A stretch of 64,000 bases of DNA from positions 27,985,891-28,049,890 of the forward strand of contig NC_055990.1 of NCBI RefSeq assembly GCF_018446385.1, in the 5' to 3' direction. The position numbers and the translations under genes were made by a program. The stretch comes from Zingiber officinale. Taxonomy: Eukaryota; Streptophyta; Magnoliopsida; Zingiberales; Zingiberaceae. Below are positions 1 through 64,000 of this stretch, one piece after another. A model generated the notes under the pieces. The model ran no database searches. It saw nothing but the letters and a program-made list of their open reading frames with translations, and was not told the origin of the DNA. How positions within the stretch are numbered: the first letter of the stretch is position 1; each line of letters opens with the position of its first letter.

Positions 1-1393
1 TCTTTGCTCTATTTTATAACATGATTAGTAAGCTTAAAGTTGCTTTCTTTTGCTCTATTTTATAGCATGATTAGTAAGTTCAGATTTGCTTTTCTTTGCC
101 TTGTTTTATAATGTGCTTAGAGAGTTCAGATCTGCTTCCCTTGTGTTATTTTCATGTAGCATGCTTGGTTAGTTGTAATCCTATACTTGTTAGATATATC
201 TACAGGATTCTAATAAGCTCTAATAAAGGATTATGAGAAGTGTGAGTAAAGAAAAAGACCAAAGTCTAGTTAAAAAGAGATAACAAGTAAACTAAAGTAA
301 GAGGCTAGTACCCGACTTCCAAGGTTGCTATTAAACAAATCCAGGTGACCAATTCTAAGGTCTTGGCCCTGGTAAGACCAAGGTCTTTACCTCATAGGAC
401 TAGAGGCTCGCTACCTCAGTCACTATTAGAGAGCGCGCAAAACAAAGATGGTACTAAGCCTGGGCCCAAAGAAGAAAAGAAAAGAAAAGAAAAGAAGAAC
501 AAGAAGAAGAAAGTGAAAGAGAAATTAAAAGATTAATTTCTAGTATAAGAAAAGTAAGAAGAACAAGAAGAAGAAAGTGAAAGAGAAATTAAAAGATTAA
601 TTTCTAGTATAAGGATATAAGAAAATGAAACAAGTTTATGCTTAGAATCAATAAAAGTTTAGTTCTTTAATTCTAAGCCTACAGTAGTAGTTTCATTACT
701 TTCTTGTCAGTTAGTGAGCATGTTTAGTATTCAGTTTTATTTCTGTATACCATGAGTACATGCAGCTTTGCTTTAGCATTATAGTTTCAGTATTATTGCA
801 TTACTTTTATGCACTTCGATGTTTTTGTGAGATAGATTAGTACTTACTAAGCGTTTTCGCTTATAGTTTTGTTTTCTTTCCTCCTACCGCAGATAAAGGA
901 AAAGCTAAGATATGAAAGGGAGGCGACAGGGTGGTGGTGGTGATGAAGGTGTGTGATGACTGGACTGTGGAGAGATCCAGAAGTAGCTGGCAAAATTGTC
1001 AAGACTTTCTTTTAGTTCTCTTTTAATGTTATATTAAATTTGGGGTTGTAGTTGAGTTTATTTCCGCATGTCTAGTTAGTCTCTTTTATTATTTGTTGAG
1101 TGTTGTAGTCGTTGCTATTGCTAGAGTAGTTTCTTTGTTTTTATTGTGATTTTATTACTGCGTGGTTGTGGAAAATGTGTTCCAGCCGCTTGTGGCTGCG
1201 TATATATCTTATGTACTATGGATTTGGTCACCGGTACAGGGGAGACTCTGCCGAAATTTTTTGGTAGGAATTCCTCTGAACCGTGATAAATCTAACTGAT
1301 TCTATTAGTAGCGTCAGTGATACTAGTAAGTAGAGTAGCAGTTAGGTAACGGTCGCCCTTAGAGAGTAGTAGTAAGAAGGGTGGGTTGTTACA
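1..1393 (+). repeat. Right part of a long-LTR-family LTR (copy A)
   Basis: This noncoding stretch ends in a GTTGTTACA terminus at 1393, where Copia integrase coding sequence resumes on the minus strand. The part near 1200-1270 (a GTCACCGGTACAGGGGAGA-like run, then CCGAAATTTT) matches, inverted, the edge of the solo LTR at 2160-2220, so the two belong to related LTR families. The left end lies outside the window, so its TSD cannot be checked. The 63-codon lysine-rich ORF at 345-536 has no recognisable domain and is not taken as a gene. No coding sequence is seen. Confidence 0.6.
492..613. repeat. 58-bp tandem duplication in LTR A
   Basis: Bases 492-549 are repeated exactly at 556-613 with a 6-bp spacer. 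The unit is purine-rich (GAAGAA-type) at its start and ends TAGTATAAG. The exact identity points to a recent local duplication. Confidence 0.85.
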
Positions 1394-2150
1394 CAACATT
1401 CGATTACGACGTTCTGCTACACCATTAAGCTGTGGTGTTACAGGAGGAGTCCATTGTGAGAGAATCCCATTCTCTTTTAGATAGTTCTTAAACTTTGTAC
1501 TCAAGTATTCTCCATCTTGATCTGATCGAAGCTTCTTAATACTTTTTCTCAGTTGTTTTTCTACTTCATTTATGAACTCTTTGAACTTTTCAAAAGATTC
1601 AGACTTATATTTCATCAAATATATATACCCATACCGTGAATAGTCATCAATAAAAGTAATGAAGTAGTAATGGTCATGTTTCATGCTAACACTTAATGGA
1701 CCACACATCAGTATGAATCAAATCCAACATATCATGCGCACGTTCCACTTGACCTTTAAAAGGTGTCTTAGTCATTTTTCCTTTCAGTCAGGATTCACAA
1801 GTTGGTAGGGAATTTATGTCTGACGAATCAAACAATCCTTCACTTACTAACTTAGTCATCCTTCTTTGAGAAATATGACCAAGTGTAGCGTGCCATATGT
1901 GTGTTTGATTTGTACTATCTTCTTTTCTTTTTTTTTGTTGTTGATTGCGCTTGTATATTGTTTACTGGAATATCTTTCAATTTTAAGTTATAAAGATCAT
2001 CTTCTAATTCACCAATCCCAATCAAATTTTCATCCTTCTAAATATTGCAAACACCTTTTACAAATAGACAAGAATAAACACATCTATCAAGCATAGAAAT
2101 AGAAACAATGTTTTTAACTAAGTCTGGAATAAATAAAACATCTCTTAAAT
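1394..2150 (-). pseudogene. Copia GAG-pre-integrase and integrase core fragment
   Basis: Minus-strand translation shows DVLFIPDLVKNI at the upstream end, then a pre-integrase segment with PTCES, the cysteine pair interrupted by a stop. The integrase core follows with FITFIDDYSRYGYIYL and a late motif ending PQLNGVAERRNR. The DD35E region reads RSDQDGEYL, with Q-D where most copies have R/H-G-G. In-frame stops lie near 2040 and in the pre-integrase part. Coding is cut at 1394 by LTR A and at 2150 by solo LTR B. Confidence 0.88.
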
Positions 2151-3180
2151 TGTCACACCCCAGGTAGTCCCTGCTAGAGAAAATTTCGGCAACATCTCCC
2201 CTATACGGGTGACAATATGAAATTTCCTACAATGCCCTCAGGGCGACATATACCTCGGCCAACACGGCCGGAACAATAATAATATATAACAGTACAAATA
2301 TAGCAAGCATCCACGCAGTTTAATAGTAACAACTAAACATAAGCAAAGATAAGAAAATCATCGCAAAAATCCTACTCAACTACACCCATAAAACACAAAT
2401 CTGATATCCTACTCAACTACACTCATAAAATAAAAATCCGATATCTTACTCAACTACACCCATAAAACACAATCACCAACATACATCCAAATGAAAATCC
2501 ATCGATAATAAGGAAACATACAAGATCCTAATACCAGAAGACACAAGTCTGAAACATAGTCCAACATAATAAGAAAACCAAAATGTGCAAACTCGTTGCA
2601 ACGCGCAGTGGTGGGGGACTAGCGACTGGAACCTCCTGAACAACCTCAACCTGAAAATAGTAATAAAGGGGTGTGAGTCCAACACTCAGCGGATACCTAC
2701 TTGACATGCATAGTAAATAATAACCAGCAGTAATAAATATGCGTACAGTTTCCTGGATAGAAAATGCAAAACTGTAAGGTAAGGAGAAGTTGTACTAACC
2801 GGAACCTGAGTATAGGGATATCAAGGTCGTCAGACCCATAATATCATAAATCCTATATGCATGTCAAATAATGCATCCACCAAATATGCAGCATATAAAA
2901 TGCAGCAAACACAAGGCCGTCAGCCCCAAAGTTTCATAAATCCTGTATGCATGTCAAACCATGCATCCACAAAAAATGCAGCATATAAAGTGTAGCAAAA
3001 ACAAGCAATAAATGTATCATGCATATGATGACAATGACATGTCCTGGTCACCCCTACTGCCAATCAGTCGTCTCACACACAATGGTGAGACCGAGTGGAT
3101 AAGGTTGTGACAACTGTGAACTCTGTCATCACTGCTCCTGATGAGTGACCGAGTGGATGGGATGTTGTCGGAGTACGTCT

Positions 3181-4460
3181 TGTTGGATCGAGACGCGCTA
3201 GAGGGGGGGGGGGTGAATAGCGCTCGCGGCTATTTCGTTCGATTCGTAAAACACTCGAGTAAAGACGTAGCGGAATAAAAACAAACAACACAAAGACACA
3301 GGTCAATTTTACTTTGTTCGGAGCCTAAGGCGACTCCTACTCGAAGGCCCGCGATCCTTGATCGCTTCCGGTGGGCAACAACTATAAGTTCGAAAGTATA
3401 CAAAGATGATTTACAAGTAATGCAGTAAATAATCTTATACCGACAATGGAAAATACTAAATTGAAGCTTCGGGTTGTCAGTGTCGAGTTGCAGCACTTCG
3501 GGACGAGTTCGTTAGCAGCTAAATGCAGAAGGAAGACTTGAATGTTGATGTACTGAGCTGCTGGTCGAACCCCCTTTATAAACAGTGTTCAAGGCGCCTT
3601 AAACAAGCTCCAAGGCGCCTTAAATGAGAATTTTATCCCGATCTGCTTGCTGGGATAATCCTTTGACTGCCGCGACCTGAAGGATCCTTAAACCCTTTCA
3701 TGGCGCCTTCAAGCTGTCTAAGACGCCTTCAACCCATCCAAAGCGCCTTAAGCCTGCTCTTCGCGCCAGCTCAGGATTTTGAACCCGAGGCGCCTCTAAG
3801 TCCCATGGAGGCGCCTCGGACACTGTTCATCCGAGGCAAATCTTCATTATTTTGTACCTGCAAGATATGTTAGTCCCAAACAACATCCTGCAACACAAAG
3901 TTAGCACAAAATAACAGTATGGATAATAAAGAATGTTTAAGATAGTCTCTGGATTGTCCGGGTCTGACTTCGGATTTCCTACCGGAAACCCTAGGTCGAC
4001 CCGACGCCTATTGTTCCTTCTACGGGGAACGCATCCTCACCTACTCCACTCAGGAGATTTATCTGCTGCCAGTACGATCCTCCAGATCGACTGGACTTTT
4101 GCTCAGCACTCGACGCTTCCGGACTTTCTGCTGGACATCCGCTTCTCGGCCAGTCCAGTCTTTCACCTGGTTCGCCACACCAGGACTTTCTACCTAGGGT
4201 TACCACCCCCTAGGACTTTTGCCTGAAGCCATCGACCTGCCAAGACTTTCCCATAGGGTTACCGCCCCCTATGACCTAGGGTTACCACCCCCTATGACCT
4301 AGGGTTACCACCCCCTAGGGTTTATCCCTTTGCCTAACCACAGCTAGGACTTTCCTGAAATCCTCAAGTAGACTTGTTAGAATACAAAACACCTTAACTT
4401 TGAATTCATTTTCCATTATCAAAACACGAGTTCGATCGTCGGATGCTTCCCGCACCAACA
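3181..4460 (-). repeat. 3' LTR of the nonautonomous element
   Basis: It starts TGTTGGATCG and ends CGCACCAACA, and it matches the LTR at 11193-12426 almost throughout. Differences include an extra copy of a ~23-bp unit (GACCTAGGGTTACCACCCCC) near 4265-4310 and an intact stretch near 3720-3745 that is deleted in the other copy. Bases 3590-3840 carry repeated AAGGCGCCTT and GAGGCGCCTC palindromes. A run of ten G at 3202-3211 sits near the terminus. Confidence 0.92.
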
Positions 4461-4474
4461 ATCTCCCCCTTTTT
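4461..4474 (-). other. Polypurine tract
   Basis: Next to the 3' LTR the plus strand reads ATCTCCCCCTTTTT, so the coding strand has AAAAAGGGGGAGAT immediately before the LTR. This is the plus-strand priming site position in LTR elements. The same sequence borders the Sirevirus LTR at 16362. Bases 4475-5262, further inside, are noncoding with several CTCCCCCTTA-type tracts. Confidence 0.9.
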
Positions 4475-5262
4475 GATTATGCCAACTCAAATTCAAAGTT
4501 AAGTAAACAAATGAATAGATAACCATTTAACACAGCAAAATTTGCTAATTATAGGTGAACACATTAACCAAAGCAAATTTGCTAAACTATATGCTCCCCC
4601 TTAGCTATTGCTCCCCCTTAACTGATGTTCCCCTTTTATTATTGAATTTTGCTACTCTCCCCCTTTGCCATATATCAAAAATAATAGACTTTTGAATAAC
4701 TTAGATACTTAACATTCAGTTCTTATTTATAGTTAAGTGAAAAGATGTATCTTTTTGATAGATTTTAAAGGCTAGGAGAAAAGTAATCTTTGAGGGTAAA
4801 TAAAAAGAACTCTGCAGGTATTTACAATGTTAGATTTCAAATTTAGCTAGGTTCAGCAAGGATGTGATCATTAAGTTTTTAGCTTAGACCTTTAGAAGTA
4901 GTAAAGTTTGAACAATATTTAAAGTTGGTTTAGGTTATTCATTAAAATTCAGTTGGTCCTTAAGTCCAAGCATGAGTTATAATCAGTAGATTAATTTACT
5001 AGGTATCAGAGTCCTAAAGATTAAAGCATGTGCTTAAGCAGAAAACTGAGTGTCCTTTTACCAACTGTCTAACCTTTAGCTCCTTGCTGACTGCCTATAG
5101 GGCAACAACTTTCACATGGTTAGTCAAGTCAAGTTGATTTGGTCCAGTTAGATTTGACTAGAGCTGGAAGACTCAACTTGATTAATGTATATTGCGTATT
5201 TAACGCCCAGACTCATATTGATGCACAGATATAAGCATTCTTGAGTCCAGGCTGTATCCTAT

Positions 5263-5326
5263 GCATCTCACGCCGTTCTATGTCTTTCAAACACAATCAA
5301 GGTAAACCTAGGTGTTTGTGAGATGC
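5263..5326 (-). other. Conserved inverted repeat GCATCTCAC...GTGAGATGC, 3' copy
   Basis: Nine-base arms at 5263-5271 and 5318-5326 are perfectly complementary across a 46-base loop. The same stem word occurs at 8594-8649 in this element and at 19480-19541 in the Sirevirus, while the loop sequence differs. This copy lies downstream of ORF3. An RNA hairpin or DNA-level recognition site is an inference. Confidence 0.6.
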
Positions 5327-5579
5327 TCTGGCTTAAATCTAGGGGAACATGATTTCTAGGGGAAAACTTAAGCTAATTCCAGAATTTTGAAAAATCTAGG
5401 AAATTGGGAATTTTGAAAATTATTTTTCCTAGTATTTGAAAAATGATGAGTAAACTCAGGGTAGTACTAAAATTATCAAACTGACTAAGCATGCAAGTAA
5501 GTACATAACCCGTCAAGGAAGTCTAACAAAATGAATAGGTAGTGCAGGTGTTCATAGTACAATGCATAAAATAGTCATA

Positions 5580-6839
5580 TCAACTAGCGGGATCATCCAC
5601 GTGAGGAGCATCAGCTGGAAGGTCATCAGCGGAAGGTGGTCCATGGGGATGCTCGGGTGCTGGCTGACCCAGACGTCGTATCTCGTCATGAAGGGACGTA
5701 AATCCGGCAGCCATCTCGGATCGAATAGAGAGAACTATCCATCGTGTCTGGATGGACTCGACCTCGAGTCGAGCAAGTCTATCCTCGACGAAGAGTGATG
5801 TAGATGTCGAAGGTCCAGCTGAGGTGGATGGTCTGGCAGACGGGGAAGGATCTGAGAAGAGAGCCTCAGCTAAGAAATCAGCCCACTCCTCTCCCTCGCC
5901 TGGTATATCCTCGGCTGCTGGAGCGATAGGGGCAGCTGCTGGCCGTGGTCGTCCTGTCCAGGCTAGAACTCCATCAGCTGTGATATCAGCACCGACTAGT
6001 CTACAATTACGGGATCCTAGCTCGTCATATATAGTAAGAGGAATGACTGTTCCCCTGGTCACATCTATACCCTCTATAGTCGAAAAGAAGCGTGTCAGAA
6101 TATGACAATAGGGCATGTGTACTGTCCTGGAGGTGACTATCCCAGATGCACAGATAATGTTCTGAAACATATGCAAGGCTATATCGATGTCAAATCGATG
6201 ACACAAGGTGTACAGGAAAAATGAATGTGAAGGTCTCATCTTCGGGACATCCCGAGATGAGATCGGCAAAATACATGCTGTCAGGACCCTATACATCACA
6301 TAGTCCTGAACCCGAAGAGAGACTGACTTGAACTCAGTCAGGCCAGCAGGTCTCTCTTCCCCGAAGAAATACATGTAGATAGTATCTAACGTAATGTGGG
6401 AGTAAGGATCGCCAAATGGCAGGTCCCTACTAGGGTAGCATAAGAAGGTAGACTCTGAAACCCTAAGACCTAGGGTGGTGCGTAGCAAGGCGGGAGTCAG
6501 CTCTATGTCAACGCCAGCAACTCTGGTGGAGTACCTATTATCATCAACCCTCTCAAGGTTGTAATAAAACTGTGCACATAACTCCTGATTTACTGTATCA
6601 GTGCAGTAAACCAATTGGTCCATTTGATAGTGTTCTATCATTTGGATACATGGCTGACAGAACTGGGTATAAAAGGTCCTATTTACATATCTAGGTTTGA
6701 TAGGTTCAAAAATGTAATTGGCAAAGGTATCCCTAAGATGTATAGTGGGGAATCTGATATCTGCTGATGGAAGTCTATCTGGATTAGGATCAACGTGTCG
6801 ACGTTTCCTATTTTCAACGATTTTACCAAAAATTGACAA
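5580..6839 (-). CDS. ORF3: transposon-associated protein in the env position
   Basis: This is an open frame of 419 codons, between gag and the polypurine tract. It is homologous to the 445-codon ORF at 16886-18223. Shared landmarks in order are an F-Y-x-N-L block (here FYYNL, residues ~90-95), a DYxxxxxxTxCxLPIxS segment (here DYVMYRVLTACILPISS), and MPY-x-HI (MPYCHI), followed by D-V-x-x-G. The C-terminal third is rich in P, A and S and includes a short helical, probably coiled-coil segment. It resembles the plant family usually annotated 'putative plant transposon protein'; that assignment is from memory. Function is unknown. No signal peptide or clear membrane span is visible, so an envelope role is not supported. 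An open frame in an otherwise defective element suggests youth or selection. Confidence 0.75.
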   Translation of the reverse strand: MSIFGKIVENRKRRHVDPNPDRLPSADIRFPTIHLRDTFANYIFEPIKPRYVNRTFYTQFCQPCIQMIEHYQMDQLVYCTDTVNQELCAQFYYNLERVDDNRYSTRVAGVDIELTPALLRTTLGLRVSESTFLCYPSRDLPFGDPYSHITLDTIYMYFFGEERPAGLTEFKSVSLRVQDYVMYRVLTACILPISSRDVPKMRPSHSFFLYTLCHRFDIDIALHMFQNIICASGIVTSRTVHMPYCHILTRFFSTIEGIDVTRGTVIPLTIYDELGSRNCRLVGADITADGVLAWTGRPRPAAAPIAPAAEDIPGEGEEWADFLAEALFSDPSPSARPSTSAGPSTSTSLFVEDRLARLEVESIQTRWIVLSIRSEMAAGFTSLHDEIRRLGQPAPEHPHGPPSADDLPADAPHVDDPAS

Positions 6840-6929
6840 AGATAAACAGAAATTTTATGTAAAACTTGATTGGGAAGAATTGGGATTATACCTAGGAGGC
6901 ATTGCCAGGTGTTGAGGGAAGATTAAACG

Positions 6930-7190
6930 GGTAGAAGGCGCCTTGGTTGCTAGGAATCATACGCAGGAATGTGCTCGGCGTCGGCAGAAGATCGAACAGA
7001 AAGACTCTGTTCATTTTCTAAATCTGAGAATTGAAGGCGCCTTAAGAGTGTTTAAGGCGCCTTGAATAGGTTTAGAAGGCGCCTCAGATCGATCCAAGGC
7101 GCCTTAAGGTGATGCGGCGGGAACTTTCCCGTCGCTCTTGGAGGCGCCTTCCAGTGTGGGAGGCGCCTCTATGAGGCGCCCTCCCCTTTA
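6930..7190. repeat. GGCGCC palindrome cluster upstream of ORF3
   Basis: About eight copies of A/G-AGGCGCCTT/C-type 10-bp palindromes lie within 260 bp, between the ORF3 start and the AT-rich repeat. The same words are clustered in both LTRs of this element (3590-3840, 11600-11815). They are absent from the neighbouring Sirevirus, which carries a different palindrome at the equivalent places. Confidence 0.8.
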
Positions 7191-7219
7191 TATATTTTAT
7201 ATATATTTTAAACAATTTA

Positions 7220-8577
7220 ATAAGGTTTTTAGATTAAGAAAAAAAATTTAAGGTTTAATGGATTTTGTAAGATAATTTCGAAAAAAATGTTTTTGAAATT
7301 CAAGTTTTTTAAAACAATTTTGAACTTTAGATTTTAAAACAATTTTGAACTTTAGATTTTTAGAATAATTTTGAACTTTAAATTTTTAAAATAATTTTGA
7401 ACTTTAAGTTTTTTAAAACAATTTTGAAATTTAAGTTCTTAAAACAATTTTGAAATTTAAATTTTTGAAACAATTTTGAAATTTAAGTTCTTAAAACAAT
7501 TTTGAAATTTATATTTTTAAAATAATTTAGAAATTTAGATTTTTAAAATAATTTTGAACTTTAGATTTTTAAAATAATTTTGAACTTTAAGTTTTTTAAA
7601 ATAATTTTGAACTTTAGATTTTTAAAATAATTTTGAACTTTAAGTTTTTTAAAATAATTTTGAACTTTAGATTTTTAAAATAATTTTGAACTTTAGATTT
7701 TTAAAATAATTTTGAAATTTAAGTTTTTAAAACAATTTTGAAATTTAAGTTTTTAAAACAATTTTGAACTTTAAGTTTTTAAAATAATTTTGAAATTTAA
7801 ATTTTTTTTGAAATTTAAGTTTTTAAAACAATTTTGAAATTTAAGTTTTTAAAACAATTTTGAACTTTAAGTTTTTAAAACAATTTTGAAATTTAAGTTT
7901 TTAAAACAATTTTGAAATTTAAGTTTTTAAAATAATTTTGAAATTTAGATTTTTAAAGTAATTTTGAAATTTAAGTTTTTAAAAGAATTTTGAAATTTAG
8001 ATTTTTAAAGTAATTTTGAAATTTTAATTTTTAAAGTAATTTTGAAATTTAAGTTTTTAAAACAATTTTGAAATTTAGATTTTTAAAGTAATTTTGAAAT
8101 TTTAGTTTTTAAAACAATTTTGAAATTTAGATTTTTAAAGTAGTTTTGAAATTTAAAATTTTAAAGTAATTTTGAAATTTAAGTTTTTAAAACAATTTTG
8201 AAATTTAGATTTTTAAAGTAATTTTGAACTTTAAGATTTTTAAAATAATTTTGAACTTTAGATTTTTAAAATAATTTTGAAATTGAGTTTAAAATAATTT
8301 TGAAATTGAGTTTTAAAAATCATTTTGAAATTGAGTTTTAAAATAATTTTGAAATTGAGTTTTAAAAATCAAAATAATTTTGAAATTTAGTTTTTAAAAT
8401 AATTTTGAAATTTAGTTTTAAAATAATTTTGAAATTGAGTTTAAAATAATTTTGAAATTGAGTTTTAAAATCATTTTGAAATTGAGTTTAAAATAATTTT
8501 AAAATTTAGTTTTTAAAATAATTTTGAAATTTAGTTTTTAAAATAATTTTGAAATTTAGTTTTAAAATAATTAACTC
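7220..8577. repeat. AT-rich minisatellite, unit about 26-28 bp
   Basis: About 1.35 kb consists of variants of TTTTTAAAATAATTTTGAAA with AACTTTAGA or AATTTAAG linkers. The unit drifts to a shorter form (AAATAATTTTGAAATTGAGT, ~20-24 bp) after 8280. It contains stops in every frame and fills the place where pol would be expected between gag and ORF3. Confidence 0.9.
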
Positions 8578-8593
8578 AATTTTAATTTCTTAG

Positions 8594-8649
8594 TCATCTC
8601 ACCCGATCTAGATTGTCAATCAGGGAATCCTATAATTGTTGTGAGATGA
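8594..8649 (-). other. Conserved inverted repeat TCATCTCAC...GTGAGATGA, 5' copy
   Basis: Nine-base arms at 8594-8602 and 8641-8649 are perfectly complementary with a 38-base loop. It lies downstream of gag and upstream of the AT-rich block, the same relative place as the repeat at 19480-19541, which follows pol in the Sirevirus. Bases 8650-9119 beside it hold unassigned noncoding sequence with TACCC-GGGTA-type motifs. Confidence 0.6.
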
Positions 8650-9119
8650 ATTATTGTTAAATTTAAGGGTCTGGTTTAACTTTGTGTTAGATTCAGGTTT
8701 AGCTTTGGTTTCAACAAGTAAGCATTCTTTGGATAAACTTCTGGGCTATGGTGAGTCACACGGAGCTCATTAAAGTAACCATACCTTCGAGGTTTTCCAA
8801 ATAGTCCTACCCATTGAATTTAATACTAATCTTTGGTCTAACTAGTTAGGATCCATTTAAGGGTAGCTTCGGTCAGTTCCACTTGGCCAAATGCACCAGG
8901 TCGAAGCCATATCTTCCTAGACATGCGATGCCCAAGTTTCCCTAACATACTATCATCCAAAAATTTCACCGGTACTGTGGTTCAAGTTAAACTTAGCCCG
9001 TTTTTAAACTAGCCTTAATTACCCTGCCGGGTAATCTACTCTTATTTTACCCATTTCGGGTAGATTAAGTTTAGTTACCCTGTCGGGTAGTTCAGTGGGG
9101 GGTGCCAGCTATTCTGGAT

Positions 9120-9283
9120 CCTCCATCTATATTTTGAATTTATGATTTAATTTCAAATTTTTAATTTGATTTTGATTTTTGAATTTAGAATATAAAGATT
9201 AATTTCGAATTTTTAATTTGATTTTGAATTTAAATTTCAAATTTTTAATTTTGATTTTGAATTTAAATTTCGAATTTTTAATT
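9120..9283. repeat. Short AT-rich repeat after gag
   Basis: The stretch is made of repeats of AATTTCAAATTTTTAATTTG and GATTTTGAATTTA-like units. It directly abuts the gag stop and has no coding potential. Confidence 0.7.
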
Positions 9284-10942
9284 TTAAATTTTTAATATCG
9301 TTTTCCTTTTAGCTTTCCCTGGATCATAGCCTCGATTTGGTCTATCGAGGTAGTGTATTTGATCCTTCGGAACCCAGTATTGACCAAGTCCAACTTGATT
9401 GATCAATTTAGACTTGAGGACCCATGCTTGGACTAATTTACTACCTTGTTTGTTTATTAAGGATAAATAAGATCTATATTTCTTTTTACTTTTATATCCC
9501 AGCCCAGTTTTGTTGTAGACGGCTCTTTGTGTTCCAAGAATTAGGTCCAAGTTCTTGGATCCTAGAGAAAACCGTTCTAAAGTATTTTTTAAATCTTTTA
9601 CCTGATTTTTCAAACTAGAGTTTTCTTCCTCAAGTTTTTGAACTTGAGTAGAATTTCCAGTTTGAACTTGATCAGGTAAAGAATTAGTGTTTGTCACTTC
9701 TTTAAGGACGGCTACTTCCTTTAGAAGTGATTTAATCCTAAGATTTGATTTAGCTAGTTTGCGAAGTAAGTAATTAACTAAATTATTAAGCCTTGGAATG
9801 CTTACAGTGGAGTCTGGCCCTTCTGAAACGGATGCGGATCCGTGGCTTTGCTCAGACTCGGCTTCTGACTCGCTCTCGATGATCTGGTCCCGGGCCATCA
9901 GTGTGAGTAGACTTGTTTGATCAAGTTCATCGTCATCGTCCTCTGAAGAAGATTCGTCCCAGGTTGCTTTCAGGGCCTTCTTTCTTCTTTGCTTTTTGGC
10001 CTCCTTTTGGTTGGGATAGTTGGCTTTGATATGCCCCTTCTGGTTGCACCCGTAATAAGTGACTTCGAACTTTACCTTTGAGTTCGGTTGGGCCTCCCTG
10101 GACTGAACTGCCTTCTTTAGATCTTTCTTGTTGAAGCCCTTCTTCTTCTTGTAGAGCTTCTTCACAAGATTCACGAGTTCGCTGGTCAGTTCATCCTCTG
10201 AATCTTCTGAGTCGGGTTCGTCTTCTGATTCCGATTCAATTTTTCGCCGTACTCTTGATTCCCGTGTTCGACTCGTACCTGCAACCAAAGCAATACCCTT
10301 CTCGGATGGCTGTGCATGAGTTTGTTCATGAAGTTCAAATTCAGAAAATAACTCGTCTAACTTTAAAGAAGATAAGTCTTTGGAGACCTTGTAGGCATCT
10401 ACCATTGATGCGCACAATGTACTCCTTGGAAACGAATTTAATGCGTACCTTATGACGTCCCAGTTTTTGACTCTTTGTCCAATTGCATGAAGTGAGTTAA
10501 GAATGTCCTGGATGCGTGCGTGAAGCTGGCTCGCCGTCTCACCTTCCTGCATTTTTAGATTATACAATTTATTAAATAATAAATCTCTTTTACTTACTTT
10601 TGTGTCCGTGGTGCCCTCGTGGAGTTCGATCAGCTTTTCCCAGAGTTCCTTCGCGGTTGAAAAGGGACCGACTCTGTTGAGCTCCTCCTTGGTAAGACCG
10701 CACTGGACGGTGCAGGTAGCTTTGGCGTCGGCTTCCACCTTTTTGATGAAGGCTGGCTCCCAGTTCTCACAGGATGTAGGCTTACCGTCCGTATCAGTTG
10801 GTAGTTGAAGTCCTGTCTTGACTATCATCCAGGTGTCGAACTGGATCTTCAGATATATCTCCATTCGCCCCTTCCAATATCCGAAGTCTTCTCTGGAAAA
10901 TAGTGGGGGATGAACAGTGCTATATCCTTATTGTTGAGTCAT
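9284..10942 (-). pseudogene. gag: Sirevirus-type gag with early stop
   Basis: The open part (10864-9284, 526 codons) has the gag core: an early W-M-I-V helix, GPFSTAKELWEKLIELHEGT, a region ending YALNSFPRSTL, acidic and basic stretches, one zinc knuckle, and a C-terminal coiled coil before AVYNKTGLGYKSK. The frame extends upstream to an ATG at 10942, but codon 5 (10928-10930) is TAA. The zinc knuckle reads YYGCNQKGHIKANYP: the first and last cysteines of the CCHC array are tyrosine, both explainable by G-to-A changes. Gag would package RNA in cytoplasmic particles; loss of two zinc ligands should harm this. Confidence 0.85.
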
Positions 10943-11178
10943 TTTAGACCTAAATAATCAAAAACAAAAAGATCTATTCCAAGACTGTGTCTTGGATTAG
11001 TAGTGCGGGAGGAAGTAGAAAAATAATAAGCTCAAGTGGTATTGACCAACTTTGAGCAACACTGATTAAAAAAAATTAGAACTTTAGCTAATTAGCTAAT
11101 TTCTAATTGACTCCGAAACAAAATACCACGAAAAAAAAAATGTTTTGAATGGTGGTTGCACCAATTCAAAACAACCCC

Positions 11179-11190
11179 GCTCTGATACCA
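11179..11190 (-). other. tRNA-Met primer binding site
   Basis: The plus strand reads GCTCTGATACCA, the reverse complement of TGGTATCAGAGC, which pairs with the 3' end of initiator tRNA-Met. It is two bases inside the 5' LTR, as expected. Bases 10943-11178 are the leader, without a gene. Confidence 0.92.
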
Positions 11191-11192
11191 AT

Positions 11193-12426
11193 TGTTGGAT
11201 CGAGACGCGCAAGAGGGGGGGGGGGTGAATAGCGCTCGCGGCTATTTCGTTCGATTCGTAAAACACTCGAGTAAAGACGCAGCGGAATAAAAACAAACAA
11301 CACAAAGACACAGGTCAATTTTACTTCGTTCGGAGCCTAAGGCGACTCCTACTCGAAGGCCCGCGATCCTTGATCGCTTCCGGTGGGCAACAACTATAAG
11401 TTCGAAAGTATACAAAGATGATTTACAAGTAATGCAGTAAATAATCTTATACCGACAATGGAAAATACTAAATTGAAGCTTCGGGTTGTCGGTGTCGAGT
11501 TGCAGCACTTCGGGACGAGTTCGTTAGCAGCTAAATGCAGAAGGAAGACTTGAATGTTGATGTACTGAGCTGCTGGTCGAACCCCCTTTATAAACAGTGT
11601 TCAAGGCGCCTTAAACAAGCTCCAAGGCGCCTTAAACGAGAATTTTATCCCGATCTGCTCGCTGGGATAATCCTTTGACTGTCGCGACCTGAAGGCGCCT
11701 TAAACCCTTTCAAGGCGCCTCCAAGCTGTCTAAGCCTTAAGCCTGCTCTTCGCGCCAGCTCAGGATTTTGAACCCGAGGCGCCTCCAAGTCCCATGGAGG
11801 CGCCTCGGACACTGTTCATCCGAGGCAAATCTTCGTTATTTTGTACCTGCAAGATATGTTAGTCCCAAACAACATCCTGCAACACAAAGTTAGCACAAAA
11901 TAACAGTATGGATAATAAAGAATGTTTAAGACAGTCTCCGGACTGTCCGGGTCTGACTTCGGATTTCCTACCGGAAACCCTAGGTCGACCTGACGCCTAC
12001 TGTTCCCTCTACAGGGAACGCGTCCTCACCTACTCCACTCAGGAGATTTACCTGCTGCCAGTACGATCCTCCAGATTGACTGGACTTTTGCTCAGCACTC
12101 AACGCTTCCAGACTTTCTGCTGGACGTCCGCTTCCCGGCCAGTCCAGTCTTTCACCTGATTCGCGACACCAGGACTTTCCACCTAGGGTTACCACCCCCT
12201 AGGACTTTTGCCTGAAGTCATCGACCTGCCAAGACTTTCCCATAGGGTTACCGCCCCCTATGACCTAGGGTTACCACCCCCTAGGGTTTATCCCTTTGCC
12301 TAACCGCAGCTAGAACTTTCCTGAAATCCTCAAGTAGACTTGTTAGAATACAAAACACCTTAACTTTGAATTCATTTGCCATTATCAAAACACGAGTTCG
12401 ATCGTTGGATGCTTCCCGCACCAACA
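11193..12426 (-). repeat. 5' LTR of the nonautonomous element
   Basis: It starts TGTTGGATCG and ends CGCACCAACA and pairs with 3181-4460. At 1234 bp it is 46 bp shorter, from one less GACCTAGGGTTACC unit and a deletion near 11728. Several point differences suggest moderate age; a percentage needs alignment. Confidence 0.92.
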
Positions 12427-12529
12427 CGCCTATCCTCCTACCCCAAATTATAAGTGGGGGAGATCAATACTCTCATCTCCCTGAGACAATCCAGAGGAGG
12501 GATCCCTGCCGATTACCACACTGCGTCAC

Positions 12530-12690
12530 ACTGTCCATGAGCGGACCAACGGAGCCAAACAGAGCAAAACCCATATGCCAGCTACCACGCTGCGTCACTA
12601 GGCCAGCGGAGCCTAACAGAGCAGAACTGTTTGCCGGCTACGACGCTGCGTCACTAGACCAACGGAGCCTAATAGAGCAGAACTGTCACA
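12530..12690. repeat. Sub-repeats in solo LTR B
   Basis: Three imperfect copies of a ~70-bp unit contain a GCTGCGTCAC word followed by an (A/G)CGGAGCC-type segment. In reverse complement they match the GTGACGCAGCGTGTAGCAC units of LTR D at 63540-63635. The rest of 12691-14466 is LTR sequence, with a C/T-rich exon-like stretch at 13980-14330. Confidence 0.7.
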
Positions 12691-14471
12691 CACCCTGCCT
12701 GATATACCACTAACCCATGAGTGGTGGTGTGTGCAGATCCATGTAACTGGCGACGTGCTCAACAATAATGGAGCCGACTATCGCACAGCATGCAATCATG
12801 CGAAATGGTGCATGACACTAACCATAGAAATATCCTGATCCTATCTACCTCCATAAAAATACGTACCATATACATGGATCAAATAATATGATCTAGGTAC
12901 ACATATCAGGTATGGTATCTAAATAGTCCGGTATATCATAAAGCATGGCATGCCACTACCTCCATAATATAAATAATAAACAGGGCATGAACGCTAACCA
13001 AGTAACAGACAAATCATGCTCGAAGACAAATAGTGACATGCCAATATAGATATAAACATAATTATTACTACTTGCTAAAATCTACTAAACATATCAACAA
13101 GACATATCAAAATAGATAGGTCAAGGTACCCGCCTCCAATATAGATCGAGCTAATCAACCTCTATCTCAAAGTGCTCGTCCCGAATCAGAATCTTGTAAT
13201 AAATCATACGGTTAAGCTAAGTTTTTATTTTAAACAAAATAGCTAAACCAAAATCCTTATTTACCAATAACCCTAATTCATTTATTCTCGGTTAACTAAC
13301 AATTCGGATCTAACCGCAGCTTAGACTAAACCCGGCCCTTTAACCCTAGTTAAATATAACACAACGTTCAACTAGGGTTAATTATTCCATCATACGAGTT
13401 AAACCTAACAAACCAGATGAATAACAACTAACCATGTAAATCCAAATTATACCTACTTCCACACATAAATCTAAACAATCTACACATGATCCATTATCTA
13501 ACTACAATACATAGCCAAATTCCTACACCATACCTCAAACTCAGCCGCTGTTGAACAAAGAACAAGGTGAGTTGTTGCTAGATTGAGTGGCTGGACCAAG
13601 AAAACTCCACGGAACAAGACTCCCTGCTGGAATTCTTCACTGTTCGTTTCAAGGTGAGATCAAAAGTGGAGATCACGAGTCAGATCAAGGAATAGAGGCC
13701 AAGAACTCAAATCCGCAGCTTGCTAAACCACCTACCTTAAGGATCGCTGCTAGGTGGCGTCGCTCGGTCCAATCCGGCCAGCAGAAAAGGGGAAACGCAC
13801 TATGAGCAGCACGAGGTGAGGAAAGGGAAGGTCGATTTGGTCGGGAGATGACACGAATCCAGCCTCCGTTGTGCCCTAGTCATCGTACCGTCGACGATCG
13901 TCGCTGAAACTCCCGAAACAGAGATCTCTCGGCCGAATACTGCTAGGTCTTCCTCGGCAACGTCAAGCTCCGGTGACTTCACTGGCTTCCGTCGAGCTCC
14001 GGTGACGAGCTCCTCTGGCCTCGGTGTTGAGTCATCCGAGAGAGAGACAGAGAGAAGAACGAGAAGAAGAGGGAATTCGGTGTGGCAGCAACGGGAAGAG
14101 GAAAGGTGCCCGACTTCCCTTCTGCCGAGGCTTTGTACGCGTAGGGGAGAACGAAACCGATGCGAGCGGCGGCGGCGACGACGCGTCGGTTGGGAAGAGA
14201 AGGAGAAACGGATGGAGGGTGAGTTGTGGCTCGCGGGTCGGGGAAAAAAAACGGCGATGGGAGAAGAAAGAAAATAAAAGAAAAAAAGAAAACAAAAGAA
14301 AACAAAACTTTTCCTCGTTAAAATAGGGTAATCTAAATAGGGTTTTCTGGGGCCTAATATTTGATCCCCTTAAACTCGTCATACACGCTCGAAAAAATTT
14401 CCAGAAAATTTCTAAAATTTTCAGAAAATTCCCTTATGGTTATTCACCCATTTTCGGTATTTTACATAAAT

Positions 14472-14600
14472 ACAACTTAAAATCATTGCTCAAGATCAAA
14501 GTAATGTCTCCTATAGCTTTCGCAACAACTCTTGCTCCGTTCCCAAGTCTCAAGAAGGTCTCACCCTCTCTGAGTCAAAGTAATGTCTCCTATGGCTTAA
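14472..14600 (-). pseudogene. Copia protease-integrase linker fragment
   Basis: Minus-strand translation gives LRLGNGARVVAKAIGDIT and then a segment that runs in frame into the part resuming at 2150. A partial duplication of the GTAATGTCTCCTAT-containing segment (14502-14516 and 14580-14594) has replaced the protease, so the D-T/S-G active site is missing. Bases 14596-14600 (CTTAA) are the left flank of the Sirevirus insertion. Confidence 0.8.
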
Positions 14601-16361
14601 TGTTGGGATCTTAGATGGCTAGAGGGGGGGGGTGAATAGCTCCTTTAAAAACTTAAACGAAAACTTCTACACAGATAATCGTTAGCACAGCGGAATTAGA
14701 CAACTAAAAGAGAGAAAAACATAAGCACACTAACACTAGAATTTACGAGGTTCGGGGATAACTTGCCCCTACTCCTCGGCGTGTCCGTAAGGTGGACGAC
14801 TCCTTGATCTTCGGTAGATCGCACCCCGGATAAATTCCGGCTAAAGATCCTCCTTCTCGGTGGAGTAACCTCTCCACAAAGATCACAAGAGTAGATTTGA
14901 AAGTGAAGCACAATTACTTACAGAGTGTGGCTAAAGGATTGAACAGTTTAACTTACAGCCACGAAGCAGAAAAACAACTACAGGAGGAATCAGCCAAGAG
15001 CTCAACGAAAACGCACAGCCTCTTGCTTGAACGACAGAGAGAGTTTTTCCAGAGTGTTTTTCATCCTCTCCTCTTCCTCCTTCTTATTTCTCTGCTTTCT
15101 TCACTGCGTTTGCCTGCATCGAATCACTGCAAACCAGTAGCGTATCACTGTCGCCAAACCAGGCGTCGCCAATCACGCTTCTTCCTCATCTGAACTCACA
15201 CCAATACCATCCTTGGTCTTCACTGGTGTCTCTGAGCTCGAACCAATAAGGAAGAGTCAAGCTGATCGCAGCCAGTGAACCAACTGAACAAGCCAGTGAA
15301 CGTTGACGCTTCTTTTGCACAATTTGCAGCGATAACCAGTAGAAAAATCATTTTGTTTTATTCCTTTGATAGTCATTGATTTGAATTCAAACATCACCAT
15401 GGTACCTGCAGCCTGTAACTCAAAAAGCTCACAAGCAGATGTTAGATCAGATGCATCAGAAACGAGTCAGAAATCACAGAGAAGTAGCAGGAGACATGCG
15501 ACATCGCGTGGATCGGCCGCAGACCGATCCATTGCTCGGACCGATCGAGATCGGTCCGGGAAGATCTGATCGATCGTGGACCGATCAGACTATGTGGATC
15601 GGTCCACGCACGCTCCACCCTTTCTCGGCGTTTCGATCACTTCTTTCGATCGGTGCGTAGACCGATCGATAACCCACAAAATGCTTCAGGGTTACCGATC
15701 GGTCCACGATCGATCGGTTAACCACGTATAGGTTACCGATCGGTCCACGCATCGATCATTAACCTAATGTTTCGTGGATCCCGATCGGTCACCGCATCGA
15801 TCGATAGCCCACGTATTTAGTTACCGATCGGTCACCCGACCGATCGGTGATCTTGAGTATCGATCGGTCCGGACCGATCCAGACGACATCACTGGATCGG
15901 TAGACCGATCCAACGCTACCGAGTGAGTTTTGCAGCTTTCCAGCCCGAAACCCTGAGGTCTTCCTGGTCCCGAGACCGAGCTACCGAGCCCTCTCTGACC
16001 TAGTCCGGAGAACGAGCTACCGAGCCCTCTCCGACCTCATCCGGTCCAGAGAACGAGCTACCGAGCCCTCTCCGACCTCATCCGGTCCAGAGAACGAGCT
16101 ACCGAGCCCTCTCTGACCATTCCGTGCCAAGTCACCATACTTGGACTTTTCCCGTGCCAAGCTCCCTGCTTGGACTTTTTACCAGATGTCTGGTCAACCT
16201 TGACCCATCTGGATTTCCCTTGCCTGGCTTCACTCACCAGGACTTTCCCTCCCAACTGATCAACCTCGATCAGTAGTCATTCTGAGTTAAATTAATATCT
16301 GATACAAACTTAAATCAGTGTCAACATCAAAACAACAGCCAGGTCAGACTGTATCAACAAT
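14601..16361 (-). repeat. 3' LTR of the Sirevirus
   Basis: It starts TGTTGGGATC and ends CTGTATCAACA. It is nearly identical to 24442-26166 for the first ~900 bp and the last ~430 bp, but diverges strongly with many small indels between about 15497 and 15900, where GATCGGTC/GACCGATC motifs cluster. Near 15960-16130, ~36-bp units with GAGAACGAGCTACCGAGCCC repeat. Confidence 0.93.
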
Positions 16362-16376
16362 CTCCCCCTTTTTGTT
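16362..16376 (-). other. Polypurine tract
   Basis: The coding strand reads AAAAAGGGGGAGAT against the 3' LTR. Further CTCCCCCT tracts (16453, 16513, 16560, 16616) lie in the 3' noncoding stretch 16377-16885, which holds no gene. Confidence 0.9.
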
Positions 16377-16885
16377 GTTTGACAACACGATTTAAGTTTA
16401 GATCAGAATTGTTCAAATTTTCATAATTTTAGGGGAATCAAGATCCTCCCCCTAAGACAGATACAGTACCATGTAAGAATAGGAGACTCATGATTTTAGG
16501 GGAATCAAGATCCTCCCCCTAAGACAAACTTTCATTTAATTCTAAACTTAGTTACCTTCTCCCCCTTTGTCAAACACCGAAAAGGTGCGAACCAAGTAAG
16601 AAAATGTTAAAAGACTCCCCCTTAACCCATACTGTTTTCTTTCTTAATCCCCCAAAATGCCTCTAAGTGTATTACGAGACAGTGATAAAGAGATAAAGGA
16701 CAAACAGGACATGCAAGTGAACAGCATATTAATATCCAATAGAAAATGAAGCATAATAAAGAGCAAGCAAAAAGAAAACGGAGTAGCATAAATACAGGAG
16801 TAGCATCAGAAGTGCAAACATCCAGGTCAGTCATAAAGACTAACAAATAACATCCAAAATACAGACAGCCAACAAACAAACTGTA

Positions 16886-18223
16886 TCAATCAACATCCTC
16901 ACACTGAGGAATATCACCATCATCGGCAGGAGGGGTGAAATCCTGAGGCGGCATGCCGGAGGATGAATAGCCTGGGTAAGACTGCGGAGGCGGGTAGCGT
17001 GCCATCCATCCGAGTAGCAACTGCTGTGTCACCACCTGATGACTGCGCATATCATCGAAGCGCTGGTCAATATGCCCGCGCAGGTCATCGTAGCGCTGGT
17101 CAATCTGTATGCGTAGTCCATCGAACTCAGCAGTCACCATCTCCTCGTGACGATCAAATCGGCTCTCCAACTCAGCGATCTGCCAGCGCAGGTCTGGATC
17201 CGCCTCGCCAATGTCAGCAGGAGGAGCAGCAACAGGAGCAGCTGCAACCTGTCGTGGAGGTCCCCGTGGTAACTCACCTAAAGCTCTCCCATCCTTCCAC
17301 TGAACATCCCCATTTTTCCCTATGATTCCAGACTTGGAAAATGCCCGTTTCCCAAGTCGGCAATCCTGCCTGACCATTTTGATTATTCTACCCTTAGAGA
17401 CATCAACCTGAAGAGACTCAAGCCAATCGGTAATTATATGCCCATAAGGCATATAAATAGTGAAGCCGCTAGGCTGAGAATATGATATGATCGAGGAGTA
17501 GATGCTCGACATGATATCAAAATCGAGACGCCGACGTAAACCATAAAGCATAAGACAATGATATGATCGGATCTCAGATAATGGTTTAGATGTGATAGGT
17601 AGAAGGCAGTTCGTGACAATTTTAAAAAGAATGTAATCTTGAGGAGATAATCTCAAGGCTGCAAAAGTAGGGAAGTCAACATCTAGCTCATCTAGCCCTT
17701 GTCTAGGTTGTCTGAAGAAGTACTCATATATATCGTCAGGTGAGATATCAAACGGTGGAGGTAACTGATCTGGTAAGTCAGGAAATATCGAAAAGACATC
17801 ACCGGAACACCTCCGACAATTGAGATACTCAAAGAAAGATGAGATACTGAAATTAAGAGTCCGCTTAGCAACTCTTGTTTTAAAACCTTGATCATTAGTC
17901 TCATGAAGGTTATTATAGAACTCAGAGACCAAGTCATAGTTGATATCCCGTTCCAAGTAGACTAGTGAATCGAGTCTGTAGTATGCTATGATTTCGGACA
18001 CTTGTGGGCAAAATTCGTCCATGAATTTTCTATCCACGGACCTACAAGGGAGTAATTTGAATGTCCTTTGTTGAAAAGCTTGCTCAGATTGGCGGTTTGG
18101 GAATCTACTGGAACTAGCTGGTTGGGGTCGAGAGGGAGCAGGAGAAGTTTTGGATTTGGATGTCTTGGTTGGTTCCTTAGAGGTTCCCTCACCATCAGTG
18201 GGTTTCTTCCTAAGGGGACACAA
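16886..18223 (-). CDS. ORF3: transposon-associated protein with C-terminal coiled coil
   Basis: A complete 445-codon frame lies between pol and the 3' LTR. The basic, serine-rich first ~50 residues (KKPTDGEGTSKEPTKTSKSK) look like a nuclear-targeting or nucleic-acid-binding tail. A globular part follows with landmarks shared with the ORF at 5580-6839: FYNNL, DYILFKIVTNCLLPITS and MPYGHI. Residues ~350-400 form a heptad-rich region containing three RFD/RYDDLR-type repeats, likely a coiled coil. No signal peptide or membrane span is evident. It resembles proteins annotated as 'putative plant transposon protein' (family named from memory). The role is unknown; the position matches the env-like ORF of SIRE1. 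Confidence 0.78.
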   Translation of the reverse strand: MCPLRKKPTDGEGTSKEPTKTSKSKTSPAPSRPQPASSSRFPNRQSEQAFQQRTFKLLPCRSVDRKFMDEFCPQVSEIIAYYRLDSLVYLERDINYDLVSEFYNNLHETNDQGFKTRVAKRTLNFSISSFFEYLNCRRCSGDVFSIFPDLPDQLPPPFDISPDDIYEYFFRQPRQGLDELDVDFPTFAALRLSPQDYILFKIVTNCLLPITSKPLSEIRSYHCLMLYGLRRRLDFDIMSSIYSSIISYSQPSGFTIYMPYGHIITDWLESLQVDVSKGRIIKMVRQDCRLGKRAFSKSGIIGKNGDVQWKDGRALGELPRGPPRQVAAAPVAAPPADIGEADPDLRWQIAELESRFDRHEEMVTAEFDGLRIQIDQRYDDLRGHIDQRFDDMRSHQVVTQQLLLGWMARYPPPQSYPGYSSSGMPPQDFTPPADDGDIPQCEDVD

Positions 18224-18544
18224 TGGGAAAAATGAAAAGCACAGGAGCCACCAACAATTAAGAACCGAAACAACAGAACAACAGATTCAGTGAGAAACAT
18301 AATGCCAAGTTCTAGAGAGGTAAGAAGTTACCTTGGTGCCATTTGAACTTTAGACTAGGGCTTCCGAGGGTTAGAGCTTCGGGTAGGGTTTGGCGTGCAA
18401 GGAGAAGAGAAAAAGGGTGAACTGGTGGGGAGAGTCGGCTAGGGTTCACGTGAACGAAGAAAAGAAGGGATCGGGAGGTTTTAAGGGTTTAGATGGGTGT
18501 ACAGTGAAGAAATGATCGGACGGTTGTCCGATCAGAAGGTGTCA

Positions 18545-18805
18545 GAAGCCTCCTGATCGGTCCCTGGACCGATCCAGGAACATCCTGATCGGTCCACGGA
18601 CCGATCAGAAGACGATCAGTACGATCAGCGAGCTTCCTGATCGGTCAGTAGACCGATCAGAGATTGATCAGTGGCTTTTTGTGCCGAATTGATCTGATCG
18701 GTCTCCGGACCGATCAGGGATCTCTCTGATCGGTTTGTGGACCGATCAGAAAGGGATCAGTAGCGTGCTAGACTGACTTGATCGGTCCGTAGACCGATCA
18801 GTGTC
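18545..18805. repeat. GATCGGTC-N4-GACCGATC dyad array upstream of ORF3
   Basis: Six dyads of ~20 bp (GATCGGTC, four variable bases, GACCGATC, with occasional mismatch) lie 20-60 bp apart. The central bases vary (CCTG, CACG, AGTA, TCCG) while the arms are kept, as expected if the arms are recognised. The same dyads occur in the LTRs (15520-15910, 25350-25710) and in the solo LTR at 37940-38215. Bases 18224-18544 and 18806-19479 around it hold no gene. Confidence 0.85.
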
Positions 18806-19479
18806 TGATTTCTCCCGTAATTTCAGTAACTGAAAGTTGTAATTCCGGTAACTGAAAGCTGTAATTTCAGTAACTTGTGTTCGATAATTCGTGGAAGTTT
18901 CTCTAGGAAAGCTTCCATGTTCAGAGCCTAGAACCTACAAGCATAACTCTTACCTAAAAGTTATGGTCTGAACTTGTTTATAGTCTTAAGGTTTCAGATT
19001 CTTATCAAACAAAAACCTCACACTAACTCCAACCATATGGGGTTCTGTCTTCTTGGTCCTTAAGAGTTCAAAACTCATTTCTATGATCAGGTTCAAGTTT
19101 GTCAAAATATAAACAACTTGTCCTAATTTTCAAGCAAGGCACGAAAGCTGAAATTCTTGATCCTTGTTATGTTTAGTTTCAAGTTTGTCAAAATATATCC
19201 AAGTTGTTATTATTTCCTTTAATACCCTATCGTTTTATCAATCAAAGTCATGACTTGAACCAAGCAATAATACCAATCAACACATCAACCATCAACCATG
19301 ATTAGAAAATTTCTAGGCAAAAGTCCAACCAAGATTCCTTGGTTGGAATATATGAGTAAGATCTAGGAGCCAAATACACATGAATTATGTAATGGCCTTC
19401 CCCATACTCAATTAATGTCTCTTCAACCTAATTATTCAAGGGATGCATGATACATTTTGAATAATTGGGTTGATCCTAC

Positions 19480-19541
19480 CATCTCACCCCATTTCTAGCA
19501 AACAAAAATATTTTGTTAAACCTTATAGTTTGTGTGAGATG
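19480..19541 (-). other. Conserved inverted repeat CATCTCAC...GTGAGATG
   Basis: Eight-base arms at 19480-19487 and 19534-19541 are perfectly complementary around a 46-base loop. It lies 82 bp downstream of the pol stop. The stem word is shared with two sites in the element at 3181-12426, although the loops are unrelated. Confidence 0.6.
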
Positions 19542-19622
19542 TTCCCAAGTTGCCCAAATTATTGTCCCAATTACTCTTGTCATTTTAATAGTCCTTATTG
19601 ATCATGGTGAAGTTCTAATGAC

Positions 19623-20753
19623 CTAAGGAGCCAAACACATTCCCAACTCCCTCCTTAAATGACTAAATTCATTCTCCGGAAGGGGTTTGGTGAAAATGTC
19701 AGCTAGGTTTGACTTTGACTCCACATATGTGAGCACAATGTCTCCCCTAGCTACGTGATCTCTTATGAAGTGATGACGCACCTCAATGTGTTTGGTCCTC
19801 GAATGATGGACTGGATTTTTAGTTAGGTTGATCGTGCTAATGTTGTCACATAGCACTTGTACACCCTTATAGGAAAGTCCATAATCCTCTAGAGTGTGAA
19901 TCATCCACAACAATTGTGATACACTCTCTCCCATGGCAATGTATTCAGCCTCGGTCGTGGAGAGAGCCACACAATGTTGCTTCCGACTTGACCAACTAAC
20001 TAATGATGAACCTAAAAATTGGCAACCCCCACTAGTGCTTTTCCGATCCAGTTTGCACCCAGCATAATCGGAATCGGTATAGCCTATCAAGTCAAAAGAC
20101 TCTGTACGAGGGTACCATAGACCTACTCGAATTGTGCCCTTAAGGTATCTCAATATTCTCTTAACTGCAATTAAATGAGATTCCTTGGCACAGACTTGAT
20201 ATCTAGCACACATGCCCACAGCAAAAAGTATGTCTGGTCGACTAGCTGTGAGATATAGAAGACTACCAATCATGCTTCTATATTGCATTAGATCAATTGG
20301 TTTTCCACTCTCATCATTGTCAAGGCGAGTGCTTGTCGCCATTGGAGTGGACATTTCCTTAGAGTCACTCATATTGAATTTTCTAAGCATCTCTTGTGTG
20401 TATTTCGTCTGATGGACATAAATGCCATCTCGAGTTTGTTTGATTTCAAGTCCGAGGAAGAATGTCAACTCTCCTACTAGACTCATCTCAAACTCACTTT
20501 CCATGTGAGAAATAAATTCATTTAAATAGACCTTGTTATTTGAGCCACAAATTATGTCATCGACATACACTTGGGCTACGAAAATGTTTTCACCATCTCT
20601 ACGCAGAAATAGTGTTGGGTCTATTTGGCCTCTTACAAAGCCCTTTTCTAGTAAATAAGTTGACAGCCTTTCGTACCAAGCTCGAGGTGCTTGTTTAAGC
20701 CCATAAAGAGCTTTCTTGAGCTTGTATACGTGGTTTGGAGCTTCGGTACTCAC
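19623..20753 (-). pseudogene. pol: Copia reverse transcriptase (palm to end) and RNase H
   Basis: The 376-codon open frame begins at the RT block before KKALYGLKQAPRAWYERL. It contains the catalytic YVDD (VAQVYVDDIICGS), the FFLGLEIKQ block, and LKGT. RNase H follows with TDSDYAGC, TEAEYIA and the terminal KSNLADIFTKPLP. The product copies element RNA to DNA in cytoplasmic particles. It is in a different frame from the preceding segment because of a one-base deletion near 20815. It would be functional only in a polyprotein, so it is called broken. Confidence 0.93.
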
Positions 20754-20800
20754 AAACCCCGGGGGTTGTTCAACATAGACCTCTTCTTTAATGAAGCCAT

Positions 20801-21847
20801 TTAAGAAGGCAGATTTACATCCATTTGATAGAGCTTGAAACCTCTATGTGCAGCAAAAGCTAGCATCAAACGAATGGATTCTAATCGGGCCACGGAAGCA
20901 TAAGTCTCATCATAATCGAGACCTTCGACTTGACTATAGCCCTTGGCTACAAGTCTTGCCTTGTTTCTTACAACTTCTCCCTTTTGATTTAACTTATTTT
21001 TGAAGACCCATTTAGTTCCAATAATGGTGGTCTTCTTAGGTCTAGGAACTAAGTCCCACACTTGGCTCCTTTCAAATTGACCTAACTCATCTTGCATAGC
21101 TATGATCCAATCAGGATCGTGCAATGCCTCATCAACTAATTTTGGTTCAATCTCTGAAATCAATGCGACTTCATTAGACTCATTTCTAAAGAATGACCTA
21201 GTCCTAACCCCTTGTTGGATATCTCCCACAATTTGGTCTTGGGGATGACTAGTGGTTATCCTAGATTGTCTTGGTGTTGGTGGTGCCTCATGAATGGTCT
21301 CACTAGGCACAGGCAAGGACTCAATATCAGGCAAGGGATCAACCGGAGCCCTTTGTTGCCTTTGCTCATCGTCATCAGAGTCAACCTCGACTCTTTCTTC
21401 ATTTTGATCATTCAAACTTAGACTTCTAAGTTCAAGTTGAATTTCTCCTACATCCCTTGATTGATCATTTGATTTAGGGATTTCTTCAAAAGTTACATCA
21501 GAGGACTCTTCAATCAATTTAGTCCGATTGTTGTAGACTCGATAGGCTTTGCTGGTGAGCGAGTACCCGACCAGTATCCCTTCATCAGCCTTGGCCGAAA
21601 ATTTTCCAAGATGGTCCTTGGTGTTCAAAATAAACACCTTACAACCAAACACCCTAAGATGTTTAATTGTAGGTGGTTTCCCAAACCAAAGTTCATGAGG
21701 AGTCTTTCCTAAAAACCTATGTATCAAGATTCGGTTTTGCACATAGCAAGCTGTATTCACAGCTTCAGCCCACAAGTAACTCGGTAGTGAGTACTCATTG
21801 AGCATGCTTCGTGCAGCCTCTTGTAAGACTCGGTTCTTTCTCTCCAC
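20801..21847 (-). pseudogene. pol: Copia integrase C-terminal half to RT N-terminus
   Basis: The 348-codon segment opens at ERKNRVLQEAARSML, the end of the integrase core, and continues through KTPHELWFGKPP and FGCKVF. An acidic linker follows, then the RT start with HDPDWIIAMQDEL and KTTIIGTKWVFKNKL. It ends at DVNLPS, where one A has been lost from an A run, so the frame leaves RT within the palm domain. The same polyprotein resumes in the frame that stays open to 19623. Confidence 0.92.
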
Positions 21848-21915
21848 AACCCCATTTTGCTGTGGGGTCCTTGGAGTTGAGAACTCATGTCTATACCCTT
21901 TTGCTTGACAAAATT

Positions 21916-22758
21916 CTAAGAACCTATGGTTTTGAAATTCACCACCATGATCACTTCTAATGGTTTAATTGTTGTTGATTTTTCATTTTCAGTTCTTCTA
22001 CAAAAAGAAATAAAAATATCTATGGTTTGATCCTTAGTTTTCAAAAAGAAGGTCCATGTATATCTAGTAAAATCATCAATAACTACTAAACAATATCTAT
22101 TACCATTCAACGAAATAACATTGTTACAATCAAACAAGTCCATATGTAATAAGTCTAAGGCAGTAGATGTACTCACAATGCTTTTACCTTTATGAGATGC
22201 TTTTGTTTGCTTACCCATTTGACATGCATCACATAGTTTGTTCTTTTGGTACTTGATGCTTGGTAAGCCTCGTACTAGTCCTTTGTTGGCCAACTTCCGA
22301 ATGTTCTTCATGTTTACATGTGCCAACCTTCTATGCCAAAGCCAAGACTCTTCTTCTTTTGACATGAAACACTTAATCAAAGCATTAGTAGCACTTTTAA
22401 ACGATACTTGATAAATATTATCAACCCTTGTGCCTACTAGTACCGTGTCAAGTGTGTCAATGTGTTTAACCAAACATTGACTTGAATGAAATTCAATTGT
22501 GTAACCCGTATCACACAATTGACTGACACTTAGGAGATTAAAAGTCATCCCCTTGACTAGAAGAACATTCTTGATGTGGAGACATTCGGATATATGAATG
22601 TCTCCAACCCCTATAACCTTAAGACTACCATTATTGCCAAAAGACACATTACCTCTATTTTTATTTTGTATGATAGAGAATAGTGAATTGTCCCCTGTCA
22701 TGTGCTTGGAGCATCCACTATCAACAAACCAAGTTGATAGACGCTCCCCCTCGACCAA
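21916..22758 (-). pseudogene. pol: Copia protease and N-terminal half of integrase
   Basis: The segment is in frame with gag but separated from it by one TAG at 22762-22764. The protease has the active-site motif WFVDSGCSKHMTG. The pre-integrase region has LWHRRLAHVNM and the CDACQMGK zinc ligands. The integrase core begins with LLHMDLFD and VVIDDFTRYTW. The frame breaks near 21963 at an A run (one base fewer than needed to stay in frame), just before the second catalytic Asp. Whether the TAG is a readthrough signal or a CAG-to-TAG mutation cannot be decided here; the codons after it are GCA TTG, not a known strong readthrough context. Confidence 0.92.
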
Positions 22759-22761
22759 TGC

Positions 22762-24384
22762 CTATAAGACACGAAAGACGGATGTTTTAGGTACCCAAAT
22801 TCTGGGACCTAATGCATCTACAATGAGAGACTTAGGCACCCATGCCTTAGTCACCTTCTTCCTAGTCTCATGAACCCTAGAAACATGTGTTCTATGAAAT
22901 TGGGTTCTTGACACTAAAGAAATAAAACTAGACTCCTTAGGTTGGTATCCTAATCCAGCCTTGTTGTAAACCGCCCTTTGGGCATTTAGAATCATGTCTA
23001 AGGTCTTAGAGCTGGTTGAGAATTTCTCAAGCATTTTCTTGAGCTTCTCAATTTCACCCTTCAAGGTTTTGTTTTCATCCTCTAGGGCCTCTTGATAAAG
23101 GTCATCGACCTCATCTTCCCTAAGGGCCCTTAATTTCTCTATTTCATCTTTTAGCAGTTTAGTTTCTATTTTTGATTTTTTAAGGGAAGTAGACAAATGT
23201 GCAATTGTTTTATAACACTTTTCTAAATGGGGAGAGGTTACCTCTTCATCATCCGAAGATGATGAAGTCGCGGCTGAAGAGCTTGAGTCCTCACTCTCGG
23301 ACTCGGACTCCTCTCTTGCCATGAGGGCTAACTGCCGTGTACTCTTCTCCCTCTTCTCTTCCTCAGATGAACTTGAAGAAGACTCATCCCATGTAGCTTT
23401 TAGAGCCTTCTTCTTCTTGACTCTTTCCTCCTTCTTTTTGGCTCGTTCCTCCTTCCTTTTTAATTTCGGACACTCGCTCCGATAGTGTCCCTTTTTGCTG
23501 CACTCATAACATGTAACATTAGTTTTGTCAATATTTTGTTCACTAGGTTTACCTTTCCCTTTGTATCTTCTGCTCCTTCTCATGATTCTTCTCACGAAGT
23601 TGGCCATCTCGCTTGATGATGATTCACCTTCATCATCGGACTCGGAGGAGGATGAAGATGAAACAATTTCTTTCTCCTTCTTCTTTTCTTTCTTTCTTCT
23701 TCCCTCCTTGCTCTTTTCTTCTGCAACCAAAGCAATACCTTTCTCTTTTTGCCCTTTGTTAGCAAGTTCATGTAATTCCATTTCACAAAAAAATTCATCT
23801 AACTTAACAATGGAAAGATCCTTGGATACCTTGTAGGCATCCACCATAGATGACCACAAGGCATTCCTAGGAAAAGCTTTTAGAGCATACCTTACGAGGT
23901 CACGGTTTTCTACTCGTTCATCCACCGAATGGAGACCATTGATGATCTCCTTGAACCTTCCATGTATCTCACTTACAGTTTCATTTTCCTTCATGACAAG
24001 GTTCTGTAGTTGGTTTAGGAACAAATCCCTCTTGGCGATCCGAGAGTCTCGAGTCCCTTCTTGGAGCTCGATGAGCTTGTTCCATAGATCCTTCGCACTT
24101 GTGAAAGGACCAACCTTGACAAGTTGATCCTTGGCTATCCCACATTGCAAAGTGACAACCGCCTTGGCATCGGCTTGTCCCTTGCGAGTTTGCTCGGTTG
24201 ACCATCTCGATGAGTCAAGTTCCTTACCTTCTTCGTCCTTTGGAGGTGAGAATCCCTCCTTGACGGAGAACCACATGGAGATATCGGTCTTGAGGTAATA
24301 CTCCATGCGGCTTTTCCAGTATTGAAAATCTGCTCCATCGAAATAGGGTGGACGGTTGGTGCTGAGTCCCTCCTTCATGGCCAT
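22762..24384 (-). CDS. gag: Sirevirus gag polyprotein
   Basis: The 540-codon frame starts at an ATG near the leader, 44 bp inside the primer site. It contains the UBN2-type gag core: RPPYFDGADFQYWKSRMEYY near the N-terminus, GPFTSAKDLWNKLIELQEGT, and YALKAFPRNALWSSMVDAYK. An intact CCHC knuckle, CYECSKKGHYRSECP, lies at residues ~285-300. It is followed by lysine- and serine-rich stretches and a long coiled coil (residues ~410-475), a Sirevirus hallmark. Gag forms the particle and binds element RNA. The frame ends in TAG directly before the protease. Confidence 0.93.
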   Translation of the reverse strand: MAMKEGLSTNRPPYFDGADFQYWKSRMEYYLKTDISMWFSVKEGFSPPKDEEGKELDSSRWSTEQTRKGQADAKAVVTLQCGIAKDQLVKVGPFTSAKDLWNKLIELQEGTRDSRIAKRDLFLNQLQNLVMKENETVSEIHGRFKEIINGLHSVDERVENRDLVRYALKAFPRNALWSSMVDAYKVSKDLSIVKLDEFFCEMELHELANKGQKEKGIALVAEEKSKEGRRKKEKKKEKEIVSSSSSSESDDEGESSSSEMANFVRRIMRRSRRYKGKGKPSEQNIDKTNVTCYECSKKGHYRSECPKLKRKEERAKKKEERVKKKKALKATWDESSSSSSEEEKREKSTRQLALMAREESESESEDSSSSAATSSSSDDEEVTSPHLEKCYKTIAHLSTSLKKSKIETKLLKDEIEKLRALREDEVDDLYQEALEDENKTLKGEIEKLKKMLEKFSTSSKTLDMILNAQRAVYNKAGLGYQPKESSFISLVSRTQFHRTHVSRVHETRKKVTKAWVPKSLIVDALGPRIWVPKTSVFRVL

Positions 24385-24427
24385 TATTTAGCTCTTTGGG
24401 TTGTTAAGCCGAAATGAAGAGCACCAG

Positions 24428-24439
24428 GCTCTGATACCA
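24428..24439 (-). other. tRNA-Met primer binding site
   Basis: The plus strand reads GCTCTGATACCA (TGGTATCAGAGC on the coding strand), two bases from the 5' LTR. It is a perfect match to the usual initiator tRNA-Met site. Confidence 0.93.
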
Positions 24440-24441
24440 CT

Positions 24442-26166
24442 TGTTGGGATCTTAGATGGCTAGAGGGGGGGGGGTGAATAGCTCCTTTAAAAACTTAAAC
24501 GAAAACTTCTACACAGATAATCGTTAGCACAGCGGAATTAGACAACTAAAAGAGAGAAAAACATAAGCACACTAACACTAGAATTTACGAGGTTCGGGGA
24601 TAACTTGCCCCTACTCCTCGGCGTGTCCGTAAGGTGGACGACTCCTTGATCTTCGGTAGATCGCACCCCGGATAAATTCCGGCTAAAGATCCTCCTTCTC
24701 GGTGGAGTAACCTCTCCACAAAGATCACAAGAGTAGATTTGAAAGTGAAGCACAATTACTTACAGAGTGTGGCTAAAGGATTGAACAGTTTAACTTACAG
24801 CCACGAAGCAGAAAAACAACTACAGGAGGAATCAGCCAAGAGCTCAACGAAAACGCACAGCCTCTTGCTTGAACGACAGAGAGAGTTTTTCCAGAGAGTT
24901 TTTTTCCATCCTCTCCTCTTCCTCCTTCTTATTTCTCTGCTTTCTTCACTGCGTTTGCTTGCATCGAATCACTGCAAACCAGTAGCGTATCACTGTCGCC
25001 AAACCAGGCGTCGCCAATCACGCTTCTTCCTCATCTGAACTCACACCAATACCATCCTTGGTCTTCACTGGTGTCTCTGAGCTCGAACCAATAAGGAAGA
25101 GTTAAGCTGATCGCAGCCAGTGAACCAACTGAACAAGCCAGTGAACGTTGACGCTTCTTTTGCACAATTTGCAGCGATAACCAGTAGAAAAATCATTTTG
25201 TTTTATTCCTTTGATAGTCATTGATTTGAATTCAAACATCACCATGGTACCTGCAGCCTGTAACTCAAAAAGCTCACAAGCAGATGTTAGATCAGATGCA
25301 TCAGAAACGAGTCAGAAATCACAGAGAAGTAGCAGGAGACATGCGACATCACTGTGGATCGGTCAGCAGACCGATCCATGAATTAGTTTCACTGAGATCG
25401 GTCGGAAGATCCTGATCGGTCTGTGGACCGATCAGACTATGTGTGGATCGGTCCACGCACCGCTCCACCCTTTCTCGCCGCTTTCGATCACTTCTTTCGA
25501 TCGGTCCGATCGATAACCCATGTATCGCTTCAGAGTTACCGATCGTCCACGCATCGATTAACCCATAGAATGTTTCTATGTGGATCCCGATCGGTCACCG
25601 CATCGGACAGCCCACGTGGTTACCGATCGGTCACCCGACCGATCGTGATCTTGAGATCATCGATCGGTGCGGACCGATCCAGACGACTCATAGTACACCG
25701 GATCGGTCAGACCGATCCAACGCTACCGAGTGAGTTTTGCAGCTTTCCAGCCCGAAACCCTGAGGTCTTCCTGGTCCCGAGACCGAGCTACCGAGCCCTC
25801 TCTGACCTAGTCCGGAGAACGAGCTACTGAGCCCTCTCCGACCTCATCCGGTCCAGAGAACGAGCTACCGAGTCCTCTCCGACCTCATCCGGTCCAGAAA
25901 ACGAGCTACCGAGCCCTCTCTGACCATTCCGTGCCAAGTCACCATACTTGGACTTTTCCCGTGCCAAGCTCCCTGCTTGGACTTTTTACCAGATGTCTGG
26001 TCAACCTTGACCCATCTGGATTTCCCTTGCCTGGCTTCACTCACCAGGACTTTCCCTCCCAACTGATCAACCTCGATCAGTAGTCATTCTGAGTTAAATT
26101 AATATCTGATACAAACTTAAATCAGTGTCAACATCAAAACAACAGCCAGGTCAGACTGTATCAACA
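24442..26166 (-). repeat. 5' LTR of the Sirevirus
   Basis: It begins TGTTGGGATC after the primer site and ends TGTATCAACA before ATTAA. Compared with 14601-16361 it is 36 bp shorter; most differences fall in the GATC-dyad block at about 25349-25710. The LTR supplies the promoter and polyadenylation signals, but no TATA box could be assigned with confidence. Confidence 0.93.
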
Positions 26167-26176
26167 ATTAACTTCT

Positions 26177-26410
26177 CACTACAACAAAAACTCTCATAGA
26201 CATCAGTGGAACAACAACGGTTTTAAGCAAAAACCGATGTCTTTGAGTATTTTACATCGGTTTTTCCAAAAACCAGTGTCTATGAGCGCATATTTTCGCT
26301 CATAGACATCGGTTTTTTAGGCGATGTCTATGAGCGTCCGTTTTTTCGTTAATAGACACCGATTTTAACATCGGTTTTTAAAATCTGATGTCTATGATAA
26401 TTTTCCCACC
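26177..26410 (+). repeat. 5' terminal and subterminal repeats of the CACTA element
   Basis: The TIR (26177-26204) is followed by at least eight direct or inverted copies of CATAGACATCGGTTTT / AAAACCGATGTCTATG-type units. Such arrays are transposase binding sites in this superfamily (established for En/Spm; inferred here). Confidence 0.88.
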
Positions 26411-26640
26411 AATACTTAGCTAAAATTTTCAACTCTTCCCTCTAACCTAACCCTATATGATGCCGTCCACGGGAGGCAGAGAGAGAGAGCCATCTTCGGG
26501 CGACTCACCTTCTCCGCTTCTATCTTCTCCTCCCCTCCCATCGCCGACCCAATCTCGACCTCCTTTATTCTCCCAATTCGAAGCAGACAGAAACAGAGAT
26601 CGGAGATCTGTGCTTCCGATTCACCGCTCGATCCGCCAAG

Positions 26641-28329
26641 ATGCAGATAGGTTCCGAGAAGGCGTCGTCCCTTGATCTCTTGTCGGTCGTCGTCGCCTCC
26701 CTCTCCGACGGATATGGGCTCGATTCCAGCACCGGGGATGCGTTCGTGGAGAACCGGCTGCTGATCGCCGTCCTAAGCATAGTCATCGCCGTGCTTGTCG
26801 GTTGCGTGGCAATCTTCTTCGTCCGGCGATCGAGCGGAAGGAAGCCCGCCGAGCCGCCGAAGCCGCTAGTGGTGAAGACCCAGATGGATACAGAGGAGGA
26901 CCAAGGGAAGAAGAAGGTCACCGTCTTCTTCAGGACGCAAACCAGGACGGCTGAGGGGTTCACGAAGGTTAGGGTTTTTATCCGAGTAGTTCATTTTTTG
27001 AATTTTTCTCCCATGATCTTAGATTTTCCCCCCTTCTAGGCGCTGGCTGAGGAGGCAAAAGCACGGTACCCTAATGCCATATTTAAAGTCATGGATATCG
27101 TAAGATTATCTTCCTTCTGTTTCAGATCATTGGAAATACTACTGATTAATTGACTGATCTGTAGTTAGTTTCCTCAATTATAGGACGAATATGCTACTGA
27201 GGATGATGAGTATGAGGAGAACCTGAAAAAGGAGAGCTTGGCTTTGTTCTTCTTGGCTACGTAAGTTGAAAGCCAGGAATTCTACAAATGGTTTACAGAG
27301 GTTCTGGAAACATGCACATTTAGTTAATCTATTCTACCAATAATCCTTTTGCCTTGATCGATTGCTGATTATTAGTTTTTATAGGGGAAAGAGAGAGGAA
27401 CCTGGTTGGAAAATCTTCAATTTGGTGTGTTTAGTTTGGGCAATCAGCAATATGAACATTTTAATATGGTTTGGCATGATGAAATTGTCAGTATTTTTTT
27501 TGTGGGAATTGCTTGGCTAATATATTTGTGTATTGTGTCCTTGCAAAGGTTGCTGTGGTGGTCGATGAACTGCTTTATGAGCAAGGTATATAGTTGATTT
27601 ATTTAGTTTGTGATTTGACTAAGTCACATATGCTCCTAAAGCTGATTTTAAATCCTATCTTCAGTTGCAAGCTCAAAGTTCATGCATTTCATTTTTCTAG
27701 AGAATTTAACTTGTTTTGTAGACTAATTGTTACTCTAAAAACTTGTAAAGTCAACATGGTATGAGGAGTTACTAAGAAACAGTTGAGTAGTCATGTTATC
27801 TGTGAGTTTCATACATACAACTGTAATGTAGTAGTCATGTGCAAGTTTGTAGATGTGTTTAATGAATTTAAGCATCATTCGTACTTGGATATTCTTCTAT
27901 ATTTTTTTTCCTCTGCATAAGCGCCAAGCACATTGTCCAAGTGGGGTTAGGAGATGATGATCAGGGTATTGAGGATGACTTCTCTGCATGGTATGTAGTA
28001 TCAGCAAACTTTTATGCATGCCATCCAAATTTCAATGTCGGCTACTGCTATTTTTTAGTTTTCTATTTTTTTTCTCTTTTGCCCATCATTATCTCATTAC
28101 TCCTATGTGGAATATGAAATATCAACTGTACTTTCAGGAGGGAGCTTCTTTGGCCGGAGTTGGATAAGTTACTTCAGGATGAAAATGAGATAGGTGCATC
28201 TACTCCTTATACAGCTGCCATTCCTGAATACCGGGTTGTATTTGTCAAGCTTGAAGAACTTCCATATCTGGACAAAAGTTTGAATTTTGCAAATGGCCAT
28301 GCTATTCATGACATACAACATCCATGCAG
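26641..28329 (+). pseudogene. NADPH-cytochrome P450 reductase, captured 5' fragment
   Basis: Exons at about 26641-26967, 27040-27099, 27184-27260, 27385-27468, ~27543-27585, ~27922-27990 and 28138-28329 encode a membrane anchor (residues ~40-62, AVLSIVIAVLVGCVAIFF) and most of the FMN domain. Landmarks are SLALFFLAT, FGVFSLGNQQYEHFN, VGLGDDDQ and [14 protein letters not shown]. The FAD/NADPH domains are missing after HDIQHPCR. Damage includes: the FMN phosphate loop reads RTQTRTAEG with two Gly-to-Arg changes; the YGDGEPTDNA segment after LAT is deleted with a TAA in place; and one junction near 27922 is out of frame by one base. The intact enzyme passes electrons from NADPH to P450s at the ER; this copy cannot. 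Confidence 0.9.
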
Positions 28330-28594
28330 GTAGAGATGCTCTTTACAAAGACAAATCTGTTGGGTTACTCTACAAGCCTTTGTTGTCATTGCTAGTCTTT
28401 TGACATCCTTTGGTATTCATGCTAGCCTCTTGGTTCATCTTCAAGTCAGATGTATATGAATGCTTACTCTGTGATGCCAAAATTTGACTATCTTGGTAAT
28501 AATGCTAAAAGAATATAGCTTTACTGAACTCCATTTTGCTTCATCATGCTTTAGTTATTCAGATGGTATAGCTAATTTACTCCTTCAGCACACA

Positions 28595-29366
28595 GTTTTA
28601 TGGAAGGTGGCTGGAAAACTAATCATGCCAAAACCAAAGGGCTTAACATCTGAGATTAAAAAAGCTCCGTCATCTGGACTTAAGTGGTCCTTTTCTCCTG
28701 GGACTAACCTGCTATCAGGTGGTGCTGCAAAACTTGAAAAAGAGTCTAGGCAAAAACTAAATGAGTTTTCCAAGGAACTTAGAACATTCAGAAGTGTTGA
28801 CTTGTCAGGTTAGCACACTAAACTTGTTAGAATGTATCTACAGCAAGTGATTACAATTGTTCACTCTATAACTGATTATTTCTAAATCTAATATCTGGTA
28901 ATGAATATGCTGAGATAACTTTTTCAGGGGATTAAACTTACATTTACTTTACCAAGGTAATGGAATACTTGTAGATATTTAACAAATTCATGATTCTATT
29001 AGGTCGTAACTTTGGTGATGATGGTCTGTTTTTTCTTGCTGAAAGCCTTGGTTACAACAGGTTAATTCTTTTCCTTCCTTTTCCATAACCTTACTTTTTT
29101 TCTTGTTCCTACTTGTAAACTATTACTGAACCAGACTCTTAAAGGTATGACATTACTAAAGCAAGACATTTAAGCATAGCTTTTTTTTGTGTCGTTTAAC
29201 ATCTCATTAGTTTTTTTCCAAGTCTCAAGCAACAGAGGAAGTTGATTTTTCTGGAAATGGGATTACAGCAGTTGGCCTAAAGGCACTTTATGGTGTTCTT
29301 CAGACGAATACCATGCTTAAAACTCTGAACCTATCAGGAAATAATATTGGCGATGAAGGAGCTAAG
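28595..29366 (+). pseudogene. RNI-like leucine-rich-repeat gene fragment (EMB2004-like)
   Basis: Three exon-like pieces lie at about 28595-28808, 29003-29060 and 29231-29366. They encode LEKESRQKLNEFSKELRTF, RNFGDDGLFFLAESLGYN and then an RNI-type repeat with LNLSGNNIGDEGAK. Clear GT donors follow each piece. The wording recalls the plant RNI-superfamily protein EMB2004 (from memory). The reading frame does not join cleanly between the second and third pieces, and the remaining repeats are absent. Intervening DNA 28330-28594 looks intronic, possibly the junction where two captured genes were fused. Confidence 0.65.
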
Positions 29367-29885
29367 GTAAGTCCATTTTTTAATTTTAATTTTACTAATT
29401 TTTATGTTTGCGCCTATTCATCTGGAAATAAGCAATTTGATTCTGTTGGAAGTACAGTAGTGTATTGGAATACAAGAAAAATTAAAGTTCATTATCACCA
29501 TTAATTGATAATTTGATATTAGATGATTTCTTTGACGGTAAATGACAAAATTCTTTAATGGTATCAGAAAATATGCCTTTCTGTTTTTTTTTTCTCAAAA
29601 GGTCTCATTCTTCTTGAAGATTTATTTCACATTTTATATGGTTTTAGTATTTGTTATCTACTCTAGAATGTTAATTGTTACATGGATAATTAGACCTTTG
29701 ATGAGGTATTGACATCATATCGTGTCAGCTATAAAATGTATGTATATATGTCATGGATATCCTTTACACAAGACTCTATTTTTATTATTCTTTGTGTGGG
29801 TTTAGCAGTCAGTAGAGGCACTGTACTATCAATAATCTTTTCAATTTTGGTGAATGTTGAAGTTTACACCTGCTTTCTTTTTCAG

Positions 29886-30005
29886 GAGAATGTGGATATT
29901 AAAATTTTAACAAATGATGATGTTCTAGGTGATGCAATACCTTATGATCAGCAAGATGCAATGCGCCACCTCTGTTACCAATTCCTTGATTTAATGCCGC
30001 CTACG
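29886..30005 (+). pseudogene. Unassigned captured exon, 40 codons
   Basis: A 120-bp open stretch is bounded by a TTCAG acceptor and a GTATGG donor. It encodes a conserved-looking peptide with KILTNDDVLGDAIPYD and HLCYQFLDLMPPT. It does not resemble LRR or P450-reductase sequence, so it may come from a third gene. I do not recognise the family. Surrounding 29367-29885 and 30006-30528 are intron-like and T-rich. Confidence 0.5.
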
Positions 30006-30528
30006 GTATGGATACTTCACCTTGTAATAGTTGTTATTTCTTTCAATTATATTATCCACATTAAATGGTCATTAAATAATACTACATCTGTAATAGGAAG
30101 TTGCTGCAATTACACTGGAATTTTAGATCATAAGCTCTACTTTTTTTTCCTTCTTCTAGCACCTCTTGATTTATGATTCAGTTTTTTCTCAGTTTGCCAC
30201 TTTTCTTTTATGGTCTTTCTTTATGAATTTTATTTTTCAAACCTTTATGAATCTGTTATACATAATCAGTCAGGGAGCCTCTGTTATTTATTGATTCACA
30301 AGTACCTGTTATTTTGGTAACTAATATAGTTATACTTTAGATCCAGCCCTACTAAAATTTTCAATTAACAGTCACATTTTCACAATGCGATTTGGTCTTA
30401 TTTGCTGTGGTTTTATTTGATCGTATTAACTCATTTATATTTTATTTCTTATTAGTTCTCTGTTTCTTATTCTTGGTTATTAGGGAAGAACAAACCCACA
30501 ATTTCCTGGTTCACATCCAGTTTCTCTT

Positions 30529-30604
30529 AACAGGTGTGTCTTTATCCTTGTCAATATATATATATATATATATATATATTGACAAGGATAAAGACACACC
30601 TGTT
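30529..30604. repeat. Perfect 76-bp palindrome with TA-repeat centre
   Basis: The arms AACAGGTGTGTCTTTATCCT... (30529 on) are exactly complementary to the other half, centred at 30566.5 in a (TA)n run. The sequence can form a long cruciform or hairpin. It lies outside the nested CACTA element. Confidence 0.92.
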
Positions 30605-30762
30605 TATATATATATGTGTGTGTGTGTGTATATATACATACCTTATTTATTTAACATCTTTAGCCTGACGTGAAAGACAACTAGTAGTTCATTGTGTTTC
30701 AATGTTCAAATCTGCAAAATTATGAATGTATATTTGGATTTTTGGAACAAACAATCTATTGG

Positions 30763-33700
30763 CACTACTAGAAATATAGCCTATTACGACATTTTCTTCA
30801 TGACATTTAATTTTAAATGTCACTATAAATATTTTTTAATGACATTTACCAAAAAAAATTATTTTAAATATAAAAATATCATGTTAGATAATATATGGTG
30901 ACAAATTTCACCAATGTCACCATATACCATCCTAATAACCACTTAATAATTAAGTTTTTTGTTTTTTTTCCCTGCCCTAACGCTAACCCCTTCCCTCATC
31001 ACATGCCGATTTTCCTTCTCCTCTGTTCTCGCTCGTCGCTCACCCACCCTAAGCGCCGCTCCGATCCACCCTAAGTGCCGCTCCGATCCTCTCCCTTTCT
31101 CTTCCCTTAGCTGCTCTCGTCATCGCTGCTTTTCTCCTTGCTCCTCCCTAATCTGCTCTCGTCGGCGCTCCTCTCCCTTTCTCCTCCCTCTACTCTCGTT
31201 CGTTGCCGCTCCTCTCCTTAATCTGCTCTCATTGTCGCTGGGATCTTCACCCACGCTCACGCATACCTGTGCCGCCGTCAGCCTCCACCACGATTCCTCC
31301 ACAGCACTGCCTACACGCCGTGATTCTGCCTTTCTCCTCCCAAACTCATTCTTGTCGTCGCTGCTCCCTAATCTGCGGATCTCACCGTGATTTGTAATTT
31401 GTTTTTTTAATGTTGTGGATTGGAAGCTTTGTATTGTATATGCTCCTAACTAATTTCTTGTTTTTTTTAGGTTGTGGATTGGAAGTTTTGATAGTCACCT
31501 TGCTCCTTTCTACATAATCGAATCAAACAGGTATATATAATAATAGTTTTAAGTTTCAGTCCTTATCTAACAAGCTTCACTTGTATGTGTGGTTGGTTTA
31601 TTTTCTTTGAATTGTGATGGATATGTTTCTTTCTTATGTAACGTGATCAATCTTAGTGAGTGTTATGAGATCTAGGGATTCTTTAGTTTGCTCCACAAGC
31701 TTCACTCAACTCTCTTGATATTTTTCCTCTCTTCTTTTGTGTATAAAAAGAGTTTGTTGGTTTGATGAAACCCACATATCCAATCCTAAATTAGTAGCTG
31801 GGCTGACAAAGTGTGATTATGATGTTATTTAGATGTTTGTGACATCCTATGTAAATGCTTGGGAAAAACTAGTTGTTTACTATTTACTTCAATTATTTAT
31901 ATTTAGTTATCTTGTTTTTTTTCTGCTAAGAGAAAAATATTTCTATCTTTTCATTTGTGAAAAGAATTGTTGATAAATGAACTGAAATAACAATGTTTGG
32001 GCTTTGGATTAAGCTAACATCTTTGACTTCACATGTTTGAGAGATTGCACTTTGTCCGTTAACATCACAGATAGTGACAATAAAGCTTTAGTATTATGAC
32101 TTACTTTTGAGATCTGCTTCCATTAGCTATGGAAAATATTCTTTTGCTGATTCACTCTCTTCTTCTCAAGCCAATACAAAGAAACTAGTTGGAAGTTTTA
32201 CAAAGGTTTGATGAGATCATTGCAGAAAATAGGTTGCACTCGTATATTAGTTGTCTACTGCTAGATTGACTAATAATTACAGTGCCTCTCTGCAACATGA
32301 TTCTAAATTTGCTGATTTGCAAGTTGGCCTTTTATTAGCAACTATGCTATATCCAATGTTTTGTTATTATTGTGTGTGCAGATGTTTGTGATGATATATG
32401 TATATTTGTACTCTGTAGTATGAAGCTGATTGGAGTTCTAGAAATTGGGACTTCTCATTAGTTTCTGGAGAGCACTCCTTATTCAAGATAATCTTCTAGT
32501 AGTTGTCAATTCAACGAGAACTTGCATAGGTTTATATAAACTATTTCTTTTTTCTTTATTGGAATGCATCTGGATTCTGGATTATTTTATTCTTAATCCT
32601 AGACAATTGGTACTAGAAAATAAATGAATGATTTATATTTCTACGATGAAAAAATTAAGTTCCAAGAAACACGGAGGAGTGCTAGAAAATCAGAGTAGTG
32701 CAAGAGTAGTGCTGGAAGAAATCAAGTTTCAAGAAGCTGAGTAGTGCTAGAAAAACTTATTGAGAAATCAAAGAGTCAGGTCTTGGTCGATATGGGGGTT
32801 TGTAAACCATTAGTGAAAGAGTTCATTAATAAGTCTAGGAACTTTAAGTTTAATGAACTCTCCCTTAAAATGTTTTGATACTAAGGTTTTTTATAGGGAA
32901 CAAACAAAATTTTCAGTGTAGGTCTAGAAGTAAACTCCTATTCTATGATTTATTCCTAGAGTTCTTGATTAAAGGCTTGGAAGAGTTGAATTTTGAGGAG
33001 TCGACCTATGACATCTTTCAGTCCCACTACTTCTGTGTTTTGCATGAGAAGACAAATCTGTCAGTGTTGAGTGTTGTGCTTCTCTACAGCTAAACTTTGA
33101 TTTATACCACTTTGCTCATAAAAGGGAGATCTCATGTAGAAGAGTAGCATATGCCTAGTGCACAGTATTTTAAAATTTTATCCACATAGTGTTGGAGGGC
33201 TTGATGGAAGTGCTTAACCTATCACCTAAATTAGCGAACCAAATCCTCTTTCTCAATCTTGACCATGATGATAAAAGTTCATTTTTATCGTCTTAGTGGT
33301 GTGCACGATAACTAACATACTGCTTTGACTTGTATTTGAGTTACAAATTCATTAATATTTTAAGAGTTTTACCAATTTAGTTCTTCTCTTTAGTACTTAA
33401 TATTAGTTCCTATTATTTGTTTGAAAGTTGCCTGAGGTCCTTGAATGAGGGAAATGCCGGTAATGCTTTTCTTTTGATCAAACTTAAATGCTTCCTAGGT
33501 GGAAATCAGACCATCAATTTATTTATATATATGGATAGAAGCAAATCCTATATATATATATATATATATAGGATTTGCTTCTATCCATTGTAAGTGTGAA
33601 TATATTCATTCAGCCATTCTGAAACTTCAAGTCATGGCTTTGTACATTTCCTCCTACATTAAAATAAGCATCAAATTTTCATAGTAGTCTTCATTGACAG

Positions 33701-34840
33701 ATATTAGATCATCATGGTGTCACCTAGGATATCCACTAGAAGCAACACGATCATCAGAAAACTACAACATACTCAAAAGATAAACTAAAATTTCACATGA
33801 TCTTGTTATACCAACAGAAGTTCAGGTATATATCTTCTCTTTTCAGCAAATTTTGAGTAGCTTTATTTTCAAACATTCTTAATTAGCAAGTCCAGGTTGA
33901 TAGTATTAATGCATATAGAATGATACTTTATATGTTTCTTGTTTGGTATGATTTTTAATCTTTTAAATTATGTTTATTAGGTTTATATTTTTATTGTTTA
34001 ATTTACTTATACAAATTTATTGATTGTATTTGTAGGTGATAGGTACTTGGATTTTGCATATGATGGTTGAAGATGATTGATAGTAAATTGTTGAGTTTTT
34101 ATTTTATATGACTTTGTTAGTTTTAAAACTCAATGATTTGTTAGTATTTAGTTAGCATTGGATTCAATACTTTTACATTAGTATTGCATTTGTACTTTTG
34201 TGAAGATGGGATGATATGGTGAATGAATTGGATATTTTGGATGTAAAACGTTTCTATTCTTATTATGGTGAATGGTGATGATGGTTAAATTGTGATGATG
34301 TGTAACTTTTTCTATTATGTGATGAATGTTTTGTGTTCTGAATAAATATTATTAATTTATTATTATGTATTCTAAATGTTTCTATTTAATGTTTTTATAA
34401 AATATTATAATTAACATTTAATAATATCATTATAGATTATATAAGATGACAGTTTAAAATACCCTTATAAATTATCATTACTAACATAATTTATTGTCCT
34501 TATATAAAAATTTAAAAAAATTTATAATTGTCAATATAAATTAGTTTAGGTGACATTTATATTTGTCCTTATTTAGATAATAAAAAGGCATGCATAAATG
34601 TCCATAAAATATGTTTTCGTGACAATTTCGATTGTCATTATATTCCTATATTTAAGACACTTTTGAAGTTAGCATAAATATTTTATAATGACATTATATA
34701 AATGTCAGGAATACTAGAGGGTCTATGCTAACACCGCATATCAATACATTTTTTGGTGGTGTCACCATAGCTTTAGTGTCACTAAAAGTACACTATAAGG
34801 GCATTTATGTGTGTCCTTAAAGGCTATATTTCTAGTAGTG
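30763..34840. mobile_element. Nested nonautonomous CACTA transposon, 4078 bp
   Basis: The ends are perfect 20-bp inverted repeats beginning CACTACTAGAAATATAGCCT (30763-30782 and 34821-34840). A perfect 3-bp TSD, TGG, flanks them (30760-30762, 34841-34843). Subterminal DNA holds many ATGACATTT / AAATGTCA units (30800-30920, 34430-34790). No transposase or other recognisable coding sequence is present; 30960-31390 is C/T-rich and exon-like, followed by intron-like T-rich DNA. It inserted after the larger CACTA element had its gene cargo. Confidence 0.93.
33531..33588. repeat. Perfect 58-bp palindrome with TA-repeat centre
   Basis: The arms ATGGATAGAAGCAAATCC... are exactly complementary around a (TA)n centre at 33559.5. 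It lies inside the nested CACTA element and has the same design as the palindrome at 30529-30604, but with unrelated arm sequence. Confidence 0.92.
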
Positions 34841-35745
34841 TGGTTTACATATATTGTGTTTCCATCTAATATTGTGTTTCCATCTTAAATTCCCATGTAA
34901 CCATGTTTTGGCTGGTTTGCATTTTAGAATGAGCAACCAAAAGCTTTTATCATTCCTTCCCTTTGAAACATTGATGTAAAAGATGTATTTTAAAACATCT
35001 CTAGATGTCTGTAACTTTGTGTATTACTATATTTTGCTATGACCTTACTGTTCTAGCCTATGACCTATTTAGTTATCATCTAGTCTCGTGCCATACAATT
35101 TTCATTTTTATCCTTCTCTACCAGCTCAAATCCTATTCTTTTCTAGTGATTACAATTTCAATACATGTCTGTGTCATGAATTTCCACTGTATATGCTAAG
35201 TGTGTCAAGAGTTATCTCATGTTGTTTTTTCTGGGTGGTGCACTCGATGGCTCCTAACCTCCCTCCCCTTTAATTCTTTATATATATATATATATTACAT
35301 CGCTTTCTGAAGAGAAAGAGAGATGCAATACACTATATATATGCCTCTACGAACCCTAGACCTCCTCTCCCTCTTCCTCCATTGCCTCATTTCTCTTCTG
35401 GTGAGCTTCCCTTCTCTCAACATTTTCAATCTGTAAGTTACTTAAACTCTGCATATATATGATTATGTACTTATTACTGAATGAATATATACACTAAGAG
35501 TGTGTTCTACGTTAACATTGAGCATGCAACCATTCATCTTGTATAAGTTGTAGTGCACTCAAAGAAACATCTCTCTCTCTATATGTGGCCGGTAGTGCTT
35601 TTCATGTTTTCTAGTTAGCTTTTTCTTACTAACTTATATTGGAAGGCTTCAATTGCAAAATAAACTTGAAAGTTGTAATAATTCAGGAGTGCTTCGATCG
35701 ATCAGAAGGTAGATTAATAAGTGCAGTATATATTAATTCTTTGAG

Positions 35746-36570
35746 ATGGAAGGAGAGAGCAGCGTCGTTCCACCGGGTTTCAGGTTTCATCCCACAGAAG
35801 AAGAGCTGGTGGGCTACTACCTTGCGAGAAAGGTAGCTTCTCAAGAGATTGATTTAGATATCATTCAAGATGTCGATCTTTATCGAATAGAACCTTGGGA
35901 TCTTCAAGGTCAGCATACTTAATTTAATTAATTACTACTCTCGATGATCAAGTACTTTGCTAGCTAATTATCTATCTTTTACTTTGGTTAAATTAACAAA
36001 TATATAGATAAGTGCAAGCATGGAGTACATGAGGAGCAAAAAGAATGGTACTTCTTTAGCTTCAAGGATAGGAAGTATCCAAGTGGGACGAGGACGAATA
36101 GAGCTACTTCAGCTGGATTTTGGAAGGCAACCGGTCGAGACAAGCCGGTGTTATCGAAGTTTAGGGTAATAGGGATGCACAAAACGCTTGTCTTCTATAA
36201 GGGAAGAGCACCAAATGGGAAGAAAACCGATTGGATCATCCATGAATATTGTCTTCAATCCAATGAAAATGACCCAACTCAGGTAGGTCAATCATAATGA
36301 TCATCCTCAAGCTGTGTATGTTAGTGAAAAACAATCATATTAATACATGTATGAAACACATGCATACTGAAGTATTTTGATGTGTAAAACTTGACACAGG
36401 AAGAAGGATGGGTTGTTTGTAGAGCATTCAAGAAGCCAAACCCCAATCAAAGGCCTAATTTGGACAGTTTAGGGCACAATTACTATCAAGGGTTAGATTT
36501 GAACTTGTTATTCATAGATCTATCACTATATGATGTGGTTGAGATAATTGATAAATGTTTATCTTTTTAA
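35746..36570 (+). CDS. Captured NAC transcription factor, VND7-like, truncated
   Basis: Exons 35746-35908, 36008-36282 and 36400-36570 have consensus GT-AG borders and join into a 202-codon open frame ending TAA at 36568-36570. All five NAC subdomains are present: [84 protein letters not shown] and [13 protein letters not shown]. The FRKP-NQRP-type ending and overall wording fit the VND7 group of xylem vessel regulators (from memory). After the domain about 30 unrelated residues replace the activation region. One odd change is H for R in GM-R-KTL. If expressed it could bind DNA or dimerise without activating. The 5' leader 35277-35745 with TATATA runs may be captured promoter. Confidence 0.82.
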
Positions 36571-37103
36571 GCATTCTAATTAGTCATCTTGTTACCTGGT
36601 GCTCTTATTGCATTTTCAACTATGATCTTTGGTCTTGGTTTACTAATATATTATTTATGTGTTTTTACAGTTTACAAATCTCAAGTACTCTAGAGTTGAA
36701 ATTGATGAAGTGCGGTTCGAGTGGGTTGAATGCATGCTAGATTACATTTGAAGTGCGGTTCTACCTTGATGTGTTAAAAGAATGTTCTACCTTGATTTTG
36801 ATATCTATTAGCTAGCTTTTGATGTAAAAAGAATGTTTGAGTATTTTATGGATACTGTTGTAAGAAGATTATTTATATAATTTGTGAATATTTGTATATT
36901 TTATGGATATTGTTGAATGAAGAATATTTGTATAATTTGTGAATATTTGTGTATTTTTTTATTATTGTCGGTTTTCATTATTTCGGAAATCAAATTTGTG
37001 CTGTTAAAAATATACATATTACATCGGTTTTCCACCGCTGCAAAACCGATGTTATTAACTAATATTACATCGGTCATTTACCGCTGCCAAAACTGGTGTT
37101 ATT

Positions 37104-38824
37104 TGTTGGTGCAACCTTAGGTCAAGGTTGACCTGGTTGACCCGACTCGAGTTGACCTGACTCGAGTTGTATTTTGATGTTTGACGAGAATAGAAAAGTT
37201 GTATCTTGATGTTTGACAAGAATACAAACTTGGGAGATTGTGGGTGCAACCTTCGGTCAAGGTTGACCTGGTTGACCCGACTTGAGTTGATTTGATTCGG
37301 TAAAGTCCAAGTATGGAGACTTGGCACGGGAAAAGTCCAAGTATGGAGACTTGGCACGGAAAAGTCCAAGCAGGGAGCTTGGCACGGGGAAAAGTCCAAG
37401 TATGGAGACTTGGCACGGAAAAGTCCAAGCAGGGAGCTTGGCACGGGAGAAGTCCAAGTATGGAAGCTTGGCATGGGAAGTCGGAGAGGGCTCGGCAGCT
37501 CGTTCTCCGGACTAGGTCAGAGAGGGCTCGGAAGCTCGTTCTCTGGACCGGACGAAGTCGGAGAGGGCTCGGCAGCTCGTTCTCCGGACTAGGTCAGAGA
37601 GGGCTCGGAAGCTCGTTCTCTGGACCGGATGAAGTCGGAGAGGGCTCGGTAGCTCGTTCTCCGGACTAGGTCAGAGAGGGCTCGGTAGCTTGTTCTCTGG
37701 GGTCGGAGAGGGCTCGGTAGCTCGTTCTCTGGAGCAGATGAAGTCGGAGAGGGTTCGGTAGCTCGTTCTCCAGACTAGGTCAGAGAGGGCTCGGTAGCTC
37801 GTTCTCTGGACCGGACGTGGAAGTCGGAGAGGGCTCGGTAGCTCGTTCTCCAGACTAGGTCAGAGAGGGCTCGGTAGCTCGTTCTCAAGACCAGGAAGGC
37901 CTTAGGATTTAGGGATGAGAAGCTCTAAATCCACATGGGCATTGGATCGATCAGCAGACCGATCCAGTGATACTCAGGTTTATCTAATCGGTCTGGTGAC
38001 CGATCAGTAACCAAACAGAGGTCACTGTGAGTTATCTGATCGGTCTGTAGACCGATCAAGAAGCCTACTGATCGGTCCACAGACCGATCAGGAAGCGATC
38101 AGAAACGAGAACAGAGATGGCTGACCGGTCTGGGGACCGATCAGCCTAGGGCCTGATCGGTCCACAGACCGATCAGATGGCTCCCAGACCGATCAGGGTG
38201 GAGCCTGATCGGTCCAGGCCTAGCCGTTGCGACACAATGGCTAGATTTCTGTGTTGTTCTTTGTCTTCTTCTTCACAGGTGCAGATATAAATCAGATGCT
38301 GAGCACCTCTACGAATAGTTGTTCTTCTTCCTCACTCTTGCGATCTGAGCTTTGCTGAGCTCCCTATTCCTGAAGCTTCGTGTGAGCTTTCCTCGACTGG
38401 GTGATCAGTTGCTGTTGACATCGTGAAGTTGCTGCTTCATCGAACTCCAGTCGACGAGAAGGCAAGCAAAGTGTTTTTACATTTATATTGTTCTTGTTTT
38501 CTTTCTCTATTGGTTGTACTCCATTCTTGCTGTTGCAAGAGAGATTGTGGCGAGGTTTCTCCACCCAAAAGGAGTTCATATTAGCCGGTTATCCTGGGTC
38601 TCATCCACCGACGGTTTGATAGGTTTCGTCCACCTTACGAACACGCCGAGGAGTAGGAGTATCATCTCCGAACCTCGTTATATCATCGTGTTTGAGGTTT
38701 GATCTTCTTCACTTTCATTTCTACATTGTATTTCCGCTGCGCTAACCTAAATTGTAGGAAGAAACGATAATTTGAGGTCGGCTATTCACACCCCCCTCTC
38801 TAGCCGCATCCGAAGGTCCTAACA
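37104..38824 (+). mobile_element. Solo LTR related to the Sirevirus LTRs
   Basis: It runs from TGTTGGTGCAAC to GGTCCTAACA with a perfect 5-bp TSD, TTATT (37099-37103, 38825-38829), inside the 3' subterminal region of the larger CACTA element. The interior shares GATCGGTC...GACCGATC dyads (37940-38215), GAGGGCTCGGTAGCTCGTTCTC units and the CTATTCACACCCCCCTCTCTAGCC terminus region with the 14601-26166 LTRs, in opposite orientation. No internal region remains, so it is the product of LTR-LTR recombination. Confidence 0.92.
37300..37905. repeat. Two tandem-repeat blocks in the solo LTR
   Basis: Bases 37305-37475 are repeats of a 26-29 bp unit, AAGTCCAAGTATGGAGACTT plus GGCACGG. Bases 37480-37895 are repeats of a ~35-bp unit, GTC(G/A)GAGAGGGCTCGGTAGC plus TCGTTCTC, about a dozen copies. 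ORFs spanning these blocks are repeat artefacts. Confidence 0.88.
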
Positions 38825-39056
38825 TTATTAACATATAATATTACATCGGTTTTACACCGTTGATGAAACAGTGTTGTTAAGTGATACTACACCGGTTAAT
38901 AACCGATTCGAAGACCGGTGTCGTTAAGTGATACTACACCGGTTTTAACCCGATGTCTAAAATGGCAGACTTTTAACATCGGCTTCATAGACATCGGTCG
39001 AAAATGAAATAGACACCGGTGGAAAACCGATGTCTATGAGGATTTTTGTTGTAGTG
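38825..39056 (+). repeat. 3' subterminal and terminal repeats of the CACTA element
   Basis: Continuing from 36960-37098 across the solo LTR, this holds repeated TACATCGGTTTT, ACACCGGTT and GACATCGGT units and ends in the 28-bp TIR (39029-39056). Bases 36571-36959 between the NAC gene and these repeats show nothing recognisable. Confidence 0.88.
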
Positions 39057-39896
39057 TCTATATAGAGCATACCTTTGTCAGAACGCTTCTGAGCAAGATA
39101 CTCCTTACAATTGCGCCTCCAATATTCAGGCCTATTGCAATGGAAACAAACATGTTCTGATTGATTAAACTTTGTGGGCCTTGGCTTCTTAATTATTAGG
39201 TTTAATCTTCTTTATAGGGGCAGAACACTTCTTTCCCTTTTTCTTAGGTCCTTTCTTGGATCCAGAAGATGAACCCACAAGGAAAATAGATTTTTCCTTT
39301 TTCATTATCGCTTCATAATTTGCAAGCATATTGACTAGCTCTTCAAGGGTAGCCTCTAGCTTATTCATATTGAAATTAACCACAAAATTATCAAATGAGG
39401 AGGGGAGAGATAACAATATGACGTATGTTGATAGCTCGTGTGGAATAACTAAGTCAAGGTTCACCAACTTTTCAATAAGCCCAATCATCTTAACTCCATG
39501 CTCATGGATCGAAGCCCCATATCACATACGAGCTGTCATGAGCTCCTTGATAGTCGCGTGCCTGACTGAACGAGTTTGTGCACCATACAACTGTTGTAGG
39601 TGTATGTGAATATCTTTAGCATCCACAATCTCCTCAAACCGCCTTTGTAATTCATTTGACATTGAAGCCAACATATAACATCTTACTTGAAGATTATGGT
39701 CCGACCATTTTTCAAGCTTTTCCAACTCATCAGAGGTGACATTAACAAGAGCCTCTTTTGGAGGTGCCTTATCCAATGTATATGCAATCTTTTCAGATGC
39801 CAGAATAATCTTTAAATTTCTTAGCCAATCAGAATAGTTAGGTCCAGTTAATTTGTTCTAATCAAGTATCACAGATAGTGAATTCTGAGATGCCAT
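39057..39896 (-). pseudogene. gag: Copia gag fragment
   Basis: Reading starts at an ATG at 39896. It contains NYSDWLRNLKIILASEKIAY, VRCYMLASMSNELQRRFEEI, ATIKELMTARM, a stop, then LIEKLVNLDLVIPHELST and ANYEAIMKKEKSIFLVGSS, a lysine-rich stretch and a zinc knuckle CFHCNRPEYWRRNC. The knuckle has Tyr where His is expected. In-frame stops interrupt it three or more times. The frame stops at the CACTA insertion (39057) and continues at 26176. Confidence 0.88.
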
Positions 39897-40949
39897 ATCA
39901 AAAATATACTGAAATGGAAATAGATAATTAATATTACTAATTATTTTAAATAATTCATAAGATAAAATATGTGAACTTTTATATTTTGAATTACCTCCCA
40001 CTATTTTTGACATTTCCATCACCCTCTAATGGAAACGGGAAATTATATTTCCTTAGTGAGTACATAAAGCCCAATTAGGCCAATTGTGATCCCTGAATGA
40101 TATCAATCAATCATAATTCCCAAAAGGTATAACTCAATTACATCATATGCAACCTCTATGTAATTCGCCTCACGTTTGATAAGGGCCCAATAATATGACG
40201 TCGATTATCTTTGCGTGTCCAGCCGACCCATCAATGTTAGATTGTAATGGACGGTCTCCATGCGTTCCCTCAATGATATGAGCCAAAGTCATGGGAGTTC
40301 CACCCAATCCACATCACTTATGTCAGTGGAAGACATAACTTTCTGGCGTCCAGGCCTCCCCAATGATATAAGCCAGACACTGACTGCGGGTAGTATTCAT
40401 CATGCAACCACCGTTGATGGAAAGCAGTGAAAAATATACTCTTTTATTTTTCCCTTTATGTCTTGATATAAATTTTGAATCATATTCAAAATGAGGAATT
40501 TTAATTTAAATATTTATATCATCACTTGAAGATATAATATGTTTTATGTATGTTTGCCGGATTCAAGCAACTATGTTATAGAATAACATACATACATATA
40601 TCTAATCTTATATATCAAATATATCATATTTTAAGGATAAGCAATCAGTGAGAACCATTTGATCATCCTTCTTGCATCGTATGCGTAATATCAAATATTT
40701 TATATCAATTAATTAATTGTAATTAATTAATTGATCAACTTATGTTTCTTGTTAATTATTTAAATTTGACCACAAGATTATCAACTAAATTGATAAATCA
40801 ATTTATCTATAATCAATTTTGGTAAACCAATTATAGGTAAAATCATATTTCACCATAATATGTCACCAAATATTTTACGTTGTCAAACTAATTAACATGA
40901 ACATATTTACTTTTGTCTTAAAGTCCATACGATAAACAATGATAACCTC

Positions 40950-40961
40950 GCTCTGATATCA
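40950..40961 (-). other. Decayed tRNA-Met primer binding site
   Basis: The coding strand reads TGATATCAGAGC, one change from TGGTATCAGAGC, four bases inside the Copia 5' LTR. Bases 39897-40949 are the untranslated leader; no gene is seen there. Confidence 0.82.
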
Positions 40962-40965
40962 CTAT

Positions 40966-43574
40966 TGGAACCGAATTCAAAATTCGGTGATCGTATTTCT
41001 ACACTCCTATGCATAGTAGAAATTTAAAATTTTATTTATAATTTAACAATTAAATCAAAGGAGTGTTCGTATGATTTTAAAAACAAACATAAGCATGATC
41101 TTTATCTAAGCATGCATTACAATCTAACCATATAAGTAAGATCCTAAAAGCATAACAAAGATACACTATCATGTGATTGATTCATATAATGATAATTTAA
41201 TCATTTTATTTATACATGCTAAACTATCTAAAATAAACATATTAAATCATTTAAACATAACATAAATAAAACTATTAATATTCATTAACATATATATAAA
41301 TCATAGTACAAGCATAAACATACCTTCCAAACAGTCTGTGTTTGGGATGACTCCAACTATTCTAGTTGTAGCGAAATAGCTCTTCGTTGTTGTCACGAGC
41401 TCGTACTTCCTTCGCCTAATCCGGTCCACGATCGGGGTCCTCTTTCCAACACTTGATCGCACTAGCGATCGAATGTCGTTTTTCGTCGAGGCGATCAAAG
41501 CGACTTCCTCGAAGATAAGGAAAGGGCTGCCCAATTACCTCTTCACAAGGGGTTGTCTAATAGCTCTTAACAAGGAGTTACGCCTTTCCGAAATTCTACA
41601 AGAAGGTGGGCACCGATAATGCTTCTCGAAGAGGAGAAGTAACAAATAAGGAGATGAGAGTGAAGAAGATTTCTATCTTCTTCTCTGGAAGTGGCTGCTG
41701 AAAACTCTCAAGAAGAAGAGAAAAATGCCTGCTGTCCGTCCTCTTGGCAAGACTCAAAAATTGGCTTCTGAATCTCTTCTCTCCACTGAAGACACTCCAC
41801 GGAAGAAGCAACCTATTCTCTGATTCATCTCTCCACTGAAGACACTCCACGGAAGAAGCAACCTATTCTCACTTCACTCCAAATTGTTGCTATCGAATTT
41901 TTCATCAAGAAGAAAAAGCATAACTCTCTTTTCCTTAACATCTTAAATAGCAAGCCAAACAAAAAAACGTGGAGTGAGTGTATTAGTGGAGGTAATGGGT
42001 GAGTGGGAAAGTGGAGGAAAAGGGAAAATTTGTAGAACGTGGAGAGGTGAAGGAAAAAGAAAATAAAAATGTTCTCTTTTTCATTTTCCTTACACGTTGA
42101 AATGAAATACCTATTTTTAATTTTTTTTTTCATAATGCAATTTAATTATAATTGCATTTCTTCTTATGTTTAAAATTTTAAAGCCCAACATCTCTTCCAT
42201 CTCAGTCTATTGGATTTTAGAACTTTTCTAGAACTCAATAATATGAGTCAATTATAATCATATCAACGATCTAATATCGTTGACACGATAAATACATTTG
42301 CTCGCTATTACAATAATATAAATCTAAGTTATAGAGTTTATGTAGAACTCTTCCACTCTCCTTGTTTTCTATTGATTGGAAATCAATATAACATTTGATC
42401 ATATCAAACTTTATATGTCAATACACTGTTTGATCACATCAAACTTTATTCAACTTTAACTCTTTGAATTTGACTTTCTCAACGGGAAATAGGAAAATCA
42501 ATACTTGTGTGACCCTCAATGGTTCAGGGATACAACTAGTCGTGGGTTCACAACTCTTTGTGATTCAAGACTATACTTGTTCTTTATTCGGGCATACCCT
42601 TAATAGCCCCATCATATGATTAACTCCTTAATTATAGGATATCAGAACTAATTCTGATTAACACCTAATGAATCATGGTAAGAGCATCTAGCAGCATCAC
42701 TCATGATTCCCTAGGTATCACTGAATAGTGCCTACAAGAACCAGTCGATTATAGTTAACATACAGTTCGGTCCCTTCATCTCATATATCCCGGTCGAATC
42801 TACAACCATTGGTACATCGAGGATTGTATATTGATTCAACAACCATGTGATATATTTTATAGTGATATCACATATGTAATTAGGAAACTCCTTTCCTAAA
42901 GTATATCTTACAGCTCTGATCATGGACTTCATTCACTATAAAACAATAAGATATCCACACCTGTAGGTGTGCGGTAAACCCCCGACTACAATACACTAAC
43001 TCCTATATATTTCGTTACTACACCCAATCTCACAACCTGATGACCCTAATAGAGTCGGTAAATGAGTCAAAGTGCAGCCCCAACATATCGAGTCTAAGTG
43101 TTGTCCCGGGTCATAAGGACTACTAGTGTACAACCACAACCAAAGATTTATCCATTTGATAAATGATAACCACTTGGAAAGTCTATGTGAGGGATGTTCG
43201 ATGAACCCATCATATGATCACCCATCTGTATGTTTGAACATCTCTATGTCCTTACCAATGAAACATGATACACTACATCACAGATGCTAGTTTATAGCTC
43301 AAGCAGCCTTTTATCCTTGTTTATTAGGCGACCCAATTGACTTGGAACAAATTTAGAATATATAATGAATATTGATGTATTTCATGATGACCATCATATG
43401 TGCCACCACATCTCACTATAGTATATTCAAGGACTTTATCTATGCATATAGCATGGTTATAAAGATAAAGTAATGCCAAACTAAATTGAATTATATTAAA
43501 ATAAAAGTTGTTTATTTACAAGAGTCCATAAAGCCCTAGACAATAGTTGGCTTTGTTGGGCACCTAGTCTAACA
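40966..43574 (-). repeat. 5' LTR of the Copia element, about 2.6 kb
   Basis: On the minus strand it starts TGTTAGACTAGG (43574) and ends GAATTCGGTTCCA (40966). Copia leader and gag lie on one side, and unrelated gag-only sequence starts at 43575 on the other. A ~50-bp tandem duplication (GAAGACACTCCACGGAAGAA) is at 41785-41870. Small ORFs within (41301-42133, 42732-42932) have no recognised domain. Confidence 0.82.
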
Positions 43575-43589
43575 CGAAGTACCGAATCA

Positions 43590-44995
43590 ATGGCCAGACC
43601 GAGCATATACCCACCAAAGTTCGAGGAGAAGTTCGCTAGCTGGAAAATGAGAATGCAGGTATTCTTTAAAATCGACTTTGAATTACTTTAAATAATAAAG
43701 TTCGATTTTGTAGCACCCGAGGGTAAGGAAGAATACCAGTGGACGAAGAAGGAATAGGACGACTACGTGACAAACGGCAAAGTAGAGTTCCATCTGTTAA
43801 GCATCCTTCCACCACAAGAAGTCAACCAGATCGGCACCTACAACTCAACAAAGGAGCTTTGAGAGAAGTTCCTTGAGTTACACGAAGGGGCGTCCAAAGC
43901 TAAGCTCGTGAGACGAGACTTACTTCGCAACCAGCTCACCAACCTACAATTTGAAGAAGACGAAACGATTGCACACCTACACTCAAGGATTAATGAGCTC
44001 ATCACCGGACTATCGAATCTCGGAGAAAAGGTAAGCAACCGAGATTCACTAAGGTACGCTCTTAATGCATTCCCTAGAAATATAAAATGGGCGTCACTAG
44101 TAGATGTATTCTATATCTCTAAGGTCTTAGAATCTATTACCTTAAAAGAATTATTTTCAACTTTTGAAGTGCATTAATTAAGATGTGCAGGTATGAAGGA
44201 GCCGAAACACAACATCACCTTCAAGACAACGAGAGATGAACATGAGTCAAAATCCTCTCTCGACTATAATGAAATGGTAATGATGGTAAGGTGTTTTAAA
44301 AAGTTATTTAAATCAAGAAAAATTAACCATCCGTAGGGTAGAAAGAAAAGGACAATTAGATGCTACCACTGCAACGAAGAAGGACACGTTAAGGACAACT
44401 GCCCTAAGTTAAGGAACATGGAAAAGGACAAAGGAAAGAAGCTTGCCCAAATGAACAAGTACAAGACTTTAAAGGCGACGTGGGACGAAACATCGTCCGA
44501 ATCGGAAGTTGAGGCTTTCTCCGGACTTACATTAATGGCAAGTCATCAAGAAGATGAACATGAAGCAAGCTCGTTCAAAATTAGCATCGAGAACATTGAT
44601 GAAGGGGGAGCTACATCGGAAGAAAGCAATAGTTCAGGGGAGCTACAGATAACGAGATCGACAAGGTGAGTCTGGTACAATCTCTACCTCCCGATAAATT
44701 ATTTAAATTTGTGAAATTATTAACTAAAGATTGTTGTAAATTAAAAAAAGAAATTAAAAAGCTAAAATTAATTCTAGCAAAATCTTGTCCATTAGAAGAT
44801 TTTGATAAATTAAAACTAGAAAATGATAATTTGTAAAAAGAAATAAAAAAAACTTGAAAAGTCATACATGTACATATAGTATAAGAAGATATAATTTGAA
44901 CTAGTATTTTAAATATCATAAAGGATAAATTAAGAAAATTTGTCAAGAATACATTCCAAAGAAATTCTTAATTAACCCAGTTGGAAGGAACCTTT
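43590..44995 (+). pseudogene. gag: Gag-only element copy 1: gag remnant
   Basis: It starts ATGGCCAGACCGAGC and follows the Sirevirus-type gag order: KFEEKFASWKMRMQVFFKID, a stop, FHLLSILPPQEVNQIG, RRDLLRNQLTNLQ, YALNAFPRNIKWASLVDV, CCHC knuckle CYHCNEEGHVKDNCP and a C-terminal NPVGRNLYWVPKS. Several stops and frame breaks are present. No pol follows: 44996-45693 is AT-rich noncoding DNA leading straight to the polypurine tract. The 5' LTR and leader are missing because the Copia element inserted just upstream. Confidence 0.85.
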
Positions 44996-45693
44996 ATTGG
45001 GTTCCAAAGTCTTGTCTTAATTAAAGTTTAATTGGACTTAGGGCTTTCAGAGAGTACATTAAACGTTTAATTTCCTTATGAGGCTTTATCTAGAAAGTGG
45101 TTGTTGCTCCAATAATCAAAAATGCTTAGTGCCTTACCATAGCCTAGAAGTTAAGATTGAAATAAAATGTTTAATTGACTAACTGATAAAACATTTAATT
45201 ATAAAATAATGCTTTAATAGTTACTTAAATATTTTACAGTATCCTTAATTTAGAAAAAAATTTCTTCTTAGAATTTTTTTTCTTAGAAATTTTTTTAAGA
45301 CTTAAAGTTTTTTTCGTAAGTATCAGATTTACTTTACCAAAATTTCTACAAAATTAGTTTTTGAAAATTTATTTAACTGAGGAAATTATTGATTGTTTCT
45401 CAAAAAAAATTTTACTTAGAAATTTTTTCTAAATTATTATATTTTTAGTGCTATCAAAATTATTTTCAAAATCATGTTAAAATTTTCAAAATTATTTGAA
45501 AATCAGAGTTTCATAAAAGTTACCCTTAGATTTTTTTTTGGTACCCTATTTTTTATGTGATCAAAGGGGGAGAAGGGAAGATTAAGTCTAGGGGAAGATA
45601 GATTAAATTTTTAAAATTTTTGCAATTAAATTGCAAATTTATTGCTTTTATTTTATATTTTTTTTATCCTAACTTAACATGAGTTTCTCACAT

Positions 45694-45708
45694 CAAAAAG
45701 GGGGAGAT
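45694..45708 (+). other. Polypurine tract of copy 1
   Basis: CAAAAAGGGGGAGAT lies directly before the TGTTAG terminus of the 3' LTR. Confidence 0.88.
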
Positions 45709-46640
45709 TGTTAGTACCCCAAAGTTGTTTTGATGTGATCAAATAAGTTAAGTTAGGTCCTGTTGTGTTTAACTCTGTGTCTAAGTGTGTAGGAACTTAG
45801 GAGCACAGGAAGTTAAGCAAAAGATGCAATGTTGTGGAAGAGTACACCGGCGGATAAGAAGGGATTGCACGATGTTTCTGAGGGACAAGAAGTTGAAGCG
45901 GAAGATTGTTTGGAGAGCAAAAGACGCAGCTAGCGAGAAGGTCGGCACGGGAGAGAGCCAACGGGCTTGGTTAATCTGAGGGACGAAGCTATGGAAGAGT
46001 ACGCTGGCGGACGAGAAGGAAGCATGCGACAATTCCGAGATATGAGAAGTCGGAGCAGAAGCTTGCTCGAGGAGAAGGCCGAAAGTTAGGTTCGGGTGAG
46101 CCCTATTCCGGATGGCCGAAATCACCCAAGCATGCGAAGCCGGAGTGGAAGGCCTGGACTGGAAAAAGTCAATGTAGTTGACTTTCCTAGTCTGGGCACC
46201 CGGACTCCGGGCGCCTGGAATGGACTTTTATCCGAATCACGTTTGACCGTGATTCGTTACGAAGGGGATAAAGTTGTATCCCCTTCCAGGCGCCCCGACT
46301 AAGGCTATAAATATAGCCTTGGTCCAAGAAGCTAATATTAACAAGAATTACTGAGCAACACTTGTACACGCTTTCCTCTTTGTTTAGCTTCTTCATTTTT
46401 ATGCATAAATTACTGTAAAGAGGCTTCTCCGCCTGAAGGAGAAAGTAGTGCGAATTATTTCCTTGGATTAATAACCTCTCCGGTTGTAACCAAGTAAAAA
46501 CTCTGGCCTCTGTCTTTCAGTTCATTTCTTATTTTGTTTATGCAAGTGTTCTTTTAAGTCTGAGAAAGGTTTGTTTGTTTTGTTTTTGTACAAGGGCTAT
46601 TCAACCCTCCCCCTCTTCTAGCCGACCAATGGTCCTAACA
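45709..46640 (+). repeat. 3' LTR of gag-only copy 1 (932 bp)
   Basis: It begins TGTTAGTACCCC and ends GGTCCTAACA. It matches 60143-61014 and the partial copies at 46641-47228 and 59655-60142. GGCGCC-containing words (CCGGGCGCCTGG, CCAGGCGCCCC) occur at 46195-46295. The run TTCAACCCTCCCCCTCTTCTAGCC near the end is like other Sirevirus LTR ends. Confidence 0.9.
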
Positions 46641-47228
46641 GTCTGGGGGTCCAGACTAGCTTGGGCCAACAGAGGTACACTTTCAGAGACGTTGCAACTG
46701 GGATAGAATTTTGGTATATGTCTACAACATTCCAAGCGCTCGGACCGGTCCTGGCGGCCAAGATTGGATAAGAGACTTATCATGAAGTTGTTGTGGAGAG
46801 GATAAGATGCCATAGTGGAGGCGCACATACTGGTATGGGCCCCCAGAACCTGCCACATCATCAATGACTATATTTTGACCAGTGAGTTATAAATAGAGTC
46901 CTGATCCTCCTCATTCTACACAACACTTGTTAACGAACTCTGTGCTTTTTATTCTAATTCTATTTTTATGTTTCTAAGTTTTCAACACTATAAGAGGCTA
47001 CTCTACCTTCATCGAAAGGAGATCTTTCTATTGGATGTTTTATTACTTTGAATTAGCAATATTTCCGATTGTAAACAAAGTAAATTCTGCCTCATCTTTT
47101 AATTTATATTTATTATTTCTTGTTCAACTAACTTATGTTTATCTTTGCTACATTCAAAAAGCAAAAGAACTTTGTAATGTAACTTACAGGCTATTCACCC
47201 CCTCTAGCCGGCCTCAATGAGACCTACA
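46641..47228 (+). repeat. Gag-only copy 2: 5' LTR remainder
   Basis: The sequence picks up in the middle of the same LTR family (compare 60050-60142) and ends in CCTCAATGAGACCTACA next to a primer site. Its first half is absent here, consistent with copy 1 having inserted into this LTR; the other half would lie left of the window. Confidence 0.75.
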
Positions 47229-47230
47229 AT

Positions 47231-47242
47231 TGGTATCAGAGA
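47231..47242 (+). other. tRNA-Met primer binding site of copy 2
   Basis: TGGTATCAGAGA, one base from the canonical site, lies two bases after the LTR end. Confidence 0.85.
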
Positions 47243-47282
47243 GAGGATGCTTCAGAAGAACTAACCATTGTCTAAAGCATAA

Positions 47283-48249
47283 ATGGCCAAAGCGAGCATT
47301 CATCCACTAAAGTTCGAGGGAGACTTCACGATCTGGAAAAAGGAAATGGACGTATTCTTTAAAATAGACTTTAATATATTACTTACAATTAAATATGGTT
47401 TTGTAGAATCTAGAGATCAACAAGAAGCCAAAAAAAAGGAACACTTTTGGAGCAATAAGGAGCAAGCCGACTTTGTGGCAAATGATAAAGCAGAGTTTCA
47501 TCTGTTAAATGTTCTACCACCACAAGAAGTCAATCAGATCGGCGCCACGACTATGACAAGAAACTCTGGGAGAAATCCATGGAGCTACACGAAGGGACAT
47601 CAGAGGCTAAGCTAGTAAGACGAGACTTGCTCAAAAATCAACTGACAAACCTCTGGATGCAAGAAGGAGAAACGATAGCTCAATTGCATGGAAAGATCAA
47701 GGAACTTATCACTGGACTGACAAACATTGAAGAACTGGTAATGAATCGAGACTCAATCTGATATGTTCTCAATGACTTCCCTAGAACTCAATAGTGGGCA
47801 TCAATAGTAGATGCCTACTATATATCAAAGAATTTGGAGGTAAGTAATTTAGAAGAACTATTTTCAACTTTAGAATTACATGAATCTAGATGTGTAGGTA
47901 TGAGGAAAGAAAAGGAGTCAAGTCAAAATCTAGCACTAAAAGCTAGAAAAGATGAACTAGAGTTTGACACATTGTTAGATGAAGACGAAGTAGCTTTCAT
48001 GATAAGAAAAATTTTAAATCTAACAAATTTAATAAGTTGCAGGCCAAGAAGTTTCTTCCTAGAAAGAGAAAAGTCAGATGCTACAATTGTCAAGGAGAAA
48101 GACACATCAAAGATGACTGCCCGAAACTGAAAAGGAAGGAGAAAAATAAAGGGTCGAGCAAATCAAAGCACAAGAATCTGAAGGCAACATGAAATGACTC
48201 ATCATCAAAGTCCGGACTAGATGAGTATCCTATACTAGCACTAATGGAG
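47283..48249 (+). pseudogene. gag: Gag-only element copy 2: gag, truncated
   Basis: The ATG at 47283 opens MAKASIHPLKFEGDFTIWKK and FHLLNVLPPQEVNQIGA. After a frame break it continues LVRRDLLKNQLTNLWMQEGE and a zinc knuckle, CYNCQGERHIKDDCP (~48081-48125), with all four ligands. Stops and a frame break are scattered (e.g. near 47540 and 47759). It is cut at 48249 by LTR C. Confidence 0.87.
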
Positions 48250-50530
48250 TGTAAGATACGATAAATTTAATAATAAGTGTTATTGGAATAATAACCTTAT
48301 TAGAATTTTTGAAAAAAATTTTAGAATTAAACAGAGTCCGTATAACACATTTAAGAGAATGAATCAATAGGGCTTAGAGGAAGCCTGTTTAGAATAACCA
48401 TTATACGGGAGTTGATTGAGAAATTGACTTAGGGTTAAGTTAATTAAATAATAAGTATTTAAGCATTGCTACAATAACCTAATGCTTTAAACGCCATTCC
48501 CTTCTTCTTCTCCTGTCGACACCCCAAATCCTCTTTGTCTACCCGATCCCTCACCCTCTCCCTTCTCTCAGCGTTGCCTCCTACCACACGAGCCAATGCT
48601 AGGTCGACGCCACCTTGATGTCATCGATCTTCACAGCCACTAACACCAGATGTGGTTGCGACGGGGGAGGAGGCCAACCCCTTCTCCTCACCCGATGTCG
48701 TCGCCTCCTTCATGTGAGGCCAGATCGATGATGCCGTGGTCATTTCTATCGCGAAGGTTGAGCTGCTGGGTTCCCCTTAGTCCTGATGCATCGTGGCTGC
48801 TCGAACGTCCCAAACGCCGTCCTTGCCCTGCCATCGCCATCTATGGATTTCCTAACGTCATTAACCATGATCCGGTGCCACGATATCTTTTCCCCAACCC
48901 TAAGTAAGGATACTAGTTTTCTGTTGTGTCATAGCCTCCTCCAAGTGTGCTGAGCCAATCGTCAATTGCCGCCTTTCATTTTCTTAGGCTATGAACAAGA
49001 CAATGTGATTGACTGTGGGACATTGTGAACCACTACTGTTAACCATGATTCAACACCAGCTATCTTCGAACTAGGTGAAAATTAGGGTTTATATTAGGTT
49101 AAACCCGTTTGATCTTTATATATGATTGATGAGATCGATTGAGGTTTGTGATGGTTTGAGAGTGATTACGATCATGTGAATTTGTTTAGAATGTTGGTAG
49201 TTGTTGAATCAGCCACTATAGTTTTTGCTGTCGCATTTTGTGGGCAATCCATACTTCCGACCATCATTTCCAGCAGTAAGACTCTCCGACCAAAGTTCAC
49301 AACAATTAGTTTCTCCTATTGTGCGTCAACTTCAGAGCATTTGAATTTGGATGAGTTTTAAAGTTGATTTCATTTCTACATTGGATGTGAATAGTGTGAT
49401 GTGGGTTGGATTAATTGAGGTTGAATTATATAGGGTTGATTCATGATGTTTAGTAGATTATATAATGGATTGAATGATGGGTTAATGGATTATAAAAATT
49501 GATTAAGTTGTATTGAATTAATTAGTGGATTGTAAATTATGATTGGAAAGATTAAAGGATTCATAGATGAGAGTAATTGAAGTTAATCATTAATTAGGAT
49601 AATTAATGATCATTCGATTAGGATTTTTTTCTAATTGGTTGGGTTTGAGTTTAGCTAGTTGTTGTATATGTAACTAGCTAAACTGTACATCATGTAATTT
49701 GCAGGACTTTGGTTTGAGACGAGTGTCTCGACATGGGATGGTTTAACATGATTTACATTCAAAGCGGGTACTTCTTACCTTAATTCTTTAGTACTTTGAC
49801 CTTAGTGCATGAGCTATATATTTGGATAATTGTTGTACTACCTTGACTTCACTCGTATTTTTCTTAAGCTTGTTACTTATCTGCTTGATCTTTGAGTTGA
49901 TCAGACCTATATCTATACAACCTCTTGTTGTCATCCATGATATTTAGCAGATACTAGATACTATGGTTATTTTCTTTGATTGTTGTTTATTCACATACCT
50001 TATTGAGCATGTTGGCTTATTGTAGCATACATTATTTCTATTTATTTATGTAATGATTGTTGCATCTTGCACATCAAATCATTGCATGCATACTGACAGT
50101 CATTGTCTCTCTTGTGGTGTGAGAGAGTCATTAGTCATTTTTAGCACCGCACACTCGACCACTCATGGGTAGTGGTAGCTGGAGGAGATGCCACTTGTCC
50201 TGTCATGCCCCCTCTTGGCCACTCATGGGTAATGGTAGCTAGAGTTGCGAGTAGCAAAGACCCCATTGCTACATAGCTAGTTAGCTACTGGGCACCTATC
50301 TACTCGGCCACTCGAGAGTAGTGGTAATTAGAGTGTATCAGTTGTTATTGTCTCAGCCACTCGACCATATAGGGATCGTGGTGTAGAAGGGCGGGCAGAA
50401 GTGACCATCCATACATACCCTTTTGTTATTATATTTGCTTATGCTGTTGATTGCTTACTTATGTAGTTGTTTTATTGTATCCATGTGATATGCTTACATA
50501 TGCTGAGTTATATACCTGTTGCATGTGTTA
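48250..50530 (+). repeat. Long-LTR-family LTR (copy C), 3' truncated
   Basis: It begins TGTAAGATACG, resembling the TGTAAAATACC start of copies B and D, with a similar following block (GAAGCCTGTTTAG). It has a C/T-rich stretch (48490-48900) and CACTCATGGGTAGTGG units at 50150-50340. It stops near 50530, where Gypsy RT coding starts, without a CA terminus, so the last ~0.8 kb is missing. Small ORFs inside are not convincing. Confidence 0.72.
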
Positions 50531-50956
50531 GATAAGCCAGCCAACTCAGGAATTGTACCTCCCTAATGTAGTCTGCCTCCAATAACTTATTCACCTCTTC
50601 TTTAATGATTTTATTTTGGTCTATCCCAAATCTCACTTTCTTTGTTTGACCAGGCGAGCATCAGGATAAACATGAAGTACATGCTCCATGACTATTACGC
50701 CCGTTATTTCTTTGGACGTCCAGGCAAATACATCATTGTTGCGTATCAAATATTCCACCAGCTCAGCCTTAAGCTCAAGAGTCAGGTCGGTCGCTATCTG
50801 AGTGGTGGCCTCGGGCCAACTGGCCTGAATCTGTTTCTCTTCTTTTTCTTCGTACACTAAGATATGCGACTTTTCTTGGATAGTATTAACCTCCATCCTT
50901 TGCATTTTTGAGCAACATTGGCCTCTATCTTTACTATCTCCACGTAGCACTTGCAC
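50531..50956 (-). pseudogene. pol: Gypsy pre-RT linker and RT N-terminus
   Basis: The frame shows LVEYLIRNNDVFAWTSKEIT and HVLHVYPDARLVKQRK. After a frame shift it continues with an IDQNKIIKEEVNKLLEADYI-type block and a REVQF motif, the start of Gypsy reverse transcriptase. Coding stops at the LTR C junction, before any catalytic residue. Confidence 0.82.
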
Positions 50957-51129
50957 ACTATAAGTTGATCACCTTCGACCTCCACTACTTGATCATCCAC
51001 AGGAAATTTTATCTTTTGGCGGAAGGTTAAAACGATTGCCCGGAATTCATTTAAGGTCGGTCGACTCAAAATGACGTTGTAAGCAGAAGGAGCGTCCACA
51101 ACTATGAAAATCGATTGACGTGTTCTCAT
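50857..51129 (-). pseudogene. pol: Gypsy aspartic protease, C-terminal region
   Basis: FIVVDAPSAYNVILSRPTLN is the retropepsin segment after the active-site strand, followed by KIKFPVDDQVVEVEGDQ. The D-T/S-G motif itself is in decayed sequence upstream (51130-51300) and is not clear. Confidence 0.8.
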
Positions 51130-51559
51130 TAGGGGCTCCTCCCCTAAGGATATGGCCAGCTTTATTTGGCCGAGCAGCTAGACTTCATTATCTGTGAACC
51201 CATACAGAAGAGTTACCATGGGTTGAAGCTCACTTAAGTCGATTTACAGCTAGTCAAATGCTTATTTGAAGAAAATGTTAATTGAGTTACCTGTATCAAT
51301 AAAAGTATGAGAAATATTGTAATTGGCTATAATAGCCTTGATTATTATGCATCATCATGGGGTATTTCCATCTCCTCTAGATCTCTAAGCCTAAAGCTGA
51401 TTTTGGATCCAATTGCTTGCTCTGCACTACATCCTACTACATGAATGACCAAACACCGAGCGTGTGACTTCCTCGCTCAGTTGGAATCACCGTTGGTTGA
51501 TCCTCCAACTATCATGTTGATATTACCCTGAGCGACATTACTACGATTTTCTTCTTGTC

Positions 51560-52242
51560 ATGCTGAGGGCTATTCTTGTTGAACTCGGGCGAGAGCTTGG
51601 GTTTGCTCAGCCTGGGGCTGTAGTGTTCCCTGCTATGGCTCAGTCACCGGGTACTCAATCTTGGCTGGGCTATTTTGTCGTGGATACGGTCAGTAGTTTG
51701 GGGCTGGTGAACGTAGATGGTATCTTTGGTTGTCATTTCACCGATTCCACATAGTATAACAATCCTCCGTATTATGAGTAGATGTTCGATGATATGTGCA
51801 CCACTTTCATGGAACCTCCATATGTTGCACGGCTTGAGGTCGTGATTCTTGATGATGATATTTAGTGCCTTCCTGAGGTCCTTTGGGTGGACGGGCAGGT
51901 AACGTCGGGCACTCGGTGGCTGAAGCGGGAGTGGGTGTGGTGCCCTCCTTCTTTCGGGCAGCCTGTGCTTCTTCAACATTGATGAATTTGGTTGCCCGTT
52001 TGATCAGCAGGTCAAAGTTAGTTGGAGGTTTTCTAACCAAATCTCAGAAAAAATCATTATCAGTGAGTCCCTGAGAAAAGACACTCACTAAAATCTCCAT
52101 GGTGATCATGGAAACATCCATACTCACCTGATTAAATCTCTTGATATAGGCTCAGAGTGTCTCTTTGTCCTCCTGTTTGAGTGAGAAGAGACTCCAAGGG
52201 ATTTTGTGGTGCCACCGGTTGCTGGAGAAGTGATGAAGAAAT
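51560..52242 (-). pseudogene. gag: Gypsy gag, 3' part
   Basis: Translation includes a VRKPPTNFDLLIKRATKFIN segment with INVEEAQAARKK next, preceded by a segment with VFSQGL. This is the capsid C-terminal region in Tat-type gag. Downstream zinc-knuckle sequence is decayed. The piece ends at the solo LTR insertion. Confidence 0.75.
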
Positions 52243-54792
52243 TGTTGATTGCTACTCGGAATACCGTCCTAGTTACCGTGTACAAAAATTTGTACAAGCA
52301 TAGAACTATCCTAGCTACCCATGTGTCCTACTAAAGTTAAATTTGGATTGTAAACAATGCTTAACATTTTTAATCCAAATTTCCCTTTAGAAGTTAAACT
52401 TGGATTGGGAATGAAACTTAACATTCTTATTCCAAGTTCAATCGATGTGATCTTCCTAAGTTAAACCATATTACAGAAGTTAATTAAATAACTATTTCAA
52501 AAATCGACTTCCAGGTTAAACATGGCGAGACACTAGGCCTTCTTGGGTATGGGATCATCCACCACTTCCTAAACAAAGCCTTTCAAAGAAATAGAAAATT
52601 TAACTTCTTACAGTAAACTCGGTTTAACTATAGAGACCTCAATAGAAATACAATATCGAAACATGAAATCGATAACAAAATGATAAACTAAAACTGATAG
52701 CCTCTTATGTTTGGTTTTCAAGATCTATACAAAGAACATGAACTAGTTATGATGAGAAAACAAATAACTAGTTATACATTTCTTTGTAGCTAAAGATCTC
52801 TTGATCTTCTGTTGTATTTCTCTCATCTTCTTGGACGTTGTGTGGGCAACGATCTACCAAGATGGAATCCACTCGAACCACTTCTTCTCCTCCAAGACTC
52901 TCGAACCACCAAGGGATGCCAAAATAGGAAACTCCTTCTCTTCAACTTCCACATTTCGGCCACCAATAGCTTCTCCTTTTTCTTTCAATTTTCGACCACC
53001 AAGAATAGATGGAAGCCGACCGTAGAAAGAAGAAAAATAGAGAAGAAGAGATGGTGTCGTCGGCCTTAGGAAAAGGAAAGGGAGAAAGGAAAAACCAGCC
53101 ACCAAGGATTAGAAGATGAGGAGATGTCCTAGATTGTGTGTTCCGCCGGCATAAGAGAAGAGAACAAGGAGAAGGGGCCGACCACACAATGCTAAGATAA
53201 GAAGCTTGGAATTAATTCTCATGAGACATCCTCTACCTCTATTTTATAATCCTTGCTCAAGGCAAAAAAGGAAAGTTTTAAACATAATTAAAAGTTCCTT
53301 ATTTGTGGCCTCCTATTAAAAAGGGAAAATTTTAACAACAATTAAAATCTCTCTTTTCTAAATTTCCTATTGTACATGGCAATAAAGGAAAGTTTTAAAA
53401 TTAATCTCTCTCTTTTAAAACATATAGACAACTACAAAAAAGGAAAGATTAATTAAAACTTCTCCTTTTTAAATCATGGTTACAAAAAGAGAAAGTTTTA
53501 TTAAAAATTAAAATCTCTCTTTTAAACATTATAGATAACTACAAATAAGGAAAGATTTTAAAACTCTCTTTTAAATCCATGAAGATTGCTGTAAAAGAAA
53601 AGTTTTTAATAAAATTAAAATCTTTCTTTAAACCTTTGTAGATAAGGAAAGATTTTAACAAAATAAAATCTTTCTTTTAACCATTGTAGATTACTACAAA
53701 TAAGGAAAGATTTAACAAAATTTTATTTACAAAAAATTCCTTTTCCTTTCTTAGTGGCCGACCCCTAGCTTGGGCACCAAGCTTGGCCGACCACCTCTTG
53801 GCTTCCAAGCTCATGCTTGGTCGGCCCCTTGCACTAAGCAAGGATGTATCTGACCCATTACTTGGGTAAGAAGTGGACTTTATGGATACAAGGATTTATA
53901 GAGGCTACAACAAGGACCGAGAGGAGAAATTGGTTTTAGTCTCCCGATGAGCTTGAGCTTCCTGTGTTCGCCCCGAACACCCAACTCAAGTTCATCAATA
54001 ATAACTCATACCACTAAAGAGTTATTATTGAACTACCGCACCAATCTCAAATTACATTATGGGCTCATTCTTATTATGAGTGCATTAATCTCCCTGTGTT
54101 TAAGATATTGAATGCCCACTAATTAAATGAGTTACTGATAACTCACTTAATTAATATCTAGCTTCAAGAGTAGTACACTCAACTTTATTGTCATGTCGGA
54201 CTAAGTCCACCTACAGGATTTACATGACAATCCTTATGAGCTCCTTAAGGAGGCATCATCAACCTAGATTAGTAGGACATAATTTCATTCTATAATCAAT
54301 AACACACCATATAAATAATACATTTCCCAACTTATCGGGCCTATTGATTTAACGAGCTAAATCACACCCTTTGATAAATTAAAGAAATAAATATTAAGTA
54401 TACGTGCTTGTTATTATATCATGATTAAGAGTATGCACTTCCATAATAATAGAGGTTTTGTTCTTTTATGTAGTTAGTATAAAAGAAACTACCTCAAATG
54501 GTCCTGCTCAATACACTCATAGTGTACTAGTATAATTTTATAGTCAAGATAAACTAATATCAAATTACATTACAACCACTCCAATGGTTTGTCCCATTCC
54601 ATCTTGGTTGTGAGCTACTATTTATAATTTATAAGGAACTGATAACATGATTTTCTGTGTGTCTCCTCACACCATGTTATCTTCAATATAAATTAAATGG
54701 ACAACTACACTTAGCAAAAATGTAGACATTTGACCAATGTGATTCTTATAAATGTGTATATAAAAGCTAGACTTTTAGTATACATCCTAACA
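52243..54792 (-). mobile_element. Solo LTR of a Copia family, 2550 bp
   Basis: On the minus strand it begins TGTTAGGATGTATACTAAAA and ends in GCAATCAACA. A perfect 5-bp TSD, GAAAT, flanks it (52238-52242, 54793-54797). Gag coding lies on both sides. The interior at 53240-53740 has repeated AAGGAAAGATTTTAA / TTAAAATCTCTCTTTT units. No coding region is recognised; ORFs at 52801-53187 are antisense and sense frames in a gene-like LTR stretch. Confidence 0.92.
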
Positions 54793-55418
54793 GAAATATC
54801 TTGCGGAAGTCCTTCAAACGGAAAATAGAGTTGTCTAACAGCCGTTTAAACCATCATTGGGCTAATCCGTCAAATGTTGTGAGAAACATTCAGCATTTAA
54901 CATCGTTTGTAAATTATTGAAGAAGATCAGCATTTTCAAACTTAAAGAGATGGTTTTCTAGGTCAGTTGTCCCCGAATATTCTCTTATGTTCAGATTCTG
55001 ATAATATTTTGGCAATGGGTCATCCCACACCTGTTAAGAGAATGGGGTGACGATCTGCTCAGGTGAGCTATCTCTAGCTACAGCTTTTCCTTTATGCTTA
55101 TCCCGCACAGGTGCTTCTCTAAAAGATTCCTAGTGTGCTCTTTCTTGGCCCAACTGTTCTAGCGGTATGCATAAAAGTGCTCAGGGGCACCGGATTGATG
55201 AGAGAGACGCAAGAAGCAAGTGAGCAGGGCCTTCCTCTTGAACTCCTCTTTCCCTTTGATTGATTGTTGTTGACACTGCCAGATTTAGTGGCGGCAGCAT
55301 GCCAACAGTATTGGCTTGTTGTTGTGTTGAAGTATTTTTGCGCTATAGCGTTGATGAGCAAATCCATATCTTCTTGTGTTAAGGTGACAGTATTGAGTTT
55401 TCCAGCCTCCTCTATCAC
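54793..55418 (-). pseudogene. gag: Gypsy gag, 5' part
   Basis: This low-confidence frame starts near the leader and reads LTQEDMDLLINAIAQKYF, then a basic stretch. Later parts are shifted and interrupted. It resumes at 52242 after the solo LTR. Confidence 0.6.
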
Positions 55419-55439
55419 GTAGCTTCAGATTCAAGCAAA

Positions 55440-55462
55440 GATTCCCACAGATGATGTCAAAT
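55440..55462 (-). other. Decayed Gypsy primer site and leader
   Basis: The coding strand reads TTGACATCATCTGTGGGAA, which resembles the TTGGCGCCGTCTGTGGGAA leader of many plant Gypsy elements with transition-type changes in the CG-rich core. This fixes the LTR end near 55467. Confidence 0.65.
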
Positions 55463-56437
55463 TTGATCCTATCTGAAAGTTGAGGAGATGGCGCACTAGC
55501 TCAAGTGGATGGTTTGTTGATAAATAGTTGACTCTCTGATCTACAATAAAAGCTCCTCAACAATCTTGTGCATAATCAGACAATCCAACGAAGAGTTAGT
55601 AACCAAAGACCTGGGAAGGGGTCCCTAGCAAGGTCCTCCGATGCTCAAGTCAGTACAGTTTCCTTGCAAGTGAAAGAAGAATAGTAGTGGATGTGCGAAA
55701 GAATATCTCAAATGCAAAAATTACGTACCTTGCCAACGGAGAAGACTCCCTTTTTATACTACCTCTCATAATCTCTGTGATCATGAGGTGGCTTCATGCA
55801 TCAGAGTTTGTTAGGTTGTTCCTCAAAGAGCTTCCGAGGAATCTTTTTTTTAACCCACAGATGTATCTCTTTTGTCATTTATAACTTAAACCTTTTTTGA
55901 AGTCGTTGGAGGAGGATGTCATTATAGATGAATCACCAATGGAAAATAAGATAGCCTTCAAAGGAGATTCCAAAGGAATATTCTCTGATAACTATGATAG
56001 GTTATTAAAATATTGTCTATTGCTTGTCTGCTGAATATATCTCGGCCAATCGCAAGGCTGGCCGTTTTGCTTACCATTGTATCAATCTACTCTATCATAT
56101 GTTAAATACTATAGAGATCTATTTAGAGACTAATAGAGTGCCCACAGTATGCCAAAGCTTCATTTAAGAAGTTATATGATAGATCTTGTATGTTAGAGCT
56201 TTATTTTAGGGACAATGTGACATTGGGTAACTTAAACTTGGTACACCAGTGCTCGACTGAGCGGATATGTAGAGTTTCCTAAGGATAAGTGTCTTTAAGC
56301 CCATTCGATCTTTACTCGACCCGGTGTACACAGATATCCTTAGGCTCGACCGGTCCCCATTTGGCCGACCTTATACTAAGAACTTTATGAGACCAAGTAT
56401 CCTTAAGCCTGCCAGGTCTTTACTTGGCCAGGCGTAT

Positions 56438-58286
56438 GATGTGCGTAAATTATATACACTTTTATGAATGTCTTAACGCACATCTACTTATATTTCATGA
56501 GCATAATATATGTTTATTGTACTCTATTTTATTATAATATCATACTTCTATTATATTCTGTTCGAAGATATGCTCTTTGCATATTTTGATTGACAGGATG
56601 CATATTGGAGCGAAAATGGAGTAAAAATGCACACGAGAACAACTTTGGAAGAAATCAAGCCAAGGTCGTGTGACCCACACGGCCGTGCTCCCCCACCAAA
56701 GGAAAATCAAGGCACATCCGTGTGATCCACACATCCATGTCAATATTCTGTGGCCAAGCAGCACACAGCCGTGCCAAATGTCACGACCGTGCCAACTTTC
56801 CAGAGGCGAACAAGGCCACAACCGTGTGAATCCACACGGCCGTGTGAATTCACACGACCGTGTGACTTTGGGAGAGAAGAAGAAGGCCACGGCCGTGTGA
56901 CCCACACGACTGTGTGACTCAACTCGAGAAGAAGTCTGGTGAGGCCGTGTGGATCTCACACGGCCGTGCCATGCCAAAATAAAGTCGTCCTAAATTTTGG
57001 GTAGATTGCAGACAGATCATAAAATGGCCATAACTTTGCACTCGGTTGGAGTTTTGAGTTGTTCTTTATACTAAAACATAGCTAACTTCAAGATCTACAA
57101 CTTTTCTTCAGAACTAACATAGAGAGAACATTGTCTACCTGTGATAAATGGCACGACCGTACCTCCCAACCGCGGGTTCATCTGGACCTCTGCCCACACT
57201 GTAGACCAAAACTTGAAATACTATAACTTTTGCCTCGGTTGGAGCTAGGGCTCGATCAAAATATCAGATTGTAGATAATTTCAAGAGCTACAACTTTGGT
57301 TCAGGGTGATTCATGAGAAAACCTGGTTTAATAGGTGAAAATTCTATTTACCAGACCCCTATAATCCTAGTTTTTCAGAGCAGTTTGGAGGAGGTATAAA
57401 AGGGTCAAGGACTTCATTCTTTGACTCATCTTGGGTTTGGGACTTCATCCCTCTCCTTGGGGAAGGGCTCTCCCCTTAGGGAAAAACCATAAAGCTTCAT
57501 TCACCTCCATCCCTTGATGAACCGTCCATCTCCGAAATAAGGAGGCATCCCCAAGACATCGGAAACATCGGCAAGCATCTCTTCTTCACCTTCTTCTCAC
57601 ATCTAGGGTTGTAAGTATGCTTTACTTTATGTTTTGGGGTTGTTCTTCCTCTGTTATGGAGTATATCTCCTTTCTAGGATTAGGGAGTATATGTGATGTG
57701 ATGGAGATGTAAAACTATGTGGATTTGTCATATTTCTATTCAATGACTTGTTAATGCCTTGTTTATGTTTGATGAAATAATGTGTGTGTGAAGCTTATAT
57801 ATATCTTTTGCATGTTTTATCAAATGGTTGTATAGAATTGTTAATCCCGTAGGGGGAATACCCTAGATCGTATGACAGAAGGGTGCTAGTGATATGCTGC
57901 CCCGCTAATGGACGTCTAGGGTATCACCTTGAAACGAGAAGAAAATCTCCACAATAAAGTAGGGGATTGGGCATAATCACTATTTCTATTTCTATGTTAT
58001 TGTGTATTAGTGTGTTTCTGTGTTGTATGACCGAGGGGCGTCAGTGACGGGCTGCTCCGCTAACAGACTTCATAGGAATCACTTCCATTTAGTAGCATAG
58101 GACATGGAGTAGGAGATCATGCCTGCTTATCCACTGCACGGGAGAGTCGGTAATGCATCTAACTTCCTACAAGAGCATGAACATAGAGGATAGGAACTAA
58201 GCAATCTATGTAACATCGCCTAGCATCACAAGAAAATCGAAATCCTAGAATCACACCTTAAACCATCTCTCACATTCTCTTAACTC
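56438..58286 (+). mobile_element. LTR-like insert of unknown family
   Basis: It starts TGATGTGCGTAAATTATATA and ends in TTCTCTTAACTCA, TG...CA, inside the tandem-array LTR. No matching TSD was found: the left flank is GCGTA and the right flank TGAGC, so the boundaries are tentative. It carries an array of ACACGGCCGTGT palindromes, a possible promoter-to-exon stretch (57400-57620), and two similar ~70-bp blocks (57850-57930, 58022-58080) with GCTGC-CCGCTAA words. No coding domain is seen. Confidence 0.5.
56680..56970. repeat. ACACGGCCGTGT palindrome array
   Basis: About ten copies or near-copies of CACACGGCCGTGTG or its half-site CACGACCGTG lie within 290 bp. It is a third family-specific short palindrome in this window. 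Confidence 0.8.
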
Positions 58287-58287
58287 A

Positions 58288-59090
58288 TGAGCCTTATGTT
58301 CGACCGACCTTTGTCTAATCAATCTTATATTAAGAGTCTTATAAGGCCAAGTGTTCTCAAGCCCACCCGATCTTTACTCGGTCGGGCGTACATAGAGAAC
58401 CTTATATTCAACTGGTCTTTGCCCGACCAGTCTTATATTAAGAGTCTTATAAGACTAAGTGTCCTTAAGCCCACCCGGTCTTTACCCGGCCGAACGTACA
58501 CAGAGAGCCTTATGTTCAACTGGCTTTTGTCCAGCCAATCTTATATTAAGAGTATTATAAGGCCAAGTGTCCTCAAGGTCGCCCTGTCTTTACCTGGCTG
58601 GTCGTACACAGAGAGCCTTATGTTCAACCAATCTTTATCCGACCAATCTTATATTAAGAGTCTTATAAGGCCAAGTGTCCTCAAGCCCACCCAATCTTTA
58701 CTCGGTTGGGTGTACATAGAGAGCCTTATGTTCGATCGGTATTTGTCCAGCTAGTCTTATATTAAGAATCTTAAGCATGCTCGATCTTTATCTGGCCAGG
58801 TGTACATAGAAAATCTTATGTTCGACCGACCTTTGTCTGGCCAGTCTTATATTAAAAGTCTTATAAGGTCAAGTGTCCTCAAGTCCGCCCGGTCTTTACT
58901 CCCCCCCCCCTCGGGCGTACATAGAGACCCTTATGTTCGACTGGTCTTTATGTAGTCAGTCTTATATTAATAGTCTTATAAGGCCAAGTGTCCTCAAACC
59001 CACCCGATCTTTACCCCACCGAGAGTATATAGAGAGCCTTTTGTTTGACCATCCTTTGTCTAGCTAGTCTTATATTAAGGGATTTTTAAA
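58288..59090. repeat. 108-bp tandem array, eight units
   Basis: Units begin near 58291, 58398, 58505, 58613, 58720, 58812, 58926 and 59034 with CCTTATGTTC, and contain CTTATATTAAGAGTCTTATA followed by AGGCCAAGTGTCCTCAAGCC. Unit five is shorter through a deletion near 58765, and a run of ten C (58902-58911) interrupts unit six. Because the unit is a multiple of three, a 155-codon ORF (58287-58754) of 36-residue repeats results; it is most likely fortuitous. Confidence 0.9.
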
Positions 59091-59414
59091 AGGCCTAAGT
59101 GCTTGGAGCTCGGTTGAGTTCTCACCTGGCCAAGCTCCCTTGCACTCAGTCGACTACCTGACTAATCAGGTACATTATTTTATGTATTCTAGAGTAAAAT
59201 ACTGGAGTTCTTATATCCAACCTGCTTTATGATCAATCGGCTTTATTCAAGCGTCCTACTTTGTAACCACTCGGGCAGGACCCTAGAGTTTTAACGTGGG
59301 GTTGGTGAATAAAGTCATATGGGAGGCACTCCCATATTCTGACTTTGACCCCCATCTTACATTGACTTTGACCACCACGTCATATTTGAGACCTGATCTC
59401 TATAACCTGTATCA

Positions 59415-60142
59415 AGGTAGATTACTGAAAAAGTTTTAATATTTTTCTAACTATTTTTTTTAATTTTTCCCTAATATGTTTTGTTTATGTGATCAAAATG
59501 GGAGGAAATTAGACTTAAATTTAGGGGAGGTATTTATTTAATTCTTTACTTGTTATAATTGCAAACTTAATGTAGTTAATTGCAATATTACTAATTTTAT
59601 TCTTTAGTTTAACTCTAACTTAACTTGGGTTAATACATATAAAAAAGGAGAGATTGTAAGTACCTCAGGTTGATTTTGATGTGATCACCAAGAAGTTAGG
59701 CTCTACATATTTAATGCATTGTGTCTAAGTGTGCAGGGACTTAGGAACACAGGAAGTCGAGCGGAAGATTTAGAGAATGAGAAGGATGATATGGGAAGTG
59801 AGTTAATAGACAATGTATCCGAGGGACAAAGAGATACAGAAGAGTAAATCGGTGGACAAAAAGGAACGCATGGTGCTTCCGAGGGACCAAAGGCCAGGAA
59901 GGAAGTCTATTCAAGGAGAAGGCTAGAGTTGGATTTGGGTGAACTAAACTCTGGATGGCCGAAAAATCACCCAAACAATTGAAGTAGTAGCCGAACTTGT
60001 CCACGTGCTTAAAACAAGTCTAGGCACCTAGATTCCATGCACCCTGGGCTAATCTGGGTGCCCGGACCAGCTTGAGCTAGCAGAGGCACCCTTTCGGAGA
60101 TATTGTAGTAGAGATAGAATTTGGGTCCATGTCAGCAATATT
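59415..60142 (+). repeat. Gag-only copy 2: 3' end and partial 3' LTR
   Basis: AT-rich sequence like that before copy 1's tract leads to AAAAAAGGAGAGAT and the LTR start TGTAAGTACCTC at 59655. The LTR matches 45709 onward for ~490 bp and stops where copy 3's LTR begins, so copy 3 inserted here. Pairing with 46641-48249 across the Gypsy element is inferred from order and orientation. Confidence 0.7.
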
Positions 60143-61014
60143 TTTTTGATACCCCAAGGTTGTTTTCATGTGATCAAATAAGTTAAGTTAAGTCCTATTG
60201 TGTTTAATCCTGTGTCTAAGTGTGCAAGAACTTAGAAGCACAAGAAGTCAAGCAAAAGACACAGCTAGCGAGAAAGATGGCACGGGAGAGAGCCGATAGG
60301 CTCGGTGCATTTGAGGGACGAGGTGCTGCAGAAGAGTACGCGGCCGGACTAGAAGGAGGCTTGCTACGTTTCCGAGGGACGAGAAGCCAGAGCGGAAGCT
60401 TGCTCGAGGAGAAGACCGAAGTTGGTTTCGGGTGAGCCCTGTTCTGGATGGCCAAAATCACCCAAACGAGTGGAGCCAGAGTGGAAGACCTGGACCAAAG
60501 CAAGCGGAGCTGGAGCGGAAGGCTCGGACTAGAAAAAGTCAACATGGTTGACTTTCTTGGTCCGAGCGCCTAGAATAAAGTTTTATCCGGATCATGTTTG
60601 ACCGTGATCTGTTGCAAAGGGGATAAAATTTTATCCCCCTCTAGGTGCCTAGAACCCTTCCAGGTGCCTCGACCAAGGCTATAAATACAGTATTGGTTCA
60701 AGAAGCTAAAAACAACAAGCATTCTTGCAACAATACTTGTACGCTTCTAGTTTTCCATTTAGCTTTCTGTTTTTGTGTGATCATTGCTGTAAAGAGGCTT
60801 CTCTGCTTGAAGGAGATATTAGTGCGCTCTACTTCCTTGGATTTATAACCTCCCCGATTCTAACCAAGTAAAAACTTCTGTGCCTCTGTCTTTTTGGTTT
60901 CCATATTTTCTTATGCAAGTATTTGTTTAAGTTATAAGTCGAGAAAGGTATTCTTTTGTTTGATTTGTACAGGGGCTATTCACCCCCCTCTAGCCGACCG
61001 CCAAAGGTCCTAAC
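60143..61014 (+). repeat. Gag-only copy 3: 5' LTR
   Basis: It matches 45709-46640 along its length (TGATACCCCAAGGTTGTTTT near the start; AGGTCCTAACA at the end). The first bases are degraded to TTTTTTTGATACCCC. It is followed by a primer site. Confidence 0.82.
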
Positions 61015-61016
61015 AA

Positions 61017-61028
61017 GTGGTATCAAAG
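61017..61028 (+). other. tRNA-Met primer binding site of copy 3
   Basis: TGGTATCAAAGC lies two bases after the LTR and is one transition from TGGTATCAGAGC. Confidence 0.87.
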
Positions 61029-61073
61029 CAAGGTTCACTTCAAGAGGACTAATCGCCGAACGAAGCACACGAG

Positions 61074-61721
61074 ATGGCCAAACCAAGCATTTACCCACCA
61101 AATTTCGAGGGGGAGTTCGCGAGCTGGAAAAAGAGAATGGAAGTATTTTTCAAAATAGACTTTGATTTATTATTAATAATGGAATTCGGTTTTGAAGTGC
61201 CCAAAGACAAGCAAAAGTATCAATGGACGAAGAAGGAACATGCAGACTTCGTGGCAAACAGCAAAGCAAAGTTTCATCTACTGAGCATCCTCCCACCACA
61301 AAAAGTCAACCAGATCGGAGCTTAAGGGTCCACCATGGAGCTCTGGGAAAAATTCCTAGAACTTCACGAAGGAACCTCGGAGGTGAAACCTGTGACACAG
61401 GACTTACTTCGTAACCAGATCAACAACCTCCGATTAGAAGAAGACAAAACAATTGCACACCTTCAATCGAGGATCAAGGAGCTATTCACCAAACTTTCGA
61501 ATCTCGGAGAAAATGTAAGCAATCAAGATTTGCTAAGGTACGTTCTTAATGCATTTCCTAGAAATACAAAATGGCCATCATTAGTAGATGTCTACTATAT
61601 CTCTAAGGATTTAGAATATGTTATCTTAGAAGAGTTATTTTCAACCTTTGAAGTCCATAAATCAAGATGTGCAGATACAAAGGAGCTGAAGCACGACATT
61701 GCCCTTAAGGCAAAGATGGAT
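61074..61721 (+). pseudogene. gag: Gag-only element copy 3: gag, truncated
   Basis: The ATG at 61074 opens MAKPSIYPPNFEGEFASWKK. A TAA at 61323-61325 follows NQIGA, after which the frame continues in register with ELWEKFLELHEGTSE, RNQINNLRLEEDKTIAHLQS and LRYVLNAFPRNTKWPSLVDV. The zinc knuckle has not yet been reached when LTR D interrupts at 61722. Copies 1 to 3 share this gag type. Confidence 0.87.
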
Positions 61722-64000
61722 TGTAAAATACCGGAAATAGGCGAATATGAATAAGGGAATTTTCCGGAATTTTTGGAAAATTTTCGGGAATTTTTCGGAT
61801 CTCGTATGGACGAGTTAACGGGAATAAGATTTGGGTTCCGGGAAAGCCTGTTTAGGCTACCCATTTAAGTGAGGAAAAGTTTACTTTTTTCCTTTATTTT
61901 TCTTTTATTTCTTTTCTTTATTTATCTTTTCCTCCGTTCCTCTTCTTCGCCGAACCCACACGCGCCTACTCTCCTTGCCCTAACTGCCTCGGTGGTTCCT
62001 TTCTTCCCCTCCCACGCGACAAAAACCCCTCGACAAGGATTCTTCTTCTTCTCCTCTGCCGACCCCGACCCCTTTCCCTGTACCTTAACCGCCAGCCACC
62101 GAGACTTATCATCTTCCTCTTTCGAGCGTCGGAGCCAATCCCTAGCCGCGTCGCTGCCACTCCGACCCGACGCCATTTTCGCCGGCGACGCACGGAACAG
62201 CACCGCTTATTCATCTGTGCTCTTCTTCCTCTCTGCCGCATCTCTGCACCGCACCGTCGTTGCCCGAAAGGGTTGCCATCTCCTCCCTTCTTCCAGCCTC
62301 CATCTCACCCGACGCTTGTGCCAGCCGTGCCCTAGAACCGTCGCCGGCTGCCACTCACAGAGCCGACAACGAGCAGTGCTGGTTTTCCCTCCTCTGTTTC
62401 CCAATTTTTCCTTCCTTCCTCTGTGCCGAATCCCAGTGCCAACGCCACCTTGCCTGCCGAGTTGATCTCTGCCCTAGTTCCGAGTCTTGGCTCCTCCTCA
62501 CTGATTTGTGGTGATCGGCTCTTGGGACCAGAGGTCCTCCCTCCCGCGGCTTAGCTTCCACTGCCGTTCGGTCATTCTTCTTTCCCCGCTCACAGGTAAG
62601 TGAGGTGAGCAACGTACCCTTGCTATTTCTTCTTATCAGTAGTATTCTTTTGATCTGCGTTTGGATTACAGATCCAAGTAGTAACACTAGAACTTGTTGG
62701 TTTCTTGGTCAGCAACCATTGATTGGGGCGTTTGATTTGGAAGACAACAGGTCTACAATCTCGACCACAAATCTTGATCCAGCAGCAACTATATCTTGGC
62801 ATTGGATCAGTGATCACGACTGTGATTTTGAGGTAAGGTGTAATAATTTGGAATTTCTTAATGTGATTAGGAATTCAGATACGTATTGAGATGATGTGGT
62901 CTATGGATTTAAGCATTTGCTTAGTTGTAGATCATAAGGGATTGGATTTATGCTGTTGATCATGTATAGGTTGATTAGGATCTTATCCTATTGGTCGTTG
63001 AGATTTTATTTAGCTATTCGTTGAGTTCTAGCTAAATAAATGTACGTATATTGGTGACACAGAATTTTGACGCGAGACGAGTATCTCGGAGTCGGAATTG
63101 GACCTTTCTTTTGTCGGAGGCGGGTACTTTTGACTTATTGTCTTTGATATGCTTAGTAATGAAATTAACAATTTGCATTAATTGTGTTTTCTTATTTGTT
63201 TGGTTAATCACTGCCCGATACATGTTGCCTGCTTGATTGATTGTTTGTTTGCATCTCGTATTGATACCTATCTGATTTCACATGCTCATGGGTAGTGATA
63301 TAACCATGTTTTACCATGTCAGGACCTAGGTTTGATACCTTAATTGATCAGTATACCTTGATATGATTTATTTACTTTGGTGCACATTATCATATGTCCA
63401 GAGATTGATTTAGCATATTACCATGCTTAGTGACATGCACCATTCGCATGATTGCATGCTGTGTGAGAGATTGCTCCATTATTGTCGAGCACTTTGCCAG
63501 TTTTCATCACTGTTCGGTGCTCCATTGTGACGCTCATGGGTAGCGTGACACAGCGTGGTAGCACGTCAGTTTGACTCTTCCGGTGCTCCGTTGATCCGCT
63601 CATGGGTAGTGTGACGCAGCGTGTAGCACGTTAGAGATTCCTCCCCGTCATAGTGTACCGGGAGATGAGAGCGTTGCGCTCCCCCATTTATGATTTGGGG
63701 TAGGAGCACGTGTGTACTCCGACAGCATCCCGTCCACTCGGTCACTCATCAAGGGTAGTGATGCAGAGTGCACGGTCATCATAGCCCTACCCACTTGGTC
63801 CCACTTTTGTTGTGAGTTGACTGACTGGCGTCAGGGGTGACCATGACATTGGCATCATATGCATGATGCATTTATTGTTTGTGATTGTGTTTGCTGCATT
63901 TATATGCTGCATACTATTTGGATACCTATGTTTGACATGCATACAGGTCTTCTATACCTTTCGGACTGTTTGTCCTTATACCGGGTCATGGTTAGTACAG
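61722..64000 (+). repeat. Long-LTR-family LTR (copy D), runs off the window
   Basis: It starts TGTAAAATACCGGAAATAGG inside gag, flanked on the left by TGGAT. Its start and later sub-repeats match the minus-strand solo LTR B. The C/T-rich block 61870-62590 looks like an exon and ends in a good splice donor, CACAG|GTAAGTGAG, at 62595/62596; an LTR-driven spliced transcript is possible. The 198-codon ORF at 61869-62465 lies in this block and has no recognised domain. The far end and TSD are outside the window. Confidence 0.8.
63530..63770. repeat. Sub-repeats with CTCATGGGTAGTGTGAC motif in LTR D
   Basis: Two ~65-bp units (63525-63580, 63585-63640) share GCTCATGGGTAG(C/T)GTGAC and GCAGCGTG(G)TAGCACGT. 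A related half (GTCACTCATCAAGGGTAGTG) lies at 63743-63762. Matching words occur in LTR B (12700-12725, inverted) and LTR C (50150-50340). Confidence 0.75.

Follow-up and report, generated by a model that had tools for sequence, protein, structure and literature searches.

How did pieces of several host genes, introns included, come to lie side by side and in one orientation between the ends of a single CACTA transposon in the genome of ginger (Zingiber officinale)? The locus occupies positions 26177 to 39056 of the 64,000-nucleotide stretch of DNA analysed here, hereafter the window. Gene-capturing CACTA elements are already known, for example the En/Spm-related Tpn1 family of morning glory, which captures host genes and which the ginger family resembles in both respects, and the route by which such elements acquire their cargo is still argued. 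The explanation that we consider probable is stepwise Pack-CACTA capture by error-prone (abortive) gap repair, giving an amplified family whose members have exchanged cargo that probably has no host function.

An outer CACTA element with two later insertions

The outer element (26177..39056, plus strand) is bounded by terminal inverted repeats at 26177..26204 (plus strand) and 39029..39056 (minus strand), which carry CACTACAACAAAAA(CT/TC)CTCATAGACATC and its inversion and agree at 26 of 28 bases, and it is flanked on both sides by TCT (26174..26176 and 39057..39059), as the original prediction of near-perfect 28-bp ends with a perfect TCT duplication had stated. The repeats start with CACTA/CACTG, which, like the 3-bp target duplication, places the element in the CACTA (En/Spm) superfamily, and so do the subterminal repeats, which occur in both orientations and are confined to the terminal regions (5′, 26205..26477; 3′, 38830..39028; both on the plus strand): exact ACATCGG/CCGATGT motifs are found in two zones, element positions 58-192 and 10845 onwards, with none between. 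The genome search for the ends that had been proposed as a check returned 3328 + 3306 occurrences of the 28-mer with at most 3 mismatches in the 3.09-Gb assembly and 0 for the reversed control, and the 3-bp flanks were identical in 14/14 fetched sister copies with both ends recognised (in the other 6/20, at least one end lay outside the sequence fetched or went unrecognised); together these results exclude a chance origin of the ends. Moreover, both ends belong to one element, as two sister copies (L029 and L036) have the same layout throughout and a third (L023) has it except for the right cassette, with target duplications of their own. By frame length the element is non-autonomous, with no long transposase frame: the longest stop-to-stop frame in the intact sister copy L036 has 160 aa and covers a capping exon, a measure that leaves room for a decayed transposase remnant. 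A CACTA transposase encoded at another place in the genome may have mobilised it in trans.

The ends and the TCT duplication of the 12.9-kb element first proposed stood, but not its size, since two later insertions (together 5.8 kb) had been missed and the net length without them is 7073 bp. The first is a second non-autonomous CACTA element (30763..34840) with CACTACTAGAAATATAGCC ends, 20 identical end bases and a TGG duplication; the second is a solo LTR (37104..38824; TG...CA, 1721 bp) with a TTATT duplication. In the sister copies covering these sites the flanks are joined without either insertion, and in architecture 5 (see below) other DNA follows the first site. The nested CACTA element was also considered as a part of the composite and rejected, being missing from the copy on C20 and from the sister copies covering the site.

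Four captured gene pieces and their donors

At least three host genes had been predicted to contribute exons; we found four, all on the plus strand, and donors were located for three of them. The first is the 5′ part of a cytochrome P450 reductase (CPR) gene (26478..28354), comprising exon 1 and following exons with introns and beginning about 163 bp upstream of the ATG (26641). It is identified by P450 reductases in PDB (best E=2.3e-65), the Pfam flavodoxin match (E=0.00076 only) staying under its cut-off. Its donor lies at C21:8522600-8525800, to which the window aligns in two pieces (26478-27281 and 27280-28354) and L036 in an unbroken match over 1,993 bp including introns (94%), with a divergence of 4.9-5.4% for the copies. 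The window lacks 98 bp after 27281 (intron end and exon start) that all four of the other copies with a fully read CPR piece (L021, L023, L029 and L036) possess. The CPR query found the window and at least 39 other places at 94-99% among the 40 of 116 candidates scored, most of these places being known from the query match only.

The second piece consists of LRR/RNI-type exons (28600..29366, plus strand; about 28600-28808, 29003-29060 and 29223-29366, limits taken directly from the sequence), with matches to Pfam LRR_6 (E=2.2e-15) and to ribonuclease inhibitor (E=6.2e-19). The third includes the exon left unassigned before (29886-30005, with 30484-30533), which by sequence comparison is part of an mRNA-capping enzyme gene. 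Its first part covers 29563..30762 and its intron continues at 34841..35240 (both on the plus strand) beyond an internal deletion of roughly 1.15 kb that architectures 1-4 have in common. For the Pfam and PDB matches to the capping enzyme the query joined the window exon to downstream exons of sister copies; the piece itself aligns, through L036, to the donor gene on C15 (97.4% over 1,189 bp), and another copy, L034, matches this donor at 95.3% over 3,184 bp, introns included. These long matches across CPR and capping introns bear out the predicted capture at DNA level. The divergence of the capping copies from the donor is 1.2-2.5%. Of 55 candidates for the capping query 40 were scored, and these gave at least 40 full-length places: besides the window and the donor gene itself there are 38 at 89-97%, 20 of which were read.

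The fourth piece is the 5′ part of a NAC (VND7-type) gene (35241..36486, plus strand; exons 35746-35908, 36008-36282 and 36400-36486; Pfam NAM, E=1.2e-46), including about 505 bp of upstream DNA. Its donor is an intact native gene at C10:85291927-85293173 with an allele at C9:87987189-87988435; this pair carries an intact C-terminal exon that is absent from the element, the copies diverge from it by 1.0-1.9%, and beyond each join the agreement between the native gene and the element extends over no more than 1 base. A loss of the NAC donor from ginger had been considered and was rejected once the sequence flanking the C10/C9 pair revealed the native gene to be intact. That reading arose because the best match outside a set of seven near-identical places was a paralog at 75% (C11, C12), and because orthologs from Musa and Curcuma seemed closer; the 97% identity to Curcuma (167/172) belongs to the native C9 allele and not to an element copy.

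The pieces were thus captured at different ages, as originally predicted, on the ground of their unequal donor divergence (CPR 4.9-5.4%, capping enzyme 1.2-2.5%, NAC 1.0-1.9%) and not of the broken versus open frames first invoked. A host gene cluster lying by chance between unrelated CACTA ends is refuted, its probability being practically negligible: the same or a similar layout, with the same or similar ends, recurs in insertions that arose independently, each with a 3-bp duplication of its own, and the three located donors are all on other contigs.

Exchange of cargo among sister copies

The 20 sister copies were chosen for carrying the capping piece, so that the comparison covers this part of the family. 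Five architectures were distinguished among them and the window, all with the capping core; the left side carries CPR and LRR, Aux/IAA, or the unassigned M5, and the right side carries NAC, or kinase-like and pyrophosphatase pieces. Copies with the same ends and cargo occur repeatedly, as expected for Pack-CACTA elements. The left halves of architectures 1-4 differ from that of architecture 5, including the first 207 bp (about 90% identical), and the 5′ ends seen begin with CACTACAAG in architecture 5 (4/6 seen) and, in the remaining architectures, with CACTACAAC or CACTACAAT. A 3′ part (36487..37098, plus strand) is shared, its portion 36487-36738 not being seen in architecture 4 (L039). M5, on the minus strand of architecture 5, was rejected as a recognised gene and left out of the orientation count below, as its 204-aa frame has no Pfam match; this frame has six relatives, and the five named are all from ginger. 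For the copy on C6, the idea of a precursor lacking capping cargo was likewise dropped, since the join identifies this copy as a deletion derivative.

One exchange is on the right side, where the window has 1,246 bp of the NAC gene at the site of a cassette of 1,429 bp (cassette X) in other copies. Among the 20 copies, cassette X is whole in 13, partial in five (from base 399 on in L027, the first 461 bases in L039, and the first 154 in L026, L031 and L038) and missing in L029 and L036. The NAC piece has taken the place of an older cassette, in agreement with the stepwise capture proposed before. In L029 a short patch resembling cassette X stands at the NAC join, which could reflect exchange between copies.

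Probable neutral decay of the captured exons

The predicted co-orientation was also borne out: all cargo has one orientation (4/4 in the window and 7/7 of the gene pieces recognised in the copies read). The captures of CPR, NAC and Aux/IAA include the start codon, those of CPR and NAC also include upstream DNA, splice sites look retained at several cargo exons, and the NAC piece of one copy is annotated as a ginger gene, ZIOFF_071304. These features would fit an exapted composite gene, in which a single chimeric transcript of the pieces would serve the host. Against it, the 98-bp loss breaks the window CPR, two large insertions disrupt the window copy, and the captured exons are no less variable than the introns. 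Among five CPR copies, 33 of 823 exon sites and 15 of 866 intron sites vary; fixed differences from the donor number 41 in exons and 21 in introns, the same ratio as for the variable sites (P=0.84). For NAC, with four element copies and two native alleles pooled, 22 of 522 exon and 6 of 216 intron sites vary. Furthermore, the fixed CPR changes comprise 44 C>T or G>A and 11 T>C or A>G, a methylation-like decay. Since captured CPR and NAC exons vary among copies no less than introns, the captured exons look neutral and the cargo is probably without host function; we regard exaptation as very unlikely.

Proposed order and mechanism of capture

The family keeps related ends and the capping-enzyme core, and its other interior cargo has been exchanged. 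We infer that its starting point, like architecture 5, had capping-enzyme, kinase-like and pyrophosphatase pieces; this element would next have lost about 1.15 kb and then gained a new left half with the CPR and LRR pieces. In one sub-lineage 1,246 bp from the NAC gene would have taken the place of the right cassette (1,429 bp), and in another Aux/IAA that of CPR/LRR. A point against this reading is that the join on the left, at 29563, suggests attachment of the CPR half to a capping element that already existed, whereas CPR is the oldest piece by divergence. An earlier separate CPR-bearing element would thus be needed; none was found among the copies read, which were chosen by their capping piece. 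Judging from the joins, a break inside a copy, from excision or other damage, would have been resected, repair synthesis would have switched to an unrelated gene, and the ends would then have been rejoined end to end.

A fusion after tandem insertion, in which two nearby related CACTA elements lose their inner ends and the outer ends move with the intervening DNA, has been described for Pack-TYPE elements (PMC8903248; PMC13317346). The differing first 207 bp of architectures 1-4 and 5, and their CACTACAAG versus CACTACAAC/CACTACAAT 5′ ends, look as if the 5′ end of another element had been taken over. However, the exchanges involving NAC and Aux/IAA lie inside the element and are bordered on each side by shared sequence, the donor genes are on different contigs (C21, C15 and C10), and exact ACATCGG/CCGATGT motifs are absent from the interior of the window element and of five copies, which the fusion model accommodates by later loss. 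We consider fusion unlikely and favour gap repair. The joins with donor sequence, the in-place replacement and the many copies make gap repair versus tandem fusion directly testable. More speculatively, the family may act as a cassette exchanger whose two slots are repeatedly refilled, preferably in one orientation and often with donor 5′ ends, spreading successive promoter-plus-exon combinations genome-wide within roughly a few million years, an idea that we hold tentatively and regard as somewhat doubtful.

Comparison with known gene-capturing elements

In the parts of the reports considered here, three systems come close. Tgm-Express1 of soybean, a CACTA element, contains fragments from five unrelated host genes, and chimeric splicing has been shown for it in one allele (PMC1947982); the ginger element likewise carries unrelated host gene fragments with exons and introns kept, whereas its core occurs at many places with cargo varying by copy, and it is known from sequence alone. 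Pack-CACTA/Pack-TYPE elements of Arabidopsis, rice and maize enclose host DNA, which in maize often derives from several loci, and form amplified groups (PMC8903248). They share with the ginger family non-autonomous TIR elements, conserved ends and host DNA inside; the ginger cargo is substituted in place, whereas the PIF and Mariner examples on which this comparison rests (the CACTA examples stand in the supplement) involve inserted or fused pieces 58 to 280 bp long. In wheat chromosome 3B, 140 CACTA-mediated capture events were reported, with one gene repeated in several copies (PMC4290129); genes were thus captured through CACTA elements there too, but some are expressed and under purifying selection, whereas the captured ginger exons look neutral.

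The ginger family shows the donors together with intermediates and end products, in copies numerous enough to order the steps, and the differing assortments of its sister copies show that elements of this kind can lose one gene piece and gain another. In addition, ZIOFF_071304 is a warning that captured copies can pass as annotated host genes.

Structure of the outer element and later insertions

The outer element, a non-autonomous Pack-CACTA type element on the plus strand at 26177-39056, is bounded by CACTA ends in which 26 of the 28 bases agree, and TCT flanks it left and right, as originally predicted. The 28-base end pattern, allowing at most three mismatches, gave 3328 forward and 3306 reverse matches in the ginger assembly versus 0 for the control. 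The predicted size of 12.9 kb stands for the span between the paired ends but not for the element itself, whose own length is 7073 bp once two later insertions are removed: another CACTA element at 30763-34840, flanked by a TGG duplication, and, at 37104-38824, a solo LTR with a TTATT duplication. This length is near those of the sister copies L036 (7096) and L029 (7139). In the sister copies covering the insertion sites, the flanks join directly and neither insertion is present, except that in layout 5 (see below) the first site is followed by other capping-gene DNA. The nested CACTA is also absent from a copy on contig C20, which, like the window, is without 98 bases of the cytochrome P450 reductase (CPR) piece.

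Read from the sequence, the right flank (39080-39200) resembles the gag of a retrotransposon on the minus strand, including a CCHC zinc knuckle, and thus the outer element probably sits inside a retrotransposon. Part of the solo LTR (37320-37929) has a relative in inverted orientation in the left flank, at 25736-25986. Moreover, there are two palindromes centred on (TA)n. That at about 30529-30604, where a capping exon of the outer element meets an intron, is perfect with 38-base arms; the other, at about 33531-33588, is in the nested CACTA. The longer inverted match at the former occurs in the window alone among the best 40 of 55 capping-query candidates. Fold-back synthesis at TA repeats and an assembly artefact are both possible origins.

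Cargo and donor genes

The cargo pieces, all on the plus strand, are ordered CPR, LRR, capping enzyme and NAC. The prediction of P450 reductase, RNI/LRR and NAC sequences was confirmed, while the exon it left unassigned belongs to the capping enzyme. Three of the four pieces were aligned to parent loci, on contigs C21 (CPR), C15 (capping) and C10 and C9 (NAC). For CPR, the FAD-binding domain, which is mostly absent from the element, was used to search for the gene family and returned several loci among 33 rows, and that on C21 was read; its upstream part matches 26478-28354 with introns included (94% on L036), which agrees with the proposed capture at the DNA level. The capping piece aligns to its donor gene (compared through L036), and its profile and PDB matches rest mainly on exons joined in from sister copies. 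The C-terminal domain of the capping enzyme occurs at 10 places in the genome; the one read, on C15, has the exons from the phosphatase part through the C-terminus, with no end of the outer-element family in the 7.6 kb read. Two haplotypes of a single-copy gene would be expected to give fewer places than ten, and some of them may be longer captures.

The NAC search (all 40 candidates scored) gave seven places at 98–100%, one of them broken, and the next best at 75%. Two of them, C10:85291927 and C9:87987189, are the native alleles: there the sequence runs on into an intact C-terminal exon resembling the one in Curcuma longa P0135. The remaining five belong to element copies, of which the window, L029 and L036 were read whole, the one on C20 was assigned by its flank and C9:37976667 by a neighbouring capping match.

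Cargo layouts in the family

The capping query has at least 40 full-length places (the best 40 of 55 candidates), namely the window, the C15 donor and 38 others, 20 of which were fetched (L021-L040). With the window, these copies and their cargo fall into five layouts. Layout 1 (window, L029, L036) has CPR+LRR, capping and NAC; layout 2 (L021, L023 and L022, the last showing it only from 28285 on) has CPR+LRR, capping and the right-hand cassette X; layout 3 (L024, L025, L028, L035, L037, L040) has the first exon of Aux/IAA, capping and X; layout 4 (L026, L031, L038) has more of Aux/IAA, capping and the first 154 bases of X; and layout 5 (L027, L030, L032, L033, L034, L039) has a left-hand segment M5, a longer capping piece and all or part of X. 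In L022, L024, L030, L031, L033 and L039 at least one end lies outside the view or was not recognised; L030 and L033 may represent two alleles of a single insertion. The 1,429-bp X contains the next capping exon, a kinase-like exon (E=0.00069, below the Pfam cut-off) and soluble pyrophosphatase sequence (PDB E=1.8e-11; no match in the Pfam search). M5 (L034:2766-4470) has, on its minus strand, a 204-aa frame for which six relatives were found; five are named as ginger proteins, and one of these five, called peptidylprolyl isomerase (P0214, PF00160), is perhaps another mixed gene model.

The predicted co-orientation was found in the four window pieces and extends to all recognised pieces over the copies read (CPR, LRR, capping, NAC, Aux/IAA, kinase-like and pyrophosphatase; 7/7, M5 being left out as it has no recognised gene). 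The two-sided chance is 0.016 if the pieces are independent, a weak test drawn from capping-bearing copies alone.

Order of changes and capture ages

Layouts 1-4 lack about 1.15 kb of the capping gene that layout 5 retains, and layout 5 also reaches about 220 bp further left into this gene; judged from these sequences, layout 5 is therefore older at the two joins. Layouts 3 and 4 retain the first 80 CPR coding bases ahead of Aux/IAA, and in layout 3 Aux/IAA is followed by about 19 bp of the stretch after the CPR piece (around 28444-28462), which argues that Aux/IAA replaced CPR. NAC occupies the position of X in other copies, and beyond neither of its joins do native NAC and element agree for more than 1 base. 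At the NAC join of L029 (6276-6305), an approximately 20-bp patch resembles X, the older cassette there, and may have been left by exchange between copies.

Different capture ages, as predicted, are borne out by the divergence from donors: 4.9–5.4% for CPR (five copies, 0.9–1.8% among themselves; 78/1852 sites fixed), 1.2–2.5% for capping (21 copies; 7/1060 fixed) and 1.0–1.9% for NAC (four copies against two alleles; 2/1189 fixed). At 6.5e-9 substitutions per site per year, the rate given for ginger LTRs in PMC8342499, the captures would date very roughly to 4, 1.4 and 1.1 million years ago, respectively, the NAC figure lying inside the range set by the host alleles, which differ by 1.2%. The CPR age is inflated because of an excess of C>T or G>A changes (44 versus 11 in the other direction), which itself points to methylation in the lineage of the element.

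Comparison with published elements

Pack-CACTA elements, multi-locus cargo and a tandem-fusion model (PMC8903248, PMC13317346), the five gene fragments of Tgm-Express1 (PMC1947982) and wheat CACTA captures (PMC4290129) are already published, and for the capture mechanism PMC8978399 refers to a paper by Rubin and Levy with abortive gap repair in its title. Of the papers listed for CACTA in Zingiber (15 of 308), none has a title on the transposon, ginger was not found in the titles or abstract openings of the 17 papers listed for Pack-CACTA, and CACTA is not mentioned in the main texts of the two ginger genome papers (PMC8342452, PMC8342499). Thus, we found no earlier description of this family in a literature poor in subscription journals.

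Constraint and gene annotation

There is no sign of constraint on the captured CPR exons in the five copies, where 4.0% of exon sites are variable versus 1.7% of intron sites; the fixed differences have the same exon/intron ratio (Fisher P=0.84). For NAC, 22/522 exon and 6/216 intron sites are variable (four element copies and two native alleles pooled). In L036 (C21:49806784-49816783), the transposon's NAC piece carries the annotation of a ginger gene, ZIOFF_071304 (protein P0010), whose model has an extra exon taken from downstream element DNA.
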